From Mariniblastus sp. (GTDB taxonomy: Bacteria; Planctomycetota; Planctomycetia; Pirellulales; Pirellulaceae): a DNA stretch of 44,653 bases. The DNA lies in contig JABACA010000024.1 in assembly GCA_014237975.1 (NCBI GenBank), forward strand, positions 1 to 44,653, in the 5' to 3' direction. Made by a program: the position numbers and the translations under genes. The notes under the pieces are model-generated. The model did no database searches. It saw only the letters and a program-made list of their open reading frames with translations, and was not told the DNA's origin. Below are positions 1 through 44,653 of the stretch, piece by piece. Numbering within the stretch: position 1 is the stretch's first letter; the number at the start of each line of letters is the position of its first letter.

Positions 1-2135
1 TGATTCGATATTACCTCGTCCACATAGGCCTGCTGGGACTATTTTTGTTCGGGATTGTCCTTGAGGGAGTTTGCCAGGAAACGATGATACCACCCGCTGC
101 TGAAAAAAGACCGCACGTATTAAACGATCACGGTGTCGTTCGCATCGATGAATACTATTGGCTGCGCGATCGCCAAAACAAACAGGTAATTAACTATCTT
201 GATCGCGAAAATGAATATACACGTTATCGGCTGGAACCAACCCAAGCCTTGCAGGAACAACTGGTTGAAGAAACCAAGAACCGAATCAATCAGACGGATT
301 CCTCTGTCCCCTATGATTTGAGGGGGTTCACTTACTACGTCCGAACGGTCGATGGCCAGCAGTACCCGATCTATTGCAGAAAAAAATCAGGTTCCACTGA
401 CGGCGAGGAAGCGGTCTTACTGGATGTCAACCGGATTGCCGAAGGAGAGGACTTTTGCAATGTCAGCGGACTGCAGGTCAGCCCCAACAACCGGATGCTC
501 GCTTTCGCCGTCGATACGGTCGGTCGCCGAAAATACAACATCACTTTTCGCAACTTGGATACGGGCAAGACGTTCAACGATGTGATACCCGACGTGACGC
601 CCAATGTTGTCTGGGCCCAAGACAACCAGACCCTGTTCTATACTCGCCAGGACCCCAAAACATTGCGATGGTTCCAGGTCTACCGACACCGACTGGGAAC
701 ACCAGCCGACGAAGACCTATTGGTTTACCAGGAAGACGACGACGAATTCAGCTGCAGTGTCCGCAAGTCTCGTTCCTACAAATTTATTTTTATCGAATCA
801 AGTCAAACACTCAGTTCAGAATACCGCTTCCTCGACGCCAACAAACCGGAAGGAGAATTCAAGGTCTTCATGCCACGGGAAGAAAACCTCGAGTACTCGG
901 TAGACCATCTCGACAATACGTTTTTCATACGAACCAACTGGCAAGCCGATAATTTTCGCCTGATGAAAACCACCGATCCGCAGGCCAAAAAAGACGCCTG
1001 GCAGGTTCTGGTGCCGGCAAGTGGCGAGCGTTTCCTGGCGGATTTCGCGTTATTCGACGATTTCCTGGCGATCAACCAGGTCGAGAATGGACTGTCGAAA
1101 ATCCGTTTTCGCAACTGGCGGGACCCGGCTTTTCAAGATGTGGATTTTGGCGAACCGTGCTACGACGCGGAAATGTCAAACAATGCGGAACCCAACACGA
1201 ACGAGTTGCGTTACACCTTCAGCTCGCTGGCAACTCCGGACAGCACCTTTGCGATTGACATGGCCAACCATGAAACAAAATTACTGAAGCGGGACAAGAT
1301 TCTGGGAGGATACAAACCGAGTGATTATCTAACCGAGAGAATTTGGGCCATCGCGGATGACGGCACCAAAATACCCATTTCATTAATCTATCACCACACT
1401 ACTAAACTAGACGGCTCGGCACCCTGTTTGCTGTATGGTTACGGCTCCTATGGATACAGTATGCCGGCTTCTTTCGTCGCGCACCGTTTTAATTTAATCG
1501 ACCGAGGATTTGTTTACGCCATTGCTCATATCCGTGGTGGACAGGAGTTGGGTCGTCCATGGTACGAAGATGGCAAGCTGCTGAAAAAGAAAAACACTTT
1601 CGAGGATTTTATAGCCTGCGGCAAGCACCTGGTAGACCAACGTTATGCCAACCAGAAAAAACTCTACGCCAGAGGCGGCAGCGCTGGCGGCCTGTTGATC
1701 GGTGCATCCATCAACATGGCGCCCGGGCTGTTCGACGGAGTCATCGCGGACGTACCATTTGTAGATGTGGTAACCACCATGCTGGACGAAAGCATCCCGT
1801 TAACGACCAGCGAATACGACGAATGGGGCAACCCGAACCAACGGGAATATTTTGACTACATGTTGTCCTACTCCCCCTACGATCAAGTGGAAGCAAAAGA
1901 TTATCCCAACATGTTGGTTACGGCAGGGCTTCACGACTCTCAGGTTCAATATTGGGAACCGGCCAAATGGGTGGCTCGACTCAGGGATCGAAAAACGGAC
2001 GATAACCTTTTGATCATGAAGACAAATATGTCGGCGGGACACGGCGGTGCCAGCGGAAGATACCAAAGATATCGGGAAATAGCGCTACGCCACGCATTTC
2101 TCCTGGATTTGGCAAATCGTCCTTTTTCACAATGA
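1..2135 (+). CDS. ptrB: Oligopeptidase B-like serine peptidase (S9A), with signal peptide; 5' end at window edge
   Basis: This is a serine peptidase of the prolyl oligopeptidase family, oligopeptidase B type, which cleaves short peptides after basic residues. An N-terminal beta-propeller (roughly residues 80-430) precedes a C-terminal alpha/beta-hydrolase domain. The catalytic triad is visible as Ser561 in GGSAGG, Asp646 in GLHDSQV and His681 in SAGHGG. The 85- and 35-residue spacings match the classical OpB triad. The frame is open to base 3, and bases 1-2 are TG, so the likely start is an ATG or GTG beginning one base before the window. That start gives a 711-residue protein opening with MIRYYLVHIGLLGLFLFG, a credible Sec signal or membrane anchor. 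A TTG at 45 would cut that segment in half and is less likely. The well-studied enterobacterial and trypanosomal enzymes are cytoplasmic, so export is the unusual point. The family assignment is firm; the localisation is inferred. Confidence 0.9.
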   Translation, partial: IRYYLVHIGLLGLFLFGIVLEGVCQETMIPPAAEKRPHVLNDHGVVRIDEYYWLRDRQNKQVINYLDRENEYTRYRLEPTQALQEQLVEETKNRINQTDSSVPYDLRGFTYYVRTVDGQQYPIYCRKKSGSTDGEEAVLLDVNRIAEGEDFCNVSGLQVSPNNRMLAFAVDTVGRRKYNITFRNLDTGKTFNDVIPDVTPNVVWAQDNQTLFYTRQDPKTLRWFQVYRHRLGTPADEDLLVYQEDDDEFSCSVRKSRSYKFIFIESSQTLSSEYRFLDANKPEGEFKVFMPREENLEYSVDHLDNTFFIRTNWQADNFRLMKTTDPQAKKDAWQVLVPASGERFLADFALFDDFLAINQVENGLSKIRFRNWRDPAFQDVDFGEPCYDAEMSNNAEPNTNELRYTFSSLATPDSTFAIDMANHETKLLKRDKILGGYKPSDYLTERIWAIADDGTKIPISLIYHHTTKLDGSAPCLLYGYGSYGYSMPASFVAHRFNLIDRGFVYAIAHIRGGQELGRPWYEDGKLLKKKNTFEDFIACGKHLVDQRYANQKKLYARGGSAGGLLIGASINMAPGLFDGVIADVPFVDVVTTMLDESIPLTTSEYDEWGNPNQREYFDYMLSYSPYDQVEAKDYPNMLVTAGLHDSQVQYWEPAKWVARLRDRKTDDNLLIMKTNMSAGHGGASGRYQRYREIALRHAFLLDLANRPFSQ

Positions 2136-2294
2136 ATAAACCAAAACAATATTAGACGGACCCACGTTTATGCATTAAAATTGCGCCGTTGTATCAGCTT
2201 AGATTTCACACAAGTATTTCGAGTCATTGAACTTTTAAAATTACGTTTGCACATGTAACAGCTCCACGAATACCTAGATGCCGGGAGAAAGATT

Positions 2295-2627
2295 TTGGGC
2301 CTGTCGAACTGGTTTAAAAACGTTATTGGAAACAAAAGCACCACCGCGCTTGATCATTACAAGTCTGGCATCGTCAAGGCAGAGAATCGCGACAACAACG
2401 GAGCGATCCAAGAATATTCGACGACCATTGACCACCCAACCGTCGATGAATCATTGAAATCGATGGCGCTTTACAATCGCGCTTTGGTGTTACATGTGGA
2501 AGACCAGAATGACGAAGCCGTGGTCGACCTCCAACGTGTGATTAAGATGCATGGCGCGCATACCAAAGTAAAATCGGCCGCTAAAACCAAATTAAACCGA
2601 ATCCTCAAACGAACGGGTCAAAATTAA
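2295..2627 (+). CDS. Small TPR-like protein, TTG start
   Basis: This is a 110-residue soluble protein of helix-turn-helix pairs resembling tetratricopeptide repeats. The motifs are ALDHYKSGIVKAENRDNNGAIQEYSTTI and, one repeat later, SMALYNRALVLHVEDQNDEAVVDLQRVI, with the A/Y/A spacing typical of TPRs. It has no signal peptide. The start is a TTG at 2295 preceded five bases away by the purine-rich GGGAGAAAG, and there is no in-frame ATG nearby. It stands alone between the oligopeptidase and a reverse-strand lipoprotein. TPR folds usually scaffold protein contacts, but no partner is suggested by the context. A weak CCCTG/CAGGG hairpin directly follows the stop (2628-2645), without a T tract. 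Confidence 0.75.
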   Translation: MGLSNWFKNVIGNKSTTALDHYKSGIVKAENRDNNGAIQEYSTTIDHPTVDESLKSMALYNRALVLHVEDQNDEAVVDLQRVIKMHGAHTKVKSAAKTKLNRILKRTGQN

Positions 2628-2810
2628 CCCTGTCGTTTACCAGGGAAGCGATTCCGAGTCGCTGTTTGACTCGATCCAAGTCAGCTCAAAACCTATCTCC
2701 CTGCCTGCGACCTATCTAGACCAAGCACTTGCGGCAAAAAACAACGGGCTGAGTCAACAAGCCGACGGACCAAGGAATCACCCTGACAACCGAACGCGGA
2801 TGGCCGATTT

Positions 2811-3458
2811 TTAGTCAGCGAGAAACTCGCGTACTCGGACATTTTCGTTCTTCAGTTTTTTTATAATCTGTCGAGCCAATGTTTCGACATTTCCTGTTGT
2901 TTCCAGAGCGGGAAAGTCACTAGGCAATTTTGCATTGACCTGTTCGTAGTTGCCGGCATCGGATGCAAGATTGACCAAAAAAACCAAACCCTTTGAGGTA
3001 TCAATGTCTTTGCCATCAATGGTGAATTTCGTTGCTTGCACCGTGCTAGATTCATCGTTTGTTTTAAATTCAACATCCAAATCGATGTTGTTTCCGTGAA
3101 CGGTGATTTTGTTGCGCATGGCTGCGACGTCTCCGTCGAAACTCAGGCTCTCAGATTCCCCATGGTTCACCTGCTGATCTTCGGTTTGGTAATTTTCAAA
3201 GGTCGAGTTCGAAAAGATCCATAAATAGGAAATTTCTCGTGCGCCCGTGGGGGTATCATACGTGCCGAAAACCAGAATCGGCTCGTCCTTTTTCATGAAA
3301 ACATGACCGCAGGAGAAACTCCAGTCAGAGCTGGCGACACGGCAGCCAACGCCAACCACCTCGATTGGGTACGAGGATTTATCAAATATTGCGGTGCCAC
3401 AGCCGGACGACGCAAGCAGGAAGGTACCGAGAGTTGCTAAATTTAACCAATTTTTCAT
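2811..3458 (-). CDS. Putative lipoprotein of unknown function
   Basis: I do not recognise the family. The 215-residue product starts with MKNWLNLATLGTFLLASSGCG, a short basic n-region, hydrophobic stretch and lipobox-like SSGC. It is therefore probably lipid-anchored after export, although Ser rather than Leu at -3 makes the lipobox imperfect. The remainder is beta-rich, with two cysteines around VGVGCRVASSDWSFSCGHVF that could form a disulfide, and it ends in a basic amphipathic tail. I placed the start at 3458 because this ATG carries the signal and a GAGGCGG ribosome-binding site. The frame is open for another 76 codons upstream, but those look non-coding (basic, low-hydrophobicity, with no domain). 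It is transcribed away from its neighbours and appears monocistronic. Confidence 0.75.
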   Translation of the reverse strand: MKNWLNLATLGTFLLASSGCGTAIFDKSSYPIEVVGVGCRVASSDWSFSCGHVFMKKDEPILVFGTYDTPTGAREISYLWIFSNSTFENYQTEDQQVNHGESESLSFDGDVAAMRNKITVHGNNIDLDVEFKTNDESSTVQATKFTIDGKDIDTSKGLVFLVNLASDAGNYEQVNAKLPSDFPALETTGNVETLARQIIKKLKNENVRVREFLAD

Positions 3459-4005
3459 GACCGCCTCTTCGTGATATTTGTTGGAAGGTTGACTAGTTGG
3501 ATCTTTGACAACTCTGATTGGTTTTTTCGAAACCCTGGATGTTAAGTCGTTTATTCGGACCGTAGATGCAAGTATTGGATCGAAATTTCCATAAAGTAGA
3601 AAAAAAAGAACCTCCCGACGATCGGCTTTTCCCTTCTTTGTCTGGCGAGTGCGGGTTCGGCATCTCTCCAAGACTAATCCCATCAAACATGGGTAAGTGT
3701 TGCTAACGTTTCCAGGTTGCCAATTGGGGAACGCAATTAATTTTCGCTATCAACGCGACGAAAGGTTTGTAAGTTTTGCAACGATCCAAACGATTTTCAC
3801 CACGAAACGTCGCTTTTTTTTATTATTCGCCCCTTCCCTTCCATCCGACACTGATCATAATTTTCTCTGATGACGAATAACTTTTTGCCAACACGATTGG
3901 CATTTGCCAAATTAAAAGCTGGAAGGAGCCTATCCGACTGACAGGAAGACAGCCGGATAAAAAAGAGAACAATTCAACTCTTGTCTTTTGCGAAAGGAGC
4001 TGCCT
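3459..4005. other. 547-bp intergenic region, divergent
   Basis: No convincing gene is present; short open frames on both strands lack family features or start signals. The region separates the reverse lipoprotein gene from the forward gene at 4006, so it must carry promoters for both. It holds a cluster of TTGGCA/TGCCAA half-sites (3886-3910). It also holds an imperfect hairpin at 3931-3959 (TATCCG...CGGATA, with an inner CTG/CAG pair of arms), about 45 bases upstream of the 4006 start codon, which could sit in its 5' UTR. Confidence 0.6.
3886..3910. promoter_or_regulatory. Possible operator: three TTGGCA/TGCCAA half-sites
   Basis: TGCCAA (3886-3891), TTGGCA (3897-3902) and TGCCAA (3905-3910) form two overlapping inverted repeats with 5- and 2-base spacers, about 100 bases upstream of the gene at 4006. 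The palindromic layout is what a dimeric repressor or activator binds, but no regulator gene lies nearby, and chance is not excluded. Confidence 0.3.
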
Positions 4006-4290
4006 ATGACTGGAGTGAGTGGAGCTTGGCGGATCGAATCCGTTCAAGTGGACGCCGAGACTGTGGTGGATGAAGGGTTTGACCAACTTTTGGTTTCGTC
4101 AAACCAGATATCTATCCAGCCGGCAGGGATCGAATTTTCCGTCAGCCAATCAACTTGGCGGAGTGCGGTCCTGGAATCTCGGTCGGAAGTGTTTTTTGCC
4201 GAGTTTTCGAAGCGTGATAACAAATTAACGATAGAGTTATCCCGCCCCGCGTTTAACGAAACAATTCGTTTTCACGCTAGTATGGCTTGA
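4006..4290 (+). CDS. Small hypothetical protein, TIGR03067-like
   Basis: This is a 94-residue protein with the opening GAWRIESVQVDAETV. That resembles the start of the lipocalin-like beta-sheet domain repeatedly found in planctomycetes (TIGR03067 style, G-x-W-x-hydrophobic-x-S). It has no signal peptide and alternating beta-type hydrophobic patterns throughout. The ATG at 4006 is preceded by AAAGGAG at 3993-3999 with a six-base gap. This strong site decides the start against the upstream TTG at 3988. The gene is followed by a textbook intrinsic terminator. The family resemblance is from memory of the motif and is tentative; function is unknown. Confidence 0.65.
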   Translation: MTGVSGAWRIESVQVDAETVVDEGFDQLLVSSNQISIQPAGIEFSVSQSTWRSAVLESRSEVFFAEFSKRDNKLTIELSRPAFNETIRFHASMA

Positions 4291-4343
4291 TTAGCAGTCG
4301 GTATTATTAATTTTTCCTAACTGAAATTTATCACGCCAAACCC

Positions 4344-4374
4344 AAGGCAGTCGGTACCACCGACTGCCTTTTTT
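4344..4374 (+). terminator. Intrinsic terminator after the 4006 gene
   Basis: A perfect 12-bp stem (AAGGCAGTCGGT at 4344-4355 paired with 4359-4370) with a three-base ACC loop runs straight into a T tract at 4369-4374. The T tract is on the forward side only, so it terminates the gene ending at 4290. Confidence 0.92.
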
Positions 4375-4413
4375 CGTTTCTTTGCCACACATCCAACCTC
4401 TTGTCTCAAACCT

Positions 4414-5718
4414 TTAAAGTTGTTTCTTGATCCGTTTGATGATTTCTTCCTTAACGTCGGGCTGGGCGAAACGAATCCGGGCATTGCCGTGATGTTTGCC
4501 AGGCAGTATGAATTTTTGCACCTGTTTATTTTCGCCCAGTTCTGCCTGGGCGACCGTCCAGGTATCAACGGCACCATAGATGAACACAATCCCTTCGGCG
4601 TCCGTTTGCAACCAATCCGTTACGTCCTTTCGAATGGATGGATCAAACTCCAACGTCTTGTCGTAAGGAAAAAAACAGGCCGAAGGTTCGCCATTCCATT
4701 TCTGGATCAGGTCACCAAACCGCTCTGTGCGATACCCGTAATAACCCAACTGGGTCGCGTGTTGGTAGTAGTGGGCGGCAAGGTCCTCGGTACTGTCGTC
4801 CAACAGGTACCAATAATCGCCACCATCGACCAGGTAATCCAACAGCTCTTCCGGGCTGGCATCCGCGTCCGGGATCTTATTGCAATCTTTACCACTTTGC
4901 CAAAATGAAAACGGGTACTCCAATACAAACAGTTCCAAAGCCGCTTCGACCCCGCCAATGAGTTTGACCTGCGCACCCTTGCCCTTGAGATAGTACTTCA
5001 AGCGGGGCAAAATTTCTTTTTTGTTTCTCAACACGTTCAACTGGAAGGCTTCGATTTTCTCACGACAGGCCTGGGTCCCGGCGCTCTCGAAAAACGGGTA
5101 GAACCTTTGGTCCTTCAATCCGATCGGAAAGGGTGCCACATAGGGAACCGTGACCGAAACATCGTCGGGGTAATAGTAGCGATAATACGTCGCCGTCTCT
5201 CCACCTTTGCTGATTCCCGTGGCAATCCATTTGCCCTGATAAATCTGCCCTAACAAATTGCGAATATGATGGTAATCGGCCGTCGCCTGTTGAATGGTCA
5301 GGTATTCCCAATCCTTCTCCTCGGGCGTCGAAGGGCCGAAATAGCGATGCTCCACGCTTATATAGTTCGCATCCAGCAGTTTACTCAACTCGCCCGGCCG
5401 CTGTTCCAAACCATAACCGTTCGTATTGATCACCACGTTTTGGTCGAATCCACGGTGAACCAACAGGACGCGTTGATAGAAGAACCCTTTTTTTTCATCA
5501 AGGTGATCGATCGGCTGCTTCACCTTTAGCAAAAACGACGGGTCGTCTCCGTGATTCTCGACTCTCTCAAACTGAACGTCCGGCAAATCGAACAGCTTTC
5601 GTTCCAGCTGTTCCACCGTTTCGGACGTTTCATGGACAAAGGGCTGTTGCGCCGACAAGCCGCAACCGATGAAATGAAACCAACACAGAACAATCAATAG
5701 CGAATAACACTTGCGCAT
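4414..5718 (-). CDS. S37-family (PS-10/tripeptidyl aminopeptidase-like) secreted serine peptidase
   Basis: This 434-residue secreted hydrolase is of the S37 type, whose known members release N-terminal tripeptides. The nucleophile is Ser170 in GISKGGE. Asp385 in GAVDTW and His409/His410 in GKHHGNAR complete a likely triad, and SVEHRYFG (121-128) is the conserved oxyanion-side motif. The family is recognised from the motif set EHRYFGPS / GISKGG / HHGNAR. The start at 5718 gives a signal sequence (MRKCYSLLIVLCWFHFIGCG). Cleavage could follow LSA, or the IGC could act as a lipobox, so secretion is clear but lipidation is not. The frame is open for 27 more codons upstream without signal-like character. 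It is divergent from the zinc-ribbon/sulfatase pair and has no partner on its own strand. Confidence 0.85.
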   Translation of the reverse strand: MRKCYSLLIVLCWFHFIGCGLSAQQPFVHETSETVEQLERKLFDLPDVQFERVENHGDDPSFLLKVKQPIDHLDEKKGFFYQRVLLVHRGFDQNVVINTNGYGLEQRPGELSKLLDANYISVEHRYFGPSTPEEKDWEYLTIQQATADYHHIRNLLGQIYQGKWIATGISKGGETATYYRYYYPDDVSVTVPYVAPFPIGLKDQRFYPFFESAGTQACREKIEAFQLNVLRNKKEILPRLKYYLKGKGAQVKLIGGVEAALELFVLEYPFSFWQSGKDCNKIPDADASPEELLDYLVDGGDYWYLLDDSTEDLAAHYYQHATQLGYYGYRTERFGDLIQKWNGEPSACFFPYDKTLEFDPSIRKDVTDWLQTDAEGIVFIYGAVDTWTVAQAELGENKQVQKFILPGKHHGNARIRFAQPDVKEEIIKRIKKQL

Positions 5719-5972
5719 GGGTACTACAGCCTGAGATGTTGATGAAAGGGACTTTACTGTCACCATCTTAGTCGAATTCAAAGGCATCTGCCGACCCAAT
5801 GCGGCTTGAAAAACCTTTTCGTTTAACCACTTGCTTTTGCGCCTTTGACAAGTACAAAATGAAAAAGTCGATTGATGATCGAAGAAGCCAGTTGCAGCAA
5901 CGAGTCAACTCGCTTACACAACGCTGGTAACGTTCCATCCAACACGCATCCACACCGGAAATAGATCGATCA

Positions 5973-6251
5973 ATGAAAAAACGATGTGCCTATTGCGGTG
6001 AGATGATCCAGGCCTCCGCTATGGATTGCGAGCATTGCGGCAAGGTCCTGCGGCGAACCGGATCCGAAGCAGCGCCCCGAGCGACAGGGCTACAAAAATG
6101 GCAAAAGGGCGTGCCCAGCTGGATGATTTATGGCGCCGTGCTGTTTGGTATCCTGCTCATCTTCCTGATGTATCACCAGGTCTCGGAACGATTGGCGGAG
6201 CCGGCGGCAAAACCGATCGAAACACAACCATTGGACCAAGGTGCCGATTAG
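5973..6251 (+). CDS. Zinc-ribbon membrane protein
   Basis: This 92-residue protein has an N-terminal zinc ribbon with two CxxC knuckles (C5-AY-C8 and C19-EH-C22). A linker follows, then a single transmembrane helix (about residues 48-68, WMIYGAVLFGILLIFLMY) and an acidic tail. Such proteins usually put a structural zinc knuckle on the cytoplasmic face, and no enzymatic role can be read from it. The ATG at 5973 opens directly on the ribbon. It sits 34 bases upstream of the sulfatase start on the same strand, so the two are probably cotranscribed, although no functional link is evident. Confidence 0.75.
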   Translation: MKKRCAYCGEMIQASAMDCEHCGKVLRRTGSEAAPRATGLQKWQKGVPSWMIYGAVLFGILLIFLMYHQVSERLAEPAAKPIETQPLDQGAD

Positions 6252-6285
6252 GTTTTATTCAACCCCTCAGTTTCGAGAGCTTAAA

Positions 6286-7689
6286 ATGGCACAGCTATTT
6301 TCCAGGTTGTTTTTGGTCTTGGTGACAGGGTCGGTTGGCTGTGGAATAGCAACCAAGGTGTCAGTGGGTCAACAGGCTCCCAACGTCGTTCTGATCATGG
6401 CGGACGATCTTGGCTGGAAAGACCTGAACTGTTATGGCAATGATTCTCTCGACACGCCAGTGCTCAACCAATTGGCCGACCAGGGGATGTTGTTTACCAG
6501 CGCCTATTCGGCATCTCCTGTCTGTTCGCCTACCCGGGCAGCCATGATGACAGGACTGGCGCCGGCCCGATTGAACATTACTAATCATGCAGCTGGCCAT
6601 CCGCCCGGTTTCACGTTACCCGGCACACGGCTTCAGACGCCCCTTTGGAACCGCCATCTATCCCTCGACTATCAAACGATTGCAGAGCGGTTTCAACAAG
6701 CTGGCTATGCCACGGCATTTGTTGGCAAATGGCACCTTTCGCATCGACCCAATGGTTCCAAAAGTCCGACCGAAGAAGAATTGCGACCCGAACACCAGGG
6801 TTTTGACGTCAATATTGGCGGTTGTGACTTTGGCGGTCCGCCCAGTTATTTCAGTCCCTTTAGAAACCCGGCTCTCGACAAAGGTGGGCAACAGGAATAT
6901 CTCCCGTTCCGCCTGGCCGATGAGTGCATTGAATTCATCCGGTCCAACAAGTCCAAACCTTTCTTTCTATGCTGGTGGAACTACTCGGTGCACTACCCCT
7001 TCCAGGCGCCCGAGGAGCTGGTCAAAAAATATCAAGACAGGAAATCGAATGTCCACCCGGAAATCAGCAACCCAACTTATGCCGCCATGATTGAAGGGAT
7101 GGACCAGTCGATCGGACGATTGATTGAATATCTCAACGTCAGCGATTTGGCCGATCAAACGTTGGTCATCTTTACCTCGGACAACGGCCCATTTGCGGCT
7201 GATGTTCGGCCGCTACGTGGTGAAAAAGGCCATCTTTACGAAGGGGGTATTCGCGTCCCTTTCATCGCTCGATGGCCCGGTAAAATCCAGCCCGGTTCTC
7301 GCTCAGACACTCCTATCATTAGCATGGACGTCGTGGCTACCCTGGAAAACGTCTGCCACCTGCCTTCCAACGGTCCTCTCGACGGATCCGATCTGACACC
7401 CGTACTGACGGGCCAGGGTCAACTGGCGCGGGAGGCGATCTATTTCCATTACCCCAACTATGCGTTTCACAAAAAGAACCGCATGGGCAGCGCTATCCGG
7501 CAAGGTGATTTTAAGCTGATCAAATTCTACGATGGGCCAAACATCGAACTCTACAACCTAAAAGCCGACATCGGGGAACAAAACAACTTGTCAGAATCCA
7601 ACCCGCGGGTGGCGCAACAGCTGGAAAACAAACTGGACCATTGGCTCAAGGAAACGGGCGCTTCACAACCGCTTCGACTGACAGACTGA
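6286..7689 (+). CDS. Secreted arylsulfatase (type I, formylglycine)
   Basis: This 467-residue sulfatase hydrolyses a sulfate ester, probably of a sulfated polysaccharide as is typical in marine planctomycetes; the substrate cannot be read from the sequence. The first signature CSPTR (Cys80 to Arg84) carries the cysteine converted to formylglycine. The second signature, FVGKWHLSH, follows. Asp40 and Asp41 of MADDLGW and the later FTSDNGP supply calcium ligands. The start at 6286 gives a signal peptide (MAQLFSRLFLVLVTGSVGCG). A GTG at 6241 lies inside the previous gene's end and adds no useful sequence. Length is normal for the family. It is preceded closely by the zinc-ribbon gene. No anaerobic or FGE-type sulfatase-maturing enzyme is visible in the window. 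Confidence 0.93.
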   Translation: MAQLFSRLFLVLVTGSVGCGIATKVSVGQQAPNVVLIMADDLGWKDLNCYGNDSLDTPVLNQLADQGMLFTSAYSASPVCSPTRAAMMTGLAPARLNITNHAAGHPPGFTLPGTRLQTPLWNRHLSLDYQTIAERFQQAGYATAFVGKWHLSHRPNGSKSPTEEELRPEHQGFDVNIGGCDFGGPPSYFSPFRNPALDKGGQQEYLPFRLADECIEFIRSNKSKPFFLCWWNYSVHYPFQAPEELVKKYQDRKSNVHPEISNPTYAAMIEGMDQSIGRLIEYLNVSDLADQTLVIFTSDNGPFAADVRPLRGEKGHLYEGGIRVPFIARWPGKIQPGSRSDTPIISMDVVATLENVCHLPSNGPLDGSDLTPVLTGQGQLAREAIYFHYPNYAFHKKNRMGSAIRQGDFKLIKFYDGPNIELYNLKADIGEQNNLSESNPRVAQQLENKLDHWLKETGASQPLRLTD

Positions 7690-7983
7690 ACGCGGTTCGC
7701 TCGAGACGGGTGACATACAACCATGCTATTCGGCCCATCCTACGACTATGCCTCACACGATGGCGGGGTGATTGGCCGGGCAGCGATCCGTTTTCAAGGA
7801 TGAACAACTCCCACGGGCTCCTCGGAAAGCGGCTTGGTTTCCCAGTCGGGTGACCGACGGTGACGCGCTGCCTCGCAAAATGTCCGTTTTACAGCCTTGC
7901 CATTATTGAGAGACCCGCAACAAGATCTTAGAATCAGGTCTTCAGTGGCTGTCGAATCAAGTGTTTTTAGAGTGGAGTCTGAA

Positions 7984-10740
7984 ATGTCCCGAGTTGTTCT
8001 TGTTTTAACTGTTTGCCTGCTGTTACCGTCCCCTCTCACTGCACAACAAACGGAACCGAAAGAAATCGCGTCCGTCGAAGGCGTGTCCGAATACCGTCTG
8101 TCCAACGGGGCAAGGCTGCTGTTATTCCCGGACGCATCCAAGCCAACGCTAACGGTCAACATGACCGTCTTGGTGGGCTCCCGCCACGAGGGATATGGTG
8201 AAGCCGGCATGGCCCACCTGCTGGAACACATGGTTTTCAAGGGCACGCCCACATTCAAAGACATCCCGACTGCGTTACGCGATCACGGCGCCAGTTTCAA
8301 TGGAACCACCAACCGCGACCGAACCAATTATTACGAAACGCTGCCGGCCAATGACAAGAATCTCGAATTCGCCATCAAAATGGAATCGGACCGTTTGGTT
8401 AACAGTTTTATCAAACATGAAGACCTGATGTCCGAGTTTACCGTAGTCCGAAACGAATTTGAACGAAGCGAAAACAGTCCACAAGGTGTTTTGGCCCGTC
8501 GCGTGATGGCGGCTGCTTTTGAATGGCACAATTACGGCAAAACAACAATCGGCAATCGATCGGATATTGAACGTGTTCCGATCGACAGCTTGCGGGCGTT
8601 TTACAAAAAGTTTTACCAGCCCGACAATGTAGTCATGATTATTACCGGTCGTTTCGACCCGAAAAAAGCACTGGCGTTGGCCAACCAATACCTGGGATCG
8701 ATTCCCAAACCGAAACGCGAGTTGAAGCCAACGTATACCGAAGAACCAGCTCAGGACGGTGAACGTCATGTCGAATTACGACGGGTTGGCAGCATCGGCT
8801 CGACGATGGCCGCCTATCATATGCCGGCCGCATCGCACCCCGACTGGGCCCCGCTCAGCATTATGGCTAGCGTCATCTCCGAGGATAAAGTGGGCCTTTT
8901 GGAAAAAGCCCTGGTGGAAACCAAATTGGCCACACGAGCCTCGGCCCGCGCTGACTCGGCCCACGACCCCGGTTTATTCATCGTTTCAGCCCAACCGGCT
9001 GACGGTAATCTGGACCAAACCCAGGCGGTCATGTTGGAAACCATGGACCAACTAGGCGGGCAAACCTTCGACGAAGAAGCGATCGAAAGAGCAAAAACCC
9101 GATCCGCCCGTTCCTTCGAGAACCTGATTAATAACGCCGATCAAATGTCCCGGTCTTTGAGTAGTGCATCCTCACTGGGCGATTGGCGTTTACTGTTTTT
9201 ACAGCGGGATCGATTGCAAAAGGTTACGGCGGATGACGTCAAGCGAGTCGCCCAAACCTATTTCCCTTCCTATAACCGGACCGTCGGTCAATTCATACCG
9301 TCTGACACTCCCATGCGAATGACGGTTCCGGCCGTGGCATCGATTTCCGACATGGTCAAAGACTACCAGGGAGGCGAAGCCGTCGAGTCGGGTGAGGCAT
9401 TCGACCCCTCTCCAGAAAATCTCGACTCGCGGATCACGACCCTCGATATGGATGGTATTCAGATCGGCATGCTCAAGAAAAAGAACCGGGGTGAAACCGT
9501 CAACATGACCGTCAACCTGCATTATGGAAACGAGGACTCTCTCAGTGGCATGACCACGGCAGCGGCGATGGTTCCCAGCATGTTGATGAACGGCACCAAA
9601 ACCATGGACCGCCAGGCATTGCAGGCGCGAATGACCGAGCTGGGTGTTCGGATTTCGAGCGGGGGCCGGGGTGGAGGGCGCCGCGGTCGACGCGGTGGTG
9701 GACGGTCCGGCTCGGCCGGCAGCCTGTCTTTCTCCATCCAGGCCAAACGGAGCTCGCTGGTTCCCGCGATCCAACTGTTGGGGGAGATCATGCGGGAGCC
9801 CGCCTTTCCCGAAAAGGATTTTGAGCAGATGAAAACTCGAACGGTCAACATGATGAAAATGATGCAAACCGAACCGCAGATGTTAGCATCCTCGGAATTA
9901 TCAAATGCCTTGTCGGATTACCCCAAGGGAGACGTACGGTACGTTCCCACCATGCAGGAAAATATCGAACGCGCGGAAAAACTGACACTCGACCAGGTTA
10001 AACAGGTCTATCACAACCAAATGTCTTCGGCGACCGGAGAAATTGCCATCGTGGGCGAGTTTGACACCCAGCCGGTACTCGAAGCGATCAATGAGGCTCT
10101 GGAAAACTGGAAGTCGGATGTTGGTTTTGACCCAATCCAACGGCAAGCACGAGCAGAGATGGTCGGGGCCAAGAAGAACATCAACACACCCGATAAAGCC
10201 AATGCTGTTTTCGCGGCAGGCTTGGCATTCCCTCTGAATGAATCGGACGACGATACGGTCGCGTTGGAACTGGGCAATTTCATTTTGGGGGGCGGGACCC
10301 TTTCGTCGCGGCTGGGAAGTCGAATTCGCCAAAAAGAGGGCCTCTCCTACGGGGTCAGTTCGTCGGTGACGGTCCCAGCCAAAGGGAACGACTCGCGTTT
10401 CATGATTCGGGCCATCACCAATCCGGAAAACATGGATGCGGTGGAAAAGGCGGCCATGGAAGAATTAACCCGCTTCATCGAGCAGGGTCCCACGCAACAG
10501 GAAGTCGAAGATGCCAAGACAGCCTGGCTCGAACGTCAAAAAGTATCCCGCTCGAGCGACAGTTCGATTGCCGGGCAAATAAGATCCAACTTGTATCTGG
10601 ATCGAACTTTTGAACACACCAGCCAACGCGAAAAAAAGATCAAGGGTTTGACGCCGGACAAAATCCAGAACGCGTTCAAACAACATGTCAAACCGGAAAA
10701 TTTGCTCATCATTCGGGCGGGCGATTTCGGCAGCGAATGA
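7984..10740 (+). CDS. Secreted M16 zinc peptidase, two-domain, with Gly/Arg-rich insert
   Basis: This 918-residue pitrilysin/insulinase-type metallopeptidase has two M16 halves. The N-terminal half has the inverted zinc site HLLEH (His78, Glu81, His82), with Glu158 in VVRNEFE the likely third ligand. The C-terminal half lacks a zinc site and keeps the substrate-clamping R/Y segment SRLGSRIRQKEGLSYG, as expected. The ATG at 7984 is preceded by TGGAG six bases away and starts a signal peptide ending at LTAQQ, so the enzyme is exported. Between the C-terminal half's first strand and helix lies a run of about 20 residues (560-579) composed almost only of Gly, Arg and Ser. This is unusual in the family. 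No partner M16 gene lies beside it, consistent with a single-chain two-domain enzyme. Confidence 0.92.
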   Translation: MSRVVLVLTVCLLLPSPLTAQQTEPKEIASVEGVSEYRLSNGARLLLFPDASKPTLTVNMTVLVGSRHEGYGEAGMAHLLEHMVFKGTPTFKDIPTALRDHGASFNGTTNRDRTNYYETLPANDKNLEFAIKMESDRLVNSFIKHEDLMSEFTVVRNEFERSENSPQGVLARRVMAAAFEWHNYGKTTIGNRSDIERVPIDSLRAFYKKFYQPDNVVMIITGRFDPKKALALANQYLGSIPKPKRELKPTYTEEPAQDGERHVELRRVGSIGSTMAAYHMPAASHPDWAPLSIMASVISEDKVGLLEKALVETKLATRASARADSAHDPGLFIVSAQPADGNLDQTQAVMLETMDQLGGQTFDEEAIERAKTRSARSFENLINNADQMSRSLSSASSLGDWRLLFLQRDRLQKVTADDVKRVAQTYFPSYNRTVGQFIPSDTPMRMTVPAVASISDMVKDYQGGEAVESGEAFDPSPENLDSRITTLDMDGIQIGMLKKKNRGETVNMTVNLHYGNEDSLSGMTTAAAMVPSMLMNGTKTMDRQALQARMTELGVRISSGGRGGGRRGRRGGGRSGSAGSLSFSIQAKRSSLVPAIQLLGEIMREPAFPEKDFEQMKTRTVNMMKMMQTEPQMLASSELSNALSDYPKGDVRYVPTMQENIERAEKLTLDQVKQVYHNQMSSATGEIAIVGEFDTQPVLEAINEALENWKSDVGFDPIQRQARAEMVGAKKNINTPDKANAVFAAGLAFPLNESDDDTVALELGNFILGGGTLSSRLGSRIRQKEGLSYGVSSSVTVPAKGNDSRFMIRAITNPENMDAVEKAAMEELTRFIEQGPTQQEVEDAKTAWLERQKVSRSSDSSIAGQIRSNLYLDRTFEHTSQREKKIKGLTPDKIQNAFKQHVKPENLLIIRAGDFGSE

Positions 10741-10787
10741 GACAGGACTGGCGTTGATTGTCCTTGCAAAGGCTCAAAGCGTGCGAA

Positions 10788-10806
10788 GCCCCCGTTTATC
10801 GGGGGC
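10788..10806. other. GC hairpin between convergent genes
   Basis: GCCCCCG and CGGGGGC arms enclose a five-base TTTAT loop between the converging M16 and selA genes. There is no T tract on either side, so it is at best a Rho-assisted or 3'-protective structure. Confidence 0.45.
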
Positions 10807-10893
10807 GACCACGACTCTCGTGACGGCGTGCCACAAGGCGCGATGCCTTAAATGACGAGACACTCGTTCAACCGCTCCCCAAACGAGCTGTCT

Positions 10894-12282
10894 TTAACCG
10901 ACAACCTTACTAAGCAGCTCAACCAGCAGGATATCGTATTGGGGGTGGATCGTCCTGAGATCCAGAACCAGGCGATCGTTATGAATCCGACCGATGACGG
11001 CGGGCTCGCCATTCCTTAATTGATTCGCCAATGCATCAACCGACATCGATTCGGTTTCCATCGATACACACCAACTGTCGATCTGCTGGGTGGGAACGCT
11101 ACCTCCCCCCAGCATCGACTGACAAGGTTCCGAAATCGCCGATTTAAAGCCGGACAAATGCTCAATCTGTTCCGCAATCCTGCCTGCCCTTAGTTTCAAA
11201 TTTTCGCTGGGTATCGAGAGCATTCGAAGCAGGGGTATCTGGTTGCCGTCCAAATCCTGGTTGCGATAACAGAGCAAAGTCGCATTGAGGGCCGCCAATG
11301 TCATTTTACCAACCCGCATGGCTCGCATCAGAGGATTGCGGAGGATTCGTTGCACATGTTTCTTTTTACCAACGATAATTCCGCATTGGGGACCCCCGAC
11401 GAGTTTGTCTCCACTAAACAGAACCACATCGGCACCCTGTTTAACACTCTGGGAGACCACCGGTTCGTCACTTAATCCAAATCTGGAAAAATCAACCAAG
11501 GCTCCAGACCCCACATCGTCAATCACGGGGATATTGTGTTGGCTACCTATATGAACCATCTCTTCCAAAGAAACGGACCGAGTAAACCCGACGACTTCAA
11601 AATTACTTGGGTGCACCTTAAGCAAGGCACCCGTGTTTTCACCAATCGCATTTTCAAAATCGGCAGGGTGCGTCTTGTTGGTAGTGCCCACTTCTCGTAA
11701 TTCACATCCACTGCATTTCATCACATCTGGCAACCGATAACTTCCGCCGATCTCGATCATCTGGCCCCTCGATACGACGACCTCTTTGCCGGACGCAAGA
11801 GCGGCTAATGCCAGCATCGTCGCGGCGGCATTATTGTTGACAACGGCAGCTGCCTCGGCCCCCGTCAACTCGCAAAGGATCGATTCGACCGCGCGAATTC
11901 TTTGGCCACGGCTGCCCGAGGCCAAATCAAGCTCAACACTCGCATAACCGCTCGCAATATCACTGACCGCATTGATCGCGTCCGAACATAACGGTGCCCT
12001 GCCCAATCCGGTATGCAACAAGATACCGGTGCCATTGATGACGGGACGGAGCGCGGGTTGTTCCGACTTTTCCAGCCAATCGGCAACGCGGGTTGCTATT
12101 TCACTTGCAGTCGGAATGGCTATGTCTTCGGCCGCGTTGGATACCTGTGTCCGCAAGTCGTCGAGGAATGTTCGCACTCCGTCGGCGACGACGTTATGGT
12201 TGACCGTCTTGACCATTTTTTTTAACGGTTCAATTTCGAGCAATTGATTGACAGACGGTAAATTTCTGAAGGGATTGGGCAT
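10894..12282 (-). CDS. selA: L-seryl-tRNA(Sec) selenium transferase SelA
   Basis: SelA is a PLP enzyme that converts seryl-tRNA(Sec) to selenocysteinyl-tRNA(Sec) using selenophosphate. At 462 residues it has normal family length. The N-terminal domain opens with FRNLPSVNQLLE, and VINGTGILLHTGLGRAPL (81-98) is a hallmark of the family. The PLP lysine is Lys293 in FSGDKLVGGPQ, the same region as Lys295 of the E. coli enzyme. Its presence implies the organism decodes UGA as selenocysteine. selB, selC and selD are not in this window. It follows the HU-like gene on the same strand, about 200 bases downstream. The candidate selenoprotein gene lies 3 kb away at 15431, and the SBP56 gene ends at 16460. 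Confidence 0.95.
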   Translation of the reverse strand: MPNPFRNLPSVNQLLEIEPLKKMVKTVNHNVVADGVRTFLDDLRTQVSNAAEDIAIPTASEIATRVADWLEKSEQPALRPVINGTGILLHTGLGRAPLCSDAINAVSDIASGYASVELDLASGSRGQRIRAVESILCELTGAEAAAVVNNNAAATMLALAALASGKEVVVSRGQMIEIGGSYRLPDVMKCSGCELREVGTTNKTHPADFENAIGENTGALLKVHPSNFEVVGFTRSVSLEEMVHIGSQHNIPVIDDVGSGALVDFSRFGLSDEPVVSQSVKQGADVVLFSGDKLVGGPQCGIIVGKKKHVQRILRNPLMRAMRVGKMTLAALNATLLCYRNQDLDGNQIPLLRMLSIPSENLKLRAGRIAEQIEHLSGFKSAISEPCQSMLGGGSVPTQQIDSWCVSMETESMSVDALANQLRNGEPAVIGRIHNDRLVLDLRTIHPQYDILLVELLSKVVG

Positions 12283-12481
12283 ATTGGAAACCGGTCGTGA
12301 TAAAGGTCTTGAAGAACGTTCTGGCCTGCTCTTATAGGTTAGCGTTTAGCACAAGGGTCGTCGAGCGCGAACGCTTCCGCCGAGTGTAATCCTGGACCTT
12401 ATGACTTCAACAACGCCCATTTCCACTCGGCCGACGGGACTGTGAAACGCCCGACTTATCACGTTCGAAAATCTCGCAAAC

Positions 12482-12877
12482 TCAGAGGTTGTTTTCGCGC
12501 GACGAACCAGGTTCCACCGCCGATGCTGAATAAGACGTTTCACCCGGTTCGACGGGTGCATCTTCTTCCAGGGACGCGCCCAGTTGACCAGCGCGGATTT
12601 CCATTTCCCTCACGCGGGCTTCCATTTCCTTACCCGGTTTGAAGGTTACAACATACTTTTCGGGCACTTGGACCTTATCCCCGGTTCTTGGATTGCGTGC
12701 ATTTCTGGCCGCACGTTTCTTGACTTCAAAAACACCAAAATTTCGCAACTCGATCCGTCCATCGGCGACCAAAGTCTCGATGATGGCATCGAATGTCCTT
12801 TGGACGATCTCTTTGGTCCTCAGTTGTGTTTCATCCATTTCTTCGGAGATCGCCTTTACGATTTCCTTTTTGGTCAT
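12482..12877 (-). CDS. HU/IHF-family DNA-binding protein with acidic C-terminal tail
   Basis: This is a 131-residue nucleoid-type protein. Residues 1-95 are a complete HU/IHF fold: [10 protein letters not shown] start, helix pair, and the [19 protein letters not shown] beta arm with RNPRTG at the DNA-intercalating tip, then FKPGKEM. The final 36 residues are acidic and rich in Pro, Glu and Ser, an extension absent from ordinary HU. The start at 12877 is set by AGGAG eight bases upstream. The longer frame to 12955 adds a non-homologous stretch. A plausible sigma-70-type promoter lies at 12942-12968. It is upstream of selA on the same strand, but 199 bases separate them, so cotranscription is possible but unproven. 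Confidence 0.9.
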
Positions 12878-13374
12878 GGCTATTGCTCCTAGAAACGGGT
12901 GTAAATGCCGATTGAACCGGCTTGCCAAGAAGTGGCTTAAGTGTATAAGCCACAACGACTAAAGTCAACAAACAAGTCGACCAGCACGAATTCTCATTTG
13001 CCCGGGTTAACGGCGGTTTCTACGTGCAATTAGCAATTTGGTTCTTAGTTTCTGCCGAAATTCGTTCCCTATCTAAAACGTTCTGCTTGCGGCCGTCCTA
13101 TTGCGACCACCCAATGCAACGGGAAATTTCCGGTTGCCTTCCCCAAATCAAAGTAAGCAACCATCCGTTCGCATTCAATTTGTGGCAACCAAGGAACACG
13201 CGATGCACAAACGCATCAATCCAATAACAAAGCTCGTTTATTTTTTTAAATGGCAGGTAATACGAGTTTTAGCGCCATAGAGTTTTGTAACGACCTTGAG
13301 GCTTGATCGAGCCACTCGGTTGTTCCTTTTCAAAACAGCGAATACGAATCTCTTTTTTTAACACTCGCGCCACC
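12878..13374. other. 497-bp divergent intergenic region
   Basis: The region lies between the HU-like gene (reverse) and the RTX protein gene (forward). Apart from the HU promoter candidate I see no gene. The 67-codon open frame at 13024-13227 has no homology-like features or ribosome-binding site. The half nearest the RTX gene is A/T-rich with runs of T at 13238-13244 and 13352-13358. No tRNA(Sec) could be found here or elsewhere in the window's intergenic spaces. Confidence 0.55.
12942..12968 (-). promoter_or_regulatory. Candidate promoter of the HU-like gene
   Basis: Read on the reverse strand, TTGACT (12968-12963) is followed after 15 bases by TATACA (12947-12942), about 65 bases before the start codon. 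The hexamers are close to sigma-70 consensus, but the spacer is two bases short of the optimum. Confidence 0.45.
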
Positions 13375-15231
13375 ATGTCTTATACTCGTCGAAAAAAGAA
13401 ACGCCTGCTGGACTACAACCTCCTCGAGAAAAGGCAATTACTTGCCGTATCGGTCTCCCTCGACGCCGAAGGCGAACTCTCCATACAAGGTGACGGAAGT
13501 GCAAACATAGTTACCGTTTCCCAACCATCCACCGGCCAAATGATCGAGGTGGATGTCGATGGTTATGACCCATATCAGTTTGACAGTAATTTGGTCAGCC
13601 GTCTTTATTTTCATGGCGGCAATGGTGACGACATTTTCGACAACCAAACCGATTTACCCGCTGATGCGCGGGGCCACGATGGCAATGACATGCTATCAAG
13701 TGGATTGGGTGACGATCTCCTGATCGGTGGTCCGGGTGCGGATATACTCTCCGTAAAGGGCGGCGCAAACCAGTTGATGGGCGGTGACGGGGACGACCAG
13801 ATCAACGGCGGATCGGGATACGATTACGTGCTTGGCGGTTACGGCGACGATACGATACATGGTGGCAAGGGAGACGATCTTTTGCGGGGTGGCTGGGGCA
13901 ACGACACGATTTACGGAGATCTGGGGGATGATGTAATCCACGGATACACGGGTGCCGATGTCATTTATGGTTTGGCCGGTAATGACAAGCTCTATGGCCA
14001 GGCAGATTCCGATTTGGTTTACGGTGGAACAGGTGATGACATTGTCCGTGGTGGTAAAGGTGACGATGAATTACATGGAGACGACGGTAACGACTTCATA
14101 CTGGGTGACAAGGGAAATGACGAAATGCATGGAGGTCTAGACATCGATGTGATGTATGGTTCCGACGGCGACGACTACATGCGTGGCGGCGACGGAGACG
14201 ACCTGCTGTATGGACAAGATGGAAACGATGACATAGGCGGCGGTGACGGAAACGACCTGTTGCGTGGCGGCAATGATGACGACTTCCTTCAGGGCATGGA
14301 CGGTAACGATCGGCTCGATGCCGACGCGGGAAACGACATTGGTTTCGGTGGAGCCGGCGATGATACTCTCTTGGGAGACGAGGGGGATGACCAGCTGGAT
14401 GGACAGAGTGGCGCTGATTTAGTTTATGGCAATGCCGGTGATGACCTTTTGCGTGGTGGTGCCAATGACGACATTCTTTGGGGAGGCAATGGATCCGACA
14501 GTTTGTTTGGCGGCAACAGCGATGACTTCGACCGTCTATGGGGAGAGGGGGACGACGACCGTTTTCTGGTTCAAGGATTCGACCAGGTCAGGGATGAAAC
14601 TTCCGTCGACGCCGTACTGGTATTCCAGGACGTTTCCAGCCAATGGTCGAACAAGGAAATTGAGGTACTGGACCAGGGGTTTGCCCAGCTTCACCAGCGG
14701 ACACAAAACACCAGGCTGTTGAAAGACACCCTGCCAACAGGACGTTTGACGTTTTACAAAGAATCGATGTCCCAAATGGGAAATGCGCTGGCCGTCAATT
14801 CCCTTCAGTGGACTTCCAATCCATGGTCGACCACCTACGCCCGGCAAATAAAGATCCGGGAGTGGAGCGAAAATTCCGAGTCAAACAACGACCTGATGCA
14901 ATCGACTGTGATTCACGAAATTGCTCACAACTGGGACAGCGAATTGGAACTGACAACCATTAATGGATCGTGGAGCGGGCGTTGGAACAATTTCCTGGGG
15001 CTCAGTGGCTGGACCACAAATCCGATTTTCACACAGAACTACGTGCCGTCGCTCAACGGACAGTGGTGGTATCTATCTAACGCTTCGTTTGCCGCATCCT
15101 ATGGACAAACGACACCCAATGAAGACATGGCAACCGTCTGGCAGTACGTTTTTTCCGGTCAATCGACCAATGATCCCGGACTGCAATCCAAGTTAGACCA
15201 CGTCAATGCCTTGTTTGACGATTTGATCTAG
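13375..15231 (+). CDS. Secreted RTX-repeat protein with C-terminal HExxH metallopeptidase-like domain
   Basis: This 618-residue protein is in three parts. The N-terminus (MSYTRRKKKRLLDYNLLEKR, then QLLAV) is the basic, LExRxLLA-type leader seen on large secreted planctomycete proteins. Residues about 80-395 are an unbroken run of glycine/aspartate nonapeptides of the GGxGxDxxx type, which in RTX proteins coil into a calcium-binding beta-roll. The C-terminal part (about 400-618) contains HEIAHNWD at residues 514-521, a zinc-peptidase HExxH motif; further zinc ligands are not obvious. The ATG at 13375 begins the leader; the frame's earlier start at 13303 adds non-signal residues. The repeats precede the putative protease, the reverse of serralysin order, where the protease comes first. 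The catalytic role is inferred from the motif alone. Confidence 0.85.
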   Translation: MSYTRRKKKRLLDYNLLEKRQLLAVSVSLDAEGELSIQGDGSANIVTVSQPSTGQMIEVDVDGYDPYQFDSNLVSRLYFHGGNGDDIFDNQTDLPADARGHDGNDMLSSGLGDDLLIGGPGADILSVKGGANQLMGGDGDDQINGGSGYDYVLGGYGDDTIHGGKGDDLLRGGWGNDTIYGDLGDDVIHGYTGADVIYGLAGNDKLYGQADSDLVYGGTGDDIVRGGKGDDELHGDDGNDFILGDKGNDEMHGGLDIDVMYGSDGDDYMRGGDGDDLLYGQDGNDDIGGGDGNDLLRGGNDDDFLQGMDGNDRLDADAGNDIGFGGAGDDTLLGDEGDDQLDGQSGADLVYGNAGDDLLRGGANDDILWGGNGSDSLFGGNSDDFDRLWGEGDDDRFLVQGFDQVRDETSVDAVLVFQDVSSQWSNKEIEVLDQGFAQLHQRTQNTRLLKDTLPTGRLTFYKESMSQMGNALAVNSLQWTSNPWSTTYARQIKIREWSENSESNNDLMQSTVIHEIAHNWDSELELTTINGSWSGRWNNFLGLSGWTTNPIFTQNYVPSLNGQWWYLSNASFAASYGQTTPNEDMATVWQYVFSGQSTNDPGLQSKLDHVNALFDDLI

Positions 15232-15430
15232 TTATGCCAAACAATACCGGCATCGCATCTCAAACCGAAAATCCCACGACGCCCCCGTCGAACTTGCCAC
15301 CTGGCCCGGTAATTTTTCCCAAGATACGTTTTTTCCCAGATTTCAAGTAGAATCATGGATCGATCGCCGTAAAAACAAATGGGGCAACCCGATCAGTGAA
15401 AACAACGACACGGCTTCCATTGAGGATTCC

Positions 15431-16435
15431 ATGAAGAAACGTATAACCAGCCTGTTGATGGCCGTTGCCTTGACCGCCATCCCGTTACTGGCATCTGCAC
15501 AAAGCGGCAACGGGCTTCCGGCTGGAATCGTATGGTACGGTGTCCTGCAGGACGGCTTGGAACAAGCTCGTAAAACTGAACGTCCCATTCTGCTGTTATC
15601 GGCCGCACCCCAGTGCGCCGGAGTACCCGGGATGTGGTGACCCGGCAAGCAAAACATGGACAGAAGTTTTCTGTCCAACGACGCATTGGTTAACGCCTCC
15701 AGAAATTTTATCTGTATCCGAACGGCGACTTACGAAGACGCTGAAGAAGCGGAATTCCTGCGAAAGATCTTTTCGGGCAGGGGGGGTGAACTAGAAAATA
15801 CCGTCTTCGCGCTACTTACACCCGATGCACAATCAACCCTCAGTCGCACCGGCCGAAGCCCCCAATTTGCCTTCCGTTCGGCCCAGTCGATGGCCACGGC
15901 CATGGACAATCTGGCACTTAAATACCCTGGCAAACCTGCAACACCTGTCACGACTTTGCCAGTAATGAAAGACGTGCGACTGGCAGTCAACGTCTCCGCT
16001 TGCGATGGCCTGCCGTTAGTCGTCGTATACGGAAAAGATGAAGAACAACTCAAAGAGTTGGAACAAGAGATACTTCCGCTGGCTTTTTCCCAAAATCTGT
16101 CCGGGAAGTTTACCTACGTAAAAACCACTAACCCCAACGACATTGAAACCATCATCGGTTTCGACAAAGACGAGTACGGATTTGCGGTAATCATTCCGAG
16201 CCAATACGGCATCAGTGGAAAGGTGCAATACCAGTGGCCAGCCGAGGTGGAGCCTGCCCAACTGGGGCGCGGCCTGTTGGCCCTTGCCAACGCAACGTCC
16301 AAGGTTGAAAAAAACCACAACCAACACGTCCGAGCCGGTATGAACCAGGGCATTTCGTGGAAAACCGCCATCCCGGTCGAAGACAAAATGTCGTTACGGG
16401 CGATGCAAGATCGCCAGCAACGCAATCGACGTTAA
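15431..16435 (+). CDS. Predicted selenoprotein, secreted thioredoxin-like, UGA-encoded Sec at codon 70
   Basis: The frame runs from the ATG at 15431 (GAGGA five bases upstream) to the stop at 16435, interrupted only by a TGA at 15638-15640. Read as selenocysteine it gives 334 residues: a signal peptide (cleavage near ASA-Q24) and a thioredoxin-like start (RPILLLSAAP strand). Cys62 and Sec70 follow in C-A-G-V-P-G-M-W-U-P-G, then a helix, then the strand ENTVFALLTPDA. The residues after the TGA continue the same domain. A perfect hairpin suited to SECIS function begins 17 bases after the TGA. selA is nearby. The role is probably a periplasmic thiol/selenol redox protein. I do not recognise a named family. 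The alternative is a nonsense-mutated pseudogene, or Sec-independent translation from the Met at 15656; the hairpin and intact downstream frame argue against both. The stop lies 24 bases from that of the convergent SBP56 gene. Confidence 0.8.
15638..15677 (+). promoter_or_regulatory. UGA codon plus bacterial SECIS-like hairpin
   Basis: The TGA (15638-15640) is followed by a perfect 9-bp stem, TGGACAGAA at 15657-15665 with TTCTGTCCA at 15669-15677. It closes a three-base GTT loop at 15666-15668. Bacterial SECIS elements are small hairpins within the coding sequence just after the UGA, with a G (often GU) at the start of the apical loop, and SelB binds them. The 25 bases between the UGA and the loop fall in the usual range. 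The stem lacks the bulged U of E. coli fdhF, which is the one departure. Confidence 0.75.
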
Positions 16436-16459
16436 AGCCTTAGATCCAACCGCTGTCGC

Positions 16460-17917
16460 TTAAACCCAAATGTCCGAGGTGCAATCCCCTCCCGGAAACC
16501 GGATCTCATGCGCCCGTGCGGCACCACCCGGCTCCCGACCAAAATCGATCATGAAATCTTCGTTCAGCTTGAGTCCGCCGGTTTCGGTGTTGCAATCCAA
16601 TTGCAGCAGGTAGGACCCCTCTTTGGCCATCCCCGGATAAAACTGATTGTCCCATGGGCTATACAAAGAGTTCGTAACGTACAAGCGTTTACCGTCTAAA
16701 CTGAGTTGTAACATTTGCGGTCCGCCGCCGAGCTTCTGTCCCTTGGCGGTGGCCGTCTTCCCAATCACACCACCCAACCAGACCTGCCCGGTCAGTTTCG
16801 GATGGGCCGGATCGCTGACGTCGTATTGACGTAAGTCACCGTGCAACCAATTGGAAAAATAGAGGAAACGATCGTCCAGCGACAGGACCAGGTCGGTTAT
16901 CAGACCCGGCACCGGGAAGGGCCATCCCTCCTGTTCGACTGGCTCCACCGCAATCACATTGTCGGCCGTCCATTCGCCTCCCTGCTTGTGCCAATGCCAA
17001 ATCGTACTGCTCAAGGCAGCCCCAACGAAACCGTGGGTGCTGTCCGGGTTATGGTGAAACCTGACTTCCAGGGGAATCAAACCATTTTCACCCAGGTCAA
17101 TCGACTGCTCGATTTTCCGGTCCTGCCAGTTCCAGAAATGCAAATGCCGCCCATATTTGCCCGCTGCGACGTCTGCCGGTTTGAATCCCTGCGAAACGGT
17201 ATTGGGAGCTCCCCACTCACTGGAGATCATCACGTTATGGCGAGGCTGATACCAAAAATCGTAATTGAAATTCATTCCGGTCAAATCGTTTTCCCAGCGA
17301 CCTTTGATGTTGAAGTCCGAATCCATCAACATGAAGCCACCCGGCGCATTGCCCTCGGCATCACCCAACATCGAAACCATCACGTGACCATCGGCCAGGC
17401 AGTGGACCGTATGGGGAGCAGACAAACCGGTCTTTGCTTTGACCACTTCCGGCTCGATCACCTTGTGCATTTTTGGTTGACGCGGATCTTCTGTATCGAC
17501 GATATGAATGCGACCGGAAGTGATACCAGGCAACACAATGAAACGGCGGCCGGCGCCATCTTGACCATGGCAACTACTGCAGGCGTTCCAGCCAAAATGA
17601 TGCAGCTCGTCCCCCACGTTGGGCATCTCCAGCCGACTGATTACCGTTCCATAACCCGCCGACTTCGGATCGACATCGACGGTAGCCAGGTAATCCGGCT
17701 TGTTGACCGGTGTACCAGTGTAAATAGCCGGTACGTACGCCACGGTTTCGGGCGGTGCCTTCATGGCATCCTCTACGGTGGCATACATTCGATCACAACA
17801 AGTCGCGGACGAGTCATCATCCAATCCAGATGCCGAAAAAACCTGGTTGGGGATTTGCCCGACGGTTGCCAATGCGCCCGTCGCGACGGTTGTTTTCAGA
17901 AAATCACGGCGTTTCAT
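16460..17917 (-). CDS. SBP56-family selenium-binding protein / methanethiol oxidase, Tat-exported
   Basis: This 485-residue protein of the SBP56 (SELENBP1/MtoX) family includes human selenium-binding protein 1 and bacterial copper-dependent methanethiol oxidase among its relatives. The latter converts methanethiol to formaldehyde, sulfide and peroxide. The signature [16 protein letters not shown] is present, with Cys113 and Cys116 in the CSSC that binds selenium in the human protein. The repeated HxH-bearing blades ([28 protein letters not shown]) fit a metal-binding seven-bladed propeller. It begins with a twin-arginine leader, [17 protein letters not shown], so it is exported folded to the periplasm. 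The start at 17917 has AAGGAG upstream, and three copies of an 8-base repeat lie just beyond. It converges on the candidate selenoprotein gene. A methanethiol or selenium role is known for the family but unproven here. Confidence 0.92.
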
Positions 17918-17930
17918 CTTATGCTCCTTA

Positions 17931-17954
17931 ATACTTCGATACTTCGATACTTCG
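17931..17954. repeat. Three tandem ATACTTCG repeats in the SBP56 leader
   Basis: Three exact head-to-tail copies of ATACTTCG occupy 17931-17954, immediately upstream of the AAGGAG ribosome-binding site of the reverse-strand SBP56 gene. The position within the probable 5' UTR or promoter means copy-number slippage could alter expression. It may equally be a neutral microsatellite. Confidence 0.85.
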
Positions 17955-18094
17955 ACTGGATGACCTGCGCCATTCTACCGATTCCTGTATTCGTCAGGCT
18001 AGGGAGGTAACTACGGAACAGTGGAAAACTTTATTTCCCGGTTTATTCAATTCTCAACCGCATAATTGCTCACACTTGCCAAGGACTCGGTACG

Positions 18095-18541
18095 ATGAGT
18101 TCTATTGCCCCCTCGTTCCATTCCCTGCTTCCGGTTTCATTTCGCTCCATGTCACTCGAACGTATTCTATATATCGAGGATGAAGACGACATTCGAATGG
18201 TCGTCTCCATGATCCTCAAAACTCATGGAATTACGGTCAATGGCCACGCGTGCAGCCAGCAAGCAATCGATTCCGCTGCCCAATCAGTTCCCGACCTGAT
18301 CTTGCTGGACATTTCGATGCCCCACAAGGACGGATTCCAGACTTTGGCCGAATTAAGACAACTGCCTGGTTACCGTAACGTCCCCGCCGTTTTCATGACG
18401 GCCCAGCTCGAACCCAACGCGGAAACCCTGGCACCCTACCAGCCGGTCGCGGTCATCATGAAGCCATTTGAACCGAGTGGGTTAAAAGAAGAATTAGAAT
18501 CGATCCTGAATACGATGAACATCAACAACCCTGGCACCTGA
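18095..18541 (+). CDS. Single-domain response regulator (receiver only)
   Basis: This is a 148-residue CheY-like receiver domain with no output domain. Key residues are the acidic pair in ILYIEDEDD, the phospho-acceptor Asp72 in ILLDISMPHKDG, the switch Thr in AVFMTA and the conserved Lys in VIMKPFEP. The start at 18095 is supported by AAGGA nine bases upstream. An internal ATG at 18149 would start exactly at the domain but has no ribosome-binding site. The 18-residue N-terminal extension is polar and not signal-like. No histidine kinase is adjacent, so it is an orphan that probably acts through protein contacts. It converges with the S51-like gene, 25 bases apart. Confidence 0.9.
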   Translation: MSSIAPSFHSLLPVSFRSMSLERILYIEDEDDIRMVVSMILKTHGITVNGHACSQQAIDSAAQSVPDLILLDISMPHKDGFQTLAELRQLPGYRNVPAVFMTAQLEPNAETLAPYQPVAVIMKPFEPSGLKEELESILNTMNINNPGT

Positions 18542-18566
18542 TCGGTTCGCCCGACAAACCAGTGGT

Positions 18567-20246
18567 TCATTCATCTTCCGATTTCACGGAGTCCTCCGGT
18601 GCAATGCGTTCCCGTTGGGAAAGTTCGTAGCTTTCCCCCTCTTCCAAGGCAACGTAATCCGGTTGGCCCGGTATGACGGGTTGATTGCGATCATAGAAAA
18701 ACACTCTGCCATCTCCCACCACCTCCGCGGTCGACCCGCGAACAAGAATGGCCGTTTTTTCATCCAAACCAATCCCCAGCAACTGCGGGTACCGGTTAAC
18801 CAACGACGTCATGTCCGGCTGACGTCGCCGCTGGCTGAAGTGTTGATCAATCGCCACTCCGCCAATAAAACCGAGGCCTCCTCGCTCGTAACCATCGACC
18901 ATGATGTCAAAATTTCCAAGAGGATTCGCCCGGGCCAGGTAACGTGCCTGGATCGAGGCACCGGCCGAGGAACCACCAATCACACCACCACGCTCGACCA
19001 CCCCTTTCATCAAGCGGTGCGCCTCGGTCCCGTAATAGGAGTCCGAGAAATTCCATTGGCGCCCACCCCCGAACCAGATTCCCGTCGCATCGCGAAGGGG
19101 CGCCAGGAACGCTTCGTCCGAATTAGCCTGATTTCGATCCTTGGTATGCAGCATGTCCGCTGAAGCCACGCCCTTGTCCCGCCAACCCTGCAAAAGGCGA
19201 CGGTTGGGCATTACTTTTTCCTCCTCCGCGCAGGGGACGTACACCAGTTTGGCATTCTCCCCGCCTGCCATTTCGATGAATTGATCAAACAGCCCTTCCG
19301 GCATCCCACCTCCCCCAACGATCACCAGGCTGCCATTCTCAACGTAGGGGGTCGGTGGTTCGGCGAGGGGAAAAGGCTCCACCGTGCGATCGATCGCGTG
19401 CCGTCGCCAAGCGGTCAAATCCACCATCTGCAGGTACGGGTTGATCCGTCGTTGCCCCAAGCCCGACACCCGTAGCTCCTTTCGACGAATCGGTTTCTCG
19501 GTGTTGGCTGCCGTCAGAAAGATCGCAGGCCGTTCACCGTAGGCGCGCATCTTGCGACCGTTGAGAACCACTAACCCACCAGCGGGAACTCCGACGCCAA
19601 TCGACCTGGGGGAAACCGACAGCACGCTGAGCATCTGTTTTTCATCCTCTGATTGAAAACCGCATCCAATCACACAGTCCGGCACCAGGTTCAATCCCTC
19701 GTCAATCATCGGCAATCGGTCGCCGGTGCTGAAATTCCATCGCCCCAGCCAGGGACTGACCCACGGGTCGGCCAATAGAATCCCGCCACGTCCGATGAAG
19801 GCGTGGAGCTGGTCGGAAAGCCGATTCAACTGCTGAACGTCTTGCTTGGCCAATGGTCGCCCATTCGTCAACCAAATCCCGGACACGTCGGCAAGATCCA
19901 GATCCTGTTCAATCGTGGGCGTTACACGGTTTACCTCGACGTTTTCCGGCCATTCGAGATCGGTTTCCGAATTGGCCAACGGAACGTGCACGACCCTGGA
20001 TGGATCCTGATCCGATCGCCTCTGGACCATTCTCAGGAAGTGCTCCAAGGTGCCTTCCGGCAACTGCTCCGAACCGGCCAGCATGATCTGGCCGTTGATC
20101 TTGAGATCGACCGGCCACATTTCAAACGCCTCGTCGAAGCGGACACCCTGATGCGGGTCCTGCTCCTGGCCAACGATTTCCATTCCTGCCAGCAACAGGA
20201 TGGCCATCAGCACGCTGGATGACCGTAGGTAAAGGGAATGCAACAT
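18567..20246 (-). CDS. Tandem S51 (cyanophycinase-like) peptidase, N-terminal copy degenerate
   Basis: This is a 559-residue exported protein with two consecutive S51-type class-I glutamine-amidotransferase-like domains. The C-terminal copy (about 325-540) keeps the nucleophile elbow GGSSAGA with Ser427, plus the strand SLVIVGGGGMPEGLFDQF. The N-terminal copy (about 60-310) aligns throughout (MLAGSEQLPEGTLEHFLRMV, GIWLTNG, RGGILLADPWVS), but its elbow has become LADPWVS, so the catalytic Ser context is lost. Cyanophycinases cleave beta-Asp-Arg dipeptides from cyanophycin, and S51 also includes dipeptidase E; the true substrate is unknown. The start at 20246 gives a signal (MLHSLYLRSSSVLMAILLL) and AGAGG about ten bases upstream. 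The longer frame to 20342 lacks these. No cyanophycin synthetase is in the window. Confidence 0.85.
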   Translation of the reverse strand: MLHSLYLRSSSVLMAILLLAGMEIVGQEQDPHQGVRFDEAFEMWPVDLKINGQIMLAGSEQLPEGTLEHFLRMVQRRSDQDPSRVVHVPLANSETDLEWPENVEVNRVTPTIEQDLDLADVSGIWLTNGRPLAKQDVQQLNRLSDQLHAFIGRGGILLADPWVSPWLGRWNFSTGDRLPMIDEGLNLVPDCVIGCGFQSEDEKQMLSVLSVSPRSIGVGVPAGGLVVLNGRKMRAYGERPAIFLTAANTEKPIRRKELRVSGLGQRRINPYLQMVDLTAWRRHAIDRTVEPFPLAEPPTPYVENGSLVIVGGGGMPEGLFDQFIEMAGGENAKLVYVPCAEEEKVMPNRRLLQGWRDKGVASADMLHTKDRNQANSDEAFLAPLRDATGIWFGGGRQWNFSDSYYGTEAHRLMKGVVERGGVIGGSSAGASIQARYLARANPLGNFDIMVDGYERGGLGFIGGVAIDQHFSQRRRQPDMTSLVNRYPQLLGIGLDEKTAILVRGSTAEVVGDGRVFFYDRNQPVIPGQPDYVALEEGESYELSQRERIAPEDSVKSEDE

Positions 20247-20417
20247 CTTGAAACAACCTCTCGCTAGATTAACACCACGGGACAGACCGATGGCCAAGGT
20301 TTTATCATACCCCAGACCGAGAGGCCCGATGATGGTCAGCACCAGCTATGGGGCTGCGGGGACTGCCGGCAGGCGGTCCATTCGACAGACCCATCGGCCC
20401 GGCACCGTGCGGCATTG

Positions 20418-21716
20418 TCAATTAATCCACATGGCAAACCCGAACAATTCACCGCCAAATTCCTGCTGGAATCGATTCCAATCACTTTCCGAAGTCACCT
20501 CACCCGTTTCCAGGTAAGGCAAAGCGGCCGCCCCGTGAAACCAAAGTACCACATCAATTTCCCGCGGGTTCGTGAAGAATTTGTCAAGGTTTATCCCCCG
20601 ATCGGCTTGTTTGCCACGCCAAAAAGGAATCAGTTTCTTTCCTTCCAGGATTGCCTGACATTCATCCAGGAACTCTCCCCAGGTGTTGGTCATCCGACCG
20701 GTAATTCGAATATTGGTGATGGCAGCCTGCTGACTGGCTGACGGCAACCATTCGCGGTCATTGTCGGTTTCGGAATTCACCAACTTCCACATGATTCGAC
20801 TGTGCGCGATGGTCTGTTTGAAATGTTGCTGGGCTTTCTTTACCCGATCAGCATGTTTGAGTGGAAACCGCGCATTGTGAATGGATGCGATCAGGTCCAG
20901 GACTTGATGGTTAATGTCCTGCAGCCCCGCTTTTTCTTCCTCCAACAAAAACTTGTACTTGATATCCGGTTTTTTAAATGTGCGAGAAGCGATGACATCC
21001 CACAATTCAGTTTGGTCGTAAGCCAAAAACAACTCGCCCGCGCCGCGCAGCAGGCTGGAATAACCCCGCAACCATTCCACGTCGGCCCGATCAAACACCA
21101 CGACAATGTCTTCGGGACGGCGCCGGCGGGCCCGGTTGGCATCTCGACCATCCGGAAAATCCCCCAGGTATTGGCCATAGAACGACTTTAAATTCTCAGC
21201 CGGCCCGATCCTGCCGTCCTGGTTGATGTCGAGATTAAACCGAAACAGTCTCAAGGGAAGTTTTACATCATTCGATTTGATTTGGGCCAAGGTCGTATCC
21301 AGCTGCGCCAAATCATCAATCATCCGTTGCACCAACCGGTGCAGGTCTTGCAGTTGGACGACCTGCGGATTTGGATTGTCCGGTAGGGACATATTTTGAA
21401 AAGGATTCCAAGGGAGCCCGATCTCGAAAGACCCCGCAAATTCCTGTCGTGGCCCCAATTCGTACAGGCCTTGTCCAAAATGTTCGATCATTTGGAAAAA
21501 CTGCAACACGGCCAAACTCATACGTGCCTGGTCATCCTCCGGTCGCTCTTTAAGCAACTCGCGAATTTTTTTCTCGCCGTCGGACAGTTTTCCGGATACC
21601 AAATAAGCCTCGACCAGAGGCGCACCGTTACGGCCTGTCTGGGCCAACGACGAAGCCGGACATACCGAGCCCAACAAGACAGCCAGGGCAACCAACCCGT
21701 GTAAAGAAAGATTCAT
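20418..21716 (-). CDS. Secreted hypothetical protein with EF-hand-like loop
   Basis: I do not recognise the family. The 432-residue protein has a signal peptide (MNLSLHGLVALAVLLGSVCP, then cleavage near LAQ). A helical N-terminal segment with TPR-like spacing (VEAYLVSGKLSDGEKKIRELLKERPEDDQARMSLAVLQF) follows. Next is a calcium-type loop, LDINQDGRIGPAEN, flanked by predicted helices, and a long mixed region ending WFHGAAALPYLE. The start at 21716 begins the signal; the frame's 26 codons upstream are not signal-like. It is on the same strand as the S51-like gene downstream and the EamA gene upstream, but the gaps (171 and 97 bases) do not force an operon. Confidence 0.7.
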   Translation of the reverse strand: MNLSLHGLVALAVLLGSVCPASSLAQTGRNGAPLVEAYLVSGKLSDGEKKIRELLKERPEDDQARMSLAVLQFFQMIEHFGQGLYELGPRQEFAGSFEIGLPWNPFQNMSLPDNPNPQVVQLQDLHRLVQRMIDDLAQLDTTLAQIKSNDVKLPLRLFRFNLDINQDGRIGPAENLKSFYGQYLGDFPDGRDANRARRRRPEDIVVVFDRADVEWLRGYSSLLRGAGELFLAYDQTELWDVIASRTFKKPDIKYKFLLEEEKAGLQDINHQVLDLIASIHNARFPLKHADRVKKAQQHFKQTIAHSRIMWKLVNSETDNDREWLPSASQQAAITNIRITGRMTNTWGEFLDECQAILEGKKLIPFWRGKQADRGINLDKFFTNPREIDVVLWFHGAAALPYLETGEVTSESDWNRFQQEFGGELFGFAMWIN

Positions 21717-21813
21717 AGAACAACCTCGCGCTGCCGTAACTGAAAAGACTCGTTTCAAACCGGTTTTCGAAACCCGACAATTGGCTTCCCCCAACTATAC
21801 CAAACACGGCAAA

Positions 21814-22722
21814 TCAAGACGACTCCCACAGCAGCACGGCAACCCCCATAAACGCAATCAGTGTACCCAGCCACCCACGTAGTGACGTCTTCTCGTTAAA
21901 GAAAAGAGCCGACAACGGAATCAACAATAATGGTGGAGTTGCCATGATGGTGGCAGCGATCCCAACTCGCGTGTTCTGGATCGCCACATAACTGAACCAG
22001 ATTCCAAGGAACGGCCCTGCGATCGCTCCCGCCATGACAAACAACGCCGCGCGTGGGTTGCGCATCTGCTTGATCGATCTGACCAGGTGACCCTGGCAAC
22101 CGGCCAACACCCACAACAATACCAACGCCACGAATATTCGCACCTCGGTCGCCGACAACGCGGAATAACCATCTACCAGCGCGTATTTTGTGACGACCAG
22201 GTTAACCGTTTGGCCCAACGCCCCGATCAAGGCCAAAACGATACCGATCGTATATTTTTCTGGCGGGTAAAGCTGGGTTGCTGCATCGGTATTTCGTTTT
22301 TCCGAGACCACCCAACCAATCGCAACGAGCGTAACGAGAACCCCCACTTGCTCCAGCATGCCCAATGTTTCGCCAAAACAGAACCAGGAAAACACAGCGC
22401 TAAACATCGGTACGACGGTCATCACCAAGAGGGTCAGCCGCGGTCCGATATACACGAAGGCAAGGAACAAGGCGCCGTCGCCGATCACCAAACCTGCCAC
22501 GCTGGAAATGGATAAAATGCCCCACCGCCACGTTTCCGTAGCGAACGGGAACAAGGAACCCGTCACCAACCAGTGGAACAGCGCAATCATGACCATCGCC
22601 AGGCCCAACCTCAAACGATTGACTGAACCGGCGCCGATTAAACGACTTGCAATAGTAAAAAAAAGCGAGGTGATGGCCCATAGTACGGCCGTCGCCAACG
22701 CTGCCAACTCACCGATATACAT
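21814..22722 (-). CDS. EamA-family (drug/metabolite superfamily) transporter
   Basis: This 302-residue integral membrane protein has ten predicted helices in two EamA repeats of about 140 residues each, joined by a polar linker (SEKRNTDAATQLYPPEKY). Typical repeat ends are seen, such as VTLVAIGWVV in the first half and LGTLIAFMGVAVLL at the end of the second. Family members exchange or export small metabolites such as amino acids or nucleotide sugars, and the substrate cannot be predicted. I chose the ATG at 22722 because the protein then begins at helix one (MYIGELAALATAVLWA). Seventeen codons of open frame lie upstream and are non-hydrophobic. It is probably a single gene. Confidence 0.88.
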   Translation of the reverse strand: MYIGELAALATAVLWAITSLFFTIASRLIGAGSVNRLRLGLAMVMIALFHWLVTGSLFPFATETWRWGILSISSVAGLVIGDGALFLAFVYIGPRLTLLVMTVVPMFSAVFSWFCFGETLGMLEQVGVLVTLVAIGWVVSEKRNTDAATQLYPPEKYTIGIVLALIGALGQTVNLVVTKYALVDGYSALSATEVRIFVALVLLWVLAGCQGHLVRSIKQMRNPRAALFVMAGAIAGPFLGIWFSYVAIQNTRVGIAATIMATPPLLLIPLSALFFNEKTSLRGWLGTLIAFMGVAVLLWESS

Positions 22723-22912
22723 GGCCCGAGAGCATACCAGCAAACCGACTTGGAACAAACGCCAGCGCGTCATTCAGACAATCGTGGAAGCGCCTTCGCA
22801 ATGGAAACGGCCCAACGGCAGATATTTACAAACTTTTGTCGACCAACAAAAATATCCCCGGTTTTACCCGGGGATAGGTGCTTGGACCAATCGCTCTCAA
22901 CTTAATTCCAAG

Positions 22913-23320
22913 CTACCGCCAGTTTTTGTTTGAAAAAGTAATGGGCCAAATCTGCCGTTGACCGGCCGATGTACTGCTATCGTCGGGCACGGGACCACTA
23001 CGGTTATTGTCACCATCCGTTTTCGGTTCCGGCAGATTATCTTCATTGCCCGGATCCAATTCATCCATGAAATCATCGTCGGGGAAACCCATCAAGTTCC
23101 CTTGGTCGATCGGCTCCAGGTTGGAATCGGCCGACGGCCCCGTCACGACATAATCGGGATCAGAATAAACCGATCCAACCCGCCCCCTGTCGCGCTCAGC
23201 CCGTTGATAGAAACCACCATAGGTTGGGTAGCTGAAATCAAAGGGACCACAGCACATCGAACAACCCGCCAAGGTCACGATCAAACAGCCCAGCACTGTG
23301 TTGAACACTAAGTTCTTCAT
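22913..23320 (-). CDS. Small lipoprotein, acidic Pro/Asp/Gly-rich
   Basis: This is a 135-residue protein with a classical lipoprotein signal (MKNLVFNTVLGCLIVTL-AGC, lipid Cys after LAG). The mature region is short: a Tyr/Gly/Cys-rich segment (CSMCCGPFDFSYPTYGGFY), then a disordered acidic tail with no domain. It follows the TolC-like gene on the same strand by 73 bases and may be cotranscribed with it, so an envelope role is a reasonable guess. The start at 23320 fits the signal. No function can be assigned. Confidence 0.75.
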   Translation of the reverse strand: MKNLVFNTVLGCLIVTLAGCSMCCGPFDFSYPTYGGFYQRAERDRGRVGSVYSDPDYVVTGPSADSNLEPIDQGNLMGFPDDDFMDELDPGNEDNLPEPKTDGDNNRSGPVPDDSSTSAGQRQIWPITFSNKNWR

Positions 23321-23393
23321 TCGACAACCCGGTTGGTTTGACAATTGCTGTTTTCGATTTTCTCGTATCTGTACCTGTTAAAGACCATCCGCC

Positions 23394-25832
23394 TCAATCC
23401 ACTTTCTTAATCACTGCACGCGACGCTTTCGGTTCCACCGCCCGGGATGAACGTCCCAGGCCGTCCCAATCGAATGATGCTCGTCGAATCACTCGCGCCG
23501 GCTGATCCTTGTCCCACTTGATTTGGGCACCGCTGCCACTCGTTTTTGTCACTGAAACCGGCTCGTCTACCATTGCCGGTCGTACACTTTCACCCACGGG
23601 TGGTTCGCTATTTTGATCATTCGGTTCGAACGTCATCAAGGCGCGGGTTCCCAAGGCATCGGAAAACGACAGGATCGTTCCAGCCGGAGGCGTCAAGGTA
23701 AGAGAATCTTCCGGTCCACCTTGCGGTGGTTTGGCCGGTGTCGGCTGTCGGTTGCGGGGTGGGTTGGGAACGGGGGTTTCGATTTCTTCCAGTGAATCGC
23801 CCGGATTCATTGGCGTGTATTCAAACTCTTCGAACATCCCATCGGCCTGGTCGATCGGTAGCTGATCGACCACTCCACGGCTGATCACACCGGGGCGGGT
23901 CCACCCGTAATCCAACACTCTGCTGGCACCTCGACGGCGAGCATGCTTACTGGCATCCTGATACGCCTTGGCAGCCCAGGGTCCCTCCGCCATTGAGATA
24001 TTGTTATAAGCCAAAATGGTACCCATGCGGCGATGAATCAGAGCCAGGGATTTGTTGTATTCGGTTAAGGCGTTATAGAACGCGACTTCGGATTGCGCCC
24101 TTCGCCGTTGGGCGTCCAGGGCCACATCCAGTGTTTCCAGGCCTTCTTCGATGATCTCTTTGAAGTGTTCTTCTTCAATCGTCGTCTCTTTCCACCGGTT
24201 GAAGGCGGAGTGCATTAATCTGCGATTGGCGGCAATCGAACGCAACGCGTCACTCAACTCCCGCGCCGTATCCAGTTCCATATCTTCCAGCCGGGCAATT
24301 TCGCGAGCCAGTTTTAACTGGGCGTTACGGACGTTGGACAACTCGCGGCGAAAACCGATCGGCATTCGATAATCCAGTCCGAGCGCAAATTCCTGATAAT
24401 CACCGTTAAACAACTCGTTCCATGCCCCGCTACCGGGTTGCGGAAAATCGGTTGTCTCCCCGGATTTGGAATATTGCTCACCCAGTCCCAGCCAGCGATA
24501 CAAGCCCGTCACATTCAATTCGGGCAGCAGCGAATTCTTGGCATACGCCAGTGATAGCTCTTTTTTCTTGATTTCCCAACGCTCTTGCCGCAACTCCGGT
24601 CGATAAGCCAGTGCTTCGTTCAATGAACTGGTCCAATCAAACTCGACCGGGGCCATCGTCGCCTCGTCAATCGGCCGGATAATTTGTCCATCGGTAGCTG
24701 CAATGCCCATCAACCATCGCAGGTTGCTTTCGCCCACCAGCAGGTTGTTGTACGCCTCGATCACGGAGGAGTCAAAGAAGTAATACTGCTCACCGGCCTG
24801 GGCCACCTGTTGAATATTGACATCTGCCCCTTCGTCAAACTGATCTTTCAGGATTCGCCATGTCTCCAGGGCCGCCTTGCGTCCCGTTTTCGCTGCATCC
24901 AGGTTGCGGTAGGCCGAGTACAGATCCCAATATCGGATTTCAATATTGGCGACCATGTTTTGCAACTGGCCTTCCAGGTTTGCCAGTTCCTGATCGGTGC
25001 CAATCCGCGATATGACAATCGGCATCCGCTGGATAAAGGCACCGCGACCGCGCAATAACGGTTGCCGGACCTCGAATTCAAGCGATGTCCGAAACCAATC
25101 GGGAAGTTCTTGCAGTCCAGCAGGAGGCAATGGATTGTTGTTTTCGGTAAAAACACTGTTGTTGCGGAACAAAAGCTGCGTTCCGTTGGCCGTCTTTTTG
25201 GCAAATTCATAATCCCAAGAGACCAGGTCCTGGACAAAAACTCTCCGTTCCAAAGGATTGTTTTCTCTCGTATTACGCGGTTCGTTGGAATGATTCCAAA
25301 ACACACTGGTTGTATATTGCGCATCAAAATCGGCCAGAGCCGCTTCGACACCCTGGTTCACGTCCAACCCGGAATTGGTCAACACCGAAGAAGGATCAGA
25401 TAATTGACCGGCGGCACCAATAAAACCGGGTTCCGATTCACGAACGGCAACGTTGTAAATTGTTCCTACCGCCGCGGGACCCTGGATCAAATTGTCAATT
25501 CCAGGTACGACCCTCGCGCCTTGTAAACTGGGTGTCCCGTAGCCACGCAGCACTTTGGCGTTTTGCAGCGCAATCGAAACCACCTGTTCCAATGTCATGT
25601 CTCGAAACGAATCGAAATCCGGATCGACGACGGTGATCGGCGATTTCGCCTGGCTGACTTCATCCAGCTGGGCAATCTCGACGTCGGGGTACTCGATATC
25701 GGTCGCTTGGTCGATGTAATAGGAAAGATCACCCGTGTCTTGCAGGAACATCGGCCGGGTGGGCGAGCAGCCCACGACCCAGAACGATAGAAATATCGTC
25801 CAAAGCACCAATCTCGGGAGTTTCCAGCTCAT
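23394..25832 (-). CDS. TolC-like outer-membrane efflux lipoprotein with Pro-rich C-terminal extension
   Basis: This is an 812-residue protein of the outer-membrane efflux (OEP/TolC) type. The lipobox VVGC follows a hydrophobic signal (MSWKLPRLVLWTIFLSFW). Long coiled-coil helices carry family marks such as RYWDLYSAYRNLDAAK, YRPELRQERWEIKKKELSLAYAKNSLLPELNVTG and LDVALDAQRRRAQSEVAFYNALTEYN. Such proteins trimerise into a channel across the outer membrane and serve tripartite pumps or type I secretion. After about residue 620 comes a proline/glycine-rich tail of roughly 190 residues that normal TolC proteins lack. The start at 25832 is chosen for the lipoprotein signal; the longer frame to 26015 would bury it. 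No inner-membrane pump or adaptor gene is adjacent; a small lipoprotein follows. Confidence 0.88.
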   Translation of the reverse strand: MSWKLPRLVLWTIFLSFWVVGCSPTRPMFLQDTGDLSYYIDQATDIEYPDVEIAQLDEVSQAKSPITVVDPDFDSFRDMTLEQVVSIALQNAKVLRGYGTPSLQGARVVPGIDNLIQGPAAVGTIYNVAVRESEPGFIGAAGQLSDPSSVLTNSGLDVNQGVEAALADFDAQYTTSVFWNHSNEPRNTRENNPLERRVFVQDLVSWDYEFAKKTANGTQLLFRNNSVFTENNNPLPPAGLQELPDWFRTSLEFEVRQPLLRGRGAFIQRMPIVISRIGTDQELANLEGQLQNMVANIEIRYWDLYSAYRNLDAAKTGRKAALETWRILKDQFDEGADVNIQQVAQAGEQYYFFDSSVIEAYNNLLVGESNLRWLMGIAATDGQIIRPIDEATMAPVEFDWTSSLNEALAYRPELRQERWEIKKKELSLAYAKNSLLPELNVTGLYRWLGLGEQYSKSGETTDFPQPGSGAWNELFNGDYQEFALGLDYRMPIGFRRELSNVRNAQLKLAREIARLEDMELDTARELSDALRSIAANRRLMHSAFNRWKETTIEEEHFKEIIEEGLETLDVALDAQRRRAQSEVAFYNALTEYNKSLALIHRRMGTILAYNNISMAEGPWAAKAYQDASKHARRRGASRVLDYGWTRPGVISRGVVDQLPIDQADGMFEEFEYTPMNPGDSLEEIETPVPNPPRNRQPTPAKPPQGGPEDSLTLTPPAGTILSFSDALGTRALMTFEPNDQNSEPPVGESVRPAMVDEPVSVTKTSGSGAQIKWDKDQPARVIRRASFDWDGLGRSSRAVEPKASRAVIKKVD

Positions 25833-26316
25833 TGGATTTCCATATCCTGCTGTACGTTCGAAAAAAACGACACGACTCGCAGCTGTCGCGACGCTGATTG
25901 AACAGGCAATCTGCCCGTTCTTCGAACCCCCCTGGTCGCGCACCGTCCGTACGCCTAGGGCGTTGGCGGTTCGGATACGCTTCCACAAAGGAATCATCGA
26001 CGTGCCAATCGTCAAACTTTGGGGAATCCGTAAATTTTATCTCCGTTACCCCTCCTCACTTGCTAGCAACAACCGGGAGCCGAGCCGGGTCCCAAGTTCA
26101 GGCCGCCGCCCGTCCTCGCCTTTGAGCGACCACAACCGACTTGATGCGGGCCGAAAAGACCCATTCCACGACCCATTTGGCGAATTATTTGCCGGAATTT
26201 AGCGGTTTAAGTCCCATTTCAGCCGTTGAGGCAATCCGGCCGAATGGATAAACTACGTGATCAAAAGTTCCCAGTGGTAACTGGTAATTTGCCAGCCCAA
26301 ACCTGACGAGGAAGAA
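25833..26316. other. 484-bp divergent intergenic region
   Basis: The region lies between the TolC-like gene (reverse) and rpmF (forward). Open frames on both strands here are antisense continuations or lack a start signal. A short CCAGT/ACTGG hairpin at 26271-26284 lies 33 bases before rpmF and may be part of its leader. No RNA gene is recognised. Confidence 0.5.
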
Positions 26317-26517
26317 ATGGCCGTTCCCAAACGAAAACACTCGAATTCAAGAAGTGGTAAACGCCGCGCTCACGACAGCTTGCGTGCCAAGCCACTCACG
26401 GTCTGCCCCAAATGCAGCACGACATTGCCAACGCATGTGGTTTGTCCCGGCTGCGGCTTCTACATGGGACGGGTCGTCAACCCGGCCGAAGACCAACTCG
26501 AGGAAAAGACGACTTAA
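26317..26517 (+). CDS. rpmF: Ribosomal protein L32
   Basis: This is a 66-residue large-subunit protein bL32. The start MAVPKRKHSNSRSGKRRAHD is diagnostic. Two CxxC knuckles (C30-PK-C33 and C43-PG-C46) make it the zinc-binding form, as opposed to the cysteine-free paralogue many bacteria induce under zinc starvation. GAGG lies five bases before the ATG. In many bacteria rpmF sits between a YceD-type gene and plsX; here neither neighbour is present, so the usual fatty-acid operon is broken up. An unconvincing open frame overlaps its stop codon. Confidence 0.97.
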   Translation: MAVPKRKHSNSRSGKRRAHDSLRAKPLTVCPKCSTTLPTHVVCPGCGFYMGRVVNPAEDQLEEKTT

Positions 26518-26747
26518 TGGTTGTCGCGATCAACCCAAATATCTGGCCTCGGGGTTCTTCACGATCCCTGGGGCTTTTTGCTTGCGCCTTGATCCGCCGC
26601 AAAGGGCAGCGTGTGATCCAAACTCCGTTGGATAGCTTCGCTGTTTTTGGAATTCGACCGGACCCGGTTTCGCGGCCCGCGCTCCATTCCAGCCTGCCCC
26701 ATTCGATTAGCGATTTAAACACGATTTTGGACCGCACGCTTTCTTAA
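26517..26747 (+). CDS. Doubtful 76-codon open frame overlapping the rpmF stop
   Basis: Its ATG overlaps the rpmF stop as TAATG, an arrangement seen in translational coupling. The product (MVVAINPNIWPRGSSRSLGLF...) has no signal, helix or motif and looks like translated intergenic DNA. No ribosome-binding site precedes it beyond the purines at the end of rpmF. I list it only because of the overlap. The 312 bases between rpmF and the next gene otherwise hold nothing I can name. Confidence 0.15.
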   Translation: MVVAINPNIWPRGSSRSLGLFACALIRRKGQRVIQTPLDSFAVFGIRPDPVSRPALHSSLPHSISDLNTILDRTLS

Positions 26748-26829
26748 AGCCCTTGAATTCTCAAAGCAATCTGTATCAATATCTGATAAAATCCCGAAGT
26801 CATCCTCGCAACCATCCTTTGAGGCAATC

Positions 26830-28086
26830 ATGAGCTCGCAATCCAATCGTCGACAATTCATGGCAACGTCTGCAGCGCTGGCCTCGGTCGTCCCGTTCAG
26901 TGACAAGGTCGTTTCTGCAAAATCTTACAGCCGGATACTCGGATCGAATGAGAGACTGGGTGTTGGCCTGATTGGACATGGGGGAATGGGCGGCGGTCAT
27001 GCCAAGACAATTGCCGGGTTGAAGGAACCGAACAACCTCGATCCGATTGCCGTGGCCGACTGCTGGAAAACGCGGGCCGAATCCGGAGCCAAGGTTACGG
27101 GCGCCCCTCATGCTTACCAGGATTATCGCAAAGTACTGGACCATAAAGAAATCGATTACGTAACCATTGCGACTCCCGAACATTGGCACTGCGACATGAC
27201 TCTGGACGCTTTTGATGCCGGCAAGGATGTTTATTGCGAAAAACCGATGACCCATACACTGGAAGAAGGCGTGCGGGTTTTCAAGAAACAAAAGGAAACC
27301 GGTCGCGTCTTGCAGGTGGGTGTTCAAGGCATGTCGGACGACAGTTATATCTCGGCTCGCAAAGCGATCGACGACGGTGTCCTGGGCCAGGTCGTCCAAG
27401 CTCAAATTGAATACGTTCGACGATACGGCGAGCAGGGGCCTTGGCGGGTGCCCGGGCTCGACAAAAACATGCCCAAGCCGGCTGACCTGGACTGGAATGC
27501 CTGGCTGGGTAGTGCCAAAAAGGCGGATTGGAATCCGAATCATTATTTTGAGTGGCGAAACTACTCCATGTATTCTGGAGGCATTGCCACCGACCTGTTT
27601 ATTCATCGAATTACCCGGATCATGAAAGCGTGTAACCTGTTGTACCCCAACCGCGTGGTCGGAATGGGTGGTATCTGGCAATGGGACGATGGACGAGACC
27701 TGCCCGACAATTTTGAGATGATTTGCGAATACCCTCGTGGGATGACGGTCTATGTACTGGGCACGATGAGCAATCGTGTCGCGATTGACCACGTGATTCG
27801 TGGCTACCGCGGTACGCTCCAATTCAATCCGGAAGGCTGGGTGGCCCGCAACAAGGACGGTGAGGTTTTGGCCGAACACAAAAAATCCGGGGCCGAGGAC
27901 ATCAATCTCCACCACTCGAACCTGCATGCGGCCATTCGCGACGGTGCCGAATTGAATTGCCCCGTAGAACTCGGAATGGCGGGTGTTTCGGCGGTCTGCA
28001 TGGCCAACGAATCGTGGCGAACTGGCCAAATGATGGGTTGGGATCCCAAACTGGAAAAAATGGTACCAGCATCCCAAGTCAGCTAA
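26830..28086 (+). CDS. Gfo/Idh/MocA-family NAD(P) oxidoreductase with Tat-type leader
   Basis: This 418-residue protein has an N-terminal Rossmann domain (VGLIGHGGMGGGH, residues 45-57) and the family EKP motif in VYCEKPMTH (Glu137-Lys138-Pro139). A C-terminal beta-sheet dimerisation domain follows. Relatives oxidise sugars, inositols or their derivatives with NAD(P). The leader SNRRQFMATSAALASVVPF resembles the twin-arginine signals common on planctomycete members of this family, which would place the cofactor-loaded enzyme outside the cytoplasm. The ATG at 26830 has GAGG five bases upstream. The substrate is not predictable. hemL follows on the same strand after about 70 bases, but no functional connection is apparent. 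Confidence 0.9.
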   Translation: MSSQSNRRQFMATSAALASVVPFSDKVVSAKSYSRILGSNERLGVGLIGHGGMGGGHAKTIAGLKEPNNLDPIAVADCWKTRAESGAKVTGAPHAYQDYRKVLDHKEIDYVTIATPEHWHCDMTLDAFDAGKDVYCEKPMTHTLEEGVRVFKKQKETGRVLQVGVQGMSDDSYISARKAIDDGVLGQVVQAQIEYVRRYGEQGPWRVPGLDKNMPKPADLDWNAWLGSAKKADWNPNHYFEWRNYSMYSGGIATDLFIHRITRIMKACNLLYPNRVVGMGGIWQWDDGRDLPDNFEMICEYPRGMTVYVLGTMSNRVAIDHVIRGYRGTLQFNPEGWVARNKDGEVLAEHKKSGAEDINLHHSNLHAAIRDGAELNCPVELGMAGVSAVCMANESWRTGQMMGWDPKLEKMVPASQVS

Positions 28087-28156
28087 CCTTCCCTGCCAGG
28101 GCGTTCGGTCGCCTGTTCTGGCAACACGCTTGATTCAACCAGGATTTATCAAACCA

Positions 28157-29452
28157 GTGACCAACAATTCTCGACAAAACAGTCACAAGGTTTACCAACG
28201 GGCCCAACAATTGATGCCGGGTGGAGTGAACAGCGCGGCCCGCGCCTTCGGTGCAGTCGGTGGAGAACCGATTGTCTTCGAAAAAGGAGAGGGAGCGTAC
28301 CTGCAGGACATCGACGGCAATCGGTACATCGATTACATCGGTTCCTGGGGACCGATGATCCTGGGACACCAGTTCCAGGCCGTCAAGGATGCCGTCCACC
28401 TGGCGGTCGAGCGGGGAACCAGTTTTGGCGCGCCTACCGTCGCGGAAAACCAATTGGCAGAACTGATCATCGAGGCGGTCCCCTCGGTCGAGATGGTGCG
28501 GCTGGTCAACTCGGGCACCGAGGCCACGATGAGTGCCATTCGCGTGGCGCGGGGATTCACTGGCCGCGACCAGGTTGTCAAGTTTGCCGGTAACTATCAT
28601 GGCCATGTCGACAGCCTGTTGGTCTCGGCCGGCAGTGCCGCGGCGACCCTCTCCGTTCCCAACTCACCGGGGGTAACCGAAGGTACCACCCGCGATACTT
28701 TGGTTTTGAACTACAACGACTGCGAACAATTGGCAGCCACCTTCGCTGAACAGGGTGAACAGATTGCCGCCGTGATCCTGGAACCCGTCTGTGGCAACAT
28801 GGGATGTGTCACGCCAACGCCCGAGTTCCTGGCCATGCTGCGGCAATTAACCGAGGCGGCCGGCAGCGTGCTGATTTTTGACGAAGTCATGTGTGGATTC
28901 CGCGTCGCCTACTCGGGAGCTCAGTCTTTGTACGGCGTCACACCCGACATGACCACGATGGGAAAAATCGTCGGTGGCGGTTTGCCACTCGGCGCTTTTG
29001 GCGGACGGCGCGACATCATGCAGCACGTCCTACCAGCCGGCAAGGTATTCCAGGCCGGCACCTTGAGCGGCAACCCGATCGCGACGGCGGCCGGGATCGC
29101 CATGTTGACCGCCTTGCGAGACAGCCCACCCTACGACTATCTGGAACAGGTCAGTCAACAACTGGCCGACGGATTACAGTCTGCCTGTCGTTCGGCCGGG
29201 ATAGAACATTGCCTCAATCGGGTTGGCAGCATGATGACCCTGTTTTTTCAATCGGGGCCCGTCACCGACTGGGATACGGCCGCCAAATCCGATGTGGCCC
29301 GATTCGGCAAGTACTTCTGGGGCATGATCGAGCAGGGCGTTTACATGCCATGCAGTCAATTCGAGGCGTTGTTCGTATCGAGTCAACATTCTTCCGATGA
29401 CATTGCGGCCACCATCGAGGCCGCTCAAAAGATTCTACCGGAACTTAAATAA
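28157..29452 (+). CDS. hemL: Glutamate-1-semialdehyde 2,1-aminomutase
   Basis: HemL converts glutamate-1-semialdehyde to 5-aminolevulinate, the C5 route into tetrapyrroles, using PLP/PMP. The marks are YQRAQQLMPGGVNSAARAF near the N-terminus, ERGTSFGAPT, and the PLP lysine Lys270 in MGKIVGGGLPLGAFGG (Lys265 in E. coli). The length is 431 residues from the GTG at 28157. A TTG at 28130 would add nine residues. Neither has a well-placed ribosome-binding site, so the start is uncertain; the GTG fits family length best. The stop codon is embedded in the A run that becomes the T tract of the opposite-strand terminator at 29451-29478. Other haem genes are not nearby. Confidence 0.94.
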   Translation: MTNNSRQNSHKVYQRAQQLMPGGVNSAARAFGAVGGEPIVFEKGEGAYLQDIDGNRYIDYIGSWGPMILGHQFQAVKDAVHLAVERGTSFGAPTVAENQLAELIIEAVPSVEMVRLVNSGTEATMSAIRVARGFTGRDQVVKFAGNYHGHVDSLLVSAGSAAATLSVPNSPGVTEGTTRDTLVLNYNDCEQLAATFAEQGEQIAAVILEPVCGNMGCVTPTPEFLAMLRQLTEAAGSVLIFDEVMCGFRVAYSGAQSLYGVTPDMTTMGKIVGGGLPLGAFGGRRDIMQHVLPAGKVFQAGTLSGNPIATAAGIAMLTALRDSPPYDYLEQVSQQLADGLQSACRSAGIEHCLNRVGSMMTLFFQSGPVTDWDTAAKSDVARFGKYFWGMIEQGVYMPCSQFEALFVSSQHSSDDIAATIEAAQKILPELK

Positions 29453-29478
29453 AAAAAGCCCCGTTCGTAAAACGGGGC
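29451..29478 (-). terminator. Intrinsic terminator of the TlpA lipoprotein gene
   Basis: An 8-bp stem (GCCCCGTT 29458-29465 with AACGGGGC 29471-29478) and five-base loop are followed on the reverse strand by seven Ts (29457-29451). The T tract overlaps the hemL stop codon. On the forward strand no T tract follows, so it acts mainly in reverse, though hemL transcripts would also end in the hairpin. Confidence 0.88.
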
Positions 29479-29529
29479 GGCTTGAACGGTGGCACCAGTC
29501 ATCCAAAAGCAAAACGAGTGAACCCCATT

Positions 29530-30129
29530 TCAGGGTTTCGATTTCTCGGCTTTCTCAATCAGTTCATTGATCGAGTGGTCCAGGTCCCGCGGGTTGATCG
29601 ACTGAATCACGCCCTTGTCGTCGATCAGGATGATGGTGGGAAACGCACTGATTCCGTAGCTTCTCGAAATCGAATGGCCATCGTCATAAAACGATCGCCA
29701 CGTCAGATTTTTCTCAGCAACCACCTTGCGGATGGTCTCGAGATCGTCATCGGTATTAACACCAACCAATGCAAAAGGTTTGCCGGACAATTCAGAAACG
29801 AGCGACCGCTCGTGATCGTACATGGCACGACAAGGTCGGCACCAGTGGCCCCAGAAATCGAGCATGACCACTTTGCCACGATAATCGCTTAATTTGAACG
29901 ACGCACCATCTAGATCGTTACCTTGTATTTCCGGAGCCAAACTCCCCTCGGCAACCCCGATGGGCAAACCGTTTGGGTTAAAGTCACCCGTAAAACTCGA
30001 CGGGATATCGATATTCGATTTGGATTTGTTTCCCGACCCATCGGATTCGCCCGTTTCCGTTTTGCTGGGACCACAACCAAACGTCATGGCAGCCAACAAG
30101 CTGACCGCAATTAACCAACGCAAATTCAT
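29530..30129 (-). CDS. TlpA/ResA-type thioredoxin-fold lipoprotein
   Basis: This is a 199-residue periplasmic disulfide reductase of the TlpA/ResA class. It has a lipoprotein signal (MNLRWLIAVSLLAAMTFGC, lipid Cys19), a flexible Ser/Lys linker, then a thioredoxin fold from about residue 63. The redox motif is WCRPC (Cys97, Cys100), and the cis-proline is in ISAFPTIILID. Such proteins keep apocytochrome or other periplasmic cysteines reduced. It is single and ends at its own terminator. GAGGAG lies upstream of the ATG at 30129. The intact two-cysteine motif contrasts with the Cys/Sec arrangement of the protein at 15431. Confidence 0.93.
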   Translation of the reverse strand: MNLRWLIAVSLLAAMTFGCGPSKTETGESDGSGNKSKSNIDIPSSFTGDFNPNGLPIGVAEGSLAPEIQGNDLDGASFKLSDYRGKVVMLDFWGHWCRPCRAMYDHERSLVSELSGKPFALVGVNTDDDLETIRKVVAEKNLTWRSFYDDGHSISRSYGISAFPTIILIDDKGVIQSINPRDLDHSINELIEKAEKSKP

Positions 30130-30198
30130 GTTCTCAATCTCCTCATATTCCTAAACAGTTGTTTCCCCATTTTAACCGAGGTTCAGCCTGGTCGGTAG

Positions 30199-30327
30199 TC
30201 AGTCGTCCTGGCCATTTTTTCGGTCCAGCGCCCGAGCACCCAGCGTGATGGCGCCAAAGGCACCGAGAAATGCCAACAGCATCATGATCCACGCGACAAT
30301 CCAATACCCCATACCTGGTGCAAACAT
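30199..30327 (-). CDS. 42-residue membrane protein coupled to the MlaF-MlaE fusion
   Basis: This small product, opening MFAPGMGYWIVAWIMM, has one transmembrane helix (about residues 8-32) and a charged RALDRKNGQDD tail. Its ATG overlaps the stop of the ABC fusion as TAATG. A strong GGAGG lies about seven bases upstream, inside the fusion's last codons, so translation is probably coupled. The open frame extends much further upstream across the ABC gene, but only this part has a start signal and does not clash with a better gene. A regulatory or assembly subunit of the transporter is a natural guess. Confidence 0.65.
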   Translation of the reverse strand: MFAPGMGYWIVAWIMMLLAFLGAFGAITLGARALDRKNGQDD

Positions 30328-31946
30328 TAAACGCCTCCTTCTCCTCCAGCGACCAACCCTTCGTATTCGTAAAACGCAAAAACGAAATGAACAATCAAAA
30401 CGTAAAGGGTTGACCAAAGAATTGTTGATGTTACCGCGCGGCTCACGTCGGTTGTAGAGTACTTGGGCAATCGCCCAATATGATAAGAGATGACAGCAAC
30501 ACCAAAACCGCAAACCAGTAATTTCCCCAAAAGCCAATGCGTTCCTCGATACCAATTTGCCCCGATTTCCATTAAACCGCGATGAAAATGATAGTTCCAG
30601 AAATCGGGCCCCTGTTCCGGGTTTGAATTCACAAATGTAATCAGGCAGGTGGTACTGGCGGCGGCATAGGAAATGAGAGTCAGCAACGGTGTACCGATTA
30701 AAAATGACCACATGATGGGCGACATCAGGTACCCCCGCGGCGCCGCGCCCAGCGTTTTCAGTGCGTCGATCTGGTTGCCAAACTGGCGACCACCAATATC
30801 CGAGGTAACGGCCGCACCACAACGTGCTGCAATCAAAATACAGGCCAATACCGGAACCAGGATCCGGTACATTGCAAATCCAAGTGCCGTTAACAGGTCT
30901 TCCAGCAATAACGGTTCGGTATAGGCCGCATAGGGAAGAAACTTGAAGGTAAAGTAAGTCACCACGAAACCCGAAATGACGCCGGCGATGATCAGATAAA
31001 TCCAGGCAGTCGGTCCAGAAACCAACCGGGCGAAATGCAACAGGAACTTGAAACCCCATTGAGGGTTTTTCCAAATCGGCACCAGGCTCAGAACACCGTC
31101 AACCACCGACCCAGCGAAGTTGGCCGTGCCTTCGAAGAACGTTCCGATCGCGAACTTCAACCGGTCGATCGGACGCACCGGACTAGAAATTTCATTGTCC
31201 TGATGAGCCACTTTGGCCATCCCCTGCAATCGCTCGGGAATGCTTTCCCATTGTTCGGCGGGAACAAGCACCAGGCTGCGTTGCCGCGGATCCAGCAGGT
31301 AGATACGGTCCGCAATCGGCATTAACGAACTGTAATCGTGGGTTACCACGATCGATGTTTTGCCATATTCTCGATGGGTTTGCTGAATCAGGCGAGCGAC
31401 GTCGCGCCCGGTCGAAGGGTCCAGGCCCGAGGTTGGTTCGTCGTACAGGATCGCAGGTGGATTGAAGGCCAATGTCCTGGCAATGGCCAAACGCTGCCTC
31501 TGTCCACCACTAAGACGCGAAGTCGGAACATCAAGTGGAACATCCAGATCCTGCAACAGCTGCTGGGCGGTTGCTACGGATGGATCAACCGCGCTGGACC
31601 TGGCGAAGGCCACATTTTGAATCGGCGACATTTCGTCGAACAGGGCGAATGCTTGAAACACGACACCAACGTCCCCCGCATGGTTCGGCTGACCCTCGAT
31701 GGAAACAGATCCCGTGTAGCTCACACCCCTCTCGTCCCGTTCGATTAAACCGGCCAGGATTCTTAACAGGATGGACTTTCCAACACCACTGGGACCGACG
31801 ATTAACGTGATCTTGCCAGCGGCAAACGAAGCCTCGGCATTCTCCAACAAGGTTCGCCCGCCAGCTGCGACGGTCAAATCTCGAATATCAATACCCTGTT
31901 TTTCGGGAGGGGCAGGGCGTTCGATCGCGTCGCCTGGTTGCTTCAT
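30327..31946 (-). CDS. Fused MlaF-MlaE ABC transporter (ATPase plus permease)
   Basis: This 539-residue protein joins two Mla-type parts usually encoded separately. Residues 18-240 are the ATPase: Walker A GPSGVGKS (51-58), signature LSGGQRQ (145-151) and Walker B ILYDEP (166-171). Residues about 285-530 are an MlaE-type permease, with DIGGRQFGNQIDALKTLGAAPRGYLMSPIMW, the family's coupling-helix region. Mla-type systems move phospholipids or other lipids between inner and outer membrane, fed by an MCE-domain protein. The start at 31946 overlaps the upstream MCE-like gene as ATGA, and the stop overlaps the small protein as TAATG. Three coupled genes thus form one unit. Direction of transport and substrate are unknown. 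Confidence 0.88.
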   Translation of the reverse strand: MKQPGDAIERPAPPEKQGIDIRDLTVAAGGRTLLENAEASFAAGKITLIVGPSGVGKSILLRILAGLIERDERGVSYTGSVSIEGQPNHAGDVGVVFQAFALFDEMSPIQNVAFARSSAVDPSVATAQQLLQDLDVPLDVPTSRLSGGQRQRLAIARTLAFNPPAILYDEPTSGLDPSTGRDVARLIQQTHREYGKTSIVVTHDYSSLMPIADRIYLLDPRQRSLVLVPAEQWESIPERLQGMAKVAHQDNEISSPVRPIDRLKFAIGTFFEGTANFAGSVVDGVLSLVPIWKNPQWGFKFLLHFARLVSGPTAWIYLIIAGVISGFVVTYFTFKFLPYAAYTEPLLLEDLLTALGFAMYRILVPVLACILIAARCGAAVTSDIGGRQFGNQIDALKTLGAAPRGYLMSPIMWSFLIGTPLLTLISYAAASTTCLITFVNSNPEQGPDFWNYHFHRGLMEIGANWYRGTHWLLGKLLVCGFGVAVISYHIGRLPKYSTTDVSRAVTSTILWSTLYVLIVHFVFAFYEYEGLVAGGEGGV

Positions 31947-33241
31947 TGACGAGGCCTCCGTGGAAAATAAAACGGGTCCCGTCCATCTTCTTTCCCACGC
32001 CTCACCTGGATCCGGTCGACCGTCTGGCCGTGACCGGTCGAGCTGCGGATCGGCCGAAGCACAAACCAGCGTTGGTCTTTCTGCATGATCTGGCTGCGCA
32101 ACACCCGCGAAAATTCAGGCGTAATCTGGCTGTCGGGCGAACCGAACAGAGTCTGGCCAATCTTCGTTACCGTCGGTTCGAGCCGACGGTTGGTAATCTC
32201 CAATGCCTGTTGGGCCTCGGGTGTATTCCAGTTCTCAACCAACACCTCGTGCAACTTTTCGTTGTCGACCAAAACATCCTTCATGATATCAGCGGCCAGC
32301 GTCTGGAACTCTTCGTCCCGAATTACCGTGCGGATGCTGTCGGACACGGTTTCCCTGACCTTTTCATTACGGGAAATTTCCGCCAACATCTCCTGCTGGG
32401 TAGCAATAATATCCGGCAACTTCTCCTGGATAATGGGCCGTGCCTTCTCGCCAACAAACCGCTCAAACTCCTTGTGAGTCAGGTTGCGTTGGGGCAGGGG
32501 GGTTTGATCATAAAGCAAACGCCAGCCGAAACGCCAAATCGAGGCCTCCGCCCAGAGTTGCCTGCCGATGTCGATCACCAGGGGTTGCCCCAAACGCTCG
32601 ATGACGGGCCAGATCTCCTGCTGAACCAGCGGCACCAGCTTCTCGTCAACCAGCTCGTCTTGATAACGCTGGCTCAGTTTTTGAATCTGTTGGTCACGAC
32701 GCTGAACACTCTGATGAAACTCTTCTCTCATGATTTGTGTTGCGTCATCAAAGGTCTTCTCCAATACTGGACGAAGCTCTGCCAGAATTTCGGATTGATT
32801 CTCACGGTAGGCGTCGACGACCAACTGACTGATCCGTTGACGCGTGGCTGGCGGCAACATCGTCTGAATCACCCATTCAATGGAGTCCGGAGTGGAATGA
32901 TAGGTCAGTTCCATTCCAGCCAAATCGTCCGGAGCGGCCCCGAACAATTGCGCGTAAGCGCGGGTCGTGGTAACCAGGTCTTCACGGATTGATGCCGGAC
33001 TTTCCACGTGGCAGATGACGCCCACCATTTTCGCAACATCCCCTTCGAACTGCATCACCGGATCGCCCACTCGAACGGGCATTGGCGATTCAAATTCCAA
33101 TTCGACCTGGCTGGGAGACTCGGTCCAATATTCCACTAGCTGTTTCGCAGCGGGAGCCTGTTGGCCCAGATAGCGATTCCACCCGATGCAGGCAGCAATC
33201 GCAATCAGAATCCAGATGATTGCACCGACCCATTTTCTCAT
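31943..33241 (-). CDS. Membrane-anchored MCE-like coiled-coil protein
   Basis: This 432-residue protein has one N-terminal anchor (MRKWVGAIIWILIAIAACIG). A short segment follows (about 50-80: ESPMPVRVGDPVMQFEGDVAKMVG) that resembles the core of an MCE domain (x-VRVGDPV-x-G-x-x-VG). Next comes a long helical, charged region (about 120-330) and a basic tail. MCE proteins dock on MlaE-type permeases and form a lipid tunnel to the outer membrane. Only part of the MCE signature is visible, so homology is tentative, but translational overlap with the MlaF-MlaE gene supports partnership. It is the first gene of that operon. Confidence 0.75.
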   Translation of the reverse strand: MRKWVGAIIWILIAIAACIGWNRYLGQQAPAAKQLVEYWTESPSQVELEFESPMPVRVGDPVMQFEGDVAKMVGVICHVESPASIREDLVTTTRAYAQLFGAAPDDLAGMELTYHSTPDSIEWVIQTMLPPATRQRISQLVVDAYRENQSEILAELRPVLEKTFDDATQIMREEFHQSVQRRDQQIQKLSQRYQDELVDEKLVPLVQQEIWPVIERLGQPLVIDIGRQLWAEASIWRFGWRLLYDQTPLPQRNLTHKEFERFVGEKARPIIQEKLPDIIATQQEMLAEISRNEKVRETVSDSIRTVIRDEEFQTLAADIMKDVLVDNEKLHEVLVENWNTPEAQQALEITNRRLEPTVTKIGQTLFGSPDSQITPEFSRVLRSQIMQKDQRWFVLRPIRSSTGHGQTVDRIQVRRGKEDGRDPFYFPRRPRQ

Positions 33242-33465
33242 GGTTAAACATCCACCCGATTAAAACTCCTGCCCGAACACATACCCAAGTGTTCACGGCA
33301 AAGTTTCACAATTCAAGTGAGTCGTTCGCCCCAGCCCTGCCGGGAGTACACATTAAAAACGAACGGTTTCTAGTTCAGCGATAATTATTTGGGATTTCCA
33401 CACCATTTCAATAGCAACCCGAATGGAATCAATCGGCGTTTACCGTTGGTCGTTAAACGGGGGGA

Positions 33466-33951
33466 CTATTCTTCTTTATCCAAGGCCGATGAGTGATCGT
33501 GAACAATTTTCCAGTCGCCGTCTATTTTCTTGAAGACCAACGAGAAATTGCCCTCTTTCTTTTTGCCTTGGTCATCCAGGTGCCAATTGCCCAGAACCAG
33601 CGCTACCTGACTCGATAACAGGTCAATCTCAAGCCCGTCAAAATGCAGTTTTCCCATCGCTCCAGCTGGATAGCTCTTCTTGTAACGGTCCAATGTGGCC
33701 TGCCAGCCACGAATCGTCTTGCCCCCACTACTGAAGGTCAGATCGTCAGATTTCCAATACGTCTCCATGAAGCCATCAATGTCTTCTCGATTCCAACAAA
33801 ACACCTGCTGGGTCAACAACTTTGTAATATTTTTCTGTTCGTTGTCGCTGGCCTGCTGTCCTGGTTCCGCCCATGCTCCCAACCCCATCAATACGATGGC
33901 GCAGCCCAACGGCTGGATCCAAACACCTTGTCGATTCACTAAACGTTTCAT
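33466..33951 (-). CDS. Exported NTF2-like (SnoaL/DUF4440-type) protein
   Basis: This 161-residue protein has a signal peptide (MKRLVNRQGVWIQPLGCAIVLMGLGAWAE) and a single NTF2-like cone domain: FCWNREDIDGFMETYWKSDDLTF, IRGWQATLDRYKKSYP, and the final strands NFSLVFKKIDGDWKIVHDHSS. These domains bind small ligands or act as non-catalytic modules, and the pattern fits the DUF4440/SnoaL-like group. The ATG at 33951 is chosen because it starts the signal; the frame extends 16 codons further. It is single, 224 bases before the MCE-like gene on the same strand, so it could be weakly linked to that operon, but I see no evidence. Confidence 0.8.
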   Translation of the reverse strand: MKRLVNRQGVWIQPLGCAIVLMGLGAWAEPGQQASDNEQKNITKLLTQQVFCWNREDIDGFMETYWKSDDLTFSSGGKTIRGWQATLDRYKKSYPAGAMGKLHFDGLEIDLLSSQVALVLGNWHLDDQGKKKEGNFSLVFKKIDGDWKIVHDHSSALDKEE

Positions 33952-34136
33952 CTCTGTTTCTCCTAACTTCTCTGAACAGCTCACGTGACCGCATAACACC
34001 CGAATTCCGATGGAACTGGCACAGGATTTTGACGCAATTCTGCCGCCGCATTCTAACCGACAATCGTTTTGTGTGCGCAGCCGGCTGAGACAAATCCCAG
34101 CAGGGGTGTTTCATCAACGCAATGCATTGTCGGAAA

Positions 34137-35270
34137 TCACTGCTGGGAATCTGTTTCCGGTTTGGAGTCCATTAATTTCCAATCCTGCGGGTTCATGTTG
34201 AACGTCTCGACAGAGATCTCTCCGGAAGCCTTACCTGGCAAAACCAGCACCGCCTTGAACTGCGAATGCTGTTCACAAAACCGGGCAACTTCCTCCGGCT
34301 TCATCACAAAAAAAGCTGTCGCCAAGGCATCGCAATCAGCCGCGGACTCTGCAATCACGGTTGAGGAGAGGCAGTGGTCCGACGGGTGGCCATTCCGCGG
34401 ATCGATGATGTGACCATAACGACGACCCCGATAATAAAATCCTTGTCGGCCGGTACCGCTGGTCCCCAACGCCATGTCATGCAGGTAAATCTCTGCCAAT
34501 CGCCTGCCGGGGATAATGGGGTGGCTTAATCCAATCGTCCAACCGTTTTCCAGCTCCGAGTCCTGCTTGGTTTCCCGGCCACGGGCAATCACACTGCTCT
34601 GTCCCCCGTGCAGCACAAAATCTTCTATCCCTGCATCGGACAAACGGGAGGCCGCCCGGTCGAGCGCATACCCCTTGCCGATCCCACCGAGATTGAGCTG
34701 CAAACCGGGCAGATCAAACTTTACCTGCTGACGATCAATGTCCAAGGCAACCCGTTCATATCCAACCTGTGCCAGCGCCGCCTGGATCTCCTGGTCGGTG
34801 GGTACATGCCCCTCTCGTTGACTGAAACCCCAGACCCTGGAAAGCTCACTGGATGTCATGTCAAACGCACCGGAGGTCCAACGTGATATTTGGACCCCAC
34901 GGACCAACAACCCAAAAAAGCCCGATTCGACAGCGACCCAGTCGCTTTCTGCCTGCTCGTTCAATTGACTCATTTCACTGGAGCTACGATAGACCGACAA
35001 CTGTTGCTCAAGGTCGTCAATCAGTTTGAATGCTTCCAGCGCGGCAGCGCCACTATTGGAAAACTGCCGCATGTTGAAAAACAATTCGAATTCACAGGCC
35101 ATCGCATGCTTGGAGAAGTGTTCCAGGTAGTGCTCTGAGCGGTTGGAACCCACATCCAAAACTCTTCCATCGTCAGCCGCTTTGTCAACGGGTCGGGCCG
35201 GCTGGTCAGTCGGGTCAGACTTTCCACCTGTCAAAAACTCTCTGCGAGATGATTTACGTTCGTGTTTCAT
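34137..35270 (-). CDS. apbE: FAD:protein FMN transferase (ApbE family)
   Basis: This 377-residue enzyme attaches FMN from FAD to Thr or Ser of target proteins. The family motifs are all present: AFDMTSSEL, LNLGGIGKGYALD (192-204), HGGQSS, TSGTGRQGFYYRGRRYGHIIDPRNGHP, and the metal-binding AADCDALATAFFVM. The N-terminus has SSRREFLTGG, a twin-arginine-like motif without a clear hydrophobic core, so the export route is unclear; ApbE usually acts outside the membrane. It is divergent from a C-type cytochrome gene (87 bases between starts). No flavinylated NqrC/RnfG-type target gene is visible here. Confidence 0.93.
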   Translation of the reverse strand: MKHERKSSRREFLTGGKSDPTDQPARPVDKAADDGRVLDVGSNRSEHYLEHFSKHAMACEFELFFNMRQFSNSGAAALEAFKLIDDLEQQLSVYRSSSEMSQLNEQAESDWVAVESGFFGLLVRGVQISRWTSGAFDMTSSELSRVWGFSQREGHVPTDQEIQAALAQVGYERVALDIDRQQVKFDLPGLQLNLGGIGKGYALDRAASRLSDAGIEDFVLHGGQSSVIARGRETKQDSELENGWTIGLSHPIIPGRRLAEIYLHDMALGTSGTGRQGFYYRGRRYGHIIDPRNGHPSDHCLSSTVIAESAADCDALATAFFVMKPEEVARFCEQHSQFKAVLVLPGKASGEISVETFNMNPQDWKLMDSKPETDSQQ

Positions 35271-35357
35271 GGATATATTGAGCTCAGGAGACAATGCATG
35301 TTGTCGACGTCGCCTTCTCGACGCATAATTATAACAGACTGGTAGATTATTCTTTCA

Positions 35358-36359
35358 ATGGGTAGAGTTGTCCAAATGATTTTCCACAGGTTGCCGACCG
35401 TGATGCTCATTTTGGCAAGCTTGATCGCAGGTTCGATCACGGCTTATGCGTACCAGGATCAAGGTGTGCGCAAACCTAAGCTAATCAAACGCGCCAAACG
35501 ACCCAGTTTTCAGGAACGGGACTGGAAGGGCATCTATTTTGAAAACATGTTCCATGAAGGACTGGTTGGCGAACGACCAGTACCCAGCTTGACTTCACCG
35601 GCAACATCGGTGGCTCAAGCCACACCCGACACCCCGGACCCGACTACCGTGCCGGGAACATCGGGAACGTTCGCCTGGAGTACTTTCATTGGCAACACCA
35701 TCATTGAGAACGAAGTAAAATCACTGCAGCAAAAACTGTTGGTCGATATTACAACCCCGGGCCGTTTCAAGAGTGATTACGGCAAAGTCCATCAATCCTA
35801 TTCGATGCTTTCCATGTTATTCGCAATCATCGTCGAGTATGACGCCGATGTTCGCTGGAAAGAGATGGCACCGCTGGCCCAACCAGCCTTTGCCCGCGCC
35901 GCAGCCAATTCGCGAGTCGGTTCATTACAAGCTTACAACAATGCCAAACTGCAAAAAGACAACCTGACCGAACTGGTTCGAGGTGGCGGTTTTGGCGACA
36001 ATCAGAAACCGGTTGACTCGGTCGAATGGGAAACGGCCGTTAAACGCAGCCCGATCATGGTCCAACTGGAAGAGTCCCTTGCCGCACTCAAACCCCACTT
36101 GGCCAACAAGACGGAATTCACACGAAACAACGAAGCCGTTCTTCATGGGGCGAGCCTGGTCGCAGCCATGGGGCAAGTCCTGTGCAAACCCGACATGGAA
36201 GATGCTGACGAAGAAGACTATGCAGTTTACGCAGAAGCTATGAGCACCGCCGCAGGCCAAGTCGCTGAAGGTTGCCAAACGAACAACTACGACCTCGCTG
36301 CAAAAGGGTTTAATCTGGTGGAACAATCCTGCAGCAACTGCCATGATGAATGGCGTTAG
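35358..36359 (+). CDS. Exported cytochrome c with C-terminal haem site (cytochrome c'-like)
   Basis: This 333-residue exported protein has its single CxxCH haem site almost at the C-terminus (C325-SN-C328-H329, four residues before the end). That is the arrangement of cytochrome c'/c556-type four-helix bundles. The central and C-terminal parts are helical (LNKxxKxxKF-type segments: SYSMLSMLFAIIVEYDADVRWK, LHGASLVAAMGQVLCKPDME). A signal peptide precedes, with either ATG 35358 or 35376 as start (MIFHRLPTVMLILASLIAGS). A Pro/Thr-rich linker lies around residue 85-105. Two tandem paralogues of unknown function follow closely on the same strand, and apbE is divergent upstream. Electron-transfer or ligand-binding roles are known for the family; here they are inferred. 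Confidence 0.78.
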   Translation: MGRVVQMIFHRLPTVMLILASLIAGSITAYAYQDQGVRKPKLIKRAKRPSFQERDWKGIYFENMFHEGLVGERPVPSLTSPATSVAQATPDTPDPTTVPGTSGTFAWSTFIGNTIIENEVKSLQQKLLVDITTPGRFKSDYGKVHQSYSMLSMLFAIIVEYDADVRWKEMAPLAQPAFARAAANSRVGSLQAYNNAKLQKDNLTELVRGGGFGDNQKPVDSVEWETAVKRSPIMVQLEESLAALKPHLANKTEFTRNNEAVLHGASLVAAMGQVLCKPDMEDADEEDYAVYAEAMSTAAGQVAEGCQTNNYDLAAKGFNLVEQSCSNCHDEWR

Positions 36360-36397
36360 ACACCCTGCTGTTTAGGCACACATTGAAGTACCCAACC

Positions 36398-36820
36398 ATG
36401 ACCGCTACAAACGACCTTTCACCGTGGGCCCATCCAAAAGCACAAGCCTGGTTCGAGACGCTACTCAATCGCTCCGGCATGTTGGCGGAAATTGAGCGTT
36501 TCATGGAACAGCCTGTGGATCGGATTAACGTCCCGGAATGCAGACTCGTTTTAATGTTTCTGATCATCCTGGCCCGGCCTGGAATCTGGCCCCCCGGTTA
36601 TGAGGACACCCTCAACACGGCCGAAGAAAAAGTCTCGGAAATCATTAAACAGAAACAATCCATGTCCAACAAAAAGATGACGATGGCCGAACATCAAAAA
36701 CACGGCGTTTTGATGGATGAAATCCGACAGGAGCTGGAAATTCTTCGCCGTCGAATTGGCAAGTCAAAGCTGAAAACCGGGGTTGGCCAACCCAGCACCT
36801 GGAAAAATTTCTGGATGTAG
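36398..36820 (+). CDS. Uncharacterised protein, paralogue A of a tandem pair
   Basis: This 140-residue soluble, mostly helical protein has no signal peptide. Marked positions are LSPWAHPKAQAWFE at the start, LARPGIWPPGYEDTL at the centre and PSTWKNFWM at the end. The same skeleton recurs in the next gene (LDPW, LCRPNLWPGES, APTTWGDFW), so the pair arose by duplication. The ATG at 36398 is chosen because it removes a non-conserved leader overlapping the cytochrome's end. It is 38 bases after the cytochrome stop. I know no family for it. The conserved Trp residues and RP-x-x-WP core could mark a small ligand- or partner-binding helical bundle. Confidence 0.7.
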   Translation: MTATNDLSPWAHPKAQAWFETLLNRSGMLAEIERFMEQPVDRINVPECRLVLMFLIILARPGIWPPGYEDTLNTAEEKVSEIIKQKQSMSNKKMTMAEHQKHGVLMDEIRQELEILRRRIGKSKLKTGVGQPSTWKNFWM

Positions 36821-36859
36821 TTAATCACATTTAATCCAACTGGATCACAACGGACTACC

Positions 36860-37297
36860 ATGTCGAAAACACCCAGTAATCTTGATCCCTGGTCGGATGA
36901 GAGTGGTCAACTTTGGTTGAAATCATTTGAATGCTGGACCAAGATGACGCGTCTAATCAAATCGACACTGACGCTGGAACCATCCGAGTACCCTCATCAA
37001 ATTCGGGCCGCTGCCGCCTTGGTCATTTTGCTCTGTCGCCCCAACCTTTGGCCAGGAGAATCCATTCAGGAGTTGGACGAGGTCGTCGATCTGGCGCGGC
37101 GTAAATTGGTTCTGATAAAGTCATTTTTCACGTCGGAAGCAAGGGTCAAGGGGAACTTGACGAGTGATCCCGCATTTAAGCGCCTGATGAAGTCACTGGA
37201 ACAGGAAATACGAATCCTCGAATCCAGAATGACGGATCCACCGATGGGTTTGCCTCAGCGAGCCCCCACGACTTGGGGTGATTTCTGGCGCACCTGA
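36860..37297 (+). CDS. Uncharacterised protein, paralogue B of the tandem pair
   Basis: This 145-residue helical protein is homologous along its whole length to the previous product. It shares NLDPWSDESGQLWL, an RAAAALVILLCRPNLWP core, a charged coiled stretch (EQEIRILESRM) and a closing APTTWGDFWRT. The start codon ATG at 36860 has no strong ribosome-binding site, and the gap to the previous gene is 39 bases, so the cytochrome and both paralogues are probably one transcript. No function is known to me. The divergence between copies is large enough that they are unlikely to be redundant. Confidence 0.7.
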   Translation: MSKTPSNLDPWSDESGQLWLKSFECWTKMTRLIKSTLTLEPSEYPHQIRAAAALVILLCRPNLWPGESIQELDEVVDLARRKLVLIKSFFTSEARVKGNLTSDPAFKRLMKSLEQEIRILESRMTDPPMGLPQRAPTTWGDFWRT

Positions 37298-37319
37298 CAG
37301 CCCGCGCCAACTGGCAAAT

Positions 37320-38120
37320 TCATCCAAGCCAAGGGATCCGATAACCAAAATAGGCCATCCCGTCACTGCAGATCTCTTCAAAGGTGCCTTTTTGTTCAGC
37401 CGTCCAGTTGCGGCATCGATCAATTCGATTTTTCAACTGGCCAGGTTGAGTTAACGGTTCATCTGATTGGCCGGTGGTGTTAATCAGGTTTTGCGACACA
37501 AACTCGTGGCAACGGTCGGAATAATCCAAGCCGATCCATTGCTGGATTGCCTGGAACAGTTCGCCTGCACCATCACCCAGCAACTGTTCATGCCGCACGA
37601 GCATAAAATACGGCTGACCTTCTGCCCACTCGACAACATCGACCGACCGGGCCCAAGCCTCGCAGTGATCTTCAAACGACCATGCCCCAATGTGCCGATG
37701 AATCATCCGTGAGGAAACCACTTCGACACCGTTGCGCACGATGTTAAGCAGTTTCACCCGGGGCAACAGTTGCGTCAGTTGTTCAAACACCTCGTGTTTG
37801 AGCGAAGAAAAGGTCGACACGGCCTGCGGCAGTTTTGCAGGCCAGACTTTGTCCGGGAAAAGTATCTTAAAGGTGGCCTCACGAAACGACTCGACAAACT
37901 GTTCCGGCGAAACCAAACATTGTCGCATCCGACTTTGGTTATCGACGTTGGCTGCCAGCAGATCCAGCACATCCCTCACCCAGGTATTCTCCATACCATT
38001 GGAAAAAACATCGGGATGAGCTGCCATGGCTTGCGTCAGGACCGTTGTTCCGGAGCGGGCTTGGCCCGAAACCAGCACAAAGGGCAGATCGATCAGTTGC
38101 TCAATGCGGGTCAATTCCAT
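37320..38120 (-). CDS. Sulfotransferase-family protein
   Basis: This 266-residue cytoplasmic protein has the PAPS-binding P-loop at its start, SGQARSGTTVL (19-28), followed by the 3'-phosphate-binding segment LLNIVRNGVEVVSSRM. These are the two marks of the sulfotransferase fold, which moves sulfate from PAPS to a hydroxyl or amine on a carbohydrate, lipid or protein. The acceptor cannot be inferred. The ATG at 38120 leads directly into the fold. It converges with the tandem paralogue pair (23 bases) and is upstream of nothing on its strand. A sulfatase lies 30 kb away in the window with no evident link. Confidence 0.85.
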   Translation of the reverse strand: MELTRIEQLIDLPFVLVSGQARSGTTVLTQAMAAHPDVFSNGMENTWVRDVLDLLAANVDNQSRMRQCLVSPEQFVESFREATFKILFPDKVWPAKLPQAVSTFSSLKHEVFEQLTQLLPRVKLLNIVRNGVEVVSSRMIHRHIGAWSFEDHCEAWARSVDVVEWAEGQPYFMLVRHEQLLGDGAGELFQAIQQWIGLDYSDRCHEFVSQNLINTTGQSDEPLTQPGQLKNRIDRCRNWTAEQKGTFEEICSDGMAYFGYRIPWLG

Positions 38121-38242
38121 GTTTTCATATCGGCCAGTCGTTCAACCACCGATGTTGTTATCTTGGTGAATGGGTAAACCTGCCGGTCGTTTGTGACACG
38201 ACACCAGGATGGGCCTGCAAATAACAAGACACTGGCCCTGCT

Positions 38243-39580
38243 TCATTGCTTCTGAATTCGATAAAGCGATTTTCGCGTGCGAATCAACAATTGTTCACCC
38301 ACGGCCGCGGGTGTCGCCATGATGTCGCTATCCATCTGGTTGGTTGCCACCAACTCAAACGTTGATTGGGGTCGCATGACAAAAACCTCTCCGTCTCGGT
38401 TGCCCACATAAACCTTTCCATCGGCCAGGATCGGTGACGATGCGAAACCGCCGCCCAAACGTTCCTGCCATTGTTTCTCACCCGTCTTCGCATCCAGGCA
38501 AGTCGCAATTCCCCGGTCACTGACCATCAACAAACGGCCGTCGGCCAGGATCGGTGTTGGCATCGTGGGGACCTGGCTTTCATACCGCCAGACAACATCT
38601 TCCAGGTCGGGGCCCGACGCTTCATCCAACCGAATGGCAAACAGTGACGACTTGGCAAACCCCGTGCAGAGGTACAACATTCCATCCTGGTAAACCGGGC
38701 GGGGCACATTGGAAAACCCCAACTTGCCGTAAGACATTTTCCATAACTCTTTCCCTGTTTCCGGTTGGTAGCCGTACAACCAATCCGCGCCGGCAGAAAC
38801 CAACTGGTCGGCGCCACCGATGGAAACCACGATCGGCGTACTGAACGCTTTGCGCAGACTGTCCTGGGAATGCAAATCGCCGGATCGAGGCGTTTTCCAG
38901 ACCACCTTGCCTGTCCGTTTGTCCATCGCCACAACAAACTGATCATCGATACCATCGCAGTTAAATATCAACAAATCATTCCACAGGATGGGGGACGATC
39001 CCGGACCCGTTTCATGGTCCAGTTCCAGTTCGCGGTTGGACCACTTCACCTTTTGCGATTTACGATCGATGCACCAGGTACCAAACGTTCCAAAACAGCA
39101 ATAAACGCAGTCTTCATCCAGTACGGGGGTCGGAGACGAGAAACTGTTCAGGCTGTGAATCAGCGGCGGATCCGATGTTTCACTCAACTTCAATGATTTC
39201 TCGATCTCACCTGTCTTGGCGTCAAAACAGAGCGCCAGCAATTCGAAACTCTCGACGGGTGCCAAGCCTTGAATCTTGGCGGATTTCATTTTCTCTTTAC
39301 GTTCTGCGGGACTCAACTCGGTCTCGACAGCAGACGTCAACCAAATCTGGCCACCCTCGACCACCGGCGACGACCATCCGCGCCCGGGTACGTCTGTTTT
39401 CCAAACTACGTTCTTTTCCTCGCTCCATGTCGTCGGCAAATTGGTCGCCGTCGAAATGCCCGTGCCACCCGGCCCACGAAACTCGGTCCAATCCTGCCCG
39501 AAACCGGGTGAGCTCCCGACCACGGCCAAGACAGGCAAGACGATTGATAACCAACGGAACGACAGTCGGAACGACAACAT
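38243..39580 (-). CDS. Secreted PQQ-like beta-propeller protein
   Basis: This 445-residue protein has a signal peptide followed by WTEFRGPGGTGIS (31-43), the characteristic opening of planctomycete pyrrolo-quinoline-quinone-like propellers. About seven blades follow with the repeated pattern D-x-KTGE-x-x-W (DRKSQKVKW, DKRTGKVVW, QPETGKELW, DAKTGEKQW). No clear PQQ-binding cluster is seen, so it is more likely a BamB-like scaffold than an alcohol dehydrogenase. The start at 39580 gives the signal; the frame extends 18 codons further. It lies 68 bases downstream of the gene at 39649-40464 and may share its transcript. Confidence 0.85.
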   Translation of the reverse strand: MLSFRLSFRWLSIVLPVLAVVGSSPGFGQDWTEFRGPGGTGISTATNLPTTWSEEKNVVWKTDVPGRGWSSPVVEGGQIWLTSAVETELSPAERKEKMKSAKIQGLAPVESFELLALCFDAKTGEIEKSLKLSETSDPPLIHSLNSFSSPTPVLDEDCVYCCFGTFGTWCIDRKSQKVKWSNRELELDHETGPGSSPILWNDLLIFNCDGIDDQFVVAMDKRTGKVVWKTPRSGDLHSQDSLRKAFSTPIVVSIGGADQLVSAGADWLYGYQPETGKELWKMSYGKLGFSNVPRPVYQDGMLYLCTGFAKSSLFAIRLDEASGPDLEDVVWRYESQVPTMPTPILADGRLLMVSDRGIATCLDAKTGEKQWQERLGGGFASSPILADGKVYVGNRDGEVFVMRPQSTFELVATNQMDSDIMATPAAVGEQLLIRTRKSLYRIQKQ

Positions 39581-39648
39581 TTTAAACTTTCTTTGCAACA
39601 AACCAGTTGGCAACCAGGCACCTGACACCGGCAACTCTAACCAACATC

Positions 39649-40464
39649 CTATTTCACATCACGGATGTACAACCCCACGGTCGGTTCCGCGTCATTCGTC
39701 TTTTTCCCGTAATTGGCGTTTACCTGTGTTGCCAACTTTTGGGTTTCCTTGTCGACCGTTTCCTTCATCAAATTGACCACGAGATCTCCATTTGACTTGC
39801 GCAGACCGTAGATTATATCTTGCCGCTGGAAAGGCTTCATGTCCGGTCGCTTTTGCTTCAGCTCCTGGTTGACCGCGTCCAATATTTTCTTGACGGCCGC
39901 ATCATTGCCAATCTGGACCAGTGCGTATTCTAGCTTTAAACGCTTTTCGATTGCCAGCAGGCGTCGCAAAACGGGTATCCCGGGATACTGGTCGACATTA
40001 AACATCAAGGCGTAAACCTCGACCGTATGACTGCCTCGCTTAAGGTTCACTGTGAACTTGCTGGTCAACGCATCGGCGATCCTGATACGGTTACCCGCAT
40101 TTTCCATCTCTGCCTTGATCGAGGCAGTGTCCGCTTGGTAGAAATCGTTTTGTTTCACGACGAAGTCAAGCAGTTGATACAGTTGCTCCCGGGTCAGCTT
40201 CCCTTCCCGCGGCACAATCCCCGGTCGATCGGAGCCGCTGCGAATCGTGCCGTCCGGCAGAACCGTCAGCAACGGCGTTGGTTTCCAGTCCGCGGGTGGT
40301 GGGACCCGTAAACCACCAAACCGATCGAACGTAATTAACGGCTCCGACTGGTCGGTTTCGAACGCCAAACCGGGTGAATTCGCCAGTTCATCCAGACTGT
40401 CCTGTCCGATCAATGGAGATCCCAACGCGGATAGAAAAAGCACGATCACCGAGAAATTACGCAT
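39649..40464 (-). CDS. Secreted hypothetical protein
   Basis: This 271-residue protein has a signal peptide (MRNFSVIVLFLSALGSPLIG-Q). The mature part is mixed alpha/beta with LSREQLYQLLDFVVKQNDFY-type helices and a regular strand set, but no motif I can name. Its ribosome-binding site is exceptional: AGGAGGTGAT, complementary over ten bases to the 16S rRNA 3' end, at the normal distance before the ATG at 40464. It therefore looks highly translated. It lies between the TlpA-type gene upstream (gap 142 bases) and the PQQ-like propeller downstream. Function is unknown. Confidence 0.7.
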   Translation of the reverse strand: MRNFSVIVLFLSALGSPLIGQDSLDELANSPGLAFETDQSEPLITFDRFGGLRVPPPADWKPTPLLTVLPDGTIRSGSDRPGIVPREGKLTREQLYQLLDFVVKQNDFYQADTASIKAEMENAGNRIRIADALTSKFTVNLKRGSHTVEVYALMFNVDQYPGIPVLRRLLAIEKRLKLEYALVQIGNDAAVKKILDAVNQELKQKRPDMKPFQRQDIIYGLRKSNGDLVVNLMKETVDKETQKLATQVNANYGKKTNDAEPTVGLYIRDVK

Positions 40465-40606
40465 CCAATCACCTCCTGAACCCTGAACAAGAACAGGTGA
40501 TTTTTAACAGGAAGGTGCTCGCTGTCAAACAGTGCCAACAAAACCAGGCGGCTGGCGCGAGGCTAAGCAGCCAGATTTTGGAACACCAGACCCAACTCGC
40601 ATCGCG

Positions 40607-42580
40607 CTAATTTCGGATTTTTTGATTCGGTCCGGCCGCCATACCGGATTGCTTGATCAACCGTTGGATTTCGCGGTCGAGTTCCTCGATCGGCACATTG
40701 CTCTCAACCAGATTTCCCCGCTGATCCACCAGCAGGTTCATGGGCAAGGTCGTGACTCCTAACTGGATAGCCAACGGGCTTTTTTCGACTCCTCCCGGAG
40801 CATTCAGTTGTATCCAGGACAGCGAACGGTTTTTGGCCAGGTATTGGGCCAGTTTTTCCTTGTCGGAATCCAAATTGGCTCCCACGATAACCACCTTGGA
40901 ACGATATTTTGAGTTCAATTTCTCCAGTTCCTCAAAGCCTTCGATGCAGGCATCGCACCAGGTTTCCCAATAATGAATCACGACGATTTTGCCACGCGCT
41001 GCCTTGAGATCGAATTTTCGGCCCCTAACGTCCTGACCCACAAACGCGATCGGCTTACCTTGCGCCGTCAACCGGGCAATGGCTCCTGTGGCCCGTCTGC
41101 CGGCCATCGTATCGCCAAATTTTTCCTTGATTTTACGGTACCATTCCACCGCCTGTTCGGAATTGCCCCGGTCGGATACTTCACTGTACAGAGCCAGTTG
41201 CAACATGCCTTCGGCAGAGAATTCACTGTCCGGAAACTTGTCGACAAACTGTTCCAGCTCCTCGATATAGACGTCATTCGCCTCACCACGCTGTTTGGAA
41301 TTACCATCCTGAATCGCTTTTGAAAATTTGGCATTGATAATCCGCCATCGCGGATAGTCGGTATCCAACTCTAAACCTTCCTCTTTCAGGCGTTGGACGT
41401 TTTCAGCCAACACTTCCAAACCTTCGTCGAAACGGTCCGCTTGGTAGGAACCGGAAAGGGTATCGGCCATTTGACGAATCCAGTTGGTCTGGTCTTCACC
41501 ACGGCTGCTCAAGGCCAACTGCAATAGAATCTCGGCCCTCTTCTTTTCCAGTCGACTGATGTCTGCACTGGTATTGGCCTCCGCCAATTGCTTTTCCAGT
41601 TGGTCATACTCACCGAAAAGTTTCGACATGACCTGGTTGTCAGTCGGATCCGCGGCCGCCGTCAACAAGGGCGAAGAGGATTCACTGGGATAAAACAAGC
41701 CACCATTACGGACCACCGAGCTTTCCTCAACGATCTGAGGCAATTCCGTAATTTTCCAATTGTCACCAATTCGCGCGATCGTACCCAGGGAGAGCTGTCC
41801 GTACTTTTCACCGGTCTGGAAAACGGCCGAAGCGTGATCATAAACAACAAGATCTTTTTCAATCCCGGATTGCCCGCGGGGAACGAGACTGGGCCGACTA
41901 CTTCCGAAATGGACCCATTTTGATTTCGAGTTAATCTGCTTCTGTTCCGCCGACAGTTGCTTGAACTTGGCAGGCAGATCCTTGAGATTCCCGGTCAACA
42001 CCTGGTTCATCACCGGACCGAGCTCCATCGACTCCAACTCCTTGGAATCAGGCAGCAGTAATTCATAACGTCTCACATCTCGGTTCTGAACCGCATTGAA
42101 AACTTCTTCAGCGGCTTCTTCCGCCGAAATCATCTTCCATTGGTCAATCTCACCGTCCTGGTCACGATCCAACCCCCACCGCGTACCGGCCGTTCCCAGC
42201 CAACGATATTGATCGGTTCGTTTGTCATAGTTGGAATCGATGTCCCGGTAGACTTCCACACCGTCTTTGAAGTAGGACCATTGATCCAAACTTCCATCCT
42301 TGTTGGTGTCAAAAAACTGCCTGAGAATTCGGCCCGCTCCGTCGTAGACGACATACCCAGGTTGTTTGAAACGTTTCGACGATTTCTCGATTTTACAGGA
42401 TTCCAATTCGCCGTCAGTTGGCGAGTCGCAATCGATACCGGGTTGCCGCGGCTGGATCTTCAACGCCTGTTCAACCGTCGGTCCCTGGGCCAGCGTCAAA
42501 TTGGTCCCTGCCAGTAACAGGGTGAAAAATACGGAAAACAACCATACGCTTGGGATCAAAATGGAACGTTTTAGATACAT
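40607..42580 (-). CDS. TlpA-type thioredoxin with N-terminal calcium-type repeats
   Basis: This is a 657-residue exported protein. Three repeats at about residues 75-145 have D-x-N-x-DG spacing (FDTNKDGSLDQWSYF, DSNYDKRTDQYRWL, DRDQDGEIDQW), resembling thrombospondin-3/EF-hand calcium loops. A long helical middle with TPR-like character follows (residues 290-510). A thioredoxin fold ends the protein with the motif WCDAC (Cys542, Cys545) and cis-Pro in VTTLPMNLLVD. Its role is probably thiol redox outside the membrane. The signal is MYLKRSILIPSVWLFSVFFTLLLAG; an ATG at 42604 eight codons upstream is an alternative. It heads a possible three-gene set with the hypothetical and PQQ-like genes downstream. 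Confidence 0.88.
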   Translation of the reverse strand: MYLKRSILIPSVWLFSVFFTLLLAGTNLTLAQGPTVEQALKIQPRQPGIDCDSPTDGELESCKIEKSSKRFKQPGYVVYDGAGRILRQFFDTNKDGSLDQWSYFKDGVEVYRDIDSNYDKRTDQYRWLGTAGTRWGLDRDQDGEIDQWKMISAEEAAEEVFNAVQNRDVRRYELLLPDSKELESMELGPVMNQVLTGNLKDLPAKFKQLSAEQKQINSKSKWVHFGSSRPSLVPRGQSGIEKDLVVYDHASAVFQTGEKYGQLSLGTIARIGDNWKITELPQIVEESSVVRNGGLFYPSESSSPLLTAAADPTDNQVMSKLFGEYDQLEKQLAEANTSADISRLEKKRAEILLQLALSSRGEDQTNWIRQMADTLSGSYQADRFDEGLEVLAENVQRLKEEGLELDTDYPRWRIINAKFSKAIQDGNSKQRGEANDVYIEELEQFVDKFPDSEFSAEGMLQLALYSEVSDRGNSEQAVEWYRKIKEKFGDTMAGRRATGAIARLTAQGKPIAFVGQDVRGRKFDLKAARGKIVVIHYWETWCDACIEGFEELEKLNSKYRSKVVIVGANLDSDKEKLAQYLAKNRSLSWIQLNAPGGVEKSPLAIQLGVTTLPMNLLVDQRGNLVESNVPIEELDREIQRLIKQSGMAAGPNQKIRN

Positions 42581-42905
42581 GAGACATTTCCACGACAGGT
42601 TCATTCTTGACAACCGGTTACCGAACGGGTGGACACGATTCCAGCAGGACAACTTAATCCAATTTGGCGGGAGTGGACCCGCCTGTCCGGCTTTTGGTCC
42701 GAGTCGGCCCCTGTTCAGTTAAATCGGAAAACTGGCACGGTATTGGCTTGTTTTTTTTGGAAACCTCACTCGATCGGCAGCTTGCATGCAGTTTTATGGT
42801 TAACTTTGCCGATTGGACAAAAAGTGTTTCCAAATTCCGTCAGGATAGTGATCTCAGCCTGCCCTCATTCCATGTAAATCGATATCAAAAGTGCTGAAAC
42901 ACGGT
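42581..42905. other. Intergenic region upstream of the tRNA promoter
   Basis: No gene or RNA is recognised, and there is no 16S rRNA sequence here although tRNA-Ile and tRNA-Ala follow. Open frames in this stretch are short and lack start signals. Confidence 0.5.
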
Positions 42906-42933
42906 TTGACAGATAGACGGCAAACCATAAAAT
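42906..42933 (+). promoter_or_regulatory. Strong sigma-70-type promoter for tRNA-Ile/tRNA-Ala
   Basis: TTGACA (42906-42911), a perfect -35 hexamer, is followed after 16 bases by TAAAAT (42928-42933), one mismatch from the -10 consensus. The next bases, ACGGCG, are a GC-rich discriminator of the type found at stringently controlled stable-RNA promoters. The first tRNA starts 44 bases after the -10. Confidence 0.75.
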
Positions 42934-42976
42934 ACGGCGTTTTCCACAAGCAAACACCGTAATACAGTAAAAACAG

Positions 42977-43050
42977 GGGCGTATAGCTCAGTTGGTTAGA
43001 GCGCATCGCTGATAACGATGAGGTCCCAAGTTCGAATCTTGGTACGCCCA
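42977..43050 (+). tRNA. tRNA-Ile (anticodon GAT)
   Basis: The 74-base cloverleaf has acceptor GGGCGTA paired with TACGCCC, D-arm GCTC...GAGC, anticodon stem CATCG/CGATG with loop CTGATAA (GAT at 43011-43013), and T-arm with GTTCGAATC. Discriminator base A; 3' CCA is not encoded. Together with the following tRNA-Ala it has the order usual in rRNA spacers. Confidence 0.96.
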
Positions 43051-43118
43051 TTCGGCCCAGGGGGCCATCCATTCCGAGCTTGACCCGCTGGTTCGAAATG
43101 GTACAAGACACCCAACAC

Positions 43119-43191
43119 GGGGACGTAGCTCAATTGGGAGAGCGCCTGCCTTGCACGCAGGAGGTTGACGGTTCGAGCCCGTTCGTCTCCA
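43119..43191 (+). tRNA. tRNA-Ala (anticodon TGC)
   Basis: The 73-base cloverleaf has anticodon TGC at 43152-43154 in loop CTTGCAC, anticodon stem CCTGC/GCAGG, and T-arm with GTTCGAGCC. The acceptor stem GGGGACG/CGTCTCC carries G3:U70, the alanine identity pair. Discriminator A; CCA is not encoded. A run of Ts follows (43192-43198) and may help termination. Confidence 0.96.
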
Positions 43192-43265
43192 TTTTTTTCT
43201 TTTTCAAAAGGCCGAGAAAAAAGACCTTTTTCGACCGTTCGACGTTCGGACGCGCGGCATAACCG

Positions 43266-43302
43266 TCGCCCGGTTTTGTTATCCAGTAACAAAACGGGGC
43301 GG
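43266..43302. other. Long imperfect hairpin between tRNA-Ala and the integrase-like fragment
   Basis: A 16-bp stem with one G-G mismatch and one wobble (CGCCCGGTTTTGTTA arm from 43267, matching arm 43287-43301) encloses a five-base TCCAG loop. The stem is AT-rich near the loop and GC-rich at its base. No T tract follows on either strand. It could be a terminator remnant, a recombination site half or a 3' processing structure. Confidence 0.5.
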
Positions 43303-43332
43303 ATTCCGAGTTATGAGGACCGCCGTCATGAA

Positions 43333-43626
43333 ATGTCATTCCCCAAAATCAGCCTGCACAAGCCATCGGGTAGAGCCCGGGTCTGGATCAGGGAACTGGC
43401 CCAACACGTCTATCTGGGCCGTTACGGATCAGCAGAGGGCCACCGGCAATACGACCAGCTGATGCGGCTGAACAAAATGGGCCGTGTTAATTACTGGATA
43501 ACCGGATGCTGGCTTCAGACGTTAGCTGGCGCTGATGTTTCAGTATCGCAGCTTTGCAACGTGTTCATCAAGTCATCAGGCAATACAACCGGATTCGCCA
43601 GATTGCTAACGGCCAATCGCAATTAA
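43333..43626 (+). pseudogene. Truncated integrase-like gene (N-terminal fragment)
   Basis: Ninety-seven codons from the ATG at 43333 encode SLHKPSGRARVWIRELAQHV and YLGRYGSAEGHRQYDQLM. This matches the N-terminal segment (KPSGxAxV...YLGxxGSxExxxxYDxL) that I associate with tyrosine-recombinase/integrase proteins frequent in planctomycetes. A second piece, DVSVSQLCNVFI, resembles the following arm-binding helix. The frame then ends, and the catalytic domain with its R-H-R-Y residues is absent; the next sequence is the 3' end of a convergent gene (21-base overlap). It lies just after tRNA-Ile and tRNA-Ala, a place integrative elements favour. It is either a decayed integrase or a stand-alone small DNA-binding protein; the former is likelier. 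Open frame upstream of 43333 overlaps tRNA-Ala and is not coding. Confidence 0.6.
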
Positions 43627-44653
43627 CCGTGTCGGCGTGCGGACGAATAAACTGCCGTCTCCCACGGCCGGAGTCGCGTGGCTCGATTCGCCAATTGGGT
43701 TGCGAGCGATCAGTTCGTATTTGTCACCGGTGCCAATCACAACCATCTGGCCATCCATCGAATGGTTATACAGCAAGCCATTGATACAAACGGGCGAGCT
43801 GAAATAGTTGCCGCCGACCCGGGCCTGCCACAACTGCTTTCCGGATTTGGCATCGGCGCAAACGACAATGCCCTGGTCGGTCCACAAAAACAGCCGTCCG
43901 TCGTAGACAATCAACGACGGTACGTGAGGCGACTTGCTGTTTCGGAAACGGTAGGCCTCGGTCGCTTTGGATTTTGTTTCCGACGTTTCAATTCTGACCG
44001 CCACGGCATTTTTCTCGCCGCCAAGTCCGCCGCTGTTGGCGAGAATCATATCGCCGAACTGGATGGGTGAACCGACGGCCCGCTGAGAATGCGTTCCAAA
44101 CACATCAACGTGCCACAGCTGGGTGCCGGACTTCGGATCGATTCCAACGATTCCTTCAAAGCAGTGCGAAAATACAAGCTGTTCCGGCCCGGCAGTCGGG
44201 CGAAACACACACGGCGTCGCATAACACGCTCGTTTGCCTTGGCGAGGTTTCTTCCAGACTTCCTTTCCCGTCCGCCGATCAATCGCAACAAGAAAACTGG
44301 GCGACTTATGGTCGTTGCAGACCACAACCAGGTCGCCAAAAACGATGGGCGACGTGCCGCCACCCTGTCCGTGTAAGTACGGGCCCAATTCGTAGGTCCA
44401 CTTCTGTTGACCATCGTGGTCGAAAGCGATCAACGGTGAACCGGCTTTCGATTGGAAGAGCACATAAACATGGTCCGCATCGACAGCCGGAGTGCTCGAA
44501 GCCTGAGAGTTATTCTTGTGAGCTTTGTAGGATTTGTAGTCGACTTGTTTTTTCCAGATCTCCGCACCATCGTCGGTGCTATAGCAACTAACAAAACGTT
44601 TGCCGGCCGTTTTGTCGGCGCTGGTCACGAAGGTCGCCGTGCCACTGACCGTC
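43606..44653 (-). CDS. PQQ-like beta-propeller protein, N-terminus beyond the window
   Basis: This partial protein has at least 348 residues and ends at 43606. Blades with the repeat D-x-(R/K)-TGKE-W are clear (DRRTGKEVW, DPKSGTQLW, DAKSGKQLW), closing with ATPAVGDGSLFVRTPTRLIAIGR. It is the same class as the gene at 38243 but not a close copy. The frame is open to the right edge (ending V-S-G-T-A-T-F-V), so the GTG at 44628 is not the start. It is probably an exported scaffold-type propeller. Its 3' end overlaps the integrase-like fragment by 21 bases. Confidence 0.82.
   Translation of the reverse strand, partial: TVSGTATFVTSADKTAGKRFVSCYSTDDGAEIWKKQVDYKSYKAHKNNSQASSTPAVDADHVYVLFQSKAGSPLIAFDHDGQQKWTYELGPYLHGQGGGTSPIVFGDLVVVCNDHKSPSFLVAIDRRTGKEVWKKPRQGKRACYATPCVFRPTAGPEQLVFSHCFEGIVGIDPKSGTQLWHVDVFGTHSQRAVGSPIQFGDMILANSGGLGGEKNAVAVRIETSETKSKATEAYRFRNSKSPHVPSLIVYDGRLFLWTDQGIVVCADAKSGKQLWQARVGGNYFSSPVCINGLLYNHSMDGQMVVIGTGDKYELIARNPIGESSHATPAVGDGSLFVRTPTRLIAIGR

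Follow-up and report, generated by a model that had tools for sequence, protein, structure and literature searches.

Introduction

The described systems closest to the locus reported here are two groups of thioredoxin-like bacterial proteins, namely the VPGUxxT thioredoxin-like (seleno)proteins (NF041382 and NF041383, the latter being OS_HP5) and the Trx7/PDZ family (NF041199), for which the portion at hand of a 2026 review gives the motif CxxU (PMC13188914). The inventory in the same portion of that review holds 119 prokaryotic selenoprotein families, none of which is of a C-x7-U type and several of which carry no stated motif, and it makes no mention of planctomycetes (PMC13188914). Nine new families were added by deep-Sep, none of the C-x7-U kind in the portion of that paper at hand, using a procedure that asks for either a known selenocysteine (Sec) homologue or, in the best-scoring matches, two or more Cys forms (PMC12013277). 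The Global Ocean Sampling (GOS) survey, as far as the portion at hand goes, recorded 51 known and 7 new families and counted 3,506 Sec against 58,225 Cys sequences (PMC2398784). Its families GOS_A and GOS_B are given there without a motif (PMC2398784). They were set against the present family only through an NCBIfam scan, in which NF041374, the GOS_B model, found no match. Among planctomycetes, the selenoproteins named in the portion at hand of another study are formate and formylmethanofuran dehydrogenases (PMC4807772).

Here we describe a gene of Mariniblastus sp. that, judged from comparison of sequences, very probably reads the UGA at its codon 70 as Sec. It lies in a stretch of 44,653 nucleotides that is called the window below. 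The gene belongs to a family of probably exported, thioredoxin-like selenoproteins of planctomycetes and some other bacteria that is apparently unlisted so far.

Results

Gene and Reading Frame

An earlier reading of the window, made from the letters alone (the sequence-only reading), had pointed to a single TGA in an otherwise open frame at 15431–16435. This frame indeed encodes 334 residues followed by TAA, with the TGA at codon 70, and a mechanical gene caller splits it into products of 69 and 259 amino acids, as had been foreseen. The features of the gene, its product and the selA gene of the window are as follows.

15431..16435, + strand: predicted selenoprotein gene of 334 codons and a TAA stop, whose codon 70, TGA, is probably read as Sec
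15422..15426, + strand: GAGGA, Shine-Dalgarno-like, 4 nt 5' of the ATG, assigned by eye
15431..15502, + strand: signal-peptide-like N-terminus, approximately codons 1–24, assigned by eye, from the low-confidence start of the model and by a crude rule
15518..15925, + strand: predicted N-terminal thioredoxin-like domain, approximately residues 30–165, with Sec70 (model, Foldseek and Pfam matches)
15614..15616, + strand: Cys62, which probably resolves Sec70; present in 128 of 129 readable Sec genes and in all 7 Cys genes
15638..15640, + strand: UGA codon 70, predicted selenocysteine (TGA in 130 genes and a Cys codon in 7, n = 137)
15657..15677, + strand: SECIS-like hairpin of 9 bp with a GUU loop (folding, synonymous control, codon choice and covariation)
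15713..15715, + strand: Cys95, in the strand after the active-site helices, conserved in 129 of the 130 genes with Sec and in all 7 with Cys
15974..16300, + strand: predicted second thioredoxin-like domain, approximately residues 182–290 (secondary structure of the model, PDI-type tandem matches)
10894..12282, − strand: selA, selenocysteine synthase (TIGR00474 at 576 bits, cut-off 268; PF03841)

A signal-peptide-like N-terminus was found by the crude rule in 42 of the 53 Met-starting rows of alignment A1, which holds 54 of the 57 loci from relatives described below (L046, L061 and L065 were excluded).

State of Codon 70 in Homologues

The residue at codon 70 in homologues had been fixed beforehand as a test of the Sec assignment. 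The source genome carries three paralogues of the gene (45, 44 and 31% identity), each interrupted by one internal TGA that falls on the codon equivalent to codon 70 in all three. Matches were obtained in 42 of 197 relatives, with the source genome counted among the 197, giving 57 loci; the codon was TGA at 55 of them and TGT at one (L047), and the site was uncovered at the last (L065), so that TGA occupies 55 of the 56 readable sites. Contig databases yielded 133 confirmed loci, from which the best 80 were chosen by likeness to the Sec query; these comprised 74 TGA, 3 TGC and 3 TGT, and distant Cys forms may lie among the other 53 owing to this ranking. The record titles of the best 80 of the 133 name Planctomycetota, Verrucomicrobiota, Melainabacteria, Obscuribacter, a cyanobacterium, one "Proteobacteria" MAG and unclassified bacteria. 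When 392 genomes were drawn evenly from the phylum, 106 matched the family profile at E 0.001, many of them by short and weak matches. At E 1e-60 there were 59 rows, 57 of which had an internal TGA, and the other two enter the profile only at positions 80 and 84, past the site. Codon 70 was read in 29 further loci of this sample and was TGA in every one.

The 136 entries collected before this addition were reduced to 113 non-identical genes by a 261-nt key, and the 165 entries obtained with the 29 loci gave 137 genes. This readable set, which includes the best 80 of the 133 contig loci, originates mostly from Planctomycetota, with some Verrucomicrobiota and Melainabacteria/cyanobacterial MAGs. 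Codon 70 was TGA in 130 of its genes and encoded Cys in 7, and no other residue was found. The in-frame UGA across species and the Cys in some homologues, by which bacterial selenoproteins are recognized, are hence both present, and the insertion of Sec at codon 70 is strongly supported by this comparison.

Machinery for Sec Insertion

The sequence-only reading had placed selA in the same genome, where it is located within the window (10894–12282, − strand). The same reading had exposed itself to an absence of selB, selC and selD, and these functions were all found: selB on contig C343, extending to the contig edge (271 bits, cut-off 242); selD on contig C356 (266.5 bits, cut-off 125); and tRNA-Sec on contig C64 (70.2 bits), with the anticodon TCA according to ARAGORN. 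The genome thus holds selA, selB, selD and tRNA-Sec, as is expected of a bacterium making selenoproteins. The selD locus (L074, G000:C356:18200-19105) lies in an open frame of 733 codons, approximately twice the length of the selD model, and is perhaps a fusion.

Taking a best E below 1e-10, a threshold of our own, as a strong tRNA-Sec, we found one in 39 of the 41 relatives that carry the TGA gene versus 66 of 156 without it, and inside the family in 39 of 41 versus 38 of 79. Fisher's p was 2e-10 for all relatives and 7e-8 inside the family, values that overstate the association because kinship was ignored. The two TGA-gene relatives without a strong tRNA-Sec are G022 (83% complete) and G032 (91% complete); some of the genomes in this class are incomplete. 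None of the seven Cys-form genomes (G100 and six others) has a strong tRNA-Sec, while 16 further Sec genomes comprised 12 with a strong one, 1 with an intermediate one (54.4 bits) and 3 with neither. The last four are the verrucomicrobial genomes G211, G212, G213 and G218, which carry a TGA gene (L150, L151, L152 and L100) together with an intermediate (G211) or weak tRNA-Sec match; these genomes may be incomplete or their tRNA-Sec divergent.

SECIS-Like Hairpin

The hairpin described in the sequence-only reading was recovered as a 9-bp stem pairing 15657–15665 with 15669–15677 around a GTT loop, and it begins at the 17th base after the TGA. The spacing from the UGA to the loop G is 25 nt, which presumably fits the bacterial SECIS model. 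Taken alone, the window hairpin is only moderately unusual (z −1.67), and 9 of 200 dinucleotide shuffles fold as well. Across the family the hairpin lies far outside chance expectation. In a synonymous control, the codons of nt 13–45 (the TGA being nt 1–3) were re-drawn from each gene's own codon usage. The hairpin region was more stable than its recoded versions with a mean z of −2.37 over 106 Sec genes; it reached p 0.05 singly in 62 of them and was not significant in the remaining 44. Six control windows further downstream gave mean z values between −0.08 and −0.24, and 3 to 12 genes reached p 0.05 in them (100 shuffles were used for them versus 300 for the hairpin, and one control window lacked L040). 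The seven Cys genes showed a mean z of −0.76 in the same test, with 1 of 7 at p 0.05.

Codon choice and base pairing point in the same direction. A G opens the loop in 103 of the 106 genes. Where subfamily I has Arg in the stem, 56 of 59 genes encode it by AGG, against 132 of 1702 elsewhere in those genes, and the Ser codon in the loop is AGT in 68 of 68, against 201 of 1439 elsewhere; both codons are rare in the remainder of the genes. Covariation was evaluated on alignment A2, consisting of 80 of the 83 subfamily-I Sec genes (76 distinct rows), and 90.1% of the cells were paired, with two-sided changes at 7 of 9 pairs. None of 500 shuffles reached any of the five measures used, and sliding the partner strand gave 31–54% pairing. 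The covariation result is favored by the omission from A2 of L040, L041 and L122, in which the hairpin does not stay in register; the codon-choice counts include these three. They have an alternative stem nearer the TGA, a possible shifted SECIS. In subfamily II (23 genes, in which FU replaces WU), the four upper pairs form in all 23 genes and the fifth in 19, and a lower stem, shifted by one, forms in 11 to 18 of the 23. Rfam detected no SECIS in the window at the gathering score, nor in the hairpin itself (E 1). A hairpin just 3' of the UGA is hence conserved as RNA between species, the point on which the sequence-only reading had hung its SECIS: it outperforms the synonymous control and covaries, yet 44 of the 106 genes are singly non-significant and an Rfam match is lacking.

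History of Sec and Cys Forms

A quick maximum-likelihood tree was built from the 137 proteins with the Sec/Cys site masked, using SH-aLRT supports and a midpoint root for drawing only. The seven Cys genes grouped together in a single clade (SH-aLRT 100), and nodes supported at 91 and 96 place this clade within the Sec genes. The simplest reading of this nesting is that Sec came first and changed to Cys once later, so that, as far as the sequences tell, Sec looks like the original state of the family and Cys a later replacement. The single Cys clade represents a natural Sec-to-Cys experiment. The ratio of Sec to Cys forms, 130:7 in a gene set that includes the best 80 of 133 contig loci, is the reverse of the balance in the GOS survey.

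Conserved Residues and Predicted Fold

The family shares the signature C-x7-U-P-G...C-x-R, in which U-P-G-[KYFM] follows C-x7. The Cys-x7-Sec spacing had already been flagged as unusual in the sequence-only reading, and it holds in all seven Cys genes and in 128 of the 129 Sec genes that could be read. The exception is L050 (G054), the sole Sec gene whose Cys stands nine residues before Sec, not eight (C-x8-U). P71, G72 and C95 are each conserved in 129 of 130 Sec genes, and R97 and E102 in 130 of 130; the seven Cys genes retain C62, P71, G72, C95, R97 and E102. A CxxU, UxxC or CxxC pair, as in classical thioredoxin-type selenoproteins, was not found.

An AlphaFold model made with 54 sequences had a mean pLDDT of 92.4 and a pTM of 0.88. 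It places a strand at 53–58, a helix at 71–81 directly after Sec70 and a strand at 94–99, after which helices and strands alternate once more over 182–288. The model thus shows two thioredoxin-like folds, with Sec70 predicted to lie just before the first helix of the first. Of the thioredoxin-like domain proposed earlier around the TGA, the N-terminal fold is upheld by both the model and Foldseek; a second such domain is predicted to follow it. The Foldseek matches supporting a thioredoxin fold include protein disulfide isomerase (PDI), ERp44, 3ira, DsbH, DsbD gamma, AGR2 and others, with TM-scores of 0.2–0.3 for the whole chain and approximately 0.5–0.67 for a single domain (by target). A sequence search of solved structures with the window protein gave no match; a profile search gave AGR3 at E 0.46, and its matches to two designed PPR proteins over positions 17–53 were taken as artefacts. 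Sec at position 70, the hairpin, Cys62 with Cys95 and the modelled fold are each supported by comparison. Overall, the sequence-only reading was right about the site, the frame and the hairpin, and it missed the three paralogues, the second thioredoxin-like domain, Cys95 and the Sec-first history.

Gene Neighborhood

Neighboring genes gave no lead to a substrate, the most recurrent cluster being found at 16 of 81 sources. An SBP56 gene (selenium-binding/methanethiol oxidase type) with a TAT signal lies convergently at 16460–17917 (− strand), with 24 bp between it and the selenoprotein gene, and an RTX protein with 13 stretches of calcium-binding repeats is encoded just upstream (13303–15231, + strand). 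SBP56 was near 1 of 165 other family loci (L013, the closest orthologue), RTX repeats near 5 of 165 and SelA near 0 of 165; these counts are a weak test because the flanks span 1–6 kb and certain loci overlap one another. We rejected an operon shared with selA or with SBP56 on the respective counts of 0 and 1 in 165 other loci within such flanks.

Discussion

It is highly likely that the gene encodes an exported selenoprotein with tandem thioredoxin-like folds. SelA, SelB, SelD and tRNA-Sec(UCA) would put selenocysteine at UGA codon 70, and the hairpin beginning 17 bases downstream would direct this insertion. Sec70, lying before the helix that follows the first strand, would occupy roughly the place of the attacking Cys of thioredoxins and serve as the redox nucleophile toward a disulfide or peroxide. 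Cys62, eight residues before it, would most likely act as the resolving residue by forming a selenenyl-sulfide, which an exported donor would then reduce, and Cys95 may be a further partner of Sec70. We infer an enzymatic role as an exported selenium-dependent thiol/disulfide or peroxide oxidoreductase, a proposal that embraces export, the chemistry, the 62–70 pairing, the donor and the substrate.

The least improbable alternative accepts that Sec is inserted and assigns Sec70, Cys62 and Cys95 to the binding of a metal or metalloid instead of thiol redox chemistry. The family does combine three conserved Cys/Sec positions with the lack of any CxxC or UxxC pair, and metal roles of selenoproteins are discussed in the portion at hand of the 2026 review (PMC13188914). 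The modelled thioredoxin fold with Sec at the start of a helix and the PDI-, DsbD- and DsbH-like matches argue against such a role, which we consider unlikely.

We judge it a little less probable still that the protein is a divergent member of a named family, VPGUxxT or Trx7/PDZ. A weak likeness is apparent: E-value matches among 54 members numbered 27 for NF041199, 8 for NF041382 and 1 for NF041383 (best E of these 0.0013), and by eye these families share with ours a VPG shortly before Sec (VPG being taken from the model name) and an FVCxR strand. The window protein, however, scores 12.7 bits with NF041383 against a cut-off of 275, and the best E-value of the 54 members to any model of NCBIfam release 20 was 0.0011, so that no member comes near a cut-off and no NCBIfam model reaches its cut-off for the family. 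VPGUxxT proteins are likewise thioredoxin-like selenoproteins with VPG shortly before Sec, whereas Sec of the window protein stands two residues further on (VPGMWU, of the form VPGxWU) and is followed by PG, if the VPGU position is taken from the family name. Trx7/PDZ proteins resemble ours in a Thioredoxin_7-type N-terminal domain and the FVCxR strand, with the weak matches in 27 of 54 members; our family has no PDZ match, its Sec is at another place and a second thioredoxin-like domain follows. The best E-value to NF041199 over the 54 members was 0.0021, with the window member unlisted. Furthermore, the same genome has a separate true Trx7/PDZ member (L186, G000:C387:13703-14896; 391.7 bits, cut-off 300). 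Its two in-frame TGA codons would read U-I-P-U, unlike the CxxU listed for that family, so that one further selenoprotein candidate, or more, exists in this genome, and L186 may contain Sec twice. By eye, A59 and C62 align with the two UGA positions of this UIPU. Cys62 may thus descend from the second Cys of a former CxxC, and Sec70 may sit on an inserted loop.

Very slight is the probability that the UGA is read as another amino acid (e.g., Trp) or under a reassigned code. The open frame across the UGA does leave the residue unnamed, but tRNA-Sec and the sel genes are present, the exchange is with Cys alone and the Cys genomes have no strong tRNA-Sec. A reassigned code was rejected, as TGA is a frequent ordinary stop both in the window, where it ends 14 of the 27 listed ORFs, and in the family, where it terminates 35 of the 130 Sec genes. 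The chance that the TGA is a genuine stop, in a decayed or misread gene or between two separate proteins, is slighter still: the mechanical reading does give two ORFs, the latter of which has an ATG 18 bases past the TGA, but the same TGA recurs in 130 of 137 non-identical genes from several phyla with Cys in the other 7 and no other codon, which rejects a pseudogene, conservation is continuous on both sides, and the hairpin is under synonymous constraint.

The predicted protein was also compared with thioredoxin-fold systems at large. DsbH, DsbD gamma, DUF255-type proteins, AGR2/AGR3 and Thioredoxin_7 (PF13899) have a fold like that of the N-terminal domain, with a CxxC-type site that is replaced here by C-x7-U-PG. 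Thioredoxin_7 gave the window protein 18.2 against a gathering score of 27; it matched 37 of 54 members at E <= 0.01, and of 10 others scanned singly, 7 matched and 2 passed the gathering score. The a-b tandems of PDI, which were the top Foldseek matches, are alike in having two consecutive thioredoxin-like folds; they differ in their CxxC, absent here, and the whole-chain TM-scores of only 0.2–0.3 indicate another arrangement of the domains.

The family was not found in print among the open-licence papers searched, and it may already be listed in the S9 table of PMC4807772. It may have escaped notice because searches for Cys/Sec pairs depend on homologues with Cys, of which this family shows few. 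On balance we lean, by no great measure, toward a new Sec-dominant family in which Sec is ancestral, Cys is a single later replacement, and a new Cys-x7-Sec redox pair is carried on a tandem thioredoxin fold. If so, planctomycetes and their relatives would export a major redox enzyme that depends on selenium and has up to four copies per genome. The bacterial selenoproteins would gain a family with many members, from phyla whose selenoproteins are little described in the open-licence papers, and a class of split gene calls would be accounted for. The C-x7-U pair would offer a redox motif that is new and open to test, within a well-known fold. Set against the described systems, bacterial selenoproteins with a thioredoxin fold are already known, and what is new here is the motif, the predicted tandem fold and the Sec-dominant, apparently Sec-first history.
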